Source: Betaproteobacteria bacterium (GTDB taxonomy: Bacteria > Pseudomonadota > Gammaproteobacteria > Burkholderiales > CAIKXV01). From it: a stretch of DNA of 45,982 nucleotides. Shown here one piece after another: positions 1 through 45,982 of the stretch (position 1 is the stretch's first letter; each line of letters opens with the position of its first letter). The notes under the pieces are model-generated. The model had not been told where the DNA came from. It worked only from the letters and a program-made list of their open reading frames with translations, and searched no databases. The position numbers were made by a program, and so were the translations under genes. The stretch is from assembly GCA_947458835.1 (NCBI GenBank), contig CANHBC010000004.1, forward strand, positions 1-45,982. Reading direction: 5' to 3'.

Positions 1-37
1 CCTGCATCCATCGGTCAGCGCCGCGGCCCGGTCGTCG

Positions 38-1480
38 TCAGCGCGACCCTGGCAGCCCGGCCCCGGAGAGGAGCGCGGGGTCGAGCCGGCGCTTCAGGAA
101 CCGGCCATCGCCAAGTTCGGCCATGAAGCGGCCTTCTTCCACCACCACCTTGCCACGCGCGACCGTCAGCACCGGCCACGCGTGCACCTCGCGACCTTCC
201 CAGGGCGAGTAGTCGGCTTCGTGCAGCAACTCGGCACGTACCGTACGTCGCAGCGCCGGGTCGAGCACCGTCAAGTCGGCGTCGCTGCCCGGGGCCAGCG
301 CACCCTTGCGCGGGTACAGTCCCATCAGCTTCGCCGCATTGGTGGAAGTGAGGTCGACGAACTTCTCCAGCGACCAGCCGCGCTTGCCGACCATCTCGGT
401 GTACATCACCGCCAGCCGCGGCTCCACGCCTGCGTTGCCGCCGGTGGTGTCGTCGAACCGGCTGCCCTGCACCTTGGTGGCCAGCGAGCAGCAGAGCTCG
501 TCGGTAGCTACCGTCTGTAGTGACCCATCCAGAGCGCCGGCCCACAGCGCCTGCTGGTCAGCCTGGGACTTGAGCGACGGATAGGTGTGGTAGATCTGGC
601 CGTTGGGACGCAGGTAGTCCTCGGCGCTGTACAGCATGTACTGGTGCAGGGTCTCGCCGTACACCGGGCTGCCCTTGGCGCGCGCCTCGCGGATCGCCTC
701 CACGCCGGTGCCGGCGCTCACGTGCATGAAGTAGATCGCCGCCTTGCCTGGGACGCTCTCGGCGAGCCGGATCACCCTGCGGAACGACAGATCCTCGGAC
801 AGCGTATTGTGCACCTCGGGCAGATAGCGGAAGTGGGTGCGCCCCTCGCGGATCAGCTTGTCGTACATGTGCATGACGATGTCGTTGTCCTCGCCATGCA
901 TCACGCACATGCCCCCTTCGCGCGCTACCACCTGGAACACCTCCCAGATGTCGCCGAAGTCCACCATCCGGCCCTTGCGGCTGGGCGTGATGTCAGTGGT
1001 GAAGATCTTGATCGTCGGATAGCCGTCGCGGATCGCCTCACTGATCTGGTCGAACAGCTCCGGCGGAAGTTGCCCCTCGACCATCAGGTGGTAGCTGTAG
1101 TCGCAGAAGCACTTGCCGATCCAGTCCTGGTCGCGCCGGGCGATCGCCTGCGGCAGGGTGTTGCCATGGGTCCAGCGCACGAAGTCGATGATCGTGGTGG
1201 TGCCGCCATGCAGCGCCGCCCGGCTCACCGTCTCGGGCGGGTCGGAGAAGCCGGCGGTACCGTCCGGGTTAGGCACGTGCCACAGGCAGTGCACGTGCGG
1301 GTCGACGCCGCCGGGCATCACGATCCGATCGCCTGCGTCGATCAGCCGCCGGGTATCCCCTGCCTGGTACGTGCCGGCACTGGCCACGGCGACGATGGTC
1401 TCGCCCTGGATCGCCACGTCGAAGGCGCCGGTACCCATCGGCGTCACCACCTTCTGTCCCCTGATCACCAGGTCAAGCAT
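38..1480 (-). CDS. Dihydropyrimidinase / D-hydantoinase family amidohydrolase
   Basis: Cyclic-amidase superfamily enzyme (480 aa) that would open hydantoin- or dihydropyrimidine-type rings in the cytoplasm. Visible metal ligands are H62 and H64 in DPHVH, the lysine K158 in PTIKIF that is carboxylated in this family, H195 in VMHGED, H253 in FMHVSAG and D327 in ATDEL. Most relatives have a His after that last Asp; here it is Glu. The C-terminal strand has the usual GSDADLTVLDP signature. An ATG at 1480 with AGGGAG about 8 nt upstream is preferred over a longer reading frame to 1525. The gene is third in a minus-strand series after an ornithine-cyclodeaminase-family gene and a Bug binding protein, so uptake and breakdown of a cyclic amide or amino-acid derivative is a reasonable inference. 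The exact substrate cannot be read from sequence. Confidence 0.88.
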   Translation of the reverse strand: MLDLVIRGQKVVTPMGTGAFDVAIQGETIVAVASAGTYQAGDTRRLIDAGDRIVMPGGVDPHVHCLWHVPNPDGTAGFSDPPETVSRAALHGGTTTIIDFVRWTHGNTLPQAIARRDQDWIGKCFCDYSYHLMVEGQLPPELFDQISEAIRDGYPTIKIFTTDITPSRKGRMVDFGDIWEVFQVVAREGGMCVMHGEDNDIVMHMYDKLIREGRTHFRYLPEVHNTLSEDLSFRRVIRLAESVPGKAAIYFMHVSAGTGVEAIREARAKGSPVYGETLHQYMLYSAEDYLRPNGQIYHTYPSLKSQADQQALWAGALDGSLQTVATDELCCSLATKVQGSRFDDTTGGNAGVEPRLAVMYTEMVGKRGWSLEKFVDLTSTNAAKLMGLYPRKGALAPGSDADLTVLDPALRRTVRAELLHEADYSPWEGREVHAWPVLTVARGKVVVEEGRFMAELGDGRFLKRRLDPALLSGAGLPGSR

Positions 1481-1557
1481 CGACTCGTCTCCCTGAAATC
1501 CCTGCCCGTCGCGGGGGGCGGCCACTGCCGCCGCCGGCAGCTGCGTTCACCCCGAGC

Positions 1558-2568
1558 CTACTCACTCTTGATCCCGGCGGCCTTGATCACCTTGCCCAGG
1601 CGCTCGATCTGCGACCGGATGAACCGGTCGAACTCCTCCGGGCTGCTCGACTTCGGATCGGTGCCCAGGTTCTGCAGCCGCTCGCGGACGTCGGGCAACT
1701 GCACAATGCGCGCGACCTCCTTCGACACCTGGTTGATCACCGGACGCGGTGCCTTGGCATTGCCGAGCAGGCCGAACCACTGGTCGAACTCGTGCCCGGG
1801 CAGTCCCTCGCCGACGGTGGGCAGGTTCGGGAACATCGGCGAGCGCTTCGGCGTGCTCACGCCCAACGCCACCACCCGGCCGTCGCGGATGAACGGTGCG
1901 GCGACCCCGAGCGACAGCCAGGTGAACCCGATCCGGCCGCTCATCACGTCGTTCATCGCCTCCAGCGGTCCCTTGTAGGGGATGTAGGGCGCATTGATGC
2001 CCGCCTCGAGGTTGAACATCTCGCCGTTGATGTGCGCGCCGCTGCCCACCCCGGCCGAGCCGTAGCTGACCTGGCCCGGCTTCGCCCGCGCCAGTGCGAT
2101 CAGTTCCTTCACCGACTTCACACCGAGGTCCTTGCTCGCGGCGAGCACGTGGGCGCCAGTGACCACCTGCGAGATCCCGGAGAAGTCGCGGACCGTGTCG
2201 TACGGCAGCTTCGAGAACAGCGTCGCGCTGATCGCATGCTGCGCGGACACCATCAGCATGGTGTGGCCGTCGGGGTTCGCGTTGATCATTGTCTGCGAGG
2301 CGACAACACCGCCGCCGCTGGGACGGTTGTCGACCACCACCTGCTGGCCCCAGGCGTCGGTCATCTTCTGGCCGACCGTACGGGCCAGGATATCGGTGAG
2401 GCTGCCCGGCGCGAAGCCGACCAGCATGCGCATCGGCTGCATCGGGAACCGTGAAGCCTCGGCCGCCAGTGCGCCCCCCGTAGCCATACACAGCGCGACC
2501 GGCAGGCCGAGGCGCAGCAGCTTGTTCAGGGTCGCAGCGCAAAAACCGATCGAGTAGGTGCAGGACAT
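1558..2568 (-). CDS. Bug/TctC-family periplasmic substrate-binding protein (copy 1)
   Basis: Tripartite-tricarboxylate-transporter receptor family (336 aa). An N-terminal hydrophobic segment ending near GGALAAEA is a secretion signal. It is followed by the family core: MRMLVGFAPGSLTDILAR, VDNRPSGGG, NPDGHTML, a conserved PYIPYKG, and a C-terminal helix rich in Arg/Lys. Such proteins bind carboxylates or amides in the periplasm. No TctA/TctB membrane partner is present, as for most of the expanded Bug set in Burkholderiales, so it is an orphan. It lies between the cyclodeaminase-family gene (upstream) and the dihydropyrimidinase-family gene (77 nt downstream), which suggests a shared substrate. 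An in-frame ATG also exists at 2622; 2568 is chosen because it leaves a normal signal peptide. Neither start has a convincing Shine-Dalgarno. Confidence 0.88.
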   Translation of the reverse strand: MSCTYSIGFCAATLNKLLRLGLPVALCMATGGALAAEASRFPMQPMRMLVGFAPGSLTDILARTVGQKMTDAWGQQVVVDNRPSGGGVVASQTMINANPDGHTMLMVSAQHAISATLFSKLPYDTVRDFSGISQVVTGAHVLAASKDLGVKSVKELIALARAKPGQVSYGSAGVGSGAHINGEMFNLEAGINAPYIPYKGPLEAMNDVMSGRIGFTWLSLGVAAPFIRDGRVVALGVSTPKRSPMFPNLPTVGEGLPGHEFDQWFGLLGNAKAPRPVINQVSKEVARIVQLPDVRERLQNLGTDPKSSSPEEFDRFIRSQIERLGKVIKAAGIKSE

Positions 2569-2655
2569 GGTCAGCGATTCCAGATCAGGTTGGTAAGGCC
2601 GGGGGATGCGCTCGCTCGGCATCGAGTGAGCGCCACAGGCAGGCGGCCACGCAGC

Positions 2656-3627
2656 TCACTGCAGCGGGATCTCGATGCCGATGCCGCGCTTCGCGGCCTG
2701 TTCGAGCAGCACCGCGGCGACGGCGAGATCCTCCAGCCCGAGGCCCTGCGATTCGAACAAGGTGATTTCGTCGGCCGAGGTGCGGCCAGGCTGACGACCA
2801 CCAACCACGTCCGAAAGCGGTATCACCCGTCCCCAGTCAAGGCCGGGGGTCGCGATCAGGTCGCCGCTCTCGATCCGTGCGACCTCGACATCGTCGGCGA
2901 CGATGCGCGCAGCCCGCTGCACGGCCAGCGCATCGAGTTCTCGCTTCTCGGAGAAGTTCGAACCCGCGGCATTGACGTGCACGCCAGGCGAAAGCCATGC
3001 CCCGTCGAACAGCGGCACCTTCGACCCGGTGATGGTGGTCACCACGTCCGCTTCGCGCACGGCCGCCTCGAGATCAGTGGCCGCCACCAGCCCGGGGCCG
3101 CCGCTGCCCAGTACCGCGGTCATGTCGGTGATGAACGATGCCACCCGCTCCGGGGAGCGCCCGATCACGTTCACCCGCTCGAGCGACGGCAGCACCCGGC
3201 ACACCGCCTCCAACTGGGCGCGCGACTGCCATCCGGCGCCGAACAGCGTCATCACACGGCTGTCTGGACGCGCCATGAAGCGAGTCGCCACGCCACTGGC
3301 TGCGCCGGTACGGATCTGCGCCAGCAGTTCCGCCTCGAGCACGCCGACCAGGGCGCCCGTCGAGATCCGCCAGCACAGCACCTGGAAACTGGAGCCGACG
3401 GTGATGTCCTGGCGCACGATCGGGTACACCTTCATCGCCATCAGGTCGAGTGCATTCGAGATCGCGCCCATCGCGTTCACGGTCACGCCCTTCAGGGCGC
3501 CGCGGTGCCGCGACACGTTCACCGCATTGCCGGTCGAGACATCGCGGAAGGACTGCTCCACCGCTTGCAGCGCATCCGCCATGGTCAGCAGTTCACGCAC
3601 ATGGGCTTCTTTCAGCAGCGTGGCCAT
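2656..3627 (-). CDS. Ornithine cyclodeaminase / mu-crystallin family protein
   Basis: NAD(P)-dependent enzyme of the ornithine cyclodeaminase, mu-crystallin and ketimine reductase family (323 aa). Typical features are the VKVYP-like segment MKVYPIVRQ, the substrate-side TGAASGVATRFMAR, the Rossmann motif LFGAGWQSRAQLEAV, and VVTTITGSKVPLFDG followed by GVHVNAAGSN. The family deaminates or reduces cyclic imino acids, or oxidises amino acids. The particular reaction is not predictable. The ATG at 3627 has an AGGAA ribosome binding site; a longer frame reaches 3756 but lacks one. It is first in the run towards the Bug protein and the hydantoinase-family gene, with an 87-nt gap, so it probably belongs to the same catabolic unit. 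Confidence 0.88.
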   Translation of the reverse strand: MATLLKEAHVRELLTMADALQAVEQSFRDVSTGNAVNVSRHRGALKGVTVNAMGAISNALDLMAMKVYPIVRQDITVGSSFQVLCWRISTGALVGVLEAELLAQIRTGAASGVATRFMARPDSRVMTLFGAGWQSRAQLEAVCRVLPSLERVNVIGRSPERVASFITDMTAVLGSGGPGLVAATDLEAAVREADVVTTITGSKVPLFDGAWLSPGVHVNAAGSNFSEKRELDALAVQRAARIVADDVEVARIESGDLIATPGLDWGRVIPLSDVVGGRQPGRTSADEITLFESQGLGLEDLAVAAVLLEQAAKRGIGIEIPLQ

Positions 3628-3955
3628 CCGGTTCCTCGTCTCTTTGCAAGCCAGCCCGGAGGATAACGAAAAACGGCGTCGCTGAAAGAGCGTCGCGCAG
3701 CCACACGATCCGTCCCTGCCGGGGTCTGTCGTTGAAGCGCCTGTCGTCCCTCCCATCCCGTCTGGTGGATCACGCGTGGTGTGCGCGACTCGGTACTGCC
3801 TCGACGCGCGCGGGCGCGGACTCCGTCCGCATCACGACCGGAGCGGCGATGGCAGGGCCCCTGCGCACGCCTTTGTCCGTCGAAAAGCTCAGCGATCGCG
3901 AATGTGCCGCGGCAAGCGCCTTGATGCCCGCGGGCGACATACCCGTGCCCCGGGC
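3628..3955. other. Intergenic region between the MgtA-type gene and the cyclodeaminase-family gene
   Basis: 328 bases without a supportable gene. Small frames here are out-of-frame GC artefacts. The stretch must hold the 3' end of the upstream ATPase transcript and the promoter of the cyclodeaminase-Bug-hydrolase series. No clear T-tailed terminator or consensus promoter could be picked out by eye. Confidence 0.5.
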
Positions 3956-6691
3956 TCACTGCCAACCGAAGCGACGGATATAGAAGCGCTTCATCAGCGT
4001 CGTCGCCACCGCGTAGCTGATCAGGATGCCGGCAAGCCAGGGGAAGTAGGACAGCGGCAGCGCCTGCAGCTTGAAGTCGCCGGCCAGCGGACCCATCGGC
4101 AGCCAGATACCCACGGCCATGATCGCGGCCGACATGGCCAGCAACGGCGGTGCGGCCATGCTCTCGATGAACGGAAGCTTCGGCGTACGCACCATCTGCA
4201 CGATCAGGGTCTGGGTCATCAGCCCCACGACGAACCATCCGGACTGGAAGAGCGTCTGCTGGGCAAGGCTGTTGGCCTCGAACACCCACCACAGGACGCA
4301 GAAGGTGATGATGTCAAACACCGAGCTGATGGGCCCGAAGAAGAGCATGAAGTGGCCGATGTCAGCCGGATTCCACTTCAGGGGCTCGCGCACGAGTTCC
4401 GCATCGACATGATCGAAGGGGATGGCGGTCTGCGAGATATCGTAGAGCAGGTTCTGCACGAGCAGTTGCAGCGGCAGCATCGGCAGGAATGGCAGGAAGG
4501 CGCTCGCCACCAGCACCGATAACACGTTGCCGAAGTTCGAACTGGCCGTCATCCGGATGTACTTCAGCATGTTGCAGAAGGTCGTGCGCCCTTCGACCAC
4601 GCCTTCGTCGAGCACGAGCAGGCTCTTCTCCAGCAGGATGATGTCGGCCGCTTCCTTGGCGATATCCACCGCCGAATCGACCGAGATGCCGATATCTGCG
4701 GCGCGTAGCGCAGGCGCGTCGTTGATACCGTCCCCGATGAATCCGACCACGTGCCCGCGCGCGCGCAAGGCGCGCACAACACGCTCCTTCTGCAAGGGTG
4801 TGAGCTTGGCGAAGACGTGCGCCCTTTCCACCGCCTCGGCGAGCGCTTCGTCGCTCATCCGCTCCAGTTGCACACCGAGCAGGACGCCGTCGAAGGCAAG
4901 GCCGACCTGCCTGCACACGCTCGCGGCGACGAGATCGTTGTCCCCGGTCAGCACCTTCACCCGGATGCCGTGCCCCGCGAGGGCCTTCAGTGCGGGCGCC
5001 GCGGAGTCCTTCGGCGGATCGAGGAACGCGATGTAGCCGACCAGCGTCAGGCCGCTCTCGTCGGCCGCCGAATACGTGGATTGCGTCGGCGCCGTTTCCT
5101 TCACTGCAACGGCCACCACGCGCAAGCCGTCCTCGTTGAGGGTCCGCGCCACCTGCTGTACGTGTTCGAGGGTCGGGGCATCCAGAAGCTGATCGCGCGA
5201 CGCGGCGTCCGGCAAGCGTACGTGCGTGCAGGCGGCCAGCACTTCCTCGAGTGCGCCCTTGCAGATCAGCTCGTGGTGGTCATCGCGTTCGGCCACCACG
5301 ACCGACATGCGGCGCCGCTCGAAGTCGAAGGGAATCTCGTCGACCTTCCGGTAGTCCTGCTCGAGTTTCAGTTCCGCTTTCAGTTCCACGTGATCGAGCA
5401 CCGCGCGGTCGAGCAGGTTCCTGAGTCCGGTCTGGAAGTGACTATTGAGGAACGCGAGTTCAAGGACCTGGTCGGAAGGCTTGCCGAACGGATCGATGTG
5501 TCGCGCCAGCGCGATCTTGTCCTGGGTGAGCGTGCCCGTCTTGTCGGTGCACAGCACGTCCATGGCACCGAAATTCTGGATCGCATCGAGGCGCTTCACG
5601 ACCACCTTGCGGCGCGCGAGCAGCACCGCGCCCTTGGCCAGCGTGGTGGTGACGATCATCGGCAGCATCTCCGGCGTCAGCCCGACCGCCACCGACGACG
5701 CGAACAGCAGCGCCTGGAGCCAGTCACCCTTGGTGAACCCGTTGACCAGCAGCACGATCGGCACCATCACGCCGGCGAATCGGATCAGCAGCCAGCTCAC
5801 GCTGTTGACGCCGGCCTGGAATGCGTTCGGTGTCGTGTCAGTCACCACCGCCCGCGCCGCCAGCGTCCCGAAGTAGGTCCGCTCGCCAGTGTTGAGCACC
5901 AGCGCGATGGCCGTACCAGACACCACATGGGTACCCATGAACAGCAGGTTTCGCATCTCGAGCGGTCCCGTCCCCGCTGGATCGATGTCGGCGAACTTCT
6001 CGACCGGCAGCGATTCTCCAGTCATCGCCCCCTGTGAAACGAACAGTTCCCGGGCGGAGAGCAGTCGGCAGTCGGCCGGGATCAGGTCGCCCGCTGCAAG
6101 CACCACACGGTCACCCGGTACGATTTCGCGCTGCGGAAGCTCGACGCGTGTCGCGATCTCGCCGATGCCCTCCCCCCGAGCCTGGATCCGGCGCAGCACG
6201 GTGGCCTTGCATCCGACCATCGCCTGCAGGCCGGCGGCGACCCGGTGCGAGCGGCTCTCCTGCAGGAAGCGGATGGCGGTGCTCAGCAACACCATGGCCG
6301 CGATCACGACAGTCGCCTTCACGTCGCGGGTGACGTACGACACGCACGCCAGCGCGGTAAGCAGCAGATTGAAGGGGTTGGCGTAGCAATGCCACAGATG
6401 CAGCCACCAGCGCACCGGTTGCTCGTGGGCGACCTCGTTGGGTCCGGCGCGCATCCGTCGCGCGGCGGCCTGGCGTACAGTCAACCCATTCACAGGGGAT
6501 TGCAGGCGGAGCACGGAGGCGGCAGCCCCCTCGCGCGCAGACTGCATCAGTTCACGCGCGATCGATTCGGGCAGTGTCGCCGACACGCCCTGCCGGGTCA
6601 GCGTGCCCAGGAGCGGGCGACGACCGAAGTGCGTCAGGCGCCGCCGACGCCGCAGGACGCGGGTGAACCAGTTCTGCAGGACATCGAGCAT
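3956..6691 (-). CDS. mgtA: Magnesium-translocating P-type ATPase (MgtA/MgtB type)
   Basis: Inner-membrane P3B-type ATPase (911 aa, full length for the family) that imports Mg2+ at the cost of ATP. Motifs in order: actuator TGES at residues 224-227, phosphorylation motif DKTGTLT at 383-389 (Asp383 the phospho-acceptor), KVLTGDN in the P domain and GDGINDAPALR in the hinge. Hydrophobic segments before and after these match the ten-helix plan. The membrane motif AVGLTPEMLPMIVTTTLAKGA is typical of MgtA/MgtB. The N-terminus is basic (RRRRRL near residues 14-19), as in MgtA. No mgtC or mgtR-like gene is adjacent. The upstream region holds nested palindromes at 6765-6785 that may be an operator. 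The gene is separated by 328 bp from the downstream catabolic genes and is probably its own unit. Confidence 0.95.
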   Translation of the reverse strand: MLDVLQNWFTRVLRRRRRLTHFGRRPLLGTLTRQGVSATLPESIARELMQSAREGAAASVLRLQSPVNGLTVRQAAARRMRAGPNEVAHEQPVRWWLHLWHCYANPFNLLLTALACVSYVTRDVKATVVIAAMVLLSTAIRFLQESRSHRVAAGLQAMVGCKATVLRRIQARGEGIGEIATRVELPQREIVPGDRVVLAAGDLIPADCRLLSARELFVSQGAMTGESLPVEKFADIDPAGTGPLEMRNLLFMGTHVVSGTAIALVLNTGERTYFGTLAARAVVTDTTPNAFQAGVNSVSWLLIRFAGVMVPIVLLVNGFTKGDWLQALLFASSVAVGLTPEMLPMIVTTTLAKGAVLLARRKVVVKRLDAIQNFGAMDVLCTDKTGTLTQDKIALARHIDPFGKPSDQVLELAFLNSHFQTGLRNLLDRAVLDHVELKAELKLEQDYRKVDEIPFDFERRRMSVVVAERDDHHELICKGALEEVLAACTHVRLPDAASRDQLLDAPTLEHVQQVARTLNEDGLRVVAVAVKETAPTQSTYSAADESGLTLVGYIAFLDPPKDSAAPALKALAGHGIRVKVLTGDNDLVAASVCRQVGLAFDGVLLGVQLERMSDEALAEAVERAHVFAKLTPLQKERVVRALRARGHVVGFIGDGINDAPALRAADIGISVDSAVDIAKEAADIILLEKSLLVLDEGVVEGRTTFCNMLKYIRMTASSNFGNVLSVLVASAFLPFLPMLPLQLLVQNLLYDISQTAIPFDHVDAELVREPLKWNPADIGHFMLFFGPISSVFDIITFCVLWWVFEANSLAQQTLFQSGWFVVGLMTQTLIVQMVRTPKLPFIESMAAPPLLAMSAAIMAVGIWLPMGPLAGDFKLQALPLSYFPWLAGILISYAVATTLMKRFYIRRFGWQ

Positions 6692-6764
6692 TGGCTACCA
6701 CCGAGTGATGGACGCCGGCTGCCGCTCAGCGTGCGTCGGCTCGATCGTCTGACCACCAACGACC

Positions 6765-6785
6765 GCGCTCATTGAGCGCGCTCAA
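6765..6785. promoter_or_regulatory. Nested palindromes upstream of the MgtA-type gene, candidate operator
   Basis: TTGAGCGCGCTCAA at 6772-6785 is a perfect 14-bp palindrome. It overlaps a second inverted repeat, GCGCTC-ATT-GAGCGC, at 6765-6779. The pair sits about 75 nt before the ATG at 6691, where an operator or leader hairpin would act. The link to magnesium control is inference. Confidence 0.35.
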
Positions 6786-6854
6786 GCACTGAACAGGCGA
6801 CGGGCCGGAGACCGCCCGATCGACGCGCTGCGCGGCACCGTCGAGCCGGTGCGT

Positions 6855-6880
6855 TGGGGTGGCTGATTGGACTCGACCCT
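6855..6880 (-). repeat. Truncated duplicate of the tRNA-His 3' end (att-like)
   Basis: About 25 bases match the T-arm and acceptor 3' strand of the tRNA-His at 7304-7380 in the same orientation. They include TGGGGTGGCTGAT, then GGACTCGA, with one substitution and one indel. No D-arm or anticodon arm accompanies the copy, so it is not a gene. Direct repetition of a tRNA 3' end is what integrases that use tRNA genes leave behind. The two copies are about 450 bp apart. Confidence 0.6.
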
Positions 6881-7303
6881 GCGATGCGGGCTCACGGAAG
6901 GGAACCAGGGGCGGCAGACTGTCTGCTTCCGGGTAGATACCTTCCCGACCGCTCCCCGATGCGCCCGCGCTTGGGCCCACGCTTGCGCCCACGGAACGCA
7001 AACCAGCCACACGGGCGCCCCCCCCCTGGCGTGGGGCGTTCGGCGGCAAGCAGCCTGTCTCGGGCACTTTTGAAAGAGCGAGCGCCTGCGTGCAGGTGAA
7101 GCCAGATGGAAACAACCCTCAGCGCGCGTACCGATCTCGACCCGCGAGCGGCTGCAACGTACCTCGAGGAGAGCGTAAGCGGGCGTGATCACCGCTGCCG
7201 GCGCCTCTCTGACTCACTTCCGGAGCAAGGCAGACTAAATGGGCCCGGTTCAGTCCCGCAGGAGGACGTAACGGACTTGAACCATTGCCTTGCCGGAAAA
7301 AAA

Positions 7304-7380
7304 TGGGGTGGCTGATGGGACTCGAACCCACGACAACCGGAATCACAATCCGGGACTCTACCAACTGAGCTACAGCCACC
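7304..7380 (-). tRNA. tRNA-His (GTG)
   Basis: A 77-nt cloverleaf with anticodon loop TTGTGAT (anticodon GTG) between 5-bp stems, T-loop TTCGAGT, acceptor GTGGCTG/CAGCCAC and an encoded CCA. The extra encoded G-1 (position 7380) faces C73, the identity element of histidine tRNAs. It follows tRNA-Arg on the same strand by about 97 nt and is probably co-transcribed with it. Confidence 0.97.
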
Positions 7381-7477
7381 ACTGTCCTGCCAAGCCGCCT
7401 AGTATAACGGCCGTTCGCGTTTTGCGCGACCTCCGGGCGACTCGACCGTGACGGTCGGCGCTGCCGAAGGAGGGCGC

Positions 7478-7554
7478 TGGCGTGCCCGGCGCGACTCGAA
7501 CGCGCAACCGCCGGCTTAGAAGGCCGGTGCTCTATCCGGTTGAGCTACGGGCAC
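7478..7554 (-). tRNA. tRNA-Arg (TCT)
   Basis: A 77-nt cloverleaf: acceptor GTGCCCG/CGGGCAC, discriminator G, encoded CCA, D-arm with AGCTCAACCGGATAGAGC, anticodon loop CTTCTAA (anticodon TCT) closed by CCGGC/GCCGG, and T-loop TTCGAGT. It reads AGA codons. First of two tRNA genes on the minus strand, divergent from dksA. Confidence 0.97.
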
Positions 7555-7629
7555 CCGTCCCGGATTCTACGCGAGCGCACGCGCCTCCGAGGGCGGAACC
7601 GCGCGGGCGCGCGCCTTGCTCCCGGCCGC

Positions 7630-7658
7630 TTGCGGGCGCATGGACTTCATGCTATCAG
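7630..7658 (+). promoter_or_regulatory. Possible sigma-70 promoter of dksA
   Basis: TTGCGG at 7630-7635 and TATCAG at 7653-7658 are separated by 17 bases, about 70 nt before the dksA start. Both hexamers match the consensus only partly. Confidence 0.35.
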
Positions 7659-7726
7659 ACTTGTTTAAGCTACCGTTCGGCGGTACAAGCTGCGGCGGCA
7701 GCATCCTCGTGACTCCCGGAGGGACC

Positions 7727-8149
7727 ATGGCGGTCGATTTCCAGAACAAGGTTGCGCCCTACAAGCCCAAGAAGGACGAGGAGTACATGAACGCGAAGCA
7801 GCTCGACCACTTCCGCAAGATCCTTGCGGGCGTGAAGAGCGAGCTGTCGCACGACATCGACCGCACCGTGCAGATGATGCAGGACGAGGCCACGATCTTC
7901 GCCGACCCAAACGATCGCGCGAGCCAGGAGTCGGACATGGCGCTGGAACTGCGCAACCGCGACCGGGAGCGCAAGCTGATCAAGAAGATCGACGAGACGA
8001 TCGCCAGGATCGACGCGGGCGACTACGGCTACTGCGAGAGCTGTGGCATCGAGATCGGCCTGAAACGCCTCGAGGCACGCCCGACTGCGACGCTGTGCAT
8101 CGACTGCAAGACGCTCGACGAGATGCGCGAGCGACAGATCGCCAAATAG
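7727..8149 (+). CDS. dksA: RNA polymerase-binding transcription factor DksA
   Basis: Works with ppGpp in the RNA polymerase secondary channel to set stringent control of rRNA and amino-acid promoters (140 aa). The N-terminal globular part is followed by a coiled coil (about residues 33-100) whose tip carries the acidic pair in DPND (D60, D63), matching the functional tip of Escherichia coli DksA. A four-cysteine zinc finger follows (C103, C106, C124, C127). An ATG at 7727 with GGAGG about 8 nt before it is chosen over an upstream in-frame ATG at 7616. The gene is followed by a strong bidirectional terminator shared with the convergent pnp gene. Confidence 0.96.
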   Translation: MAVDFQNKVAPYKPKKDEEYMNAKQLDHFRKILAGVKSELSHDIDRTVQMMQDEATIFADPNDRASQESDMALELRNRDRERKLIKKIDETIARIDAGDYGYCESCGIEIGLKRLEARPTATLCIDCKTLDEMRERQIAK

Positions 8150-8171
8150 TCCCTGTCCCGCTGCTGGCATG

Positions 8172-8199
8172 AAAAAAGCCGGGCATTGCCCGGCTTTTT
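8172..8199. terminator. Bidirectional rho-independent terminator between dksA and pnp
   Basis: A-run, stem AAGCCGGGCA/TGCCCGGCTT with a tiny loop, then a T-run. The A- and T-tracts on both flanks allow it to end transcription of dksA (plus) and of pnp (minus). Confidence 0.93.
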
Positions 8200-8253
8200 G
8201 CGTTGGTACCCGGCCTGGCGCACGCCCGGCCGGGATGCCCACGGCGACCCGGT

Positions 8254-10353
8254 TCAACCGCCCGAGGCGTCGTCGGCTGCCGCCGCCTTCATGCTCAGGC
8301 GCAGGCGCCCCTTCTCGTCGGCCTCGAGCACCTTCACGCGTACCGCCTGGCCTTCTTTCAGGTGGTCGGACACGTTCGCCACGCGCTCGTTGGCGATCTG
8401 CGAGATGTGCAGCAGGCCATCCTTGCCCGGCAGCACGCTGACGATGGCACCGAAATCGAGCAGCTTGAGCACCGTGCCCTCGTAGATCCGGCCGACCTCG
8501 ACGTCCGCCGTGATCTCCTCGATGCGTTTCTTGGCCAGTGCACTGCCTTCGGCCGACACGCTGGCGATCGTCACCGTGCCGTCTTCGCCGATATCGATCG
8601 ACGTGCCGGTCTCTTCGGTCAGCGCTCGGATGACCGCGCCGCCCTTGCCGATCACGTCGCGGATCTTCTCCGGCTTGATCTTCATCGTGATCATGCGCGG
8701 GGCGAAGTTGGAGATTTCCTCGCGGGCGGTGGACATCGAGCCGCGCATGATGGAGAGAATGTGCATCCGCGCCTCGCGCGCCTGGTGCAGCGCGACGTTC
8801 ATGATCTCCTTGGTAATGCCGGTGATCTTGATGTCCATCTGCAGTGCGGTCACGCCCTGCTCGGTACCTGCGACCTTGAAGTCCATGTCGCCGAGGTGAT
8901 CCTCGTCGCCCAGGATGTCGGTCAGCACCGCGAAGCGGTTGCCGTCCTTGATCAGGCCCATCGCGATGCCGGCGACATGCGCCTTGACCGGCACCCCGGC
9001 GTCCATCAGCGCGAGGCAGCCGCCGCAGACCGAAGCCATCGAGCTCGAGCCGTTCGATTCGGTGATCTCGGACACCACACGGAAGGAGTACGCGAACTCT
9101 TCCGGCGAAGGCAGCACCGCCAGCAGCGCGCGCTTGGCGAGGCGGCCGTGGCCGATCTCGCGCCGCTTGGGCGAACCGACGCGGCCGGTCTCGCCGGTGG
9201 CGTAGGGCGGCATGTTGTAATTCATCATGAACCGGTCGTGGTACTCGCCCTGCAGCGCGTCGATGATCTGTTCGTCGCGCGAGGTGCCCAGCGTGGCCAC
9301 CACGAGTGCCTGCGTCTCGCCACGGGTGAACAGCGCCGAACCGTGCGCACGCGGCAGCAGGCCGGTGCGGACGTTGATCGGACGCACGGTGCGCGTGTCG
9401 CGGCCGTCGATCCGCGGCTCACCGGAGAGGATCTGGTTGCGCACGATGCCGGATTCGATGTCGCCGAAGATGCCCTTGAGCATCTGCGACGAGGGCGCGT
9501 CGGCCCCTTCGGCCAGCGCTGCAATCGCCTTGTCACGGATGGAGTAGACGAGCTTCGAACGGGACTGCTTCTCGCGAATCGCGTAGGCCGCACGCAGGTC
9601 GCCCTCGACCATCTCGCGCATGCGTGCGACAAGCGCCTCGTCCTTCACCGGCGGCGTCCAGTCCCACAGCGGCTTGCCCGCTTCGTCGGCCAGTTCGTTG
9701 ATGGCGTCGATAACCTGCTGCATCTGCTGATGGCCGTAGACGACTGCGCCCAGCATCACGTCTTCGGGCAGCTCGATTGCCTCGGACTCCACCATCAGCA
9801 CCGCCTGCGAGGTGCCGGCCACCACCAGGTTGAGCTGGGAGGTCTTGAGTTCGGTGAGCGTCGGGTTCAGCAGGTACTCGCCGTTGGCGTAGCCGACGCG
9901 GGCGGCGCCGATCGGCCCTTCGAACGGGATGCCGGACAGCGCGAGGGCGGCCGAGGTGCCGATCATCGACAGGATGTCGGAGTCGACTTCCGCGTTCGAC
10001 GACATCACGGTGGCCACTACCTGGACTTCATTGAAGAAGCCCTCGGGGAACAGGGGGCGGATCGGGCGGTCGATCAGGCGCGAGGTCAGGATCTCCTTCT
10101 CGGACGGACGGCCTTCACGCTTGAAGAAGCCGCCCGGGATCTTGCCCGCGGCGTAGGTCCGTTCCTGGTAGTCAACCGTCAGGGGGAAGAAATCCTTGCC
10201 CGGATCGGCCTGCCGCTTGCCGACGACGGTGACCAGCACCACCGTGTCGTCCATGTTCACCATGACCGCGCCGTCGGCCTGGCGGGCGATCTCGCCCGTT
10301 TCGATGGTCAGGGTATGCTTGCCCCATTGCAGGGTCTTGCGCACTGGATTCAA
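8254..10353 (-). CDS. pnp: Polyribonucleotide nucleotidyltransferase (PNPase)
   Basis: Phosphorolytic 3'-to-5' exoribonuclease of the RNA degradosome (699 aa). Two RNase PH domains are visible: one begins near [15 protein letters not shown] with the [15 protein letters not shown] motif, the second contains [25 protein letters not shown] and [16 protein letters not shown]. They are followed by a KH domain ([19 protein letters not shown]) and a C-terminal S1 domain ([31 protein letters not shown]). The start is set at TTG 10353, coding (M)[10 protein letters not shown], with AAAGG upstream. Relatives begin at this residue, and the frame before it is non-homologous. It lies 222 nt after rpsO, as in most proteobacteria. 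Confidence 0.96.
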
Positions 10354-10541
10354 GGGTCGACCTTTCGGACTCTGTTGTGGCCCGTCATCGACGGGCGGGG
10401 AGTTGGGTGATCCGGAAAGAGGCCGTCCACGCCTTGACTGCAGTACGTACCTGGCGACCTCCGGCGCGGTCCCTGCACCCGGAAGAGGCCACCGCACCAT
10501 GGCGGCGGCAGGCTCCCGTCGAGGGCATCCGCGCTTCGACT

Positions 10542-10566
10542 CGGCCGCAGGCGTCGCGTGCGGCCG
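10542..10566. other. Stem-loop between rpsO and pnp
   Basis: Perfect 8-bp inverted repeat CGGCCGCA / TGCGGCCG around a 9-nt loop, starting about 10 nt after the rpsO stop codon. There is no T-tract. It could stabilise the rpsO 3' end or be an RNase III processing or attenuation element, as is known in this intergenic region of other proteobacteria. Confidence 0.55.
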
Positions 10567-10575
10567 TCTGGGTCT

Positions 10576-10845
10576 CTACTTGCGCAGCCCGAGGCGCTCG
10601 ATCAGGCCGCGGTAGCGGGCCAGGTCGCGATCCTTCAGGTAATCCAGCAGCTTGCGCCGCTTGCTGACCATCTTCAGCAGGCCGCGACGCGAGTGGTGGT
10701 CCTTCATGTTCTTCTGGAAGTGCGAAGTCAGGTCGTTGATGCGCGCGGTGAGCAGCGCGACCTGGACTTCGGACGAACCGGTGTCGGCGGTACCACGCTG
10801 GTACTCTTTGACGACAGCGGCCTTCTGTTCTGCGGTTTGAGCCAT
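10576..10845 (-). CDS. rpsO: 30S ribosomal protein S15
   Basis: 89-aa primary 16S rRNA-binding protein that nucleates the platform of the small subunit. The sequence carries the family core [22 protein letters not shown] in its head region and [21 protein letters not shown] in the rRNA-binding helices, ending in GLRK. It sits between truB and pnp as in most proteobacteria and follows a terminator, so it probably has its own promoter in the 71 nt after truB. Confidence 0.98.
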
Positions 10846-10879
10846 GAAATGAAAAGCCCCAGATTTGTGAGTCGTATGG

Positions 10880-10912
10880 AAAAGCCCTGGATTTTACTTT
10901 GAAATCAGGGCC
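10880..10912 (-). terminator. Rho-independent terminator after truB
   Basis: On the minus strand, GCCCT-GATTT pairs with AAATC-(C)-AGGGC around a short loop, followed by TTTT. It lies just after the truB stop codon and would close the rimP-to-truB operon before rpsO. Confidence 0.75.
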
Positions 10913-10916
10913 ACAC

Positions 10917-11990
10917 TCAAGCAGTTTCGCCGTGGACCGGCGCGAGCCCCTCCTCCGGCAGCCGGCCCGTCGGCCCCGTACGGAGCGCGACCAGCCGGAC
11001 TGGACGCAGGCAGACCCGACCGGACACCCCGATCTCGGGTGCCGCCACGCCCAGGAAGACCTGCCCCAACGGCGTCCCACCGGGCTGCATGCGCATCCCG
11101 GGCAGGCCGTCGGGTCCGTAGACCCGGGCCAGTCCGGCGCCTGGCACCAGGGCGTCGGGGCCGGAGGCCGGCAACTCCACCGTGCGGCCCTGCAGCAGTC
11201 CGAGCGCTACCGCGGCTGGCAGCGCTATCGGCGGCAACGCCTGCACCAGGGTATCAACCGGCAGCAGGCTCGCTTCGCGCCCCTTGGCGTCAGCGGATTC
11301 CAGCGTCTCGAGCGTCAGCGCACGGTCAAGCGTGAATGCCCCGACCGAAGTTCGACGCAGCGCGACCAGGTGGGCCACGGTGCCCAGGCGCTCGGCCACC
11401 TGCCCGGCCAGCGTGCGCACATACGTACCCTTGCTGCAGCGGACGGCGAATGTCAGCCGCGGGGCGCACCACTCCACCAGATCGAGCGCATGGATGACGA
11501 CGCTGCGCTCGCTGCGTTCGACCTCACCGCCCGCACGCGCGATGGCATACAGCGGCTGCCCCTGGTGCTTCAGGGCGCTGTACATCGGCGGCAGCTGGGA
11601 CAGCGGCCCCACCAGCCCGGCCAGCACCTGTGCCACCTGCTCGGTCGACAGCGGCGGCACCGGCTGCTCGCTGACGACTTTCCCTTCACGGTCGCCGGTA
11701 TCGGTCGCACTGCCCAACAGCGCAGTGGCCAGATAGCCCTTGTCCGCATCGAGCAGGCCCTGCGAGAACTTCGTCGCGTCGCCGAAGCAGACCGGCAGCA
11801 GTCCGGTGGCCATCGGATCGAGCGTGCCGGTGTGGCCCGCCTTGGCGGCGTTGAAGCATCGCCGCACGCGCTGCAGCGCACCGTTCGAACTCAGTCCTTC
11901 CGGCTTGTCGAGCAGCACCACGCCGTCGATGTCGAGCATCGGCGCCCGGCGACGCTGGGTCCCCCTGGCCTTTCCGGGCACCGTGCTCAC
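10917..11990 (-). CDS. truB: tRNA pseudouridine(55) synthase
   Basis: Makes pseudouridine 55 in the T-loop of tRNAs (357 aa). The N-terminal LLDKPEGLSSN and the catalytic segment GHTGTLDPMATGLLPVC with its essential Asp are clear. Further family motifs are KGYLATALLG and CSKGTYVRTLAGQ. The C-terminal extension is the TruB-specific PUA-like region. The longest start is GTG at 11990, 8 nt after the rbfA stop codon; an ATG at 11939 (MLDIDG) is an alternative close to where many relatives begin. Last gene of the rimP-nusA-infB-rbfA-truB operon. Confidence 0.96.
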   Translation of the reverse strand: MSTVPGKARGTQRRRAPMLDIDGVVLLDKPEGLSSNGALQRVRRCFNAAKAGHTGTLDPMATGLLPVCFGDATKFSQGLLDADKGYLATALLGSATDTGDREGKVVSEQPVPPLSTEQVAQVLAGLVGPLSQLPPMYSALKHQGQPLYAIARAGGEVERSERSVVIHALDLVEWCAPRLTFAVRCSKGTYVRTLAGQVAERLGTVAHLVALRRTSVGAFTLDRALTLETLESADAKGREASLLPVDTLVQALPPIALPAAVALGLLQGRTVELPASGPDALVPGAGLARVYGPDGLPGMRMQPGGTPLGQVFLGVAAPEIGVSGRVCLRPVRLVALRTGPTGRLPEEGLAPVHGETA

Positions 11991-12000
11991 CCGCCCCGGC

Positions 12001-12366
12001 TCAGGATTTCGAACCGGGCTCGTTCGCCTGGTCGATCAGCCGCGACAGGTGCACGCCACGCTCGACTGATTCGTCGTACGCGAAATGCAGCTGCGGCACG
12101 CTGCGCAACAGCAGCCGGTGCCCGAGCTGCGCCCGCAGGAACCCCGCAGCACGCTGCAGGCCGGCCAGGCTGTCGGTCCGTCCAGAGCCATCCTGGTCGA
12201 GCACCGTGAAGAACACCTTCGCATGCGCGAGGTCGGCGGTCACCTCGACATCGGTGATCGTGACCAGGCCGACCTTGGGATCGTCGAGTTCGAGGCGGAT
12301 CAGCCCGGACAGTTCACGCTGGATCTGCTCGGCGACACGGCCGGCCCTGGGATTGCCTCGGCGCAC
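12001..12366 (-). CDS. rbfA: 30S ribosome-binding factor A
   Basis: Small KH-fold protein (121 aa) needed for late maturation of the 16S rRNA 5' end and for cold adaptation. The family pattern is clear: RVAEQIQRELSGLI near the start, then VTITDVEVTADLAHAKVFFTVL, and LGHRLLLRSVPQLHFAYDESVERG. The GTG start overlaps the infB stop codon in a TAGTG arrangement, implying translational coupling to infB. Confidence 0.96.
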   Translation of the reverse strand: MRRGNPRAGRVAEQIQRELSGLIRLELDDPKVGLVTITDVEVTADLAHAKVFFTVLDQDGSGRTDSLAGLQRAAGFLRAQLGHRLLLRSVPQLHFAYDESVERGVHLSRLIDQANEPGSKS

Positions 12367-15215
12367 TAGAGGGTACGCTCGACTTCGACGACCTCGAACG
12401 CCTCGAGCTGGTCACCGACCGCGATGTCGTTGTAGTTCTTCAGCGACAGACCGCACTCGAAGCCGGACTTGACCTCGCGCACGTCGTCCTTGAAGCGCTT
12501 CAGCGAATCGAGCTCGCCCGTGTACACGACCACGTTGTCGCGCAGCAGCCGGATCTGCGCACCACGCCGGATCAGGCCTTCGGTCACGTAGCAGCCAGCG
12601 ACCACGCCCACCTTGGAGATGCGGAACACCTGGCGGATCTCGACCAGGCCCAGGATCGACTCCTTGCGATCGGGCGTGAGCATGCCCGACAGCGCGGCCT
12701 TCACCTCGTCGACCACGTCATAGATGATGTCGTGGTAGCGCACGTCGACGCCGGAGCTCTCGATCAGCTTGCGTGCCGTGGCATCGGCGCGCGTGTTGAA
12801 TCCGATCACTACCGCCCGCGATGCCAGCGCCAGGTTCACGTCCGACTCGGTGATCGCACCGACCGCGCTGTGCACGATCGTCACCTTCACCTCGTCGGTG
12901 GACAGCTTGAGCAGCGACTGGACCAGCGCCTCCGCCGAGCCCTGCACGTCCGCCTTGATGACCAGCGCAAGCGACTTCGCGGCGCCTTCGCCGACGCTAT
13001 CGAACAGGTTCTCGAGCTTGGCGGACTGCTGTTTGGCCAGGCGGACGTCACGGAACTTGCCCTGCCTGAACAGGGCGATCTCGCGCGCCTTGCGCTCGTC
13101 GCCCAGCGCCACCACCTCTTCGCCGGCACTGGGCACGTCGGACAGGCCCTGGATCTCGACCGGGATCGACGGGCCGGCCTCTGCCACCGGCTTGCCGTTC
13201 TCGTCGAGCATCGCGCGCACCTTGCCGAACGACGTGCCGGCCAGCACCACGTCGCCGCGCTTGAGCGTGCCGGACTGAACCAGCACCGTGGCCACCGGGC
13301 CACGTCCCTTGTCGAGACGCGCCTCGATCACCAGGCCCCGGGCCGGCGCGTTGCGGGCAGCCTTGAGCTCGAGGATCTCGACCTGCAGCAGCAGGCCCTC
13401 GAGCAGGGTGTCGATGCCCTGCCCGGTCTTCGCCGACACCTCGATGAACTGCGTATCGCCGCCCCAGTCCTCGGGCACCACTTCCTGGGCCGCCAGTTCC
13501 TGCTTGATGCGATCGACGTTCGCCTCCGGCTTGTCGATCTTGTTCACGGCGACCAGCAGCGGCACCTGCGCCGCCTTGGCATGGCGCACCGCCTCGATCG
13601 TCTGCGGCATCACGCCGTCGTCCGCCGCAACCACCAGCACGACCACGTCGGTGGCCTTGGCACCACGCGCACGCATCGCGGTGAAAGCCTCGTGGCCGGG
13701 GGTATCGAGGAAGGTGATGATGCCCTGGGGCGTCTCGACGTGGTAGGCACCGATGTGCTGGGTGATGCCACCGGCCTCGCCGCTGGCCACCCGAGTGCGC
13801 CGGATGTAGTCGAGCAGCGAAGTCTTGCCGTGGTCGACGTGACCCATCACGGTGACCACAGGCGCGCGCGGCTCGAGCACCAGTTCCTCGTGCGGCTGCG
13901 CCTCGACCAGGAACGCCTCCGGGTCGTCGAGCTTGGCTGGCTTGGCCACGTGGCCCATCTCGCCCACCAGGATCATCGCGGTTTCCTGGTCGAGCACCTG
14001 GTTGATGGTGGCCATCGTGCCGAGCTTCATCAGGTGCTTGATCACCTCGGCCGCCTTGATCGACATCTTCTGGGCCAGCGCGCCGACGGTGATCGTCTCC
14101 GGCACCAGCACCTCATGCACCACAGGCTCCGGCGCGCTGAAACCATTGCCGCCGTCGTCATCGCCGCGACCGCGACCGCCCGGCCCGCGCCCACCGCGCC
14201 AGCCGTGCGCGCCCATCACGTCGCCGCGCGTCTTGATCGAGCGGCGCTTCAGGTTCGGGTCCTGCCAGGGCGTGACTTCCTTCTTCTTGGCAGTCTTCTT
14301 CTCGGCCTTGGCTGCGCGATCCTCTGGCTTGACCACCGGCTTGTGCAGCGTGCCGGGTTGCGTCGGAGCGAGCTTTTCAGTGCCCGGTCGCACCGGTGCG
14401 ACCGGCGCGGGCGGCGGCTGTGCAGCCGCGAGCGCGGCCGCTGCGGCCGCCTGCTTGCGACGGGCCTCGGCCTCCTGCTTGGCACGCAGTTCAGCGAGCT
14501 GCCGCGCGGCAAGCGCCTCGGCGCGCTTGGCCTCGGCTTCGCGCAGCGCCAGTTCGGCGGCGTCGAGCACCGGGCCCGGACGGGTACGCACGACGGTGCG
14601 CGGCACGGCGGCCGGAGGCTGCGTCAATGTCGCGGCCGGGGTCGACGCGGAGGGCGCGGGCACTTCCGCTGCGGCAGCAGGAGCAGGAGCAGGAGCAGGC
14701 TCCGGCTCTGCGGGGACCTCGGGTACCGGCTCGGGCTCGGGCTCCGGCTCGGGCTCCGGCTCGACAGCCACCACGGGTTCGGGCTCCGGCTCGGGTACCG
14801 GTGCCGGCTCGGGCGCGACCACCTCCGGCATCACCTCGGCGATTAACTCGGGCACTGCTTCGGCAGCCGGTGCAGCAGCCTCGGAGGCCGCGGCCGCAGG
14901 CGTAGCTTCGTTGGAGTCCCGCTTCACGAACACGCGCTTCTTCCGCACCTCGACCTGGATCGTGCGCGGGCGACCGGTGGAATCGGACTTCTTGATCTCC
15001 GTCGTCTGCTTGCGCGTGAGCGTGATCTTGCCCTTGCTCTCGTTGGCCCCATGCACGCGGCGCAGATAGTCGAGCAGCTGGGTCTTGTCCTGCTCGGTCA
15101 GCGGTGCGTTCTCCGCGAGCGGCCGGCTGACGCCGGCGGCCTGCAGCTGCTCGAGCAGCAGTGCCGGCTGCACGCCCAGCTCTTTCGCGAATTGGGTTAC
15201 GTTCATTTCTGCCAT
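12366..15215 (-). CDS. infB: Translation initiation factor IF-2
   Basis: GTPase (949 aa) that brings fMet-tRNA to the 30S subunit. Starts [14 protein letters not shown], the IF2 N-terminal domain, with GGAGC upstream; a frame running to 15341 is non-homologous. A long linker follows. About residues 130-175 are almost entirely Glu-Pro and Ala-Pro repeats and are probably an unfolded spacer. The G domain begins near residue 455 with [16 protein letters not shown], then DTPGHEAF and NKIDKPEA, followed by domains II-IV. The length and acidic, low-complexity linker are typical of betaproteobacterial IF2. The end overlaps rbfA by one base. Confidence 0.97.
14700..14820. repeat. Low-complexity Glu-Pro repeat tract inside infB
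   Basis: The hexamer GGCTCG/GGCTCC recurs in tandem (densest at about 14727-14764), encoding alternating Pro and Glu on the minus strand, with a flanking AGGAGC repeat near 14680-14700. The frame is kept, so this is a coding minisatellite in the IF2 linker and likely length-variable between strains. Confidence 0.8.
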
Positions 15216-15309
15216 CTGTTGCTCCGGTCGGCGGGAAGGCCCCGCCTGGTTTTGCGCACGGCTGCCGCGTCCCGGCCGCCTGCCCCGAGGTATTCCGTGT
15301 TGCCCGACG

Positions 15310-16797
15310 CTAGCTCGACTGCTCCGAGAACCACGGCGCACGCGCCGCCATGATCAGCTGCTTCGCCCGCTCGGCGTCCATCTGGGTGATCTCGACCAGG
15401 TCGTCGACTGCCAGGTCTGCGAGGTCATCCTTGGTCTTCACGCCATTGCGCGCCAGCAGGCGGGCCGTGGGGTTGTCCATGCCATCGAGCGTCAGCAGGT
15501 CCTCGACGTCGTGGCCGACCTGCTCCTCGCTGGCGATCGCCTCGGTGAGCAGCGCGTTGCGCGCGCGCGTGCGCAACTCGTTCACCGTGTCCTCGTCGAA
15601 CGACTCGATCTCGAGCATCTCGGAGATCGGCACGTAGGCGATCTCTTCCAGCGTGCTGAAGCCTTCCTCGACGAGGATGTCGGCGACCTCCTGGTCGACG
15701 TCCAGCCGTTCCATGAACAGCGCGCGCACGGTGGCAGTCTCCTGCTCCTTCTTACGCTGCGACTCGTCCTCGGTCATGATGTTGAGCTGCCAGCCGGTGA
15801 GTTCGCTCGCCAGCCGGACGTTCTGGCCACCGCGGCCGATCGCCTGCGGCAGGTTGTCACCATCGACCACGATGTCCATCGTGTGCTTCTCTTCGTCGAC
15901 CACGATGCTGCTGACGTCGGCCGGCGCGAGCGCGTTGATCACGAACTGCGCCGGGTCTGGCGACCACAGGATGATGTCGACGCGTTCGCCGGCGAGCTCG
16001 CCGGTGACCGCCTGCACGCGCGAACCGCGCATGCCCACGCAGGTGCCGATCGGATCGATGCGCTGGTCGTTGGACTTCACCGCGATCTTCGCGCGCACGC
16101 CGGGGTCGCGAGCAGCCGACTTGATCTCGAGCAGGCCCTCTTCGATCTCGGGCACCTCGAGCTGGAACAGCCGCACCAGGAACTCGGGCGACACGCGCGA
16201 CAGGATCAGCTGCGGTCCGCGTACGCCGCGGTCGATGCGCAGCAGGCAGGCGCGCACGCGATCGCCCACGCGCAGGTTCTCCTTCGGAACCATCTGGTCG
16301 CGCGGCAGCACCGCCTCGAGACGACCGGTCTCGATGATCGCGTTGCCGCGCTCCAGGCGCTTGATCGCGCCCGACACCAGGTGTTCCTTGCGCGCGAGGA
16401 AGTCGCTCAGGATCTGCTCGCGCTCGGCGTCGCGGATCTTCTGCAGGATCACCTGCTTGGCGGCCTGCGCGCCGATGCGACCGAAGTCGACCGGCTCCAG
16501 CGGCTGCTCGATGTAGCCGCCCACCTCGATGTCGGGCTGCTCTTCCTTCGCCTCGGCCAGCAGGTACTGCTGGTCCATGATCACTTCCTCGGTCTCGTCG
16601 GGCACGACGAGCCAGCGGCGGAATGCACTGTAGTCGCCGGTCTCGCGATCGATCGACACGCGGACGTCGACGTCCTCCTTGAAGCGCTTCTTGGTAGCCG
16701 AGGCGAGCGCCATCTCGAGCGCCGTGAAGACGATCTCGCGTTCGACGTTCTTCTCGCGCGCCAGCGCATCAACCATCAACAGGATGTCGCGACTCAT
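15310..16797 (-). CDS. nusA: Transcription termination/antitermination factor NusA
   Basis: Binds RNA polymerase and nascent RNA to modulate pausing, termination and antitermination (495 aa). Starts [18 protein letters not shown] behind GGAGG at 16797. The N-terminal polymerase-binding domain is followed by the S1 region ([20 protein letters not shown]) and two KH domains ([17 protein letters not shown] and [21 protein letters not shown]). At the C-terminus are the two acidic helical repeats seen in beta- and gammaproteobacterial NusA. It sits 13 nt after rimP and 94 nt before infB. Confidence 0.97.
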
Positions 16798-16810
16798 TGC
16801 ATACCCTCCA

Positions 16811-17254
16811 CTACAGCTTCGGCACCAGCCGGGCGCGATCGAGATTCGCGAACTCCAGCCTGACCGGTTGACCTTCGACCTCGAGCTCGAACGCGAGCTC
16901 GTCCGCCGCGCGAATCGCGCCCGTGAAATTGCGCCGGCCGGAGACCGGCGCCCGCATCGTGACCCTGACCTGCTCACCGGCAAAGCGCTGGAAGTCGGTG
17001 ACCTTGCGCAGCGGGCGATCGAGCCCGGGCGAAGACACCTCCAGGCGGTCGTAGTCGATCGACTCAACCGCGAACAGCTGCGTCAGGTGCTTGCTCACGC
17101 GCTCGCAGTCGTCCAGACCGATGCCTTCCGGCCCGTCGATGAACACACGCAGCAGACGTGACCGGCCCTGGCCGAACTCGAGGTCGACCAGTTCGTAGCC
17201 GAGTGTGCCAAGGGCGGTTTCGACCACGGAGGAAACGGAAGCGGCGGCAGTCAT
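16811..17254 (-). CDS. rimP: Ribosome maturation factor RimP
   Basis: 147-aa 30S assembly factor. Visible signatures are [22 protein letters not shown], the ISKHLTQLF-like [10 protein letters not shown] segment, [14 protein letters not shown] and a C-terminal SH3-like barrel ending in RARLVPKL. First gene of the rimP-nusA-infB-rbfA-truB operon. The promoter should lie in the 310-bp region upstream; no tRNA-fMet gene is found there, unlike in Escherichia coli. Confidence 0.96.
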
Positions 17255-17564
17255 CTGGGGACGTCAGGAGGGCAGGAAGCTTCGGGGGAATCGACGACGG
17301 GCCGGTCGACGAAGCCGACCAGCCGGACACGGCGCAGCCACGAGCGGTGCGGGACCGCCGCGGCGCGGGAACAGGCGCACGGATGATGGAACACGCGCCG
17401 TACCGGGCTCGACCGCAGCGCACGAATCCGACGCATTAATGCAACGCACAAATGAAAAATGGGCCGCAGCCCACTTAACATCCTGAATCGTAGCAGAAAA
17501 CGCAGGCCAATGAAATGCCTTCGAGGCTGCGACGCGCACCTGCACGCGCCGCAGCGTGCCTGAA
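17255..17564. other. Intergenic region upstream of rimP
   Basis: About 310 bases without a gene. They contain the terminator of the upstream protease gene (17453-17475) and presumably the promoter of the rimP operon. An AT-richer patch around 17435-17460 (GCATTAATGC) may be promoter-related, but no convincing hexamer pair was found. Confidence 0.5.
17453..17475 (-). terminator. Rho-independent terminator after the DegP-like protease gene
   Basis: On the minus strand the stem TGGGC/GCCCA with a TGCG tetraloop, extendable by G-T and A-T pairs, is followed by a short T-run. It lies about 90 nt past the protease stop codon. Confidence 0.7.
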
Positions 17565-19046
17565 TCAGCCGTTCGGCTCGATGCGCAGCGGAATGTAGAT
17601 CGAGTTTTCGCCGCGCCGCACCAGCAACGCCACGTTCCGGCCTCGCTCGAACTGCCCCATCAGCGCGTTGAACTGCTCGGCGCTCTTGATCTCGACGTTG
17701 TTGATCGCCACCACCACGTCGCCGCGGCGGATGCCGGCCCGCGCGGCGTTGCCCTGGGCCTCCTCGACGAGCACTCCGGCGCCGATGCGCTGCTGGGAAC
17801 GCTGCTCGGCAGTCAGGTCGACCACCGCGAGGCCCTGCCGGGCCTGGGCCCGCGGAACGTTGTTCGGCGGCACCGATGGAGCCTGGCCCTGGGGCCCGGG
17901 CTGGCCCCGTTGCGGACCGCGAGGGTTGGCCTTCTCGTCGGGCGTGTCGGCGACCATCACACTGAGCTCGCGCGACTGGCCCTTGCGCCACACCTCGACC
18001 GGAACCTTGCTGCCGGGTCGCGTAGAGGCAACGATCCGCGGCAGGTCGCTGGAGGATCCGACCACCTTGCCGTCGAAGCGCAGGATGATGTCGCTCGGCT
18101 CGATGCCACCCAACTGCGCCGGACCGCCGCGCTCCAGCGAATTGACCAGCGCACCGGTGGGCTTCTTCAGCCCGAACGACTCCGCCAGCTCCTTCGAGAC
18201 TTCCTGGATGACCACGCCGATCCGACCGCGGGCGACGCGGCCGGTACTGCGCAGCTGCGCCACGACGTCCATCGCGACATCGATGGGAATCGCGAAGGAA
18301 AGCCCCATGAAGCCGCCGGTGCGGCTGTAGATCTGGGAGTTGATGCCGATCACCTCGCCGCGCAGGTTGAACAGCGGACCGCCCGAGTTGCCCGGGTTGA
18401 TCGCGACGTCGGTCTGGATGAACGGAACGAAGTTCTCCTGCGGCAGGGCGCGGCCCTTAGCGCTGACGATGCCGGCGGTGACGCTGTTGTCGAATCCGAA
18501 CGGAGAGCCGATCGCCACCACCCACTCGCCGACGCGCAGCCGGTTCGCGTCGCCCAGTGCCACGCGCGGCAGCCCGGTCGCCTCGATCTTCAGCAGTGCG
18601 ATGTCGGTCCGGCGATCGGAGCCGATCAGCTTCGCGCGGAATTCGCGCTTGTCGGTCAGGCGGACGGTGATGTCGTCGGCTCCGTCGACCACGTGCGCGT
18701 TGGTCAGGATGAAGCCGTCGTTGCTGATGATGAAGCCGGAACCCAGGGAGCGCGACTCCTGCTCGCGCGGGCTGGGTGCCCCGGGATTCGGGGGCAGGAA
18801 GCGGCGGAAGAACTCGAAGAACGGGTCGTCCTCCGGAATGTTGGGAAACTGCGGCAGCCCGCGCGGACCGCCTCCGCGCGCCATCTGCGTGGTGGATGTG
18901 GAGATGTTGACCACCGCCCCGCCCTGCCGCTCGACGAGTTCGGCGAAGTCGGGCAGCACGACCTGCGCATGGACCGGCGACAGCGGCAACAGCAGCGCAA
19001 GGGCCAACAGCAGTGCGGCAATGCAGGCGTAAGGGCGACGGATCAT
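17565..19046 (-). CDS. DegP/MucD-type periplasmic serine endoprotease (DegQ/HtrA family)
   Basis: Quality-control protease of the envelope (493 aa). A signal peptide (hydrophobic core residues 8-23, likely cleavage after VHA) precedes a trypsin-like domain with the triad H118 (TNAHVV), D148 (RTDIALLK) and S221 (NPGNSGGP). Two PDZ domains follow, at roughly 255-345 and 395-490. The Gly/Pro-rich linker between them is long. The start is uncertain: GTG at 19079 and ATG at 19058 are in frame, none with a good ribosome binding site; 19046 gives the most typical signal peptide. It is the last gene after rpoE-rseA-rseB, as for mucD in pseudomonads and many betaproteobacteria, with 164 nt before it, so it may have its own sigma-E promoter. 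Confidence 0.94.
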   Translation of the reverse strand: MIRRPYACIAALLLALALLLPLSPVHAQVVLPDFAELVERQGGAVVNISTSTTQMARGGGPRGLPQFPNIPEDDPFFEFFRRFLPPNPGAPSPREQESRSLGSGFIISNDGFILTNAHVVDGADDITVRLTDKREFRAKLIGSDRRTDIALLKIEATGLPRVALGDANRLRVGEWVVAIGSPFGFDNSVTAGIVSAKGRALPQENFVPFIQTDVAINPGNSGGPLFNLRGEVIGINSQIYSRTGGFMGLSFAIPIDVAMDVVAQLRSTGRVARGRIGVVIQEVSKELAESFGLKKPTGALVNSLERGGPAQLGGIEPSDIILRFDGKVVGSSSDLPRIVASTRPGSKVPVEVWRKGQSRELSVMVADTPDEKANPRGPQRGQPGPQGQAPSVPPNNVPRAQARQGLAVVDLTAEQRSQQRIGAGVLVEEAQGNAARAGIRRGDVVVAINNVEIKSAEQFNALMGQFERGRNVALLVRRGENSIYIPLRIEPNG

Positions 19047-19210
19047 TTGGCAGACCATGGGGACGTGGGGACGGACCACGGGGCGGGTGCCCCGCGCACG
19101 ACGGCACCGCGAGCGTCAAGCGCAACGGCAGCGTTCCGGAACATAGGCGCCACGACCGGCAAAAACAAGTGTGACTCCGCTGACCGCGCGCTGCGGCCCG
19201 CGCCGCCGCG

Positions 19211-20293
19211 TCAACGAGCGGGAAACGGACCGATCGATTCGGCGACCTTGCGCAGCATCGCGCTCGGCAGTTCGCCTACCGCGATCACCGCCCGGTCGCC
19301 TGCCGCACGGGCGATCACCCCGACAGCGCCGCGCTGGCTCGCGCCCTCATGGCCGCTGACGCGAGCGACGTCAGGGTCGATGAACACGGACAGCGTGGCC
19401 AGGCCGTCGCTGTAGACAGCCTGGAGCACCGGGCGCTCGTGCCCGGGCAGCGTGCGCGACACGTGCGTCAGCTTGCGGAATCCGGCTGGCAGCACACGCG
19501 GCTCGGGGAAGGCCTGGCCAGCCGTGGCGTCGGCGCCACGGGCGGGGGCTGGCTGGCGCACCTCTTCCACCGACGTATTCTCCACCGTCCAGCCAGCGTA
19601 ACCGGTGCGCCGGCTCGGCAGTACCTGCCGGGGATTGAGACGCTCGCCGACCGACAGTTCGGTGAACACGAACTGCTCCACGGTCTCGCCCTTTTCATCG
19701 ATGACGCGCCGCTTGACCGGCAGGCCCGACTGCTGGTCCGCCCAGATCTCCTGGGTGTAGCGGCTGCCATCCCGGGCGCGCAGCCGGACCACCTGCACCG
19801 GACGCCCGGCCGCGCGGTCGACCGGACCGGCCTCGATCGCATAGTGGGCAGCCAGGGTGGACGGGTCCTGCGGAAGGAAATCAGGGAAGCTTCGACCGGA
19901 TACGCGACGGTCCACGCGCACCGTCTTCGCGTCGACAAAGAAGTAATGGATCTCGTCGCCGCGTCGCACGACCTCGCGCCGACTGCCGTCGAGCGACTCG
20001 ATGCGCTCGGCGTCGCCGCTGGCACTGCGCACCCGCGTGACGCGTGCCGACTCGGTGATCCCAGCGCAGGTGTAGACGTACACGCCGCTGTAGCTGGCAG
20101 TGCGCGCAGCGGCTGCCGCGCGGGAGAGCCACGCCTGGGCGTCAACCGGGGGCGTCGCCGCCAGCGCGTGACCTGCGACGCCCCCCGCGGAGAGCATGCC
20201 GGACAGCAGGGCAGTGCCAGCGCGCACGAAACGCCGGCGGGCGTCCTGCAAATGGACCGCGGGTGACTGCGACGTTGCACGGAACAGGTTCAT
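19211..20293 (-). CDS. rseB: RseB/MucB sigma-E regulatory protein
   Basis: Periplasmic partner that binds and protects the anti-sigma factor RseA and senses lipids or misfolded proteins (360 aa). A signal sequence ends near GHALAATP. The N-terminal lipoprotein-carrier-like domain begins WLSRAAAAARTASYSGVYVYTCAG, and the C-terminal domain contains LPAGFRKLTHVSR and AVYSDGLATLSVFID. The ATG at 20293 overlaps the rseA stop codon (ATGA), implying coupled translation. A long N-terminal extension of the frame is rejected because it overlaps rseA. Confidence 0.93.
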   Translation of the reverse strand: MNLFRATSQSPAVHLQDARRRFVRAGTALLSGMLSAGGVAGHALAATPPVDAQAWLSRAAAAARTASYSGVYVYTCAGITESARVTRVRSASGDAERIESLDGSRREVVRRGDEIHYFFVDAKTVRVDRRVSGRSFPDFLPQDPSTLAAHYAIEAGPVDRAAGRPVQVVRLRARDGSRYTQEIWADQQSGLPVKRRVIDEKGETVEQFVFTELSVGERLNPRQVLPSRRTGYAGWTVENTSVEEVRQPAPARGADATAGQAFPEPRVLPAGFRKLTHVSRTLPGHERPVLQAVYSDGLATLSVFIDPDVARVSGHEGASQRGAVGVIARAAGDRAVIAVGELPSAMLRKVAESIGPFPAR

Positions 20294-20784
20294 CGTGCGC
20301 TGCCCGGCACGGCCGCCGCCGGGGTCACGGCGGAGCCCTCCGGCGCCGGCCCGGCGACGAACGCCGGAACGAGTTGGCGGTGGGCCATCGCATACTCGAT
20401 CGCGACCGAATCGTTGAGCCCACCGTCGACGAACGGTCCGCTGCCGGGCGCGGCGACCGGCGCCCACGCTCGACCCCCGGCCAGCAGCCAGGCCAGCAGG
20501 CCGGCACACACCAGCGCCGCAGCACCGCCCAGCAGCATCGTCCGAAGCCGCGGCAGCCGTGCACGCCAGCGTGGGACCGCGGCGACCGGCTCCTGCTCGA
20601 GCCGCTCGTGGAACTTTTCGATGAACCGCGCCGACCCTGCGGCATTGCCCTGCAGCGCGTCGCGAATGACATGGAACGTCGCCCAGGCATCGCGCAGTTC
20701 GTCCTGGCCCTCGAGCCGGTTGATCGTCGAGCCGACGCGACGACGCTCGAGTTCGCCATCCATCAGGGCAGAGACGTCCTTCAC
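20290..20784 (-). CDS. rseA: Anti-sigma-E factor RseA/MucA family
   Basis: Single-pass inner-membrane anti-sigma factor (164 aa). The N-terminal cytoplasmic part matches the RseA sigma-binding domain (VSALMDGELERRR, then WATFHVIRDALQG). A transmembrane helix lies at about residues 83-103 (LLGGAAALVCAGLLAWLLAG). The remainder is periplasmic, where DegS-like cleavage would occur. The start is GTG, only 1 nt after the rpoE stop codon, with a GGAGG ribosome binding site inside the end of rpoE. This is standard coupling that keeps sigma and anti-sigma in balance. Confidence 0.93.
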   Translation of the reverse strand: MKDVSALMDGELERRRVGSTINRLEGQDELRDAWATFHVIRDALQGNAAGSARFIEKFHERLEQEPVAAVPRWRARLPRLRTMLLGGAAALVCAGLLAWLLAGGRAWAPVAAPGSGPFVDGGLNDSVAIEYAMAHRQLVPAFVAGPAPEGSAVTPAAAVPGSAR

Positions 20785-20785
20785 C

Positions 20786-21385
20786 TCACCACCTCCGGTC
20801 CTTGTGCGTGCCCAGCAGCGGACGCAGCTGGTCGGCGATCGCCTCGCGCGCCCGGAAGATGCGGGAGCGCACCGTGCCGATCGGGCAATTCATGATGGCG
20901 GCGATCTCTTCGTAGCTCATGCCTTCGATCTCGCGAAGCATGATCGCCGAGCGCAACTCCTCGGGCAACGCATCCATCGCCCGGTTGACCGTCTCGGCGA
21001 CCTGACGGCTCATCATTTCCTGCTCGGGCGTGCTGCTGTCGCGCGCGAGGTCGCTCTCGCTCGCCGCCTCGGCATCCTCGGGGTCGATATCGACCGTGGC
21101 CGGCGCCTTTCGACCCTGCGCGGTCAGGTAGTTCTTCGCGGTGTTGATTCCGATCCGGTAGAGCCATGTGTAGAAAGCGCTTTCTCCACGGAACGTCGGC
21201 AGTGCGCGGTAGGCCTTGATGAACGCTTCCTGGGTGACGTCCTCGACCTCGGCCGGATCACGCACCAGCCGCGAAAGCAGCCTTTGCAGCTTCCGTTCGT
21301 ACTTGTTGACCAGCAGTTCGAACGCGAGCTTGTCACCACGCTGCGCCCGCTGCACCAGTTGATGGTCGATCTCGCGGTCGCTCAT
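20786..21385 (-). CDS. rpoE: RNA polymerase sigma factor RpoE (sigma-E / AlgU)
   Basis: Extracytoplasmic-function sigma factor (199 aa). Region 2 reads ELLVNKYERKLQRLLSRLV ... VEDVTQEAFIKAYRALPTFRGESAFYTWLYRIGINTAKNYL. Region 4 reads LPEELRSAIMLREIEGMSYEEIAAIMNCPIGTVRSRIFRARE. Both closely follow the RpoE/AlgU subgroup. It drives envelope-stress genes, usually including its own operon. Preceded by the YgfX-like gene (93-nt gap) and followed by rseA, rseB and the DegP-like gene. Confidence 0.97.
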   Translation of the reverse strand: MSDREIDHQLVQRAQRGDKLAFELLVNKYERKLQRLLSRLVRDPAEVEDVTQEAFIKAYRALPTFRGESAFYTWLYRIGINTAKNYLTAQGRKAPATVDIDPEDAEAASESDLARDSSTPEQEMMSRQVAETVNRAMDALPEELRSAIMLREIEGMSYEEIAAIMNCPIGTVRSRIFRAREAIADQLRPLLGTHKDRRW

Positions 21386-21478
21386 GCCCGGACGCTCACG
21401 CCTGCAACCCCCGCCCGGACATCCTCACGCGCGAAAGCCATGCCAGACATCCAACAGACCATGAATGGCCGCATTAGT

Positions 21479-22021
21479 TCAATCCGCCCCGGGTCCGACC
21501 CTGCCCAGCGCAGGCCCGGCCTGCCAAACCAGCCCGGCGCGCAGGCGGCGGAAGGCATCGGTTTCGCAGTTGTCAGGCAGCAGTGGGACGCTGCACGCAC
21601 GGCGACTGCCGTCGAGCCGCAGTCGCAGCAGCACGAGGCGCCCGCTGACCACCGTGGACGGCAGCAGCCTCCCTGCCCGCTCCCTGCCGTCGCGCTGCCG
21701 CACCCGGACGCCGCCCTTCCCGTCGACCTCGATCCGCAGCACCGACGTCGGCATCGACAGCCGCCCGACACCGGCCAGGTGGCGCACCGCGCTGAGGAGG
21801 ATGACGACGCAGAGGGCGGCCGAGGCCGTCGGCGGCATCGGTGCGACGACCACCGCGACGACGGCCGCTACGTGCGCGAACCCGAGCGCCAGCCCCAGGT
21901 ACCGGGACGGACCGACATCCAGCGCCCAGGGCGCATCGAAGCGCCCCGCGTCCGCGGCGCCGCGAGGCGACGTGGCCGGTCGGCTGCCGGCGGAGGGCTG
22001 TGCATCGGGCGGGCATTGCAT
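21479..22021 (-). CDS. YgfX-like membrane protein upstream of rpoE
   Basis: 180-aa protein with a Pro/Ala-rich N-terminus, then LDVGPSRYLGLALGFAHVAAVVAVVVAP and a second hydrophobic stretch (SAALCVVILLSAVRHLAG), followed by a basic beta-rich tail containing LVLLRLRLDG and FRRLRAGLVW. The 'PSRxL...H' pattern, two adjacent membrane helices and C-terminal RL(R)xxLRW-like end match the YgfX family, often found next to rpoE in betaproteobacteria. In Escherichia coli YgfX has been reported as an inhibitor of cytoskeletal proteins; whether that applies here is unknown. The start is uncertain; ATG 22021 has no clear ribosome binding site, and the first 35 residues are poorly typical. Confidence 0.65.
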   Translation of the reverse strand: MQCPPDAQPSAGSRPATSPRGAADAGRFDAPWALDVGPSRYLGLALGFAHVAAVVAVVVAPMPPTASAALCVVILLSAVRHLAGVGRLSMPTSVLRIEVDGKGGVRVRQRDGRERAGRLLPSTVVSGRLVLLRLRLDGSRRACSVPLLPDNCETDAFRRLRAGLVWQAGPALGRVGPGAD

Positions 22022-22279
22022 CGGATCAGGGGTACGGGCCCGGGGTGCCGGCCCGCTGCCACCAGTGTCAGGAAGGTCGCGAGTCTATACGGCATCCAGC
22101 GTCCTTCCCAGCGCCAACACCCCGACAACGACATCGGATCCGCCCCCCGGATGCTCAAGCTGACGCGGTCGCCGCCCGGCCTCGCTGCGCCCGGGTGCGT
22201 CGGTGAGCGCAGGCGGGCGGGTATCATCGGCGCTCTACACGGAACCAGGCGACCGGATGTCGCGCAACGGAACACACGG

Positions 22280-24007
22280 ATGAACGACACCCCGTTACGT
22301 GCGGCCGACCGCGTGCTGCGCGGCGGCAACCTGCTCACTCAGGATACGGGGCGGCCCGTCGCAGAGGCACTCGCGATCGAAGGCGACCGCCTGGTCGCAG
22401 TGGGCAGCAACGAGGAGATCGCCCTGCGCGTCGGCCCGGGCACAGTCGTCCACGAATTGCGCGGCCGCACGGTGCTGCCCGGGCTGGTCGATGGCCACGC
22501 GCACATGGACCGCGAAGGCCTGAAGCAGGTCTGTCCGTCGCTCGGCCCGGTACGCTCGATCGCGGACATACAGCAACGCATCGCCGAACTGGCACGCGAC
22601 CGCCCGCCAGGCGAGTGGATCGTGACGATGCCGATCGGCACGCCACCGGCCTATTTCGATGCCCCCGGATGCCTGCGCGAGAACCGCTGGCCGACCCGGC
22701 ACGAACTGGACGAGGCCGCGCCGGACCACCCGGTCTTCATCCGGCCGATCTGGGGCTACTGGCGGCACACCGCGCCGCTCGTCTCGATCGCGAACTCGCG
22801 CGCACTCGCCCGGGCAGGCATCGACCGCCACACGCCGTCACCGACGCCGACGATCACGATCGGTCGCGACGCCTCCGGCGAACCCGACGGCGTGTTCTCC
22901 GAAGACACGATGATGCCCATCGTCGAGCATTCCCTGATGCGCTGCGTGCCCGGGTTCAGCGAGACCGACCGCGCGGCGACCCTGCCGGCGGCGATGGCCG
23001 CCTACCATGCGTTCGGGACGACCAGCATCTTCGAGGAGCATGGTGCTGCCGCGGAACTGATCCGTGCCTACAAGGCCGTGCACCGACGCGGCGCACTCAC
23101 CATGCGCAGCGCACTGGTCGCGAGCCCCGACTGGTCAGCTCTGCCCGGGGGGACACATCCTGACAGCTACGGGCCCCTCCTCGATGCCTGGGCTGCCGGC
23201 CTCACCGAACCGGCCAGCGGCGATGCGATGCTGCGCATCACCGGGCTGTTCGTCGACATCGACATCGTCACGGACAACCGCGTTCGTGCGCGTTCGATGC
23301 CATACACCGGCTGGGCCGGTTTCAACTACGACACTGCGCTCGCGCGCGAGAAGGCGCGCGCACTGCTGGTCGCCTGCGCGGAGCGCCGGATCCGGGTGGT
23401 GGCGATCTGGCCGAACATGCTCGACCTCTTCGAGGAAGTGGACCGCATCGTGCCGATCCGCGACCAGCGCTGGGTGCTCGGGCACCTGTCCTCCCTGTCG
23501 CGGCGGGATGTGGGGCGAATCCGTGACCTCGGACTGGTCACGACCAGCCACACCAACCGCTACATCTACAAGGAAGGCCATCTGCTGGCCGAGCGCCTTG
23601 GTCCAGCGCGCCAGCACGAAATTTCTCCGTTGCGCTCGCTGATCGAGGCCGGAGTGCCAGTCTCGCTGGCCACGGACAACGTCCCGGTGTCGATGTTCTG
23701 GCCGATCTGGCAGTCGGTCACCCGGCTGAACCGCTATACCGAGGCGCCGGTCAACCCCGACGAAGCCATCAGCCGCAGCCAGGCGCTTCAGGCCGCAACC
23801 GTCGCCGGCGCCATGCTCACCTTCGACGAACACCGCAAGGGCCGACTGGCCCCGGGGTTGCTGGCCGACCTCACGGTGCTCGACCGCGACCCGCTGTCGG
23901 TGCCCGACGGGGAACTGATGGCACTGCGTTCCGAGATGACCTTCGTCGGCGGTCGCCTCGTCTGGCAGTCGCCGGCCATTGGCCCGGACGGCGCCGCGGT
24001 GGCATAG
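22280..24007 (+). CDS. YtcJ-like metal-dependent amidohydrolase
   Basis: Amidohydrolase family 3 protein (575 aa). The N-terminal beta-sandwich contains LAIEGDRLVAVGSNEEI and the first metal site VLPGLVDGHAHMD (H73, H75). Later metal-ligand segments include VLGHLSSLS, SHTNRYIYK and SLATDNVPVSMFW, and the C-terminus has GRLAPGLLADLTVLDRDPL. The family hydrolyses amide or ester bonds of small molecules; the substrate is not predictable. The ATG at 22280 is the first start after the divergent spacer; the frame upstream of it is antisense to rpoE and ygfX and is not part of the gene. A Bug-type binding protein follows 117 nt downstream on the same strand, suggesting linked uptake and hydrolysis. 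Confidence 0.88.
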   Translation: MNDTPLRAADRVLRGGNLLTQDTGRPVAEALAIEGDRLVAVGSNEEIALRVGPGTVVHELRGRTVLPGLVDGHAHMDREGLKQVCPSLGPVRSIADIQQRIAELARDRPPGEWIVTMPIGTPPAYFDAPGCLRENRWPTRHELDEAAPDHPVFIRPIWGYWRHTAPLVSIANSRALARAGIDRHTPSPTPTITIGRDASGEPDGVFSEDTMMPIVEHSLMRCVPGFSETDRAATLPAAMAAYHAFGTTSIFEEHGAAAELIRAYKAVHRRGALTMRSALVASPDWSALPGGTHPDSYGPLLDAWAAGLTEPASGDAMLRITGLFVDIDIVTDNRVRARSMPYTGWAGFNYDTALAREKARALLVACAERRIRVVAIWPNMLDLFEEVDRIVPIRDQRWVLGHLSSLSRRDVGRIRDLGLVTTSHTNRYIYKEGHLLAERLGPARQHEISPLRSLIEAGVPVSLATDNVPVSMFWPIWQSVTRLNRYTEAPVNPDEAISRSQALQAATVAGAMLTFDEHRKGRLAPGLLADLTVLDRDPLSVPDGELMALRSEMTFVGGRLVWQSPAIGPDGAAVA

Positions 24008-24124
24008 TTGCTGCTCCTTGTCACGGACTGATCCACCTCCGCGTTGATGCCTCGACCCTTGCCCGGGTCGAGCGTCGGAGCCGTGCCTTTCCCTCTGTTG
24101 CGCTTCTTCCACGAGACACACCCG

Positions 24125-25120
24125 ATGACCGCCTTCCGCCTGTCCCGCCCCGCTTCCACCGCTGCCGCCGCAGCCGCCGTCCTGGTCGGCCTCTCCAGCG
24201 CCGGCAGTGCGCTCGCCCAGTCCCCCTTCCCCAGCCGCCCGATCACGATGATCGTGCCGTTCGCGCCGGGCGGATCCGCAGACGTGCTCGGGCGCGAGTT
24301 CGCCCTCGAGATGGGCAAGCTGCTCGGACAGAACGTGGTGGTCGAACTGCGCCCCGGTGCGGGTGGCAACGTCGGTGCCGAGTACGTTGCCAGACAGAGC
24401 CGTCCGGATGGCTACACGGTCCTGCTCGGATCCCTGTCGGTGTCGACCAACGTGAGCCTGATGAAGCTGAGCTGGGACCCGCGCAAGGACCTGGTGCCGG
24501 TCGCCGGCATCGCGACCGTCCCGAACCTGCTGGTGGTCGCAACAGACAGCCCGTTCAAGACAGTCGGTGACATGGTCGCGGCCGCCCGTGCGAAGCCGGG
24601 CGGACTGTTCTTCGGCTCGTCCGGCCCCGGCACCAGCAGCCACCTCGCCGGGGAACTCCTGCAGGACCGCGCCGGGGTCTCGCTGACCCATGTTCCCTAC
24701 AAGGGCAGCGGCGCGGTCTATCCCGACCTGGTCGGCGGGCGCGTCAACATGCTGTTCGACCTGGCCGGCTCGGCAGTCGGGCAGATCAGCGGCGGCAAGG
24801 TGCGTGCGCTGGCTACGACCGCGCGCAAGCGCTCGCCGGCGATGCCCGACGTACCGTCGATCTCCGAAACCTTCGCCGGTTTCGAGTTCGGAAGCTGGTT
24901 CGCGTTCTTCGCGCCGTCTGCCACGCCGAAGGATGTGCTCGCCACCCTGGAGCAGTCGGTGGTCCGGTCGATGCAGACCGATCGCCTGAAGACGCGGCTT
25001 TCGCAGATCGCAGCCGAGCCGGTGCCGGTGGCCGGGACCGATTTCGCGAAGTTCCTCGCGAGCGACATCGAGCGCTACGCCCGACTGGTGCGCGACGGCA
25101 AGCTGGCACCGCTGCAGTAA
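24125..25120 (+). CDS. Bug/TctC-family periplasmic substrate-binding protein (copy 2)
   Basis: 331-aa receptor with a signal peptide (Ala-rich core, likely cleavage after GSALAQ). Family motifs are RPITMIVPFAPGGSADVLGR, VELRPGAGGNVGAEYVAR, RPDGYTVLLGS, LTHVPYKGSGAVYPDLVGGRV and a C-terminal FAKFLASDIERYARLV. No transporter membrane genes are nearby. Its position behind the amidohydrolase suggests that it may feed the same substrate. ATG 24125 is chosen over an in-frame ATG at 24044 because the signal peptide starts there. Confidence 0.9.
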   Translation: MTAFRLSRPASTAAAAAAVLVGLSSAGSALAQSPFPSRPITMIVPFAPGGSADVLGREFALEMGKLLGQNVVVELRPGAGGNVGAEYVARQSRPDGYTVLLGSLSVSTNVSLMKLSWDPRKDLVPVAGIATVPNLLVVATDSPFKTVGDMVAAARAKPGGLFFGSSGPGTSSHLAGELLQDRAGVSLTHVPYKGSGAVYPDLVGGRVNMLFDLAGSAVGQISGGKVRALATTARKRSPAMPDVPSISETFAGFEFGSWFAFFAPSATPKDVLATLEQSVVRSMQTDRLKTRLSQIAAEPVPVAGTDFAKFLASDIERYARLVRDGKLAPLQ

Positions 25121-25137
25121 TTCCCGGCTCCGCGACG

Positions 25138-25168
25138 GGTGGTGGCGCGGGGCGGCCACGCCACTACC
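25138..25168. terminator. Terminator-like hairpin between convergent genes
   Basis: GGTGGTGGCG pairs with CGCCACTACC (10 bp, one G-T wobble) around an 11-nt loop, 18 nt after the Bug gene stop codon and between convergent genes. It lacks a T-tract, so termination is inferred from position and stability only. Confidence 0.5.
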
Positions 25169-25278
25169 CGGCAGCGTATCCGTCGCCCGGGCGCGTTATC
25201 CCGACGGCGACGGCAGCGATCGTTATGGCGGACGACGCTAGCGCAGGCGCATCCGCCCGCGCCACGAGCGACGCACCT

Positions 25279-25743
25279 TCATTGTGCGTTGTCGGACGGC
25301 TGGCGCGAAAAGCTGCGGCGGGCAGATGAGGCACCGCCCGCGGCGAACCGGTTGGCCGCGACCATCCCGACGAGCATCGCCGCCGTGAACACCGCGGCAT
25401 CGACCGACAGCGCGGCGGTACCCACCAGCCCCGGCCCCGGGCAGAACCCGCCGATGCCCCAGCCGATTCCGAACAGCGCCGCACCGACGACCAGTTGCCG
25501 GTCGACCGGCCAGCGTGGGGGCAGCGCGAGCTCGCCCGCCAGGAGCGGACGCCCGCGTCGCTCGACCCAGGCAAACCCCGCGAACGCGGCCAGCAGCGCC
25601 GCGCCCATCACCAGCGCGAGGCTCGGATCCCAGTGGCCCGAGATGTCGAGGAACGCGATGACCTTGCCGGGATTGGTCATCTGCGAAACGATCAGCCCGA
25701 CGCCCAGCATCAGTCCGCACAGGAAGGCCGCGATCGCCTTCAT
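25279..25743 (-). CDS. YeeE/YedE-family membrane protein, second half
   Basis: 154 aa with four hydrophobic segments. The family motif is split over two genes: this one carries MTNPGKVIAFLDISG near the N-terminus and GIGWGIGGFCPGPGLVG with the conserved Cys in the middle. The YeeE/YedE family moves reduced sulfur species such as thiosulfate, and some members are linked to selenium use. Here each protein supplies half of the fold, as in PmpA/PmpB-type pairs. The ATG overlaps the stop of the partner gene (ATGA), so the two are co-translated and probably form one channel. Convergent to the Bug gene at 24125. Confidence 0.88.
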   Translation of the reverse strand: MKAIAAFLCGLMLGVGLIVSQMTNPGKVIAFLDISGHWDPSLALVMGAALLAAFAGFAWVERRGRPLLAGELALPPRWPVDRQLVVGAALFGIGWGIGGFCPGPGLVGTAALSVDAAVFTAAMLVGMVAANRFAAGGASSARRSFSRQPSDNAQ

Positions 25744-26204
25744 GCTGGCACCCGCAGCACATGGTGCAGCAGCCACACGGTCCCGATGCCGGAAGCCATG
25801 AAGGTCAGCGTGGCCACCAGCGAGCGCAGCGAGCCGCGAGCCAGGCCGCACACGCCGTGACCACTGGTGCAGCCACTGCCGATGCGCGTGCCGACGCCGA
25901 CCAGGAGGCCGGCGGCAACCAGCCAGGGCCAGTCCACCACGGACTCCACCGGCGGCATCGGTACCGCTGACACGGCGGCGAGTCCGGGGGCCGCAGCCAG
26001 TCCCAGCAGGAAAGCGATGCGCCAGCCGCGCTCACCACCGGCGCCGGGGCGTGCGGCCGCCGCCCCGGGCAGCAGGTTGCCGAGAATGCCGCTGATGCCG
26101 GCGATGCGCCCGATGGTGAGCACCAGGAAGGCAGCGGCGAATCCGATCAGCAGACCGCCCGTGAGCGCCCCGCCCGGCGTGAAGGATACCCAGTCGATCG
26201 TCAT
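25740..26204 (-). CDS. YeeE/YedE-family membrane protein, first half
   Basis: 154 aa, four to five predicted membrane helices. It contains GGLLIGFAAAFLVLTIGRIAGISGILG at the N-terminus and the signature GVGTRIGSGCTSGHGVCGLARGS, whose Cys is the sulfur-relay residue in characterised family members. The ATG at 26204 has GGAGCG upstream. It overlaps the next gene by four bases. The promoter lies in the 127-bp divergent spacer shared with the phosphatase gene. Substrate is unproven: sulfur compounds are the default, selenium species a possibility given the selenocysteine locus elsewhere in the window. Confidence 0.88.
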   Translation of the reverse strand: MTIDWVSFTPGGALTGGLLIGFAAAFLVLTIGRIAGISGILGNLLPGAAAARPGAGGERGWRIAFLLGLAAAPGLAAVSAVPMPPVESVVDWPWLVAAGLLVGVGTRIGSGCTSGHGVCGLARGSLRSLVATLTFMASGIGTVWLLHHVLRVPA

Positions 26205-26331
26205 CGCTCCGTCATCGTCCAGTGGTGCACTGTCAACATGGCCCAATGATACCTTTGGTGCCGTTTCATGCGACGACCGCTGCGTCGACGTGCGGCAGAA
26301 TGCCATCCTTCCCCCCTTGCGAAGAGGCCAC

Positions 26332-27921
26332 ATGACACCGAGGCACCTGCGCGCGCATTCCGTCGACGGCATCGGTTCGCTGGCTCGCCGCCGCTGCATG
26401 GTCCGCCTGTCAGCGATCCTCGCCACCGCCCTCGTCCCGGCTTGCGCGGTCGCCGACTGGCACAGTGCGGACGATCCGTTCACCCTGGGCGTCGCCTCCG
26501 GCGACCCGACATCCGACGGCTTCGTGCTCTGGACACGGCTTGCGCCGCGCCCCACGGACGGGGGTGGCATGCCCGATCTCCCGATCGCGGTCGACTGGAC
26601 CGTCTCCACCGACGAACGGCAGACGCGCATCGTGCGCCGGGGCCGGGCCACCGCCGATCCGCGGCTTGGCCACAGCGTGCACGTGGAGATAGAGGGTCTC
26701 GACCCCGACCGCTGGTACTGGTACCGGTTCACCGCAGGCGGTGCCGCCAGCCCGGTCGGGCGCACGCGCACCGCACCGGCCCCCGGCGCACCAGTGCCGC
26801 GCCTGCGGTTTGCTTTCGCCTCCTGCCAGCATTACGAGCACGGACTGTTCGGCGCCTACCGGCACATGGCACGCGACGACCTCGACCTCGTGCTCCACCT
26901 GGGCGACTACATCTATGAGGGCAGCAGCGCGGGCAGGGTGCCGCGCAGGCACGAGACGAAGGAAGAGCCGGTAGACCTGATCCAGTACCGCAACCGCTAC
27001 GCGTGCTACAAGTCCGATCCGCACCTGCGGGCCGCGCACGCGAACTTTCCATGGCTGGTGACCTGGGATGACCACGAGGTCGAGAACGACTACGCCGCCG
27101 ATCAGTCGGAGAACCGCGACGACCCGGCGTGGTTCCTTCAGCGTCGCGCCGCCGCCTACCAGGCCTATTACGAACACATGCCGCTGCGTCGGGCCAGCCT
27201 TCCCCGCGGCCCCGACATGCTGCTCTACCGGCGCGCGGCCTTCGGCGACCTCGCGACCTTCCACGTGCTCGACAACCGCCAGTACCGTTCCGACCAGCCC
27301 TGCGGCGAGGGCCGGCGCGGCGGCGGCAACATGGTGGCCAACTGCACCGACCGCCTCGATCCGTCCGCGACCCTGTGGGGCGCGACACAGGAGCGCTGGC
27401 TGGAGCAGGGGCTTGCGGCGAGCCGCGGCCGATGGAACGTGCTCGCGCAGTCGCTGATGATGGCGCAGTTCACCAGCCGCGACGCCTCCGGGCATCCGGT
27501 GCACTGGACGGACGGATGGGATGGCTATGCCGCCGCCCGGACACGGTTCCTCGCGCGCGTGGCCGCCGCGAAGATCTCCAACCCGCTCAGCATCGGCGGA
27601 GACATCCACTCGTTCTGGGCCAGCGAACTGAAGGTCGACTTCGACGATGCCCGTGCGCCGGTGGTGATGCCGGAGTTCGTCGGCACCTCGATCACCTCGC
27701 GCGGGAGGTCCTACGAATCGACGCTCAAGTTGCTGCCGGCCAACCCGCACGTGCGCTTCTTCGACAGCCGCCAGCGCGGCTATGCTCGGGCCGAGGCCAC
27801 GCCCGCGCGCCTGCACATGGCTTTCCAGGGCATCGCCGATCCCCTGGACGATGGCTCAGCGCTGCGTACGGTCGCCGCGTTCGTCGTGGAGGCTGGACGG
27901 CCCGACCTGGAGCGTGCCTGA
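26332..27921 (+). CDS. PhoD-like alkaline phosphatase/phosphodiesterase
   Basis: Secreted metallophosphoesterase (529 aa). A twin-arginine-like basic patch (LARRRCMVRL) precedes a hydrophobic stretch. The N-terminal PhoD domain begins FTLGVASGDPTSDGFVLWTRLAP. Metal-site motifs are FASCQHYEHG, LHLGDYIYEG, TWDDHEVENDY and GGDIHSFWASEL. It would release phosphate from organic mono- or diesters in the periplasm or outside. Start ATG 26332 has AGAGG upstream; the longer frame runs antisense into the YeeE genes. Divergent from the YeeE/YedE pair. Confidence 0.92.
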   Translation: MTPRHLRAHSVDGIGSLARRRCMVRLSAILATALVPACAVADWHSADDPFTLGVASGDPTSDGFVLWTRLAPRPTDGGGMPDLPIAVDWTVSTDERQTRIVRRGRATADPRLGHSVHVEIEGLDPDRWYWYRFTAGGAASPVGRTRTAPAPGAPVPRLRFAFASCQHYEHGLFGAYRHMARDDLDLVLHLGDYIYEGSSAGRVPRRHETKEEPVDLIQYRNRYACYKSDPHLRAAHANFPWLVTWDDHEVENDYAADQSENRDDPAWFLQRRAAAYQAYYEHMPLRRASLPRGPDMLLYRRAAFGDLATFHVLDNRQYRSDQPCGEGRRGGGNMVANCTDRLDPSATLWGATQERWLEQGLAASRGRWNVLAQSLMMAQFTSRDASGHPVHWTDGWDGYAAARTRFLARVAAAKISNPLSIGGDIHSFWASELKVDFDDARAPVVMPEFVGTSITSRGRSYESTLKLLPANPHVRFFDSRQRGYARAEATPARLHMAFQGIADPLDDGSALRTVAAFVVEAGRPDLERA

Positions 27922-28008
27922 GACCGGCGCGCGGGCGCCCGGCGGCCGCGCGCGGGACGCATGTCATAATCACCGCCCTCGATCCCGCCACTGCCACGGA
28001 GCACGCCG

Positions 28009-28632
28009 TTGGACCTAGCCCGCCTCGAGCGGATCTACGACGCGTACGCGAAGATCTACGATCGGCTGTTCGGCCGCGTGTTCGACGCCCCGCGCAAGGC
28101 CGCCGTGCAGTGGCTGGATGCCCGGCCCGGCGAACGCATCCTTGAAGTCGGGGTCGGCACCGGCATTGCCCTGCCCATGTACGGTCCACACCCGTTCGTC
28201 GTCGGCGTCGACTTCTCGCTGGGCATGCTGCGCGAGGCGCAGGCCTGCATCGGAGCCCATGGCATCGACAACGCCTGCATCCTTCGCATGGATGCGATGC
28301 GGATGGCCTTTCCGGACTCCAGCTTCGACGGCCTGATGGCCGCCTACGTGGTGACGGCGGTGCCCGACCATCGCAGGCTGATGGCCGAGATGGTGCGCGT
28401 GTGCCGCCCCGGCGGTCGCATCGTCATCGTCAACCACCTGCACCATCGCAACCGTCTGGTCGCCTTTGGACAACGCCTGCTGTCGCCGCTTACCCAGCGG
28501 CTGGGCTGGCGAACCGACCTGTCGCTCGACGACGTGCTCGCAGGCACGCCGCTGGAAGTGACGCGCGTGACGACGGTACCGCCGTTCGGGCTCTGGTACC
28601 TCGTCGAGTGTCGTAACGCCAAGCCGGCGTGA
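28009..28632 (+). CDS. Class I SAM-dependent methyltransferase, PmtA-like
   Basis: 207 aa. Rossmann-type SAM fold with motif I ERILEVGVGTGIALPMY, acidic motif VVGVDFSLGML, RMDAMRMAFPDSSFDGLMAAYVVTAVPD and motif VCRPGGRIVIVNH. The overall pattern, including the early YDAYAKIYDRLFGRVF, resembles Sinorhizobium-type phosphatidylethanolamine N-methyltransferases, so lipid head-group methylation is likely but not certain. The start is TTG at 28009 with GGAG about 8 nt upstream. A CATAAT -10-like box lies at about 27964. The stop overlaps the GTG start of the next gene, so the two are coupled. Confidence 0.85.
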   Translation: MDLARLERIYDAYAKIYDRLFGRVFDAPRKAAVQWLDARPGERILEVGVGTGIALPMYGPHPFVVGVDFSLGMLREAQACIGAHGIDNACILRMDAMRMAFPDSSFDGLMAAYVVTAVPDHRRLMAEMVRVCRPGGRIVIVNHLHHRNRLVAFGQRLLSPLTQRLGWRTDLSLDDVLAGTPLEVTRVTTVPPFGLWYLVECRNAKPA

Positions 28633-29549
28633 GGATCCGGGCCGGCCTGGCCGCCCTGTTCGCCGGTGCATTCTGCATCGCCGCCTCGGCGATCTGGGTG
28701 CGGCTGTCCGAAGTCGGCCCGGTGGCCACCGCCTTCTGGCGCGTCGCCCTCGCACTGCCGCTGCTCTGGGCCTGGGCGGCGCTGGTCTCGTTGCCGCAGC
28801 ACCTGGCCGCAGGCAGGCGCTTCGCCTGGCCGCTGGCCGCCGCCGGCGCCTGCTTCGCGGGCGACCTTGCACTGTGGCACGGGTCGATCATCCTCACCAC
28901 GGTGGCCAACGCCACGCTGCTGGCGAACTTTGCACCGGTGTTCGTGACACTGGCGGTCTGGCTGGTGTTCGGCCGGCGCCCCCGGCAGCCGTTCGTGATC
29001 GCGCTGGCGGTGGCACTCACGGGCACGGCCGTGCTCGTGGGCTCGTCGATGACTGCCGTGGCCGGCGCTGCCCCGACGTCCGGAGCACCGCCGGCGCCGG
29101 AGGGCGGGATGCGCTTGCTCGGCGACGCACTGGGCATCGGCACAGCCATGTTCTACGCGGCCTACCAGCTGTTCGTCGCGCGCGTGCGCAGCACGATGTC
29201 GACCGCGAGCGTGATGGCGTGGAGCAGCCTGGCCTGCGCCGCGATCCTGTTGCCGGTGGCGGTTCTGGCCGGCGAACCGCTGCTGCCAGCGACGCCCTAC
29301 GGGTGGGCCGTCCTCGCGGGCCTTGCGCTGGCCTCGCACGTGGCAGGACAGAGCCTGATCGCCTACGCGATCGCGCACCTCACGCCGACGCTGGCTTCGG
29401 TGGGCCTGCTGCTGCAGCCGGTGGTGGCGGCGGCGTTCGCATGGTTGATACTGGGCGAGCCGGTCGGTACGCTGCAGGTGGCAGGGGGTACGATCGTGCT
29501 CGCCGGGATCTGGCTTGCGATCCGGGCGGAGCGCCCGGCGGGCGCCTGA
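28629..29549 (+). CDS. EamA/DMT-family transporter
   Basis: 306-aa inner-membrane exporter of the drug/metabolite transporter superfamily with ten hydrophobic helices in two EamA repeats. The first repeat has AASAIWVRLSEVGPVATAFWRVALALPLL, the second GIGTAMFYAAYQLFVARVR and ATPYGWAVLAGLALASHVAGQSLIAYAI, ending with ILGEPVGTLQVAGGTIVLAG. A Pro/Ala-rich loop separates the halves. Start GTG 28629 overlaps the methyltransferase stop (GTGA). The substrate is unknown. Confidence 0.9.
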   Translation: MRIRAGLAALFAGAFCIAASAIWVRLSEVGPVATAFWRVALALPLLWAWAALVSLPQHLAAGRRFAWPLAAAGACFAGDLALWHGSIILTTVANATLLANFAPVFVTLAVWLVFGRRPRQPFVIALAVALTGTAVLVGSSMTAVAGAAPTSGAPPAPEGGMRLLGDALGIGTAMFYAAYQLFVARVRSTMSTASVMAWSSLACAAILLPVAVLAGEPLLPATPYGWAVLAGLALASHVAGQSLIAYAIAHLTPTLASVGLLLQPVVAAAFAWLILGEPVGTLQVAGGTIVLAGIWLAIRAERPAGA

Positions 29550-29573
29550 ACGGACCGACACCAGGGAGGTCGA

Positions 29574-30275
29574 TTGCGACACGACAGGTTCCATCCGGAG
29601 CGGCATCGGACCGGTAGTGCAAGCTGGCTGCGCGCCTCGGTGCTCGGCGCCAACGACGGCATCGTCTCCACAGCATCCCTGCTGCTCGGCGTCGCGGCGG
29701 CCGCGGCGGAGCCGGGCGCTGTCCTCGGCATCGGCATCGCCGGGCTGGTCGCCGGCTCGATGTCGATGGCCGCTGGCGAATACGTCTCGGTCAGCTCACA
29801 GTCAGACTCGGAGCAGGCCGACCTTGCTCGCGAGCGTGCCGAACTGCACGCCGACCCGGCGCTGGAACGGGACGAACTGGCAGGCATCTACGTCCGACGC
29901 GGCCTGGATCCGGCGCTGGCGCACGAAGTCGCCGCCCAGCTGATGGCACGCGACGCACTCGGCGCGCATGCGCTCGAAGAACTGGGCATTTCCGACCTCA
30001 CCGCGGCACGGCCGCTGCAGGCAGCCATTGCCTCGGCCGCCAGCTTCGCTGCGGGCGCCGTCCTGCCGCTGCTGTGCGCACTGCTCGCTCCGGCTGCCCA
30101 GCTGATCCCGGCGACGGCGACCGGGTCGCTGGCCGCGCTGGCGCTGCTCGGTGCCCTCGCCGCGCGCGCCGGAGATGCGCCGGTGGGCCGTGCCACCGCA
30201 CGCGTGGTCGGATGGGGTGCGCTCGCCATGGCGGTGACGGCCGGGATCGGTGCGCTGGTCGGCGCGGCGGTGTAG
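29574..30275 (+). CDS. VIT-family membrane protein (CCC1/VIT1-like)
   Basis: 233-aa integral membrane protein of the vacuolar iron transporter family. The signature LGANDGIVSTASLLLGVAAA is near the N-terminus, followed by GLVAGSMSMAAGEYVSVSSQ and a cytoplasmic acidic segment rich in Glu (ERAELHADPALERDELAG) that in relatives binds metal. Three C-terminal hydrophobic segments complete a five-helix plan. Likely Fe2+/Mn2+ efflux or tolerance. The start is TTG with a strong GGGAGG ribosome binding site, 24 nt after the EamA stop codon, in the same operon. Confidence 0.9.
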   Translation: MRHDRFHPERHRTGSASWLRASVLGANDGIVSTASLLLGVAAAAAEPGAVLGIGIAGLVAGSMSMAAGEYVSVSSQSDSEQADLARERAELHADPALERDELAGIYVRRGLDPALAHEVAAQLMARDALGAHALEELGISDLTAARPLQAAIASAASFAAGAVLPLLCALLAPAAQLIPATATGSLAALALLGALAARAGDAPVGRATARVVGWGALAMAVTAGIGALVGAAV

Positions 30276-30361
30276 CGCCTGATTGACAGTGCGGACATTA
30301 ACACCCGGTCAAGGCTGACTGCCACGGCCTCCGGGCCGCAGCCCACACACGCCGATTTCAG

Positions 30362-30390
30362 TTTCCGTACCGCGCACCAGTCGGTATCAT
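30362..30390 (+). promoter_or_regulatory. Possible promoter of the YkgJ-phosphodiesterase pair
   Basis: TTTCCG and TATCAT are separated by 17 bases in an otherwise gene-free 200-bp spacer, about 90 nt before the YkgJ start. The -10 is fair and the -35 weak. Confidence 0.35.
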
Positions 30391-30478
30391 CCGCCGCTTT
30401 CGTAGTGTCGCGTCGCACCCGCGGACGTGACAGCCTGGCTCCGTCCGGGCATTGACAGGCACTGGACTCCCGAATCTG

Positions 30479-31015
30479 ATGCACGCCCTCGGTCGCGTCG
30501 TGGAAACGATCCTCCTCTCGGTGATCTGGGTCGGTCTCCCGGTGGCGCCGCTCGTGGTCAGCCTGCTGGCCGGCGACCTGTCCTACGTGCGTCGCTACCG
30601 CCAGACGATGCGCCAGCTTTCGCGCCAGCTCCAGGCGATGGCCAGGGCAGAGGTGATCGCCCGGCGCTTCTACAACGAGAAGCGCGCCGCGGAGCAGAGC
30701 ACGACCTGGAAGATCGAGGGCGAGTGCAGCCATTGCGGCGAATGCTGCCTGTTCCAGACCTGCGTGTTCCTCGACCATGATGAGCAGGGACGGTCGCGCT
30801 GCCGCATCTACGGCAACTGGTTCTTCCGCCGGCTCACCTGTGCCGAGTATCCGATGACCAAGGACGACATCGAGCTGTATGCCTGCCCGTCGTTCCGGGC
30901 GGAGCCGGTGCGCCAGGTCGCGCAGGTACGGCTCGGCCGGCATGCGATTCCGGTCGTGGCCCGCAATGCCGGACCTGAGCGCACGGTCGAGGGCGGCGCA
31001 TCGCCCCGCCCCTGA
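30479..31015 (+). CDS. YkgJ-family cysteine-cluster protein
   Basis: 178 aa. An N-terminal hydrophobic helix (about residues 8-32) may anchor it in the inner membrane. The characteristic zinc/iron cysteine cluster follows: CSHCGECCLFQTCVFLD, then CRIYGNWFFRRLTCAEYP and a final Cys in YACPSF. Function of the family is unknown; metal or Fe-S binding is proposed from the cysteines. An ATG at 30479 is favoured; a TTG at 30452 in the same frame has no ribosome binding site. It lies 4 nt before the next gene, so a two-gene operon with the phosphodiesterase is likely. Confidence 0.8.
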   Translation: MHALGRVVETILLSVIWVGLPVAPLVVSLLAGDLSYVRRYRQTMRQLSRQLQAMARAEVIARRFYNEKRAAEQSTTWKIEGECSHCGECCLFQTCVFLDHDEQGRSRCRIYGNWFFRRLTCAEYPMTKDDIELYACPSFRAEPVRQVAQVRLGRHAIPVVARNAGPERTVEGGASPRP

Positions 31016-31019
31016 CCCG

Positions 31020-32216
31020 TTGACCAGCCCGGAGGCGGTGCGTCCAGACTACCGCGGACGCAGCCTGGTCAACCTGATGGCCTCGATCGAGGCCGGGCTC
31101 GGTACACGGCCTGGCCACGACGCCCCGGCGCATCCCCCGCTGGAGCTCCTGGATCCCTCGCGCGTGCGCGCGGCGCGCCGCGTGCTGCTGATGGTCATCG
31201 ACGGCCTGGGCGATGACTACCTTTGCATGCACGGCCGCGATACCACGCTCGCCGCCCACCGCATCGGTCGCATCAACTCCGTGTTCCCGTCGACTACCGC
31301 GACCGCGATCACCACCTTCCTGACCGGCCATTCGCCGCGCGAGCACGGCCTGACCGGCTGGAACATCTGGCTGGACGAGATCGCGGCCGTGGCTACGATC
31401 CTGCCCTTCCGCACGCGCGGTGACCGGCGGTTCCTGCGCGAAATGGGCGTCAATCCGCTGCATTTCTTCGAACGACCGACGCCGCTGGCCACGCGCCTGG
31501 ACAGCGCGACGGCGACCGTCTCGCCGCGCTGGATCATCGACTCGGACTACAACCTGGCGCACAACGGCCCGGCGCTGCGCTTTCCCTACGAAACCCGCAC
31601 CCAGTTCTTCGACCAGGTGGTGCGCGCGGTTCATGCGAGCCCCGAGCGCCAGTTCATCTACGCCTACTACCCGGAGATCGACTCGAACAGCCATGACCAT
31701 GGCACGCACAGCCTGGAGGTCGCCTCCGAACTCTGGCGCTTCGACCTGGGCTTCCGGTCGATGCTGGAGCGACTCGCCGGGACCGGTACGCTGGTGGTGG
31801 CCACGGCCGACCACGGGTTCATCGACTCCCCCGAGGAATGCGGCATCGAGCTCGACGGCCATCCGGAACTCGCCGGACTCCTCGCGCACCCGCTGTGCGG
31901 CGAACGCCGGCTCGCCTACGCCTACGTGAAGCCGGGCTGCGGCCCCGCGTTCGAACGCTGCGTACAGTCCACACTGGGCCATGCGCTGGAACTGCTGCCC
32001 GCCGCGCAGGCGATCGCCGACGGATGGTTCGGGGAACCGGCTGGCCACGATCACCCCGGGTTCGCGCGGCGCATCGGAGACTATCTGCTGATGATGCGCC
32101 CGGGCTGGACGATCAAGGACTGGCTGCCGGGCGAGAACCGGCACCGGCTGCTGGGCGTGCATGGCGGTACCACCCCTGCCGAGATGTGGGTGCCACTCAT
32201 AGTGCGGGAGTGCTGA
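31020..32216 (+). CDS. Type I phosphodiesterase/nucleotide pyrophosphatase family protein
   Basis: Alkaline-phosphatase-superfamily enzyme (about 398 aa). Metal and nucleophile motifs: LLMVIDGLGDDYL (first Asp), then INSVFPSTTATAITTFLTGHSPREHGLTGWN with a Thr nucleophile candidate, YYPEIDSNSHDHG with metal ligands, and ATADHGF with another Asp-His pair. No signal peptide is seen, so a cytoplasmic phosphodiesterase or phosphohydrolase is likely; the substrate is unknown. The start is uncertain: TTG 31020 directly follows the YkgJ stop, GTG 31038 lies too close to a GGAGG, and ATG 31076 would remove conserved-looking sequence. Confidence 0.82.
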   Translation: MTSPEAVRPDYRGRSLVNLMASIEAGLGTRPGHDAPAHPPLELLDPSRVRAARRVLLMVIDGLGDDYLCMHGRDTTLAAHRIGRINSVFPSTTATAITTFLTGHSPREHGLTGWNIWLDEIAAVATILPFRTRGDRRFLREMGVNPLHFFERPTPLATRLDSATATVSPRWIIDSDYNLAHNGPALRFPYETRTQFFDQVVRAVHASPERQFIYAYYPEIDSNSHDHGTHSLEVASELWRFDLGFRSMLERLAGTGTLVVATADHGFIDSPEECGIELDGHPELAGLLAHPLCGERRLAYAYVKPGCGPAFERCVQSTLGHALELLPAAQAIADGWFGEPAGHDHPGFARRIGDYLLMMRPGWTIKDWLPGENRHRLLGVHGGTTPAEMWVPLIVREC

Positions 32217-32258
32217 GCGCACAGCGGCGGCCACCCGCGCACCATGGGCGGGAATGCG

Positions 32259-32591
32259 CTACCGGTCGCAGCGGCGGTTGAGCAGTTCGCTGTTGCAGCG
32301 GTCGAGCAGGAGCAGATCCTCGACCAGGTGCATCGGGAAGCCCTGGCGCTTCTCGCCCGGCTTCATCATGACGAGCGACCGCAGGTATTCCGCGCACATG
32401 TCGGTCCCCCAGAGCGTCACGATGCCCTTCATCACGCGCGGGAAGTCCCTCTCCAGCGGGTGTCTGGGATCGGGATCGGTCGGTCCGTGCGACGCATGCG
32501 GCCGAAGGATCTCGTTGTTCGGGATCGAACGTTCGATCTCGTCGGCGTCGAACAGGGTCGGCAGTGCCGTTTCGTTCAGGTCGGGATTCAT
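32259..32591 (-). CDS. Small protein of unknown function
   Basis: 110-aa acidic/neutral protein, no membrane segment or signal peptide. The C-terminal two thirds look constrained: SIPNNEIL, DPRHPLERDFPRVMKGIVTLWG, CAEYLRSLVMM and RQGFPMHLVEDLLLLDRC, a helical pattern. I do not assign it to a named family. The start chosen is ATG 32591 (MNPDLNETALP); a longer frame reaches 32663. It is 145 nt downstream of the SDR gene on the same strand and could be the last gene of that operon, or separate. Confidence 0.6.
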   Translation of the reverse strand: MNPDLNETALPTLFDADEIERSIPNNEILRPHASHGPTDPDPRHPLERDFPRVMKGIVTLWGTDMCAEYLRSLVMMKPGEKRQGFPMHLVEDLLLLDRCNSELLNRRCDR

Positions 32592-32736
32592 CGGCCGGGT
32601 CGGATGAGCTCCAGGGGCAGTGGGAAGATCGGGCAACTGTTCAAGCCATTCGCCCGACCGCACGCAACCTCTTTCGGCTCATCCGCGTGAATCTTTAGGA
32701 CCGCGTCCCGGCGCGGGGCCGGAACGCCCGCGGACG

Positions 32737-33516
32737 TCAGAGCACGCCCGAGGTCCCCCCGTCCAGATTGACGCTGGTTCCGGTGACGTAGCTGGCCGCG
32801 TCCGAGGCGAGGAAGGCGATCACGTTGGCCGCCTCCTCCGCCTCTCCGAAGCGCCCGAGCGGTATGCCGGCCGCCTTCGCCTTCTCGGCGTAGTAGGCCT
32901 CGCGCGGCGTGCCGGCCTTGTCGGCGCGGCGCTCGTGCTGGCCGCTCTTGATCAGCCCGATACAGACCGTGTTGACCAGGATGTTGTCCTTCGCGTAGTC
33001 CTTGGACAGCGCCTTGGTCAGCGCAAGGCCGGCAGCCCGCGTCACCGAGGTCGGGGTCGAACTCGGCCGCGGTTGCTTGCCACCGATCGTGGTGATGTTC
33101 ACGATGCGTCCGCCACCCTGCTTCTGCATGTGCGGGATCGCTGCCCGGCAACCGCGGATCGCGCCCATCAGCTTGAGTTCGAGGTCGAGGTGCCAGGTCG
33201 CATCGTCGATCTCTCCGAAATGCTTCGAAATCGAGGTGCCGGCGTTGTTGACGAGGATGTCGAGCCGACCGTACTTCGCTGCGACGCCGTCGATGAAGCC
33301 CTTGAGCGCCTGCGCGTCCATGACGTCGACGCTCTGTGCAGTCACCTCCCCACCCGCCGCCCGGATGGTTGCCGCGACTTCGTCGAGCGGCCCCTGCCGA
33401 CGCGCGCAGATGGCGACCCTGGCACCTTCGGCCGCCAGCCTGATGGCGGCCGCCCGCCCGATACCTTCGCTGCCGCCGGTGACGATGGCGACCTTGCCGC
33501 CGAGTCCGAGATCCAT
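32737..33516 (-). CDS. SDR-family protein lacking the YxxxK catalytic pair
   Basis: 259-aa short-chain dehydrogenase/reductase. The cofactor motif TGGSEGIGRA (residues 13-22), the NNAG motif (90-93) and a C-terminal TGTSVNLDGGTSG are intact. At the active site, the usual Tyr-x-x-x-Lys is replaced by T156-S-V-T-R160, and the usual catalytic Ser region reads NITTIGG. The surrounding AAGLALTKALSKDYA is otherwise normal, so this is not a frameshift. The protein may bind a nucleotide and an acyl-CoA product without classic dehydrogenase chemistry, or use other residues. ATG 33516 has an AAGGAGG ribosome binding site. It is the fifth gene of the aldolase/CoA-ligase operon. Confidence 0.88.
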   Translation of the reverse strand: MDLGLGGKVAIVTGGSEGIGRAAAIRLAAEGARVAICARRQGPLDEVAATIRAAGGEVTAQSVDVMDAQALKGFIDGVAAKYGRLDILVNNAGTSISKHFGEIDDATWHLDLELKLMGAIRGCRAAIPHMQKQGGGRIVNITTIGGKQPRPSSTPTSVTRAAGLALTKALSKDYAKDNILVNTVCIGLIKSGQHERRADKAGTPREAYYAEKAKAAGIPLGRFGEAEEAANVIAFLASDAASYVTGTSVNLDGGTSGVL

Positions 33517-33539
33517 GTTGCTGCCTCCTTGTGTCGTGT

Positions 33540-34706
33540 TCAGAACGTTCCCAGCCCCGCGAGCCCGGTCGCGAGGTCCATGTCATCGACGATCCGCCGC
33601 GAGACCAGGTTGCGCAGCGTCTCGGTCGTACCGCCGCCGAGGCTGCCGTATCGGACCCCACGGAAGAAACGCGATACCGCGAACTCGTCGGTGAAGCCGT
33701 AGCCACCATGCACCTGGATCGCCTCGCTGGTGACGCGGATGCCCATCTCGTTGCAGTAGATCTTCGCCGCGGCCGCGAGCGTAGGATCGGGGAACCCGTC
33801 GCCCGAGTGGGCTGCACGCCACAGCAGGCTGCGTGCGGCCTCGATGTCCACGAACATGTCGGCCGCCTTCCAGCGCATGCCCTGGAACTCGCCGATCGGC
33901 CTGCCGAAGGCGGAGCGGTCACGCAGGTAGCGCACCGATGCCTCCAGCGCCCCCTCGGCAAGGCCGAGGCAGATCGCCGGGTTGAGGATGCGCTGCGTGT
34001 TGAACGCGCTCATCAGCCGCTTGATGCCGTTGTCGGTGATCACCAGGTGCTCGCGAGGCTGCACGCAGTTCTCGAACACCACCTCGCAGAGGTACTCGCC
34101 GCCCATCGTGTGGTACTTCGCAGTGGCGGTCACGCCGGGTGCGCCCTTCTCCACCAGCACGCAGCCGATGCCCGCCCCGCCGGGCACACCGTCGACCCGG
34201 GTAAAGACCACCATCATGTCGGCGATGTCGGCGCGGCTGATCAGCGTCTTCACCCCGTTGATCACCACCTTTTCGCCGTCGATGCGGGTGTTGGTCCGGT
34301 AGTTCGCGACATCGGTGCCGGCATCCGGCTCGGTCATGCAGATCGACAGGATCGCCTCGCCGGTGGCCACCCGCGGCAGGATCGCGCGCTTGACCGTCTC
34401 CGGCGCGTAGGTCGAGATGATCCGGGTCTGGGTCCCGACCTCGCCGAGGACGGCCATCGCCGTGACGTAGCACGCCTTGCCGATCTCCTCCAGCGCCAGG
34501 GCGGTCTCGAAGATGCCCATGCCCGAGCCACCGTATTCCTCCGGTACCGCCATGCCCATCACGCCGATGTCTGCGAGCGCCTTCAGGTTCTCGGCCGGCC
34601 ACGTGCCGTCGAGCCATTTCATCGCGTTGGGTTCGAGCACGTCGCGGCGCACCTGTGCAACCGCGTCCACCAGCGCCCGCTGTTCAGCGGTCAGTCGAAA
34701 ATCCAA
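33540..34706 (-). CDS. Acyl-CoA dehydrogenase-family flavoprotein with altered active site
   Basis: 388 aa, complete for the family: N-terminal helical domain, beta domain with CMTEPDAGTDVANYRT (about 123-138), and C-terminal helices with RSAFGRPIGEFQ and QVHGGYGFTDEF (331-342). The usual catalytic Glu in YEGT is Gly358 here (SLGGGTTE). The alternative Glu used by isovaleryl- and long-chain enzymes (LxxER) is Gln238 (NTQR). A similar loss of the YEGT Glu occurs in CaiA-type reductases. The start is TTG at 34706 behind GGAGGAC. It lies 23 nt before the SDR gene and 44 nt after the CoA-ligase alpha gene. Confidence 0.92.
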   Translation of the reverse strand: MDFRLTAEQRALVDAVAQVRRDVLEPNAMKWLDGTWPAENLKALADIGVMGMAVPEEYGGSGMGIFETALALEEIGKACYVTAMAVLGEVGTQTRIISTYAPETVKRAILPRVATGEAILSICMTEPDAGTDVANYRTNTRIDGEKVVINGVKTLISRADIADMMVVFTRVDGVPGGAGIGCVLVEKGAPGVTATAKYHTMGGEYLCEVVFENCVQPREHLVITDNGIKRLMSAFNTQRILNPAICLGLAEGALEASVRYLRDRSAFGRPIGEFQGMRWKAADMFVDIEAARSLLWRAAHSGDGFPDPTLAAAAKIYCNEMGIRVTSEAIQVHGGYGFTDEFAVSRFFRGVRYGSLGGGTTETLRNLVSRRIVDDMDLATGLAGLGTF

Positions 34707-34750
34707 GCTGTCCTCCGTTGGGGTAGGCGGCCGGCCTCATGGCCGGCCTG

Positions 34751-35644
34751 TCATCGCCGCAGGGCCTGCGCCAGCGCCTTGACGGCCTCGTCGATCGTCG
34801 CGCACACCTGCACGCCGGCAGCGGCCAGCGCCGCGCGCTTGGATTCCCAGGTGCCGACGCTGCCCCAGGTCAGCGCGCCGGCATGCCCCATGCTGATGCC
34901 CTGCGGCGCGGTACGGCCGGCGATCAGCGCCACTACCGGCTTGTCGAATCCGCTGGTCCCGATGGCCTGCGCGAACGCCTCCTCCTCGTCGCCACCGATC
35001 TCCCCGACCAGCAGCACGGCCTCGGTGCGCCCATGGCGTGCGAACCAGGGCGCGAGGTCGGCAAAGCGAGTGCCCTTGACCGGGTCGCCGCCCACGCCGA
35101 TCCAGGCCGACTGTCCGAGCCCGGCCTGCACCAGCCGGAAGCCGGCCTCGTACGACAGGGTGCCGCTCTTGGAGGCCATCGCCACCGGTCCCGGGGCCAG
35201 CGACACGTCGGGCAGGAAGCCGAGCTTGGCCTCGCCGGGAATCGCCAGCCCGGGCGTGGACGCGCCGACCCAGGTCGCACCGGCCGCATCCACGCGCCGG
35301 CGCAGTTCGATGGCGTCATGTACCGGCACCCCTTCGGTCGGCGTGACGAGCAGGCGAACGCCCGCGGCCAGCGCTTCCGTCGCGGCCGGCAGCACCTGCG
35401 CCGCACCGACCAGCAGCACGCTGGCCACCGCGCCGGTCGCCTGCACCGCCGAAGCACAGTCGGCGAACACGGGTATGCCATCTACCGCATCCGCGCCGGC
35501 ACGGCCGCTGACGCCGGCGACGATCGAGGTGCCGGCATCGCGCATCATGCAGGCGTGGCGCTGGCCGGCGCGGCCGGTGATGCCCTGCACCAGCACCGGG
35601 GTGTGGCGGTCGACCGACAGCGAGAACGGCGGGCGCGGATTCAT
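34751..35644 (-). CDS. Succinyl-CoA synthetase-like acid-CoA ligase, alpha subunit
   Basis: 297 aa, similar in length to SucD. The CoA-binding domain begins PVLVQGITGRAGQRHA; the ligase domain has ASKSGTLSYEAGFRLVQAGLGQSAWIGVGGDPVKGT and the phosphohistidine motif GRTAPQGISMGHAGAL. It is too divergent to be called the TCA-cycle enzyme: the flanking genes are not TCA genes, and relatives include malate-CoA and other dicarboxylate-CoA ligases. It forms a heterodimer with the overlapping upstream gene product (ATGA overlap). The likely reaction is ATP- or GTP-dependent CoA activation of an organic acid that the acyl-CoA dehydrogenase-like protein downstream uses. Confidence 0.88.
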   Translation of the reverse strand: MNPRPPFSLSVDRHTPVLVQGITGRAGQRHACMMRDAGTSIVAGVSGRAGADAVDGIPVFADCASAVQATGAVASVLLVGAAQVLPAATEALAAGVRLLVTPTEGVPVHDAIELRRRVDAAGATWVGASTPGLAIPGEAKLGFLPDVSLAPGPVAMASKSGTLSYEAGFRLVQAGLGQSAWIGVGGDPVKGTRFADLAPWFARHGRTEAVLLVGEIGGDEEEAFAQAIGTSGFDKPVVALIAGRTAPQGISMGHAGALTWGSVGTWESKRAALAAAGVQVCATIDEAVKALAQALRR

Positions 35645-36813
35645 GACGTCTTCTCCGCCGAAAGCGTCACTCCCTCGGCCAGCGCCCCGCGCACGGCATC
35701 GATCGCGCGCGGCAGGTCCCGCTCTACCGTGACCCCGCGGGCACCGAGCACCTCCACCGCCTCATCGAAACCCGGCCCGGCCAGCCGGGCGACCACGGGT
35801 ACCCGGAAGGCAGGCACGGCGTCTAGCGCACGCACGAGCAGCCGCGAGAACTCACCCAGGTGGGTGATGCCGGCGAAGATGTTGACCAGCAGGACCCGCA
35901 CGCCACGGCCCTCGCCCATCCAGCCAAGCACATCGACCAGCCGCTGCGGGTCGCCGCGCAGGCCGCCAGTACGCACGTCGAGGAAGTTGTAAGGCCGCAG
36001 GCCCTGCGCACGCAGTTCGTCGATGAGCATCATGCTGAGCCCGGCACCGGTGGTGAGCAGGGCGATCTCACCGCCAGGATCGACCACGACGTAGTCGCAG
36101 CCGTGTTTCCACTTGCGCGCGGCCTCCGGGTAGCGAGAGGCTGCCTGCTCGACCAGCGCCGCCAGCGCAGGCTGCCGGTACAGCGCATTGTCGTCGGTGA
36201 CCAGTTTCGCGTCGGCGGCCACCCAGCGCGTCGGTGCACCCTCGGGCAGCACGAACAGCGGGTTGACCTCGACCAGTTGTGCGTCCAGCGCAAGGAACGC
36301 GGCGGCCAGCCGCGTGCCCGCCTCGGCCGCCGCAGCCCGGTTGCCGGGTGCCAGCCGCTGCGCCGCCCGCTGCACCGCCGCGGCAAGCGCAACGGCCTCG
36401 GGCTCCGCGCATTCGCGCACCAGCGCAGCCGGCGCGACGGACTCGATGTCTACACCGCCGAGGTCCGACATCAGCACCTGGACACGGGCCTGCCCCGCGT
36501 CGAGCGCGAGCGACACGTACACCTCGGTTGCACCGACGATCGCCTGCTCGATCCGGCAGCCAGCGACCGGCGCGCCGGCCAGCGGCACGGCAGCCAGCGA
36601 GCCCGCCACCTGCAACGCCTCGACCGCATCCGCGGCGCGCCGGATGCCGCCCGCCTTTCCTCGGCCGCCACCGGCGACCTGGGCCTTGACGATCAGCGGC
36701 CCGCCGGGGATCGTGCCTTCGAGCACGCCGTCGGCGCGCAGCAGGCATCCCTCCGGCACCGCCACGCCGAAACCGGCGAGCAGCGCCTTCGCGTCGTGTT
36801 CGAACAGGAACAC
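35641..36813 (-). CDS. Succinyl-CoA synthetase-like acid-CoA ligase, beta subunit
   Basis: 390-aa ATP-grasp protein resembling SucC/MtkA. The N-terminus LFEHDAKALLAGFGVAVPEG is typical; PLIVKAQVAGGGRGKAGGI, LVEVNPLFVLPEG and the CoA-ligase segment NFLDVRTGGLRGDPQRLVDVL followed by LLVNIFAGITHLGEFSRLLV complete the fold. In canonical SucC the last region reads NIFGGI, here NIFAGI. The start is GTG 36813 with GGAGGAC upstream. It follows the aldolase gene by 18 nt and overlaps the alpha-subunit gene. Confidence 0.88.
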   Translation of the reverse strand: MFLFEHDAKALLAGFGVAVPEGCLLRADGVLEGTIPGGPLIVKAQVAGGGRGKAGGIRRAADAVEALQVAGSLAAVPLAGAPVAGCRIEQAIVGATEVYVSLALDAGQARVQVLMSDLGGVDIESVAPAALVRECAEPEAVALAAAVQRAAQRLAPGNRAAAAEAGTRLAAAFLALDAQLVEVNPLFVLPEGAPTRWVAADAKLVTDDNALYRQPALAALVEQAASRYPEAARKWKHGCDYVVVDPGGEIALLTTGAGLSMMLIDELRAQGLRPYNFLDVRTGGLRGDPQRLVDVLGWMGEGRGVRVLLVNIFAGITHLGEFSRLLVRALDAVPAFRVPVVARLAGPGFDEAVEVLGARGVTVERDLPRAIDAVRGALAEGVTLSAEKTS

Positions 36814-36831
36814 CAGTCCGTCCTCCGTGGG

Positions 36832-37635
36832 CTAGTAACCGCTGGCCGAAGGTCCGGAGAGCGGCTTCATCGGCGACCAGCCAGTCAGGCGGGCCACCTC
36901 GGCCTTGACGTAGTTCGACATCGCCACCCGGTCGGGGGCCAGCATCACCATGCCGAACCCCTGGTCGATGTAGCGCTGGCTGAACTTCGAGCTGTTCGTG
37001 TGGATGCCGGCCACCACGCCGTGCTTGCGGCAGCACGCGAGGATCCGGTTGACGGTCTCGACGTGGCGCGGCTCGTCGTTGTCCATCACCGGCGGAAGGC
37101 CGAGCGCGAGCGCGAGGTCGGTCGGCCCGATGTAGGCTGCATCGACGCCCGGCGTCGAGATGATCTCGTCCATCTTCTCGATGCCTTCAGGCGTCTCGAT
37201 CATCACCACGCAGGCGACTTCCTCGTCCGCATGCTTCTGGTAGTCGGGCCCCGCGGAGTACAGCACACGGTTCGGGCCGTTGCTGCGCATGCCGCGCGGC
37301 GGGTAGCGGCAGGCCGCCACCGCCCGCTCGGCTTCGGCACGGTTGCTCACCATCGGGACGATCACACCCCAGGCGCCGGCGTCCAGCACCTTCATGATCA
37401 TCGACGGTTCGTTCCACGGTACCCGCACCAGCGGCGTCACCTCGGTGGTGGAGATCGCGGTGAGCATCGGCACCGCGTCGGAGTAGTCGATGCAGCCATG
37501 CTGCATGTCGACGCACAGCCAGTCGAGCCCGGTATGCGCCATCACCTCGGCAGCGAAACAGTGCGGAATGGACAGCCATCCACCCACCGCCGGCTTGCCC
37601 TCGCGCCACAGCTGCTTGATCCGGTTCCTGCGCAT
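36832..37635 (-). CDS. HpcH/HpaI-type class II aldolase
   Basis: 267 aa. Pyruvate-dependent aldolase family that cleaves 4-hydroxy-2-oxo acids to pyruvate plus an aldehyde. Conserved segments: GGWLSIPHCFAAEVMAHTGLDWLCVDMQHG (catalytic His), the metal-binding VVMIETPEGIEKMDEI (Glu), and YIGPTDLALALGLPP (Asp). It is the non-CoA type, not citrate lyase. The ATG at 37635 has AGGAGGGGAG upstream; the longer frame is dropped. It is the first gene of the minus-strand five-gene operon and divergent from the selenoprotein operon, with a 252-bp shared spacer. Confidence 0.9.
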   Translation of the reverse strand: MRRNRIKQLWREGKPAVGGWLSIPHCFAAEVMAHTGLDWLCVDMQHGCIDYSDAVPMLTAISTTEVTPLVRVPWNEPSMIMKVLDAGAWGVIVPMVSNRAEAERAVAACRYPPRGMRSNGPNRVLYSAGPDYQKHADEEVACVVMIETPEGIEKMDEIISTPGVDAAYIGPTDLALALGLPPVMDNDEPRHVETVNRILACCRKHGVVAGIHTNSSKFSQRYIDQGFGMVMLAPDRVAMSNYVKAEVARLTGWSPMKPLSGPSASGY

Positions 37636-37798
37636 CGTCTCCCCTCCTGTGGTGTGCCCTGCGCCGCGGTCTTGCGCGTGCGCCAAGGGCCGGAGTATAC
37701 GTCGCGCGGGCAAGCCCACCGAAGGCGCCAGGCCGGGGCGAGTCGCGCCGCCCGCGCGTGGCGAAAGACACCGGAGTACGGACCTGCCCCCGATGCAC

Positions 37799-37804
37799 TA
37801 AAAT
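37799..37804 (+). promoter_or_regulatory. Possible -10 box of the selenocysteine locus
   Basis: TAAAAT stands out in GC-rich DNA about 85 nt before the selenoprotein start, in the divergent spacer. No good -35 partner is visible at 16-18 bases. Confidence 0.3.
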
Positions 37805-37887
37805 CGATGGCTCGCTCCGGCGCAAACCGTGTACCGTGCCTTTCCGTCAGGCCGGTGCGCCCCGCATCATCTATCGAGGAGGTCAAC

Positions 37888-38664
37888 ATGGCCCAGGCAC
37901 AGCGCATCCGTTTCTTCACCAAGCCCGGCTGAACGAGCTGCCTCCGGACGAAAGAGTTTCTTTCGCGACTCGATATCGAATTCGACATCATCGATATCTT
38001 CAACGACCCGGCAGGGCTTGCTGAACTCACCGCGCTGGGTGCCAAGACCACCCCCGTTGTCGCCCGCGGCGACGAGTGGGTGCTCGGCCAGGTGATCCCC
38101 GAGGTAGCGAAGTTCCTCGGCCTGAAGTTCGACGGCGGGCCTGCGCTCACGCCGGCCGAACTGGTGCAGAAGGCCGAGGTGGTGCTGGCTGCCGCGCAGC
38201 GGTTCATCCCGCAACTGCCCCAGGAACGCTTCAACGACCTGCTGCCCATGTCCGGCCGCAAGCGGACCTACCGGGAACTCGCACACCACCTGGTACGCAT
38301 CCAGGAAGCCATGCTCGAGGCCGTACAGGGCATCGAGTTCACCATCGAGCAGCCGGTGAAGCCGCCGGAGGATTCGATCACCCGCCCGCAGCAGGTCGCC
38401 GACTACGCCGGCACGGTGCGCCAGCGGGTGCACGACTGGTGGGCTGGCCACGAGAAGACCGATCCGGCCGCGAAGCAGATCGTGCAGACCTACTTCGGCG
38501 AACAGCCGCTGTCGGTCCTGCTCGAGCGCTGCGCATGGCATTCCGCCCAGCACACCCGTCAACTGCAGCTCCTGCTCACCCGCATGAGCATCGAGCCGGC
38601 GGGTGCACTGACGGCGGAAGACCTGAAGGGGCTGCCACTGCCCGAGAAGGTCTGGGAAGACTAG
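37888..38664 (+). CDS. Selenoprotein: glutaredoxin-like domain (UxxC) fused to a DinB-like domain
   Basis: 258 residues, with the in-frame TGA at 37930-37932 read as selenocysteine 15. ATG 37888 has an AGGAGGT ribosome binding site. Residues 5-79 form a glutaredoxin-like fold: FFTKPG, then U15-T-S-C18, [19 protein letters not shown], the cis-proline segment TTPVV (P56) and a terminal helix. Residues about 88-230 resemble the DinB/thiol-transferase four-helix domain, with a candidate metal triad of H133 or H134 plus H218 and H222 (WHSAQH). The reading frame is identical before and after the TGA, and homology continues without a break. Family knowledge: DinB-type domains include thiol-dependent transferases. 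Inference: a selenol-based redox or transferase enzyme. Next gene selA starts 8 nt downstream. Automated calling would report only a truncated DinB protein from 38080. Confidence 0.9.
37930..37932 (+). other. UGA selenocysteine codon (recoding site)
   Basis: In-frame TGA at codon 15, at the first Cys position of a glutaredoxin CxxC motif, giving U-T-S-C. Coding sequence, homology and codon use continue in the same frame on both sides, and a hairpin with SECIS features follows. Confidence 0.9.
37933..37972 (+). promoter_or_regulatory. Bacterial SECIS element
   Basis: Immediately after the UGA: lower stem CGAG (37934-37937) with CTCG (37969-37972), internal loop, then a perfect 6-bp stem CGAAAG (37949-37954) with CTTTCG (37960-37965) and a 5-nt apical loop AGUUU. 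The loop GU lies 24-25 nt after the UGA, inside the 16-37 nt window known for SelB-bound bacterial SECIS elements. Confidence 0.82.
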
Positions 38665-38672
38665 CCCATGCC

Positions 38673-40058
38673 GTGAACGAGCCAGCCGCCGCAGTACTCC
38701 ACCCGCCATCGGTCGACCGGTTGCTTCGATCGGCCGATGGCCAGCGGCTGGTCGAACGGCATGGCCGTTCGCTCGCGCTCGAGGCCGTTCGCGATGGCCT
38801 CGAGCGGTTGCGGACCACAGCCGCGCCATTCGAGCACGAGGCATTCTTCGCATCCTGCGGCGCCCATCTTGAGCAGGACGCCCGCCCGGGCCTGCTGCCG
38901 GTGCTCAACCTCACGGGCACGGTGCTGCACACCAATCTCGGCCGTGCATGGGCCGCACCCGAGGCGATCGAGGCGGTCGCCGCGGTCATGGGACAGCCGT
39001 CCAACCTCGAGTTCGACCTCGGCAGCGGCCGCCGGGGCGAACGCGACAGCCATGTCGAGAAGCTGCTCTGCCGCATCACCGGCGCCGAGGCAGCCACGCT
39101 GGTGAACAACAACGCCGCTGCGGTGCTGCTGACGCTGACCGCACTGGCCGCGCGGCGCGAGGTGATCGTCTCGCGCGGCGAACTGATCGAGATCGGCGGC
39201 GCCTTCCGCATGCCCGACATCATGACCCGCGCGGGCTGCCGGCTGCGCGAGGTCGGCACCACCAACCGTACCCACGGACACGACTACGAAGAGGCGATCA
39301 GCCGCTCCACCGCCGCGCTGATGCGCGTGCACCCGAGCAACTACCAGGTCGAGGGCTTCACCGCCACCGTCGACACCCGCACCCTCGCCGGCATCGCGCA
39401 CGCGCACGACCTGCCGATGCTGGAGGACCTGGGCAGCGGGTCGCTGATCGACCTCGCCCCGTTCGGACTGCCTCACGAGCCCACGCCCCAGGAGGCACTG
39501 GCCGACGGCGCCGACGTGGTCACCTTCAGCGGCGACAAGCTGCTTGGCGGGCCGCAGGCCGGGCTGATTGTCGGACGCAAGGACCTCATTGACCGCATCC
39601 GGCGCTGCCCGCTCAAGCGGGCACTGCGCCTCGACAAGATGACCATCGCTGCGCTCGAGGCGACGCTGCGGCTTTACCTCGATCCGGACCGCCTGCGCCA
39701 GCGGCTTCCCGCGCTGCGCCTGCTCACCCGCCCGCGCGCCGAGATCCATGCCTGCGCGCTGCGCCTGCAGCCGGCGCTCGCCGCCGTGCTGGGGCCGCGC
39801 GCCACGGTCGAGGTCGTGGAATGTTCGAGCCAGATCGGCAGTGGCTCCCTGCCTGTCGACCGGCTGCCCTCGGCGGCACTGGCCATCCGCTTCACCGGGC
39901 GCGGCGGCGGTCTCGACCGTCTGGCGGCGCGGCTGCGCGCACTGCCCCGGCCGGTGATCGGGCGCATCCACGATCAGGCGCTGCTGCTCGACCTGCGCTG
40001 CCTCGAAGCCGACGGCGAAGCAGCGTTGCTGGCGCAGTTGCCGCAGCTGTCCGGGTGA
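38673..40058 (+). CDS. selA: L-seryl-tRNA(Sec) selenium transferase
   Basis: PLP enzyme (461 aa; Escherichia coli SelA is 463) that converts Ser-tRNA(Sec) to Sec-tRNA(Sec) using selenophosphate. Visible: N-terminal [38 protein letters not shown] (115-125), [19 protein letters not shown] and the PLP-lysine motif [15 protein letters not shown] (K289). The start is GTG 38673; the ATG five bases earlier is out of frame, and the long upstream extension overlaps the selenoprotein gene in another frame and is rejected. It lies 8 nt after the selenoprotein stop and 7 nt before selB, so one transcript is likely. The enzyme needs selenophosphate from SelD, which is not encoded in this window. Confidence 0.97.
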
Positions 40059-40065
40059 GCACGCC

Positions 40066-42006
40066 ATGATCGTCGCTACCGCCGGACACATCGACCACGG
40101 CAAGACACTGCTGGTCCATCGCCTCACCGGGATCGATACCGACCGGCTGCCGGAGGAAAAGCGCCGCGGCATCTCGATCGACATCGGCTTCGCGCACCTG
40201 CGCCTGCCCGACGGCGGCAGCATCGGCTTCATCGACGTGCCCGGACACGAGCGCTTCGTGCGCAACATGCTGGCCGGCGTGTCGGGCATCGACTTCGTGC
40301 TGCTGGTGGTGGCCGCAGACGACGGCGTGATGCCGCAGACGCGAGAGCACCTGGCGATTCTCGACCTGCTGGGCGTTCGCGACGGGCTGCTCGTGGTGAC
40401 CAAGGCCGACCGTGTCCCGGCCGCCCGGGCCGAGGCGGTCATCGCCGAGGTCCGGGCGCTGGTCGCAGGCACCGCGCTGCAGGACGCCCCTGCGATGGCC
40501 GTGTCGGCGCTCGGCGGCGAAGGCATCGACGAACTGCGCAGCCGTCTGGTCACGGCACTCGGTGCACAGCGGCAACGGGCGGCAGACGGTCGCCATTTCC
40601 GGCTCGCGATCGACCGCTGCTTCACCGTCGCGGGCAGCGGCACCGTCGTCACCGGTACCATTTTCGCCGGCAGCGTCAAGGTCGGCGATTCGCTCTGCCT
40701 GTCCCCCTCCGGTGTCGCAGTCAGGGTACGCGGCCTCCAGGTGCAGGGCCGCAGCGTGGAGAAGGCCCGCGCCGGTGCACGCTGCGCGGTGAACCTGTCC
40801 GGGGCCGACCTGCAGAAGGACGCCATCGGACGCGGCGAGTGGCTGGTCGCCCCGCCGATCCACGCCCCCACCAGCCGTATCGACGTCCACCTGCGCGCGC
40901 TGGCCACCGAATCGCATGCACTGAAGCACTGGACCCCGGTGCACCTGCACCTGGGCACGGTCGACGTGACCGGGCGACTGTCGACGCGGCGCGACCTGTC
41001 GATCGCACCGGGCACCGCCGCGGTTGCGCAGGTCGTGCTCGACCAGCCGATCGGTGCGCTGGCCGGCGACCGGTTCATCGTCCGCGACTTCTCTGCGCAG
41101 CGCACCATCGGCGGCGGCCACGTGATCGACCCGTTCCCGCCGCCGCGTCGGCGCCGCGTCGCCGAGCGGCAACTCGAACTCACCGCACTCGACGGTGACG
41201 CACCGGCCGAGGTGCTGAGGGCCCTGCTGCCGCTGGCGGCCACCGGCGTCGATCTCGCGCTGTTCGAGCGACGCTTCAACCTCACGCCCGAGGCGGCGCG
41301 CGACCTCTACGCCGGGAGCGGCCTGGTGTCGCTCGGGCGCGACCTTCGCCTCGGCTTCGAGCCTGCTCGGCTGTCGGCGATGCGCGAGCGGCTGCTGACC
41401 GAGGTCCGGAACTTCCACGCAGCCTCTCCCCAGTCCACCGGCATCGAGCTGGGCCAGTTACAGAAGAACGCCGGGCTGTCGCTGCCGGACGAGACCCTGC
41501 AGGCGGTCCTGCGCGACGCCGTCCAGGCGCGCGCGCTCGAACTGGTCGGAGGCCTCGCGCGCGTGCCCGGCTTCGACGCGGCCGCCAACAGTGCCGACGA
41601 GGCAATGTGGAAGCGCGTTCGGCCGCTGCTGGCGAAGACGCCGAGCGCGCCGCCGCAGGTACGAGAGATCGCCGCGTCGCTCCGGCTCGACGAGAAGGCC
41701 CTGCAGGCGATGCTCCAGCGCCGGGTCAAGCGCGGTGAACTGGTGCGCATCGACCCGCAGCGGCTGTACCTGCGCCACGCGATCGTCGCGCTGGCGCGCG
41801 TGGCCGAAGCGACCGCGCAGGCAGCCCCTGGCGGGCAGTTCAACGCCGCCCAGTACCGTGACCGCGCGGGCATCGGACGCAGCCTCGCGATCCAGATCCT
41901 CGAGCATTTCGACAGCGCCGGCCTGACGCTGCGCGTCGGGGACGCCCGCAAGCTTCGGCGAAAGGTCGCCGACGTGTACCCGGAAGCCGCGGCGTCGGGC
42001 ACGTGA
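40066..42006 (+). CDS. selB: Selenocysteine-specific elongation factor SelB
   Basis: 646 aa. N-terminal EF-Tu-like G domain with P-loop GHIDHGKT (residues 7-14), [16 protein letters not shown] and TKADRVP; domains II and III follow ([44 protein letters not shown]). About residues 380-646 are the winged-helix repeats that bind the SECIS hairpin, including [14 protein letters not shown] and [25 protein letters not shown]. It brings Sec-tRNA(Sec) to ribosomes stalled at a UGA with a SECIS element. The ATG lies 7 nt after the selA stop; selC begins 17 nt after its stop. Confidence 0.97.
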
Positions 42007-42023
42007 GATAATCCGCCCGCCAC

Positions 42024-42119
42024 GGAAGGGAAACGTCCCCGGTGGGACGGCCGGACTTCAAACCCGGTGAGGGCTGTGATCCAGTCCTCCGTGCGTTCGA
42101 CTCGCACTCTCTTCCGCCA
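42024..42119 (+). tRNA. selC: tRNA-Sec (TCA)
   Basis: 96-nt selenocysteine tRNA with all special features: 8-bp acceptor GGAAGGGA/TCTCTTCC plus 5-bp T-stem GTGCG/CGCAC (8+5 arrangement), 6-bp D-stem CGTCCC/GGGACG with a 4-nt loop, anticodon loop CTTCAAA (anticodon TCA), a long variable arm closed by GAGG/CCTC, discriminator G and encoded CCA. It lies 17 nt after selB, so it may be cut from the same transcript. Confidence 0.96.
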
Positions 42120-42160
42120 ACTGCCCGGGCACCGCGACCGGCGATCCGTGCAGATGCGGC

Positions 42161-42189
42161 TTGACATCGCAGGTCATCGTTCCTAATGT
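42161..42189 (+). promoter_or_regulatory. Promoter upstream of the HNH endonuclease gene
   Basis: A perfect TTGACA at 42161-42166 and TAATGT at 42184-42189, spaced by 17 bases. The expected transcription start (about 42196) is almost at the ATG at 42199, suggesting a leaderless or near-leaderless message. Confidence 0.6.
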
Positions 42190-42198
42190 TCTGGAACC

Positions 42199-42792
42199 AT
42201 GTCCACTTACGGTGCCAGCACCCGAGGGGAACCGCTGATCCTGGAGGTCGATCCGGCGGGCACGCCGCGCCGATGGCTGCTGCTGGAAGAGGCGATCACC
42301 TACCACGCGAAGCATCAGGTGGCGTGGTCGCTGGGCAGCATCGTGCGGACCTTCCACGGCGGCCTGTCGCGCACCACCGGGCAGCGGTCCGAACTGTCCA
42401 CGGCAAGCATCATCGCGATCAAGGGAGCCGGCGTGCGCCCCGGGGCCTTCGACCGGGAACCGACGCTGGTCAATGCCGCGCTATTCGTGCGCGACCGCCA
42501 GGTCTGCGCCTACTGCGCAACCCGGATACGCGAGCGCGAATTGTCCCGCGACCATATCGTGCCGCTGTCGCGCGGCGGCGAGGATCGCTGGATGAATGTG
42601 GTCACGGCGTGCCGCGCCTGCAACAGCAAGAAGGACAACCGCACGCCCGAGGCGGCGCGGATGCCACTGCTTTACCTGCCGTACGTACCCAACCGGCATG
42701 AACACATGATCCTGCAGAACCGTCGGATCCTCTCCGACCAGATGCAGTACCTGATGGCGCGCGTTCCCCGGCACAGCCGACTGCACGGCTGA
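42199..42792 (+). CDS. HNH endonuclease
   Basis: 197 aa. An N-terminal region of unknown fold precedes a classic HNH/zinc domain at about residues 99-150: CAYCATRIRERELSRDHIVPLSRGGEDRWMN followed by VVTACRACNSKKDNRTP. Cys pairs bind structural zinc, and the DH...N residues form the nuclease centre. Such stand-alone proteins are common in betaproteobacteria; their cellular role is not established. No Shine-Dalgarno precedes the ATG at 42199, consistent with the leaderless promoter geometry. It follows selC by 79 nt but has its own promoter, so a link to selenium use is not implied. Confidence 0.88.
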   Translation: MSTYGASTRGEPLILEVDPAGTPRRWLLLEEAITYHAKHQVAWSLGSIVRTFHGGLSRTTGQRSELSTASIIAIKGAGVRPGAFDREPTLVNAALFVRDRQVCAYCATRIRERELSRDHIVPLSRGGEDRWMNVVTACRACNSKKDNRTPEAARMPLLYLPYVPNRHEHMILQNRRILSDQMQYLMARVPRHSRLHG

Positions 42793-42809
42793 AGCCCGAC
42801 CGCCGGACT

Positions 42810-43625
42810 TCAGGTACCGTAGCGGACGTTGCTCCTGGCCTCCCGGATCGCGCAGAGCGCGCTGTAGCAGGCAAGCCAGGCGGTCTTGGGGTTCTCCGGG
42901 TCGGCCACATTCGCCAGCCGGATCGAGATGTCGCTCGCCTTGCCGCGGATCTCGATGAAGTGGGTGTTGCGCACCAGCGACGGATCCGCGACCACCTTCA
43001 GGCGCGTGCGGTCGAAGCCGATGCCGGCCAGCGCCAGCCCTGCCGCGATGTTCACGTTGGCCGGGAAGTGCCCTGCCCCTTCGCGCACCGGGCCGTCATA
43101 GAGCACCGTGGCCTCGCGCAGGCCGGCCAGGTCGATGCCCAGTCCCTCGACGTAGGGGATGCCCTTCCAGGCGATCGGCGGCTTGGTCACGGCGATCGAC
43201 GCCTCGTCGACCCCGGCCAGCGCCATCGTCTTCAGCCCGTCGAGACCGCAGATGCCACCGGAGGGCACATACAGCAGACCGCCAGAGGCGCGCGCAGCCG
43301 ACTCGAGCCGGCCGCGCAGTGCGTCATCGGCCAGTGCGCCACACGAGAGCACGACCAGCGCCAGCCCGCGCTGGAGCACCGCTTCGGCATGCAGGCGCAC
43401 CGCCTCATGGCCCGCGGCCTCGACCACCACGTCGGGCCGCGTGGCCAGCAGTGCGTCGAGATCGGTCACGAAGGCGCACCCGTTGGACTCCGCGAGAGGT
43501 CGTCCGCGCGAATCCATGCTCCTGCCCATCAGCGCCACGACCTGGACCGGGCCAAGCGTGCCGCGCTGCGTATGTTCGAGCGCGATGCGCGCGATGCTGC
43601 CTGCCCCGATGATCGCCACCCGCAT
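42810..43625 (-). CDS. nadX: L-aspartate dehydrogenase family protein
   Basis: 271 aa. N-terminal NAD(P)-binding fold MRVAIIGAGSIARIALEH, then VVVEAAGHEAVRLHAEAVLQRG, LYVPSGGICGLDGLKTMALAG and the C-terminal family hallmark HFPANVNIAAGLALAGIGFDRTRLKVVADP. The family oxidises L-aspartate to iminoaspartate, either for NAD synthesis or for aspartate catabolism. The ATG 43625 has AAGGAG upstream. It is divergent from a Bug-type binding protein and not next to nadA or nadC, so a catabolic role with a dedicated carboxylate receptor is plausible. Other substrate specificity is possible. Confidence 0.88.
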   Translation of the reverse strand: MRVAIIGAGSIARIALEHTQRGTLGPVQVVALMGRSMDSRGRPLAESNGCAFVTDLDALLATRPDVVVEAAGHEAVRLHAEAVLQRGLALVVLSCGALADDALRGRLESAARASGGLLYVPSGGICGLDGLKTMALAGVDEASIAVTKPPIAWKGIPYVEGLGIDLAGLREATVLYDGPVREGAGHFPANVNIAAGLALAGIGFDRTRLKVVADPSLVRNTHFIEIRGKASDISIRLANVADPENPKTAWLACYSALCAIREARSNVRYGT

Positions 43626-43782
43626 GTGTCTGCTCCTTGAAGCCGGCGCGCGCGCGGATACCCGAGCGGTCGCCGAAGGGCTGCAAGTGTGCCATGCTCC
43701 GCGCCGAACGAGGCGCGAGGTCGCCGCGCCTCGCACCACCGATCGAGACAGGGAGCGCATCAGCATGGCGGGAGGTCACGCG

Positions 43783-44823
43783 ATGAACGACAGCACCACG
43801 GGAAAGACCTCACGGAGCGCACGGACCCGGGCCTGCGTCCGCGCAGCGACTGCGGGCGTACTGGCGGTGCTGGCCGGCACGCCTGCGCTCGCAGCAGCGC
43901 AGGCGGGCAGCGAATCGTCCTATCCGGACCGACCGATACGGATGGTCGTGCCATTCCCGCCTGGCGGCATCAACGACCTGGTGGCGCGCATCGTCGGCCA
44001 GAGCCTGGGCGACCAGCTGCGCCAGCCGCTGATCATCGACAACCGGGCCGGCGCCGGCGGGACACTCGGCCTGGGCATCGCCGCGCGTGCGAATCCGGAC
44101 GGCTACACCCTCGCCTTCGGTGCCACCAGCACCGTCGCGGTGAGCCCCGCCCTGTACCGCAACCTCCCCTACGACCCGGTGAAGGCGTTCGCACCGATCG
44201 CGCCGCTGGCCGAGGTGCCCAGCGTCGTGCTGGTCACCCCGTCCCTGGCCGCCGGCTCGATGAAGGAGCTGCTGGCGCTCGCGCGGGCAAAGCCCGGGGC
44301 GCTCAACTACGCCTCCGCCGGTGCAGGCACGTCCCAGCACATGGGTACCGAACTCCTGAAGGCGATGACGAAGGTCGACATGGTGCACGTGCCCTACAAG
44401 GGCGGCGCCGCCGCGATGGGCGACCTGCTCGGTGGCCAGGTACAGTTGCTGATTGAACCGCTCCCTACCGCACTGCCGCACATCCGCTCGGGCAAGGTGC
44501 GGGCTCTGGCGGTGACCTCGCCCGCGCGCCTGGCCATCCTCCAGGACCTGCCCACCGTGGCAGACGCGGCCGGCCTGCCCCGCTACGAACTCATGATCTG
44601 GTTCGGACTGCTGGCCCCGGCGAACACGCCACGGCCGATCGTCCAGCGGCTCAACCAGGAAGTGGTGAAGGCCGTCGCGTCCCCGGAGGTGCGCGAGCGC
44701 TTCGCCCAGCAGGGCGCGACGTCCGCAGCACCGCAGACCCCGGAGCAGTTCGGCGCGTTCATCCGGCGGGAGATCACCCGCTGGGCCGAGGTGGCACGGG
44801 TGTCGGGCGCGAAGGTGGAGTGA
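43783..44823 (+). CDS. Bug/TctC-family periplasmic substrate-binding protein (copy 3)
   Basis: 346 aa; signal peptide ending near PALAAAQA. Core motifs: DRPIRMVVPFPPGGINDLVAR, IDNRAGAGGTLGLGIAARANPDGYTL, VHVPYKGGAAAMGDLLGGQVQLL, IRSGKVRALAVTSPAR and a C-terminal RREITRWAEVARVSGAKVE. ATG 43783 with GGGAGG upstream is favoured; ATG 43765 is in frame. No transporter genes are adjacent. It shares the divergent promoter region with the aspartate dehydrogenase gene, suggesting an amino-acid or dicarboxylate ligand. Confidence 0.9.
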   Translation: MNDSTTGKTSRSARTRACVRAATAGVLAVLAGTPALAAAQAGSESSYPDRPIRMVVPFPPGGINDLVARIVGQSLGDQLRQPLIIDNRAGAGGTLGLGIAARANPDGYTLAFGATSTVAVSPALYRNLPYDPVKAFAPIAPLAEVPSVVLVTPSLAAGSMKELLALARAKPGALNYASAGAGTSQHMGTELLKAMTKVDMVHVPYKGGAAAMGDLLGGQVQLLIEPLPTALPHIRSGKVRALAVTSPARLAILQDLPTVADAAGLPRYELMIWFGLLAPANTPRPIVQRLNQEVVKAVASPEVRERFAQQGATSAAPQTPEQFGAFIRREITRWAEVARVSGAKVE

Positions 44824-44845
44824 ACCGCTCCAGCCTCGGCGCTGC

Positions 44846-45982
44846 TCAGCGCGGCGCCGTCGGCGAGCGATCGCGCTGGGTAGCCGCGATCGCGTGCCAG
44901 CGCGACTCGCCTGCCCAGTCCTCGACCGGCACCGGAAGGCGACGGGACCAGTTCGGATGCTCGACGGTGGTGCCCGGCAGGTTCGTCGCATCGACGAGTT
45001 CGAACACATCTTCGGGGTTGACCATCGCGAGCATCGAACCGGTGCGCGCCAGATAGGCGTGCACCGCCGCCACCAGCGGCGCTGGCAGCGTCGGGTGGCT
45101 GCCCGGGTCGGTCGACAGGCCTTCGGGCAGCAGCCCGGCGTCGGCCAAGGCACGCAGCAGCGCCCATCGGGCCTGCGACCGGTCGGCGGAGAAGCGGTGA
45201 TGCTGGTCGGCATCGAGCAGCCCGAGCTGCAGCCGCTGCCCTAGATCGTCGCCCGCCCACCAGCCCTGCAGTGGCGAGAGATCATGGCTGCCGACCGATG
45301 CGAGCGCCAGGCGCGGCCAGTCCTGCGGCGGCCGGAAGTGGTCAGGGCCGTCGCGTTCAAAGACCAGCAGCCGATAGGAGAGCACGTCCGCGGCGGAGAG
45401 TCCCTCCCGCACCGCGGGCGGAACCGTACCGAGGTCCTCGCCGATCACCATGCAGCCGTGGCGCACGCTCTCGATGCGCAACGTTGCCAGCATCGCATCG
45501 AACGGATAGTCGACATAGGCGCCGGCCGCTGGCCCCGGCCCGGGCGGGATCCAGAACAGGCGCATCAGCGCCATCACGTGGTCGAGGCGCAGCGCGTCGA
45601 ACCGCGCCATGCTGGCCGCCAGCACGGCACGGAACGCCTCGCAGCCATCGGCCGCCAGCCGGTCGGGACGCAGCGGCGGCAATCCCCAGTCCTGTCCCTG
45701 CAGGTTGAAATCGTCGGGAGGACAGCCCGCGCTGATCGACAGCGCATGGGCATCCTGTGCCGCCCAGACCTCGGAGCCACCCCGGTCGGCACCGAGGGCG
45801 AGGTCGCCGTACAACAGCACACCGGCCGCGGCGGCCGCCGTACGCGTCTGCTGCCATTGGCGGGACGCCTGCCACTCGAGGAATGCATGGAAGCCGACCT
45901 CGTGCGCATGCTCCTGCTGCCACCGCTCGACGGCTGCGCCGGCGGGATCGCGCAGCGGCGCAGGCCAGCAGGGCCAGCCCCA
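44846..45982 (-). CDS. malQ: 4-alpha-glucanotransferase (amylomaltase), 5' end outside the window
   Basis: C-terminal 378 residues of a GH77 enzyme that transfers maltodextrin units in glycogen/maltose metabolism. The frame is open through the right edge, where FHAFLEWQASRQWQQ is followed by GVLLYGDLALGADRGGSEVW. Catalytic segments include RFDALRLDHVMALMRLFWIP (nucleophile Asp) and MVIGEDLGTVPPAV (acid/base Glu). The stop is 22 nt from the convergent Bug gene. The N-terminal part lies beyond the window. Confidence 0.93.
   Translation of the reverse strand, partial: WGWPCWPAPLRDPAGAAVERWQQEHAHEVGFHAFLEWQASRQWQQTRTAAAAAGVLLYGDLALGADRGGSEVWAAQDAHALSISAGCPPDDFNLQGQDWGLPPLRPDRLAADGCEAFRAVLAASMARFDALRLDHVMALMRLFWIPPGPGPAAGAYVDYPFDAMLATLRIESVRHGCMVIGEDLGTVPPAVREGLSAADVLSYRLLVFERDGPDHFRPPQDWPRLALASVGSHDLSPLQGWWAGDDLGQRLQLGLLDADQHHRFSADRSQARWALLRALADAGLLPEGLSTDPGSHPTLPAPLVAAVHAYLARTGSMLAMVNPEDVFELVDATNLPGTTVEHPNWSRRLPVPVEDWAGESRWHAIAATQRDRSPTAPR

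Follow-up and report, generated by a model that had tools for sequence, protein, structure and literature searches.

A predicted selenoprotein combining a glutaredoxin and a DinB domain, encoded directly in front of selA-selB-selC in a Burkholderiales genome

We analyzed a stretch of 45,982 nucleotides (the window) from the genome of a Betaproteobacteria bacterium of the order Burkholderiales (contig CANHBC010000004.1, assembly GCA_947458835.1). All window coordinates given below refer to its plus strand. The gene at 37888-38664 almost certainly encodes a selenoprotein with selenocysteine (Sec) at residue 15, as predicted from its sequence and from 58 distinct homologous reading frames. That this recoding serves a redox role of the product, a glutaredoxin domain fused to a DinB domain, appears highly probable on the same grounds. 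A predicted two-domain selenoprotein, which the standard reading shortens, is thereby added to the known ones.

A Shine-Dalgarno-like AGGAGGT (37877-37883) was found 4 nt 5' of the ATG at 37888. The start codon is followed by 14 sense codons including itself, the TGA, 243 further sense codons and the stop codon TAG at 38662-38664, which makes 258 codons plus stop. The AGGAGGT, the ATG, the 14 codons, the TGA and the 243 further codons had been listed in a preliminary description of this DNA, and all of them were present in the sequence. The TGA at codon 15 (37930-37932) is the only one in the frame. After readthrough the motif is PGUTSC, and the predicted Sec takes the first position of UTSC. 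The claim that it replaces the first Cys of a glutaredoxin CxxC is borne out by the relatives, as Cys occupies this codon in all 15 distinct copies that lack the TGA. With translation table 11 the open reading frame begins only at GTG 38080 and has 194 aa, as had been anticipated for a standard gene start.

We compared the 58 reading frames, with identical ones counted once, and observed TGA in 43 and Cys in 15 at the first position of [U/C]xxC. Residues 15, 18 and 56 ([C/U]xxC and the cis-Pro) were kept in 58 of 58. The preliminary description had proposed a search for full-length Cys relatives with the same fusion; the 15 Cys copies are such relatives. A pseudogene or a sequencing error was rejected, the TGA being common to 43 distinct copies; with 42 of these besides the window copy, a slip at 37930-37932 is very unlikely. 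Further, 43 distinct homologous frames with TGA at this codon, open on both sides, argue against a chance frame.

The contig scan gave seven full-length relatives (73-91% identity), all seven with TGA at the same codon, in records named Betaproteobacteria, Burkholderiales, uncultured proteobacterium or uncultured bacterium; another contig, CAMDXD010000366.1 (L021), begins within the last 17 codons of the fusion. A second copy in the window's genome is 36% identical and also carries TGA at this codon. Of 399 genomes of the order searched with a profile, 36 gave a match and 35 had the fusion, 27 of them in the TGA form and 8 in the Cys form alone. Among 398 genomes sampled from the phylum, the fusion was found in the window's genome and in G794 (TGA form). 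In a class sample of 274 genomes there was one full-length match besides the window's genome, the Cys form of G120, and 10 weak partial matches. The latter were not counted as fusion copies, nor were G570 (residues 3-65 only) and the partial G564:C51 (residues 191-257); the start of L040 was possibly called too far upstream. Thirteen plasmid records held relatives of 26-45% identity, and the six that were retrieved all had Cys. Plasmids of Caballeronia, Variovorax, Roseomonas and Rhizobium are among the carriers of Cys copies, some of which bear the annotation glutaredoxin domain-containing or DinB family protein. We computed a maximum-likelihood tree with residues 13-30 left out, on which the Sec/Cys label required three changes (bootstrap range 2-3; mean after shuffling 13.4); gains and losses were not separable, and several branches are long. 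One group held 41 TGA copies, L051 fell among the Cys copies, and a very long branch led to L071.

A SECIS-like hairpin, CGAAAGA-GUU-UCUUUCG, is present at 37949-37965, with the stem beginning 16 nt and the loop 23 nt past the UGA. We found the hairpin in 42 of 43 TGA copies, 39 times in exact form and 3 times with one G-U pair, and in 0 of 15 Cys copies. Codons 22-26 (KEFLS) were AAA GAG TTT CTT TCG in 39 of 43 TGA copies and in none of the 15 Cys copies. The deviations were AAG alone in three TGA copies and AAG together with CTA in L051, which belongs to a different lineage (genome G794) and has another predicted hairpin. Elsewhere in the fusion genes TTT accounts for 14% of Phe codons and CTT for 7% of Leu codons, and the product of the five codon frequencies is 0.0006. 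All 43 TGA copies have Ser26, which only 1 of the 15 Cys copies shares. For conserved degenerate columns in the TGA copies, normalised codon entropy averaged 0.61, while it was zero at E23, F24 and S26, as well as at the TGA codon itself; no codon column of the Cys set had zero entropy. This unusually clear SECIS and codon signature divides the Sec from the Cys copies.

Covariation was discarded as proof of the hairpin, since the stem is nearly invariant (3 copies have G-U in place of A-U). Because there is almost no covariation, we used codon invariance, which together with the absence of the hairpin from the Cys copies supports the putative signal. RNA folding of the 61 nt past the UGA gave a stability that was not unusual (z-score 0.22). 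The apical loop GUU contains a G, as the bacterial SECIS criterion asks, and a SECIS role is putative. A scan of the window's genome for the exact UGA-plus-hairpin pattern matched the window copy only, which means that this genome does not use the exact hairpin as a general SECIS. The second fusion copy there has a G-U variant of the hairpin, and the UGSC selenoprotein gene discussed below has another sequence. The divergent fusion copy L071 (G411:C122:4537-5271) retained UxxC, the TGA and the hairpin despite its very divergent protein, and two of its three DinB His residues are gone.

The genes for Sec insertion lie directly behind the fusion in the order selA-selB-selC, as the preliminary description had stated; profiles and a tRNA-Sec search verified this. 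The selA gene (38673-40058) has a GTG start 8 nt past the fusion stop and scored 582.2 bits with TIGR00474 (cut-off 267.9); the scan began at 38676, and the start at 38673 was set by inspection. It is followed by selB (40066-42006; TIGR00475, 418.9 bits vs cut-off 242.25) and by selC, the tRNA-Sec with anticodon TCA (42024-42119; ARAGORN, and Rfam RF01852 with 72.9 bits). A selD gene with one in-frame TGA was found elsewhere in the genome (G000:C20:26738-27679), which thus holds the selA, selB, selC and selD required for a bacterial selenoprotein.

We detected selA (threshold E<=1e-70) in 108 of the 399 order genomes: in 27/27 with the TGA form, in 2/8 with the Cys form only (G512, G542) and in 79/364 without the fusion. 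Outside the order sample, G794 (TGA) had selA and G120 (Cys) did not. Overall, selA was present in 28/28 TGA-form genomes vs 2/9 genomes with the Cys form only; Fisher tests on such co-occurrence ignore the relatedness of the genomes. The selD gene was found in 27 of the 28 TGA-form genomes (absent from G275), in 25 of the 28 with an in-frame TGA of its own. It does not discriminate the Sec from the Cys form, because 8 of 9 Cys-only genomes had it as well. A TGA copy shared the selA contig in 23 of the 27 TGA-form order genomes, the two matches being about 44 to 5,047 nt apart; in G572, G275, G324 and G534 the fusion and selA matches were on separate contigs.

These data bear on how the TGA is read. 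If it were a true stop, the gene would yield a 14-residue leader, or a separate DinB protein of 194 aa would start at GTG 38080, which is what the standard table 11 reading with its GTG suggests. We consider this very improbable: the 49 codons from the TGA to 38080 encode most of the conserved glutaredoxin domain, the codons 5' of the TGA are kept in register, the Cys homologues run on continuously and the SECIS-like hairpin occurs in TGA copies only. UGA can in general also be read through without Sec, for example by a near-cognate tRNA such as that for Trp. For this gene such decoding hardly deserves credence, as the position is a catalytic Cys in all 15 non-TGA copies, every one of the 28 TGA-form genomes has selA and the fusion adjoins selA-selB-selC. 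The central claim of the preliminary description, a glutaredoxin-DinB selenoprotein, was thus upheld by the Cys relatives, by the hairpin of the TGA copies and by selA in every TGA-form genome. Under the Sec reading, SelB, whose gene lies in this run, would recognise the hairpin that starts 16 nt past the UGA and insert Sec at residue 15. Our analysis adds to the earlier claims a paralogue, the SECIS-like signal, and the flavoprotein and UGSC selenoproteins that are inherited along with the fusion.

The product would join a Sec-x-x-Cys domain of glutaredoxin fold to a domain of DinB/YfiT fold with a three-His site. The glutaredoxin domain (residues 9-63, 37912-38076; UxxC, cis-Pro 56) scored 44.3 bits with PF00462 vs a cut-off of 22.9, and a DinB/YfiT-like four-helix domain was delimited by model and fold search at residues 85-242 (38140-38613), with a PF12867 (DinB_2) match on residues 122-226 (37.1 bits vs cut-off 24.8); in both Pfam scans Cys was substituted for Sec. 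At E<=0.001, PF00462 matched 41 of 41 scanned fusion members and PF12867 matched 30 of 41. The AlphaFold model, built from 35 alignment rows, had a mean pLDDT of 94.1 and a pTM of 0.90 and contained both folds.

A selenoprotein glutaredoxin of Clostridium oremlandii was reportedly described by Kim et al. in 2011, and we take PDB 7c10 ('Dithiol cGrx1') to be this protein. The first 80 residues of the model resemble cGrx1 and NrdH redoxins. Like cGrx1, the fusion has the glutaredoxin fold and UxxC; 7c10 was its best solved-structure profile match (E 2.3e-16) and fits model residues 4-78 (fold Z 11.5, rmsd 1.7 over 75 residues). Unlike this stand-alone chain of 84 residues, the fusion has a C-terminal DinB domain and comes from another bacterial group. 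The best NCBIfam score of the glutaredoxin domain was obtained with an NrdH-like model, and none of the NCBIfam models listed for the window protein reached its cut-off. The reductant of NrdH is thioredoxin reductase.

Residues 85-242 of the model resemble DinB/YfiT proteins, mycothiol S-transferase and maleylpyruvate isomerase. The fusion shares with this S-transferase-like superfamily the four-helix domain, three conserved His and HxxxH, with fold Z of 12.8 for YfiT (1rxq), 12.4 for mycothiol S-transferase (8f5v) and 11.2 for mycothiol-dependent maleylpyruvate isomerase (2nsf). It differs from all three in that its DinB domain sits behind a Sec glutaredoxin, and identity is 14-17%. The best Z of the DinB-domain fold search was 14.2, a value that helical bundles can reach without kinship; the Pfam hit and the three His therefore weigh more than the fold score. 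A GST-like overall layout is not claimed, as GSTs align over both domains only at rmsd 10 or more. His134 was found in 58/58 members and His218 and His222 in 57/58 each, with the set complete in 57/58. As judged from this conservation, the three are likely the metal ligands of the DinB domain. They agree in number and HxxxH spacing with H67, H160 and H164, the metal-site His of B. subtilis BstA according to PMC5815605; PMC10950700 describes S-transferases of the DinB type with their metal sites. We favor, with some reserve, the view that the DinB domain is a metal-dependent thiol site.

Sec glutaredoxins are already known, and what we predict to be new is the Sec-glutaredoxin-DinB architecture. 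The accessible part of a 2026 review (PMC13188914, Table 1 with 119 families) includes stand-alone Grx, Uxx-star and HUGP/GUXX-star fusion families and names UGSC among predicted selenoprotein families; neither the glutaredoxin-DinB architecture nor the term DinB appears in that table. A search of open-licence full texts, a scope that leaves subscription papers outside, gave nothing relevant on a selenoprotein with DinB. The assertion that the architecture had not been characterised as a selenoprotein agrees with both results. A term search of PMC12013277 returned neither Grx nor DinB. A Grx-like family with 42 sequences is reported in PMC2398784; its members lie outside the present comparison. 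The fusion resembles Uxx-star and HUGP/GUXX-star (NF041212, NF041211, NF045501) in its Sec glutaredoxin-like domain, and NF041212 matched 41 of 41 scanned members at E<=0.001. However, the window protein stays far under the curated cut-offs (NF041212, 32.8 vs 66; NF041211, 26.4 vs 100; NF045501, 17.5 vs 325), and these families name no DinB domain. UGSC (PF24696, NF041046) has genomes and Sec machinery in common with the fusion; we saw no likeness between the two in sequence or fold.

The Sec form co-occurs with a flavoprotein and with UGSC selenoproteins, and gene neighbourhoods tie them in places, which is also new. The flavoprotein has a CADC motif and is thioredoxin-reductase-like. It is the next protein ORF past selB in 12 selA loci of other genera, in a run that includes the fusion (rough ORF calls). 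While fusion and selA were surveyed in 399 genomes, the flavoprotein and UGSC were surveyed in 56 chosen ones; the 19 controls, taken from the upper part of the list of 79 selA-positive fusion-free genomes with G283 passed over, are not a random sample. A flavoprotein relative (E<=1e-40) was found in 26/28 TGA-form genomes (not in G275 and G324), in 1/9 Cys-only genomes (G374) and in 0/19 controls. The best match was 41-48% identical in the window's genus and 40% in G794, near the threshold. UGSC (E<=1e-5) was present in 28/28, 3/9 and 1/19, respectively. All 27 flavoprotein genomes also had the fusion (26 Sec, 1 Cys), in a sample picked by the fusion.

In the window's genome a UGSC gene with one TGA (134.5 bits vs cut-off 125) lies at C40:5571-6074, near the flavoprotein gene at C40:9939-10847, and two copies of an unannotated WSDG protein are encoded between them. 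In G794, outside the order, 36 nt separate the UGSC match from the flavoprotein match. In G402 and G440 an oppositely oriented UGSC-type gene with UGAC lies between the fusion and selA. UGSC is not dependent on the Sec fusion or the flavoprotein: selA and UGSC without the flavoprotein were seen in two genomes with a Cys fusion (G512, G542) and in one that has no fusion at all (G331), and in a phylum sample of 369 genomes UGSC was found in five, three of which (G798, G918, G949) had no fusion match; the UGSC of G798 had no TGA.

We see a nearly even chance that the fusion belongs to a single module together with the flavoprotein and UGSC. In such a module, the Sec15/Cys18 pair would be a fast thiol/selenol redox centre, reduced by the thioredoxin-reductase-like flavoprotein with NAD(P)H as the electron source. 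It might then either pass the electrons to UGSC-family selenoenzymes or regenerate a thiol substrate activated by the DinB metal site, as S-transferases of the superfamily do. More tentatively, Burkholderiales and at least one outside lineage may have an undescribed selenium redox module, in which electrons would run from the flavoprotein through the Sec-glutaredoxin-DinB protein to many UGSC selenoenzymes (one genome has at least 51 matches) and to their WSDG partners. These would be reduced or thiol-loaded and act on varied organic substrates, as a counterpart of the clostridial glycine/proline reductase relays. This gives a lead on UGSC selenoproteins, with possible redox partners named and copy numbers per genome shown.

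Two other arrangements have to be weighed against the module. The selenoprotein may act alone in catabolism, as an S-transferase, isomerase or deglutathionylase that depends on glutathione or another thiol and is unlinked to UGSC and the flavoprotein. We regard this as only a little less probable than the one-module reading: it stays a strong rival because second and Cys copies are often near catabolic genes (RidA, DUF1989, MmgE/PrpD, amidase, isochorismatase and others), mycothiol and bacillithiol transferases are found among the DinB relatives, as is the mycothiol-dependent maleylpyruvate isomerase, and the trio may merely mark certain Sec-user lineages. However, the flavoprotein in 26/28 and UGSC in 28/28 TGA-form genomes, vs 0 and 1 of the 19 fusion-free selA-positive ones, speak against it, as does the recurrence of the UGSC-flavoprotein link outside the order in G794. 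Alternatively, the flavoprotein could pair with UGSC alone, the fusion having come to lie beside selA through horizontal transfer of Sec genes together. The neighbourhoods in the window's genome and in several of its genus, where the flavoprotein is near UGSC and not near the fusion, are in line with that, and so is G374, in which UGSC is near the flavoprotein and the Cys fusion is on another contig. We consider it unlikely, as the flavoprotein directly follows selB in the fusion runs of the 12 loci of other genera, and no flavoprotein genome of the fusion-selected sample was without the fusion.

UGSC is strongly expanded in some Burkholderiales-like genomes of the order, with one TGA each among the matches listed. 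At E<=1e-5 we counted at least 51 matches in G564 (51 scored of 71 candidates), 24 in G327, 24 in G411, 19 in G278 and 19 in G534. A structure search with the UGSC model gave no informative match, hence no clue to the UGSC reaction. G374 had four UGSC matches (with TGA in the match listed), the flavoprotein and the Cys fusion, and no selA at E<=1e-70, which reflects either a gap in the bin or a recent loss. Proteins with WSDGxPVVxPT are encoded as separate genes beside UGSC at L120:6089-7192 and 7140-8387 (minus strand); there was no Pfam match for either of them and no NCBIfam match for the one scanned. In G402 and G440 (L087, L088) a protein part with this motif forms the C-terminal region of the UGSC-type ORF that lies between the fusion and selA.
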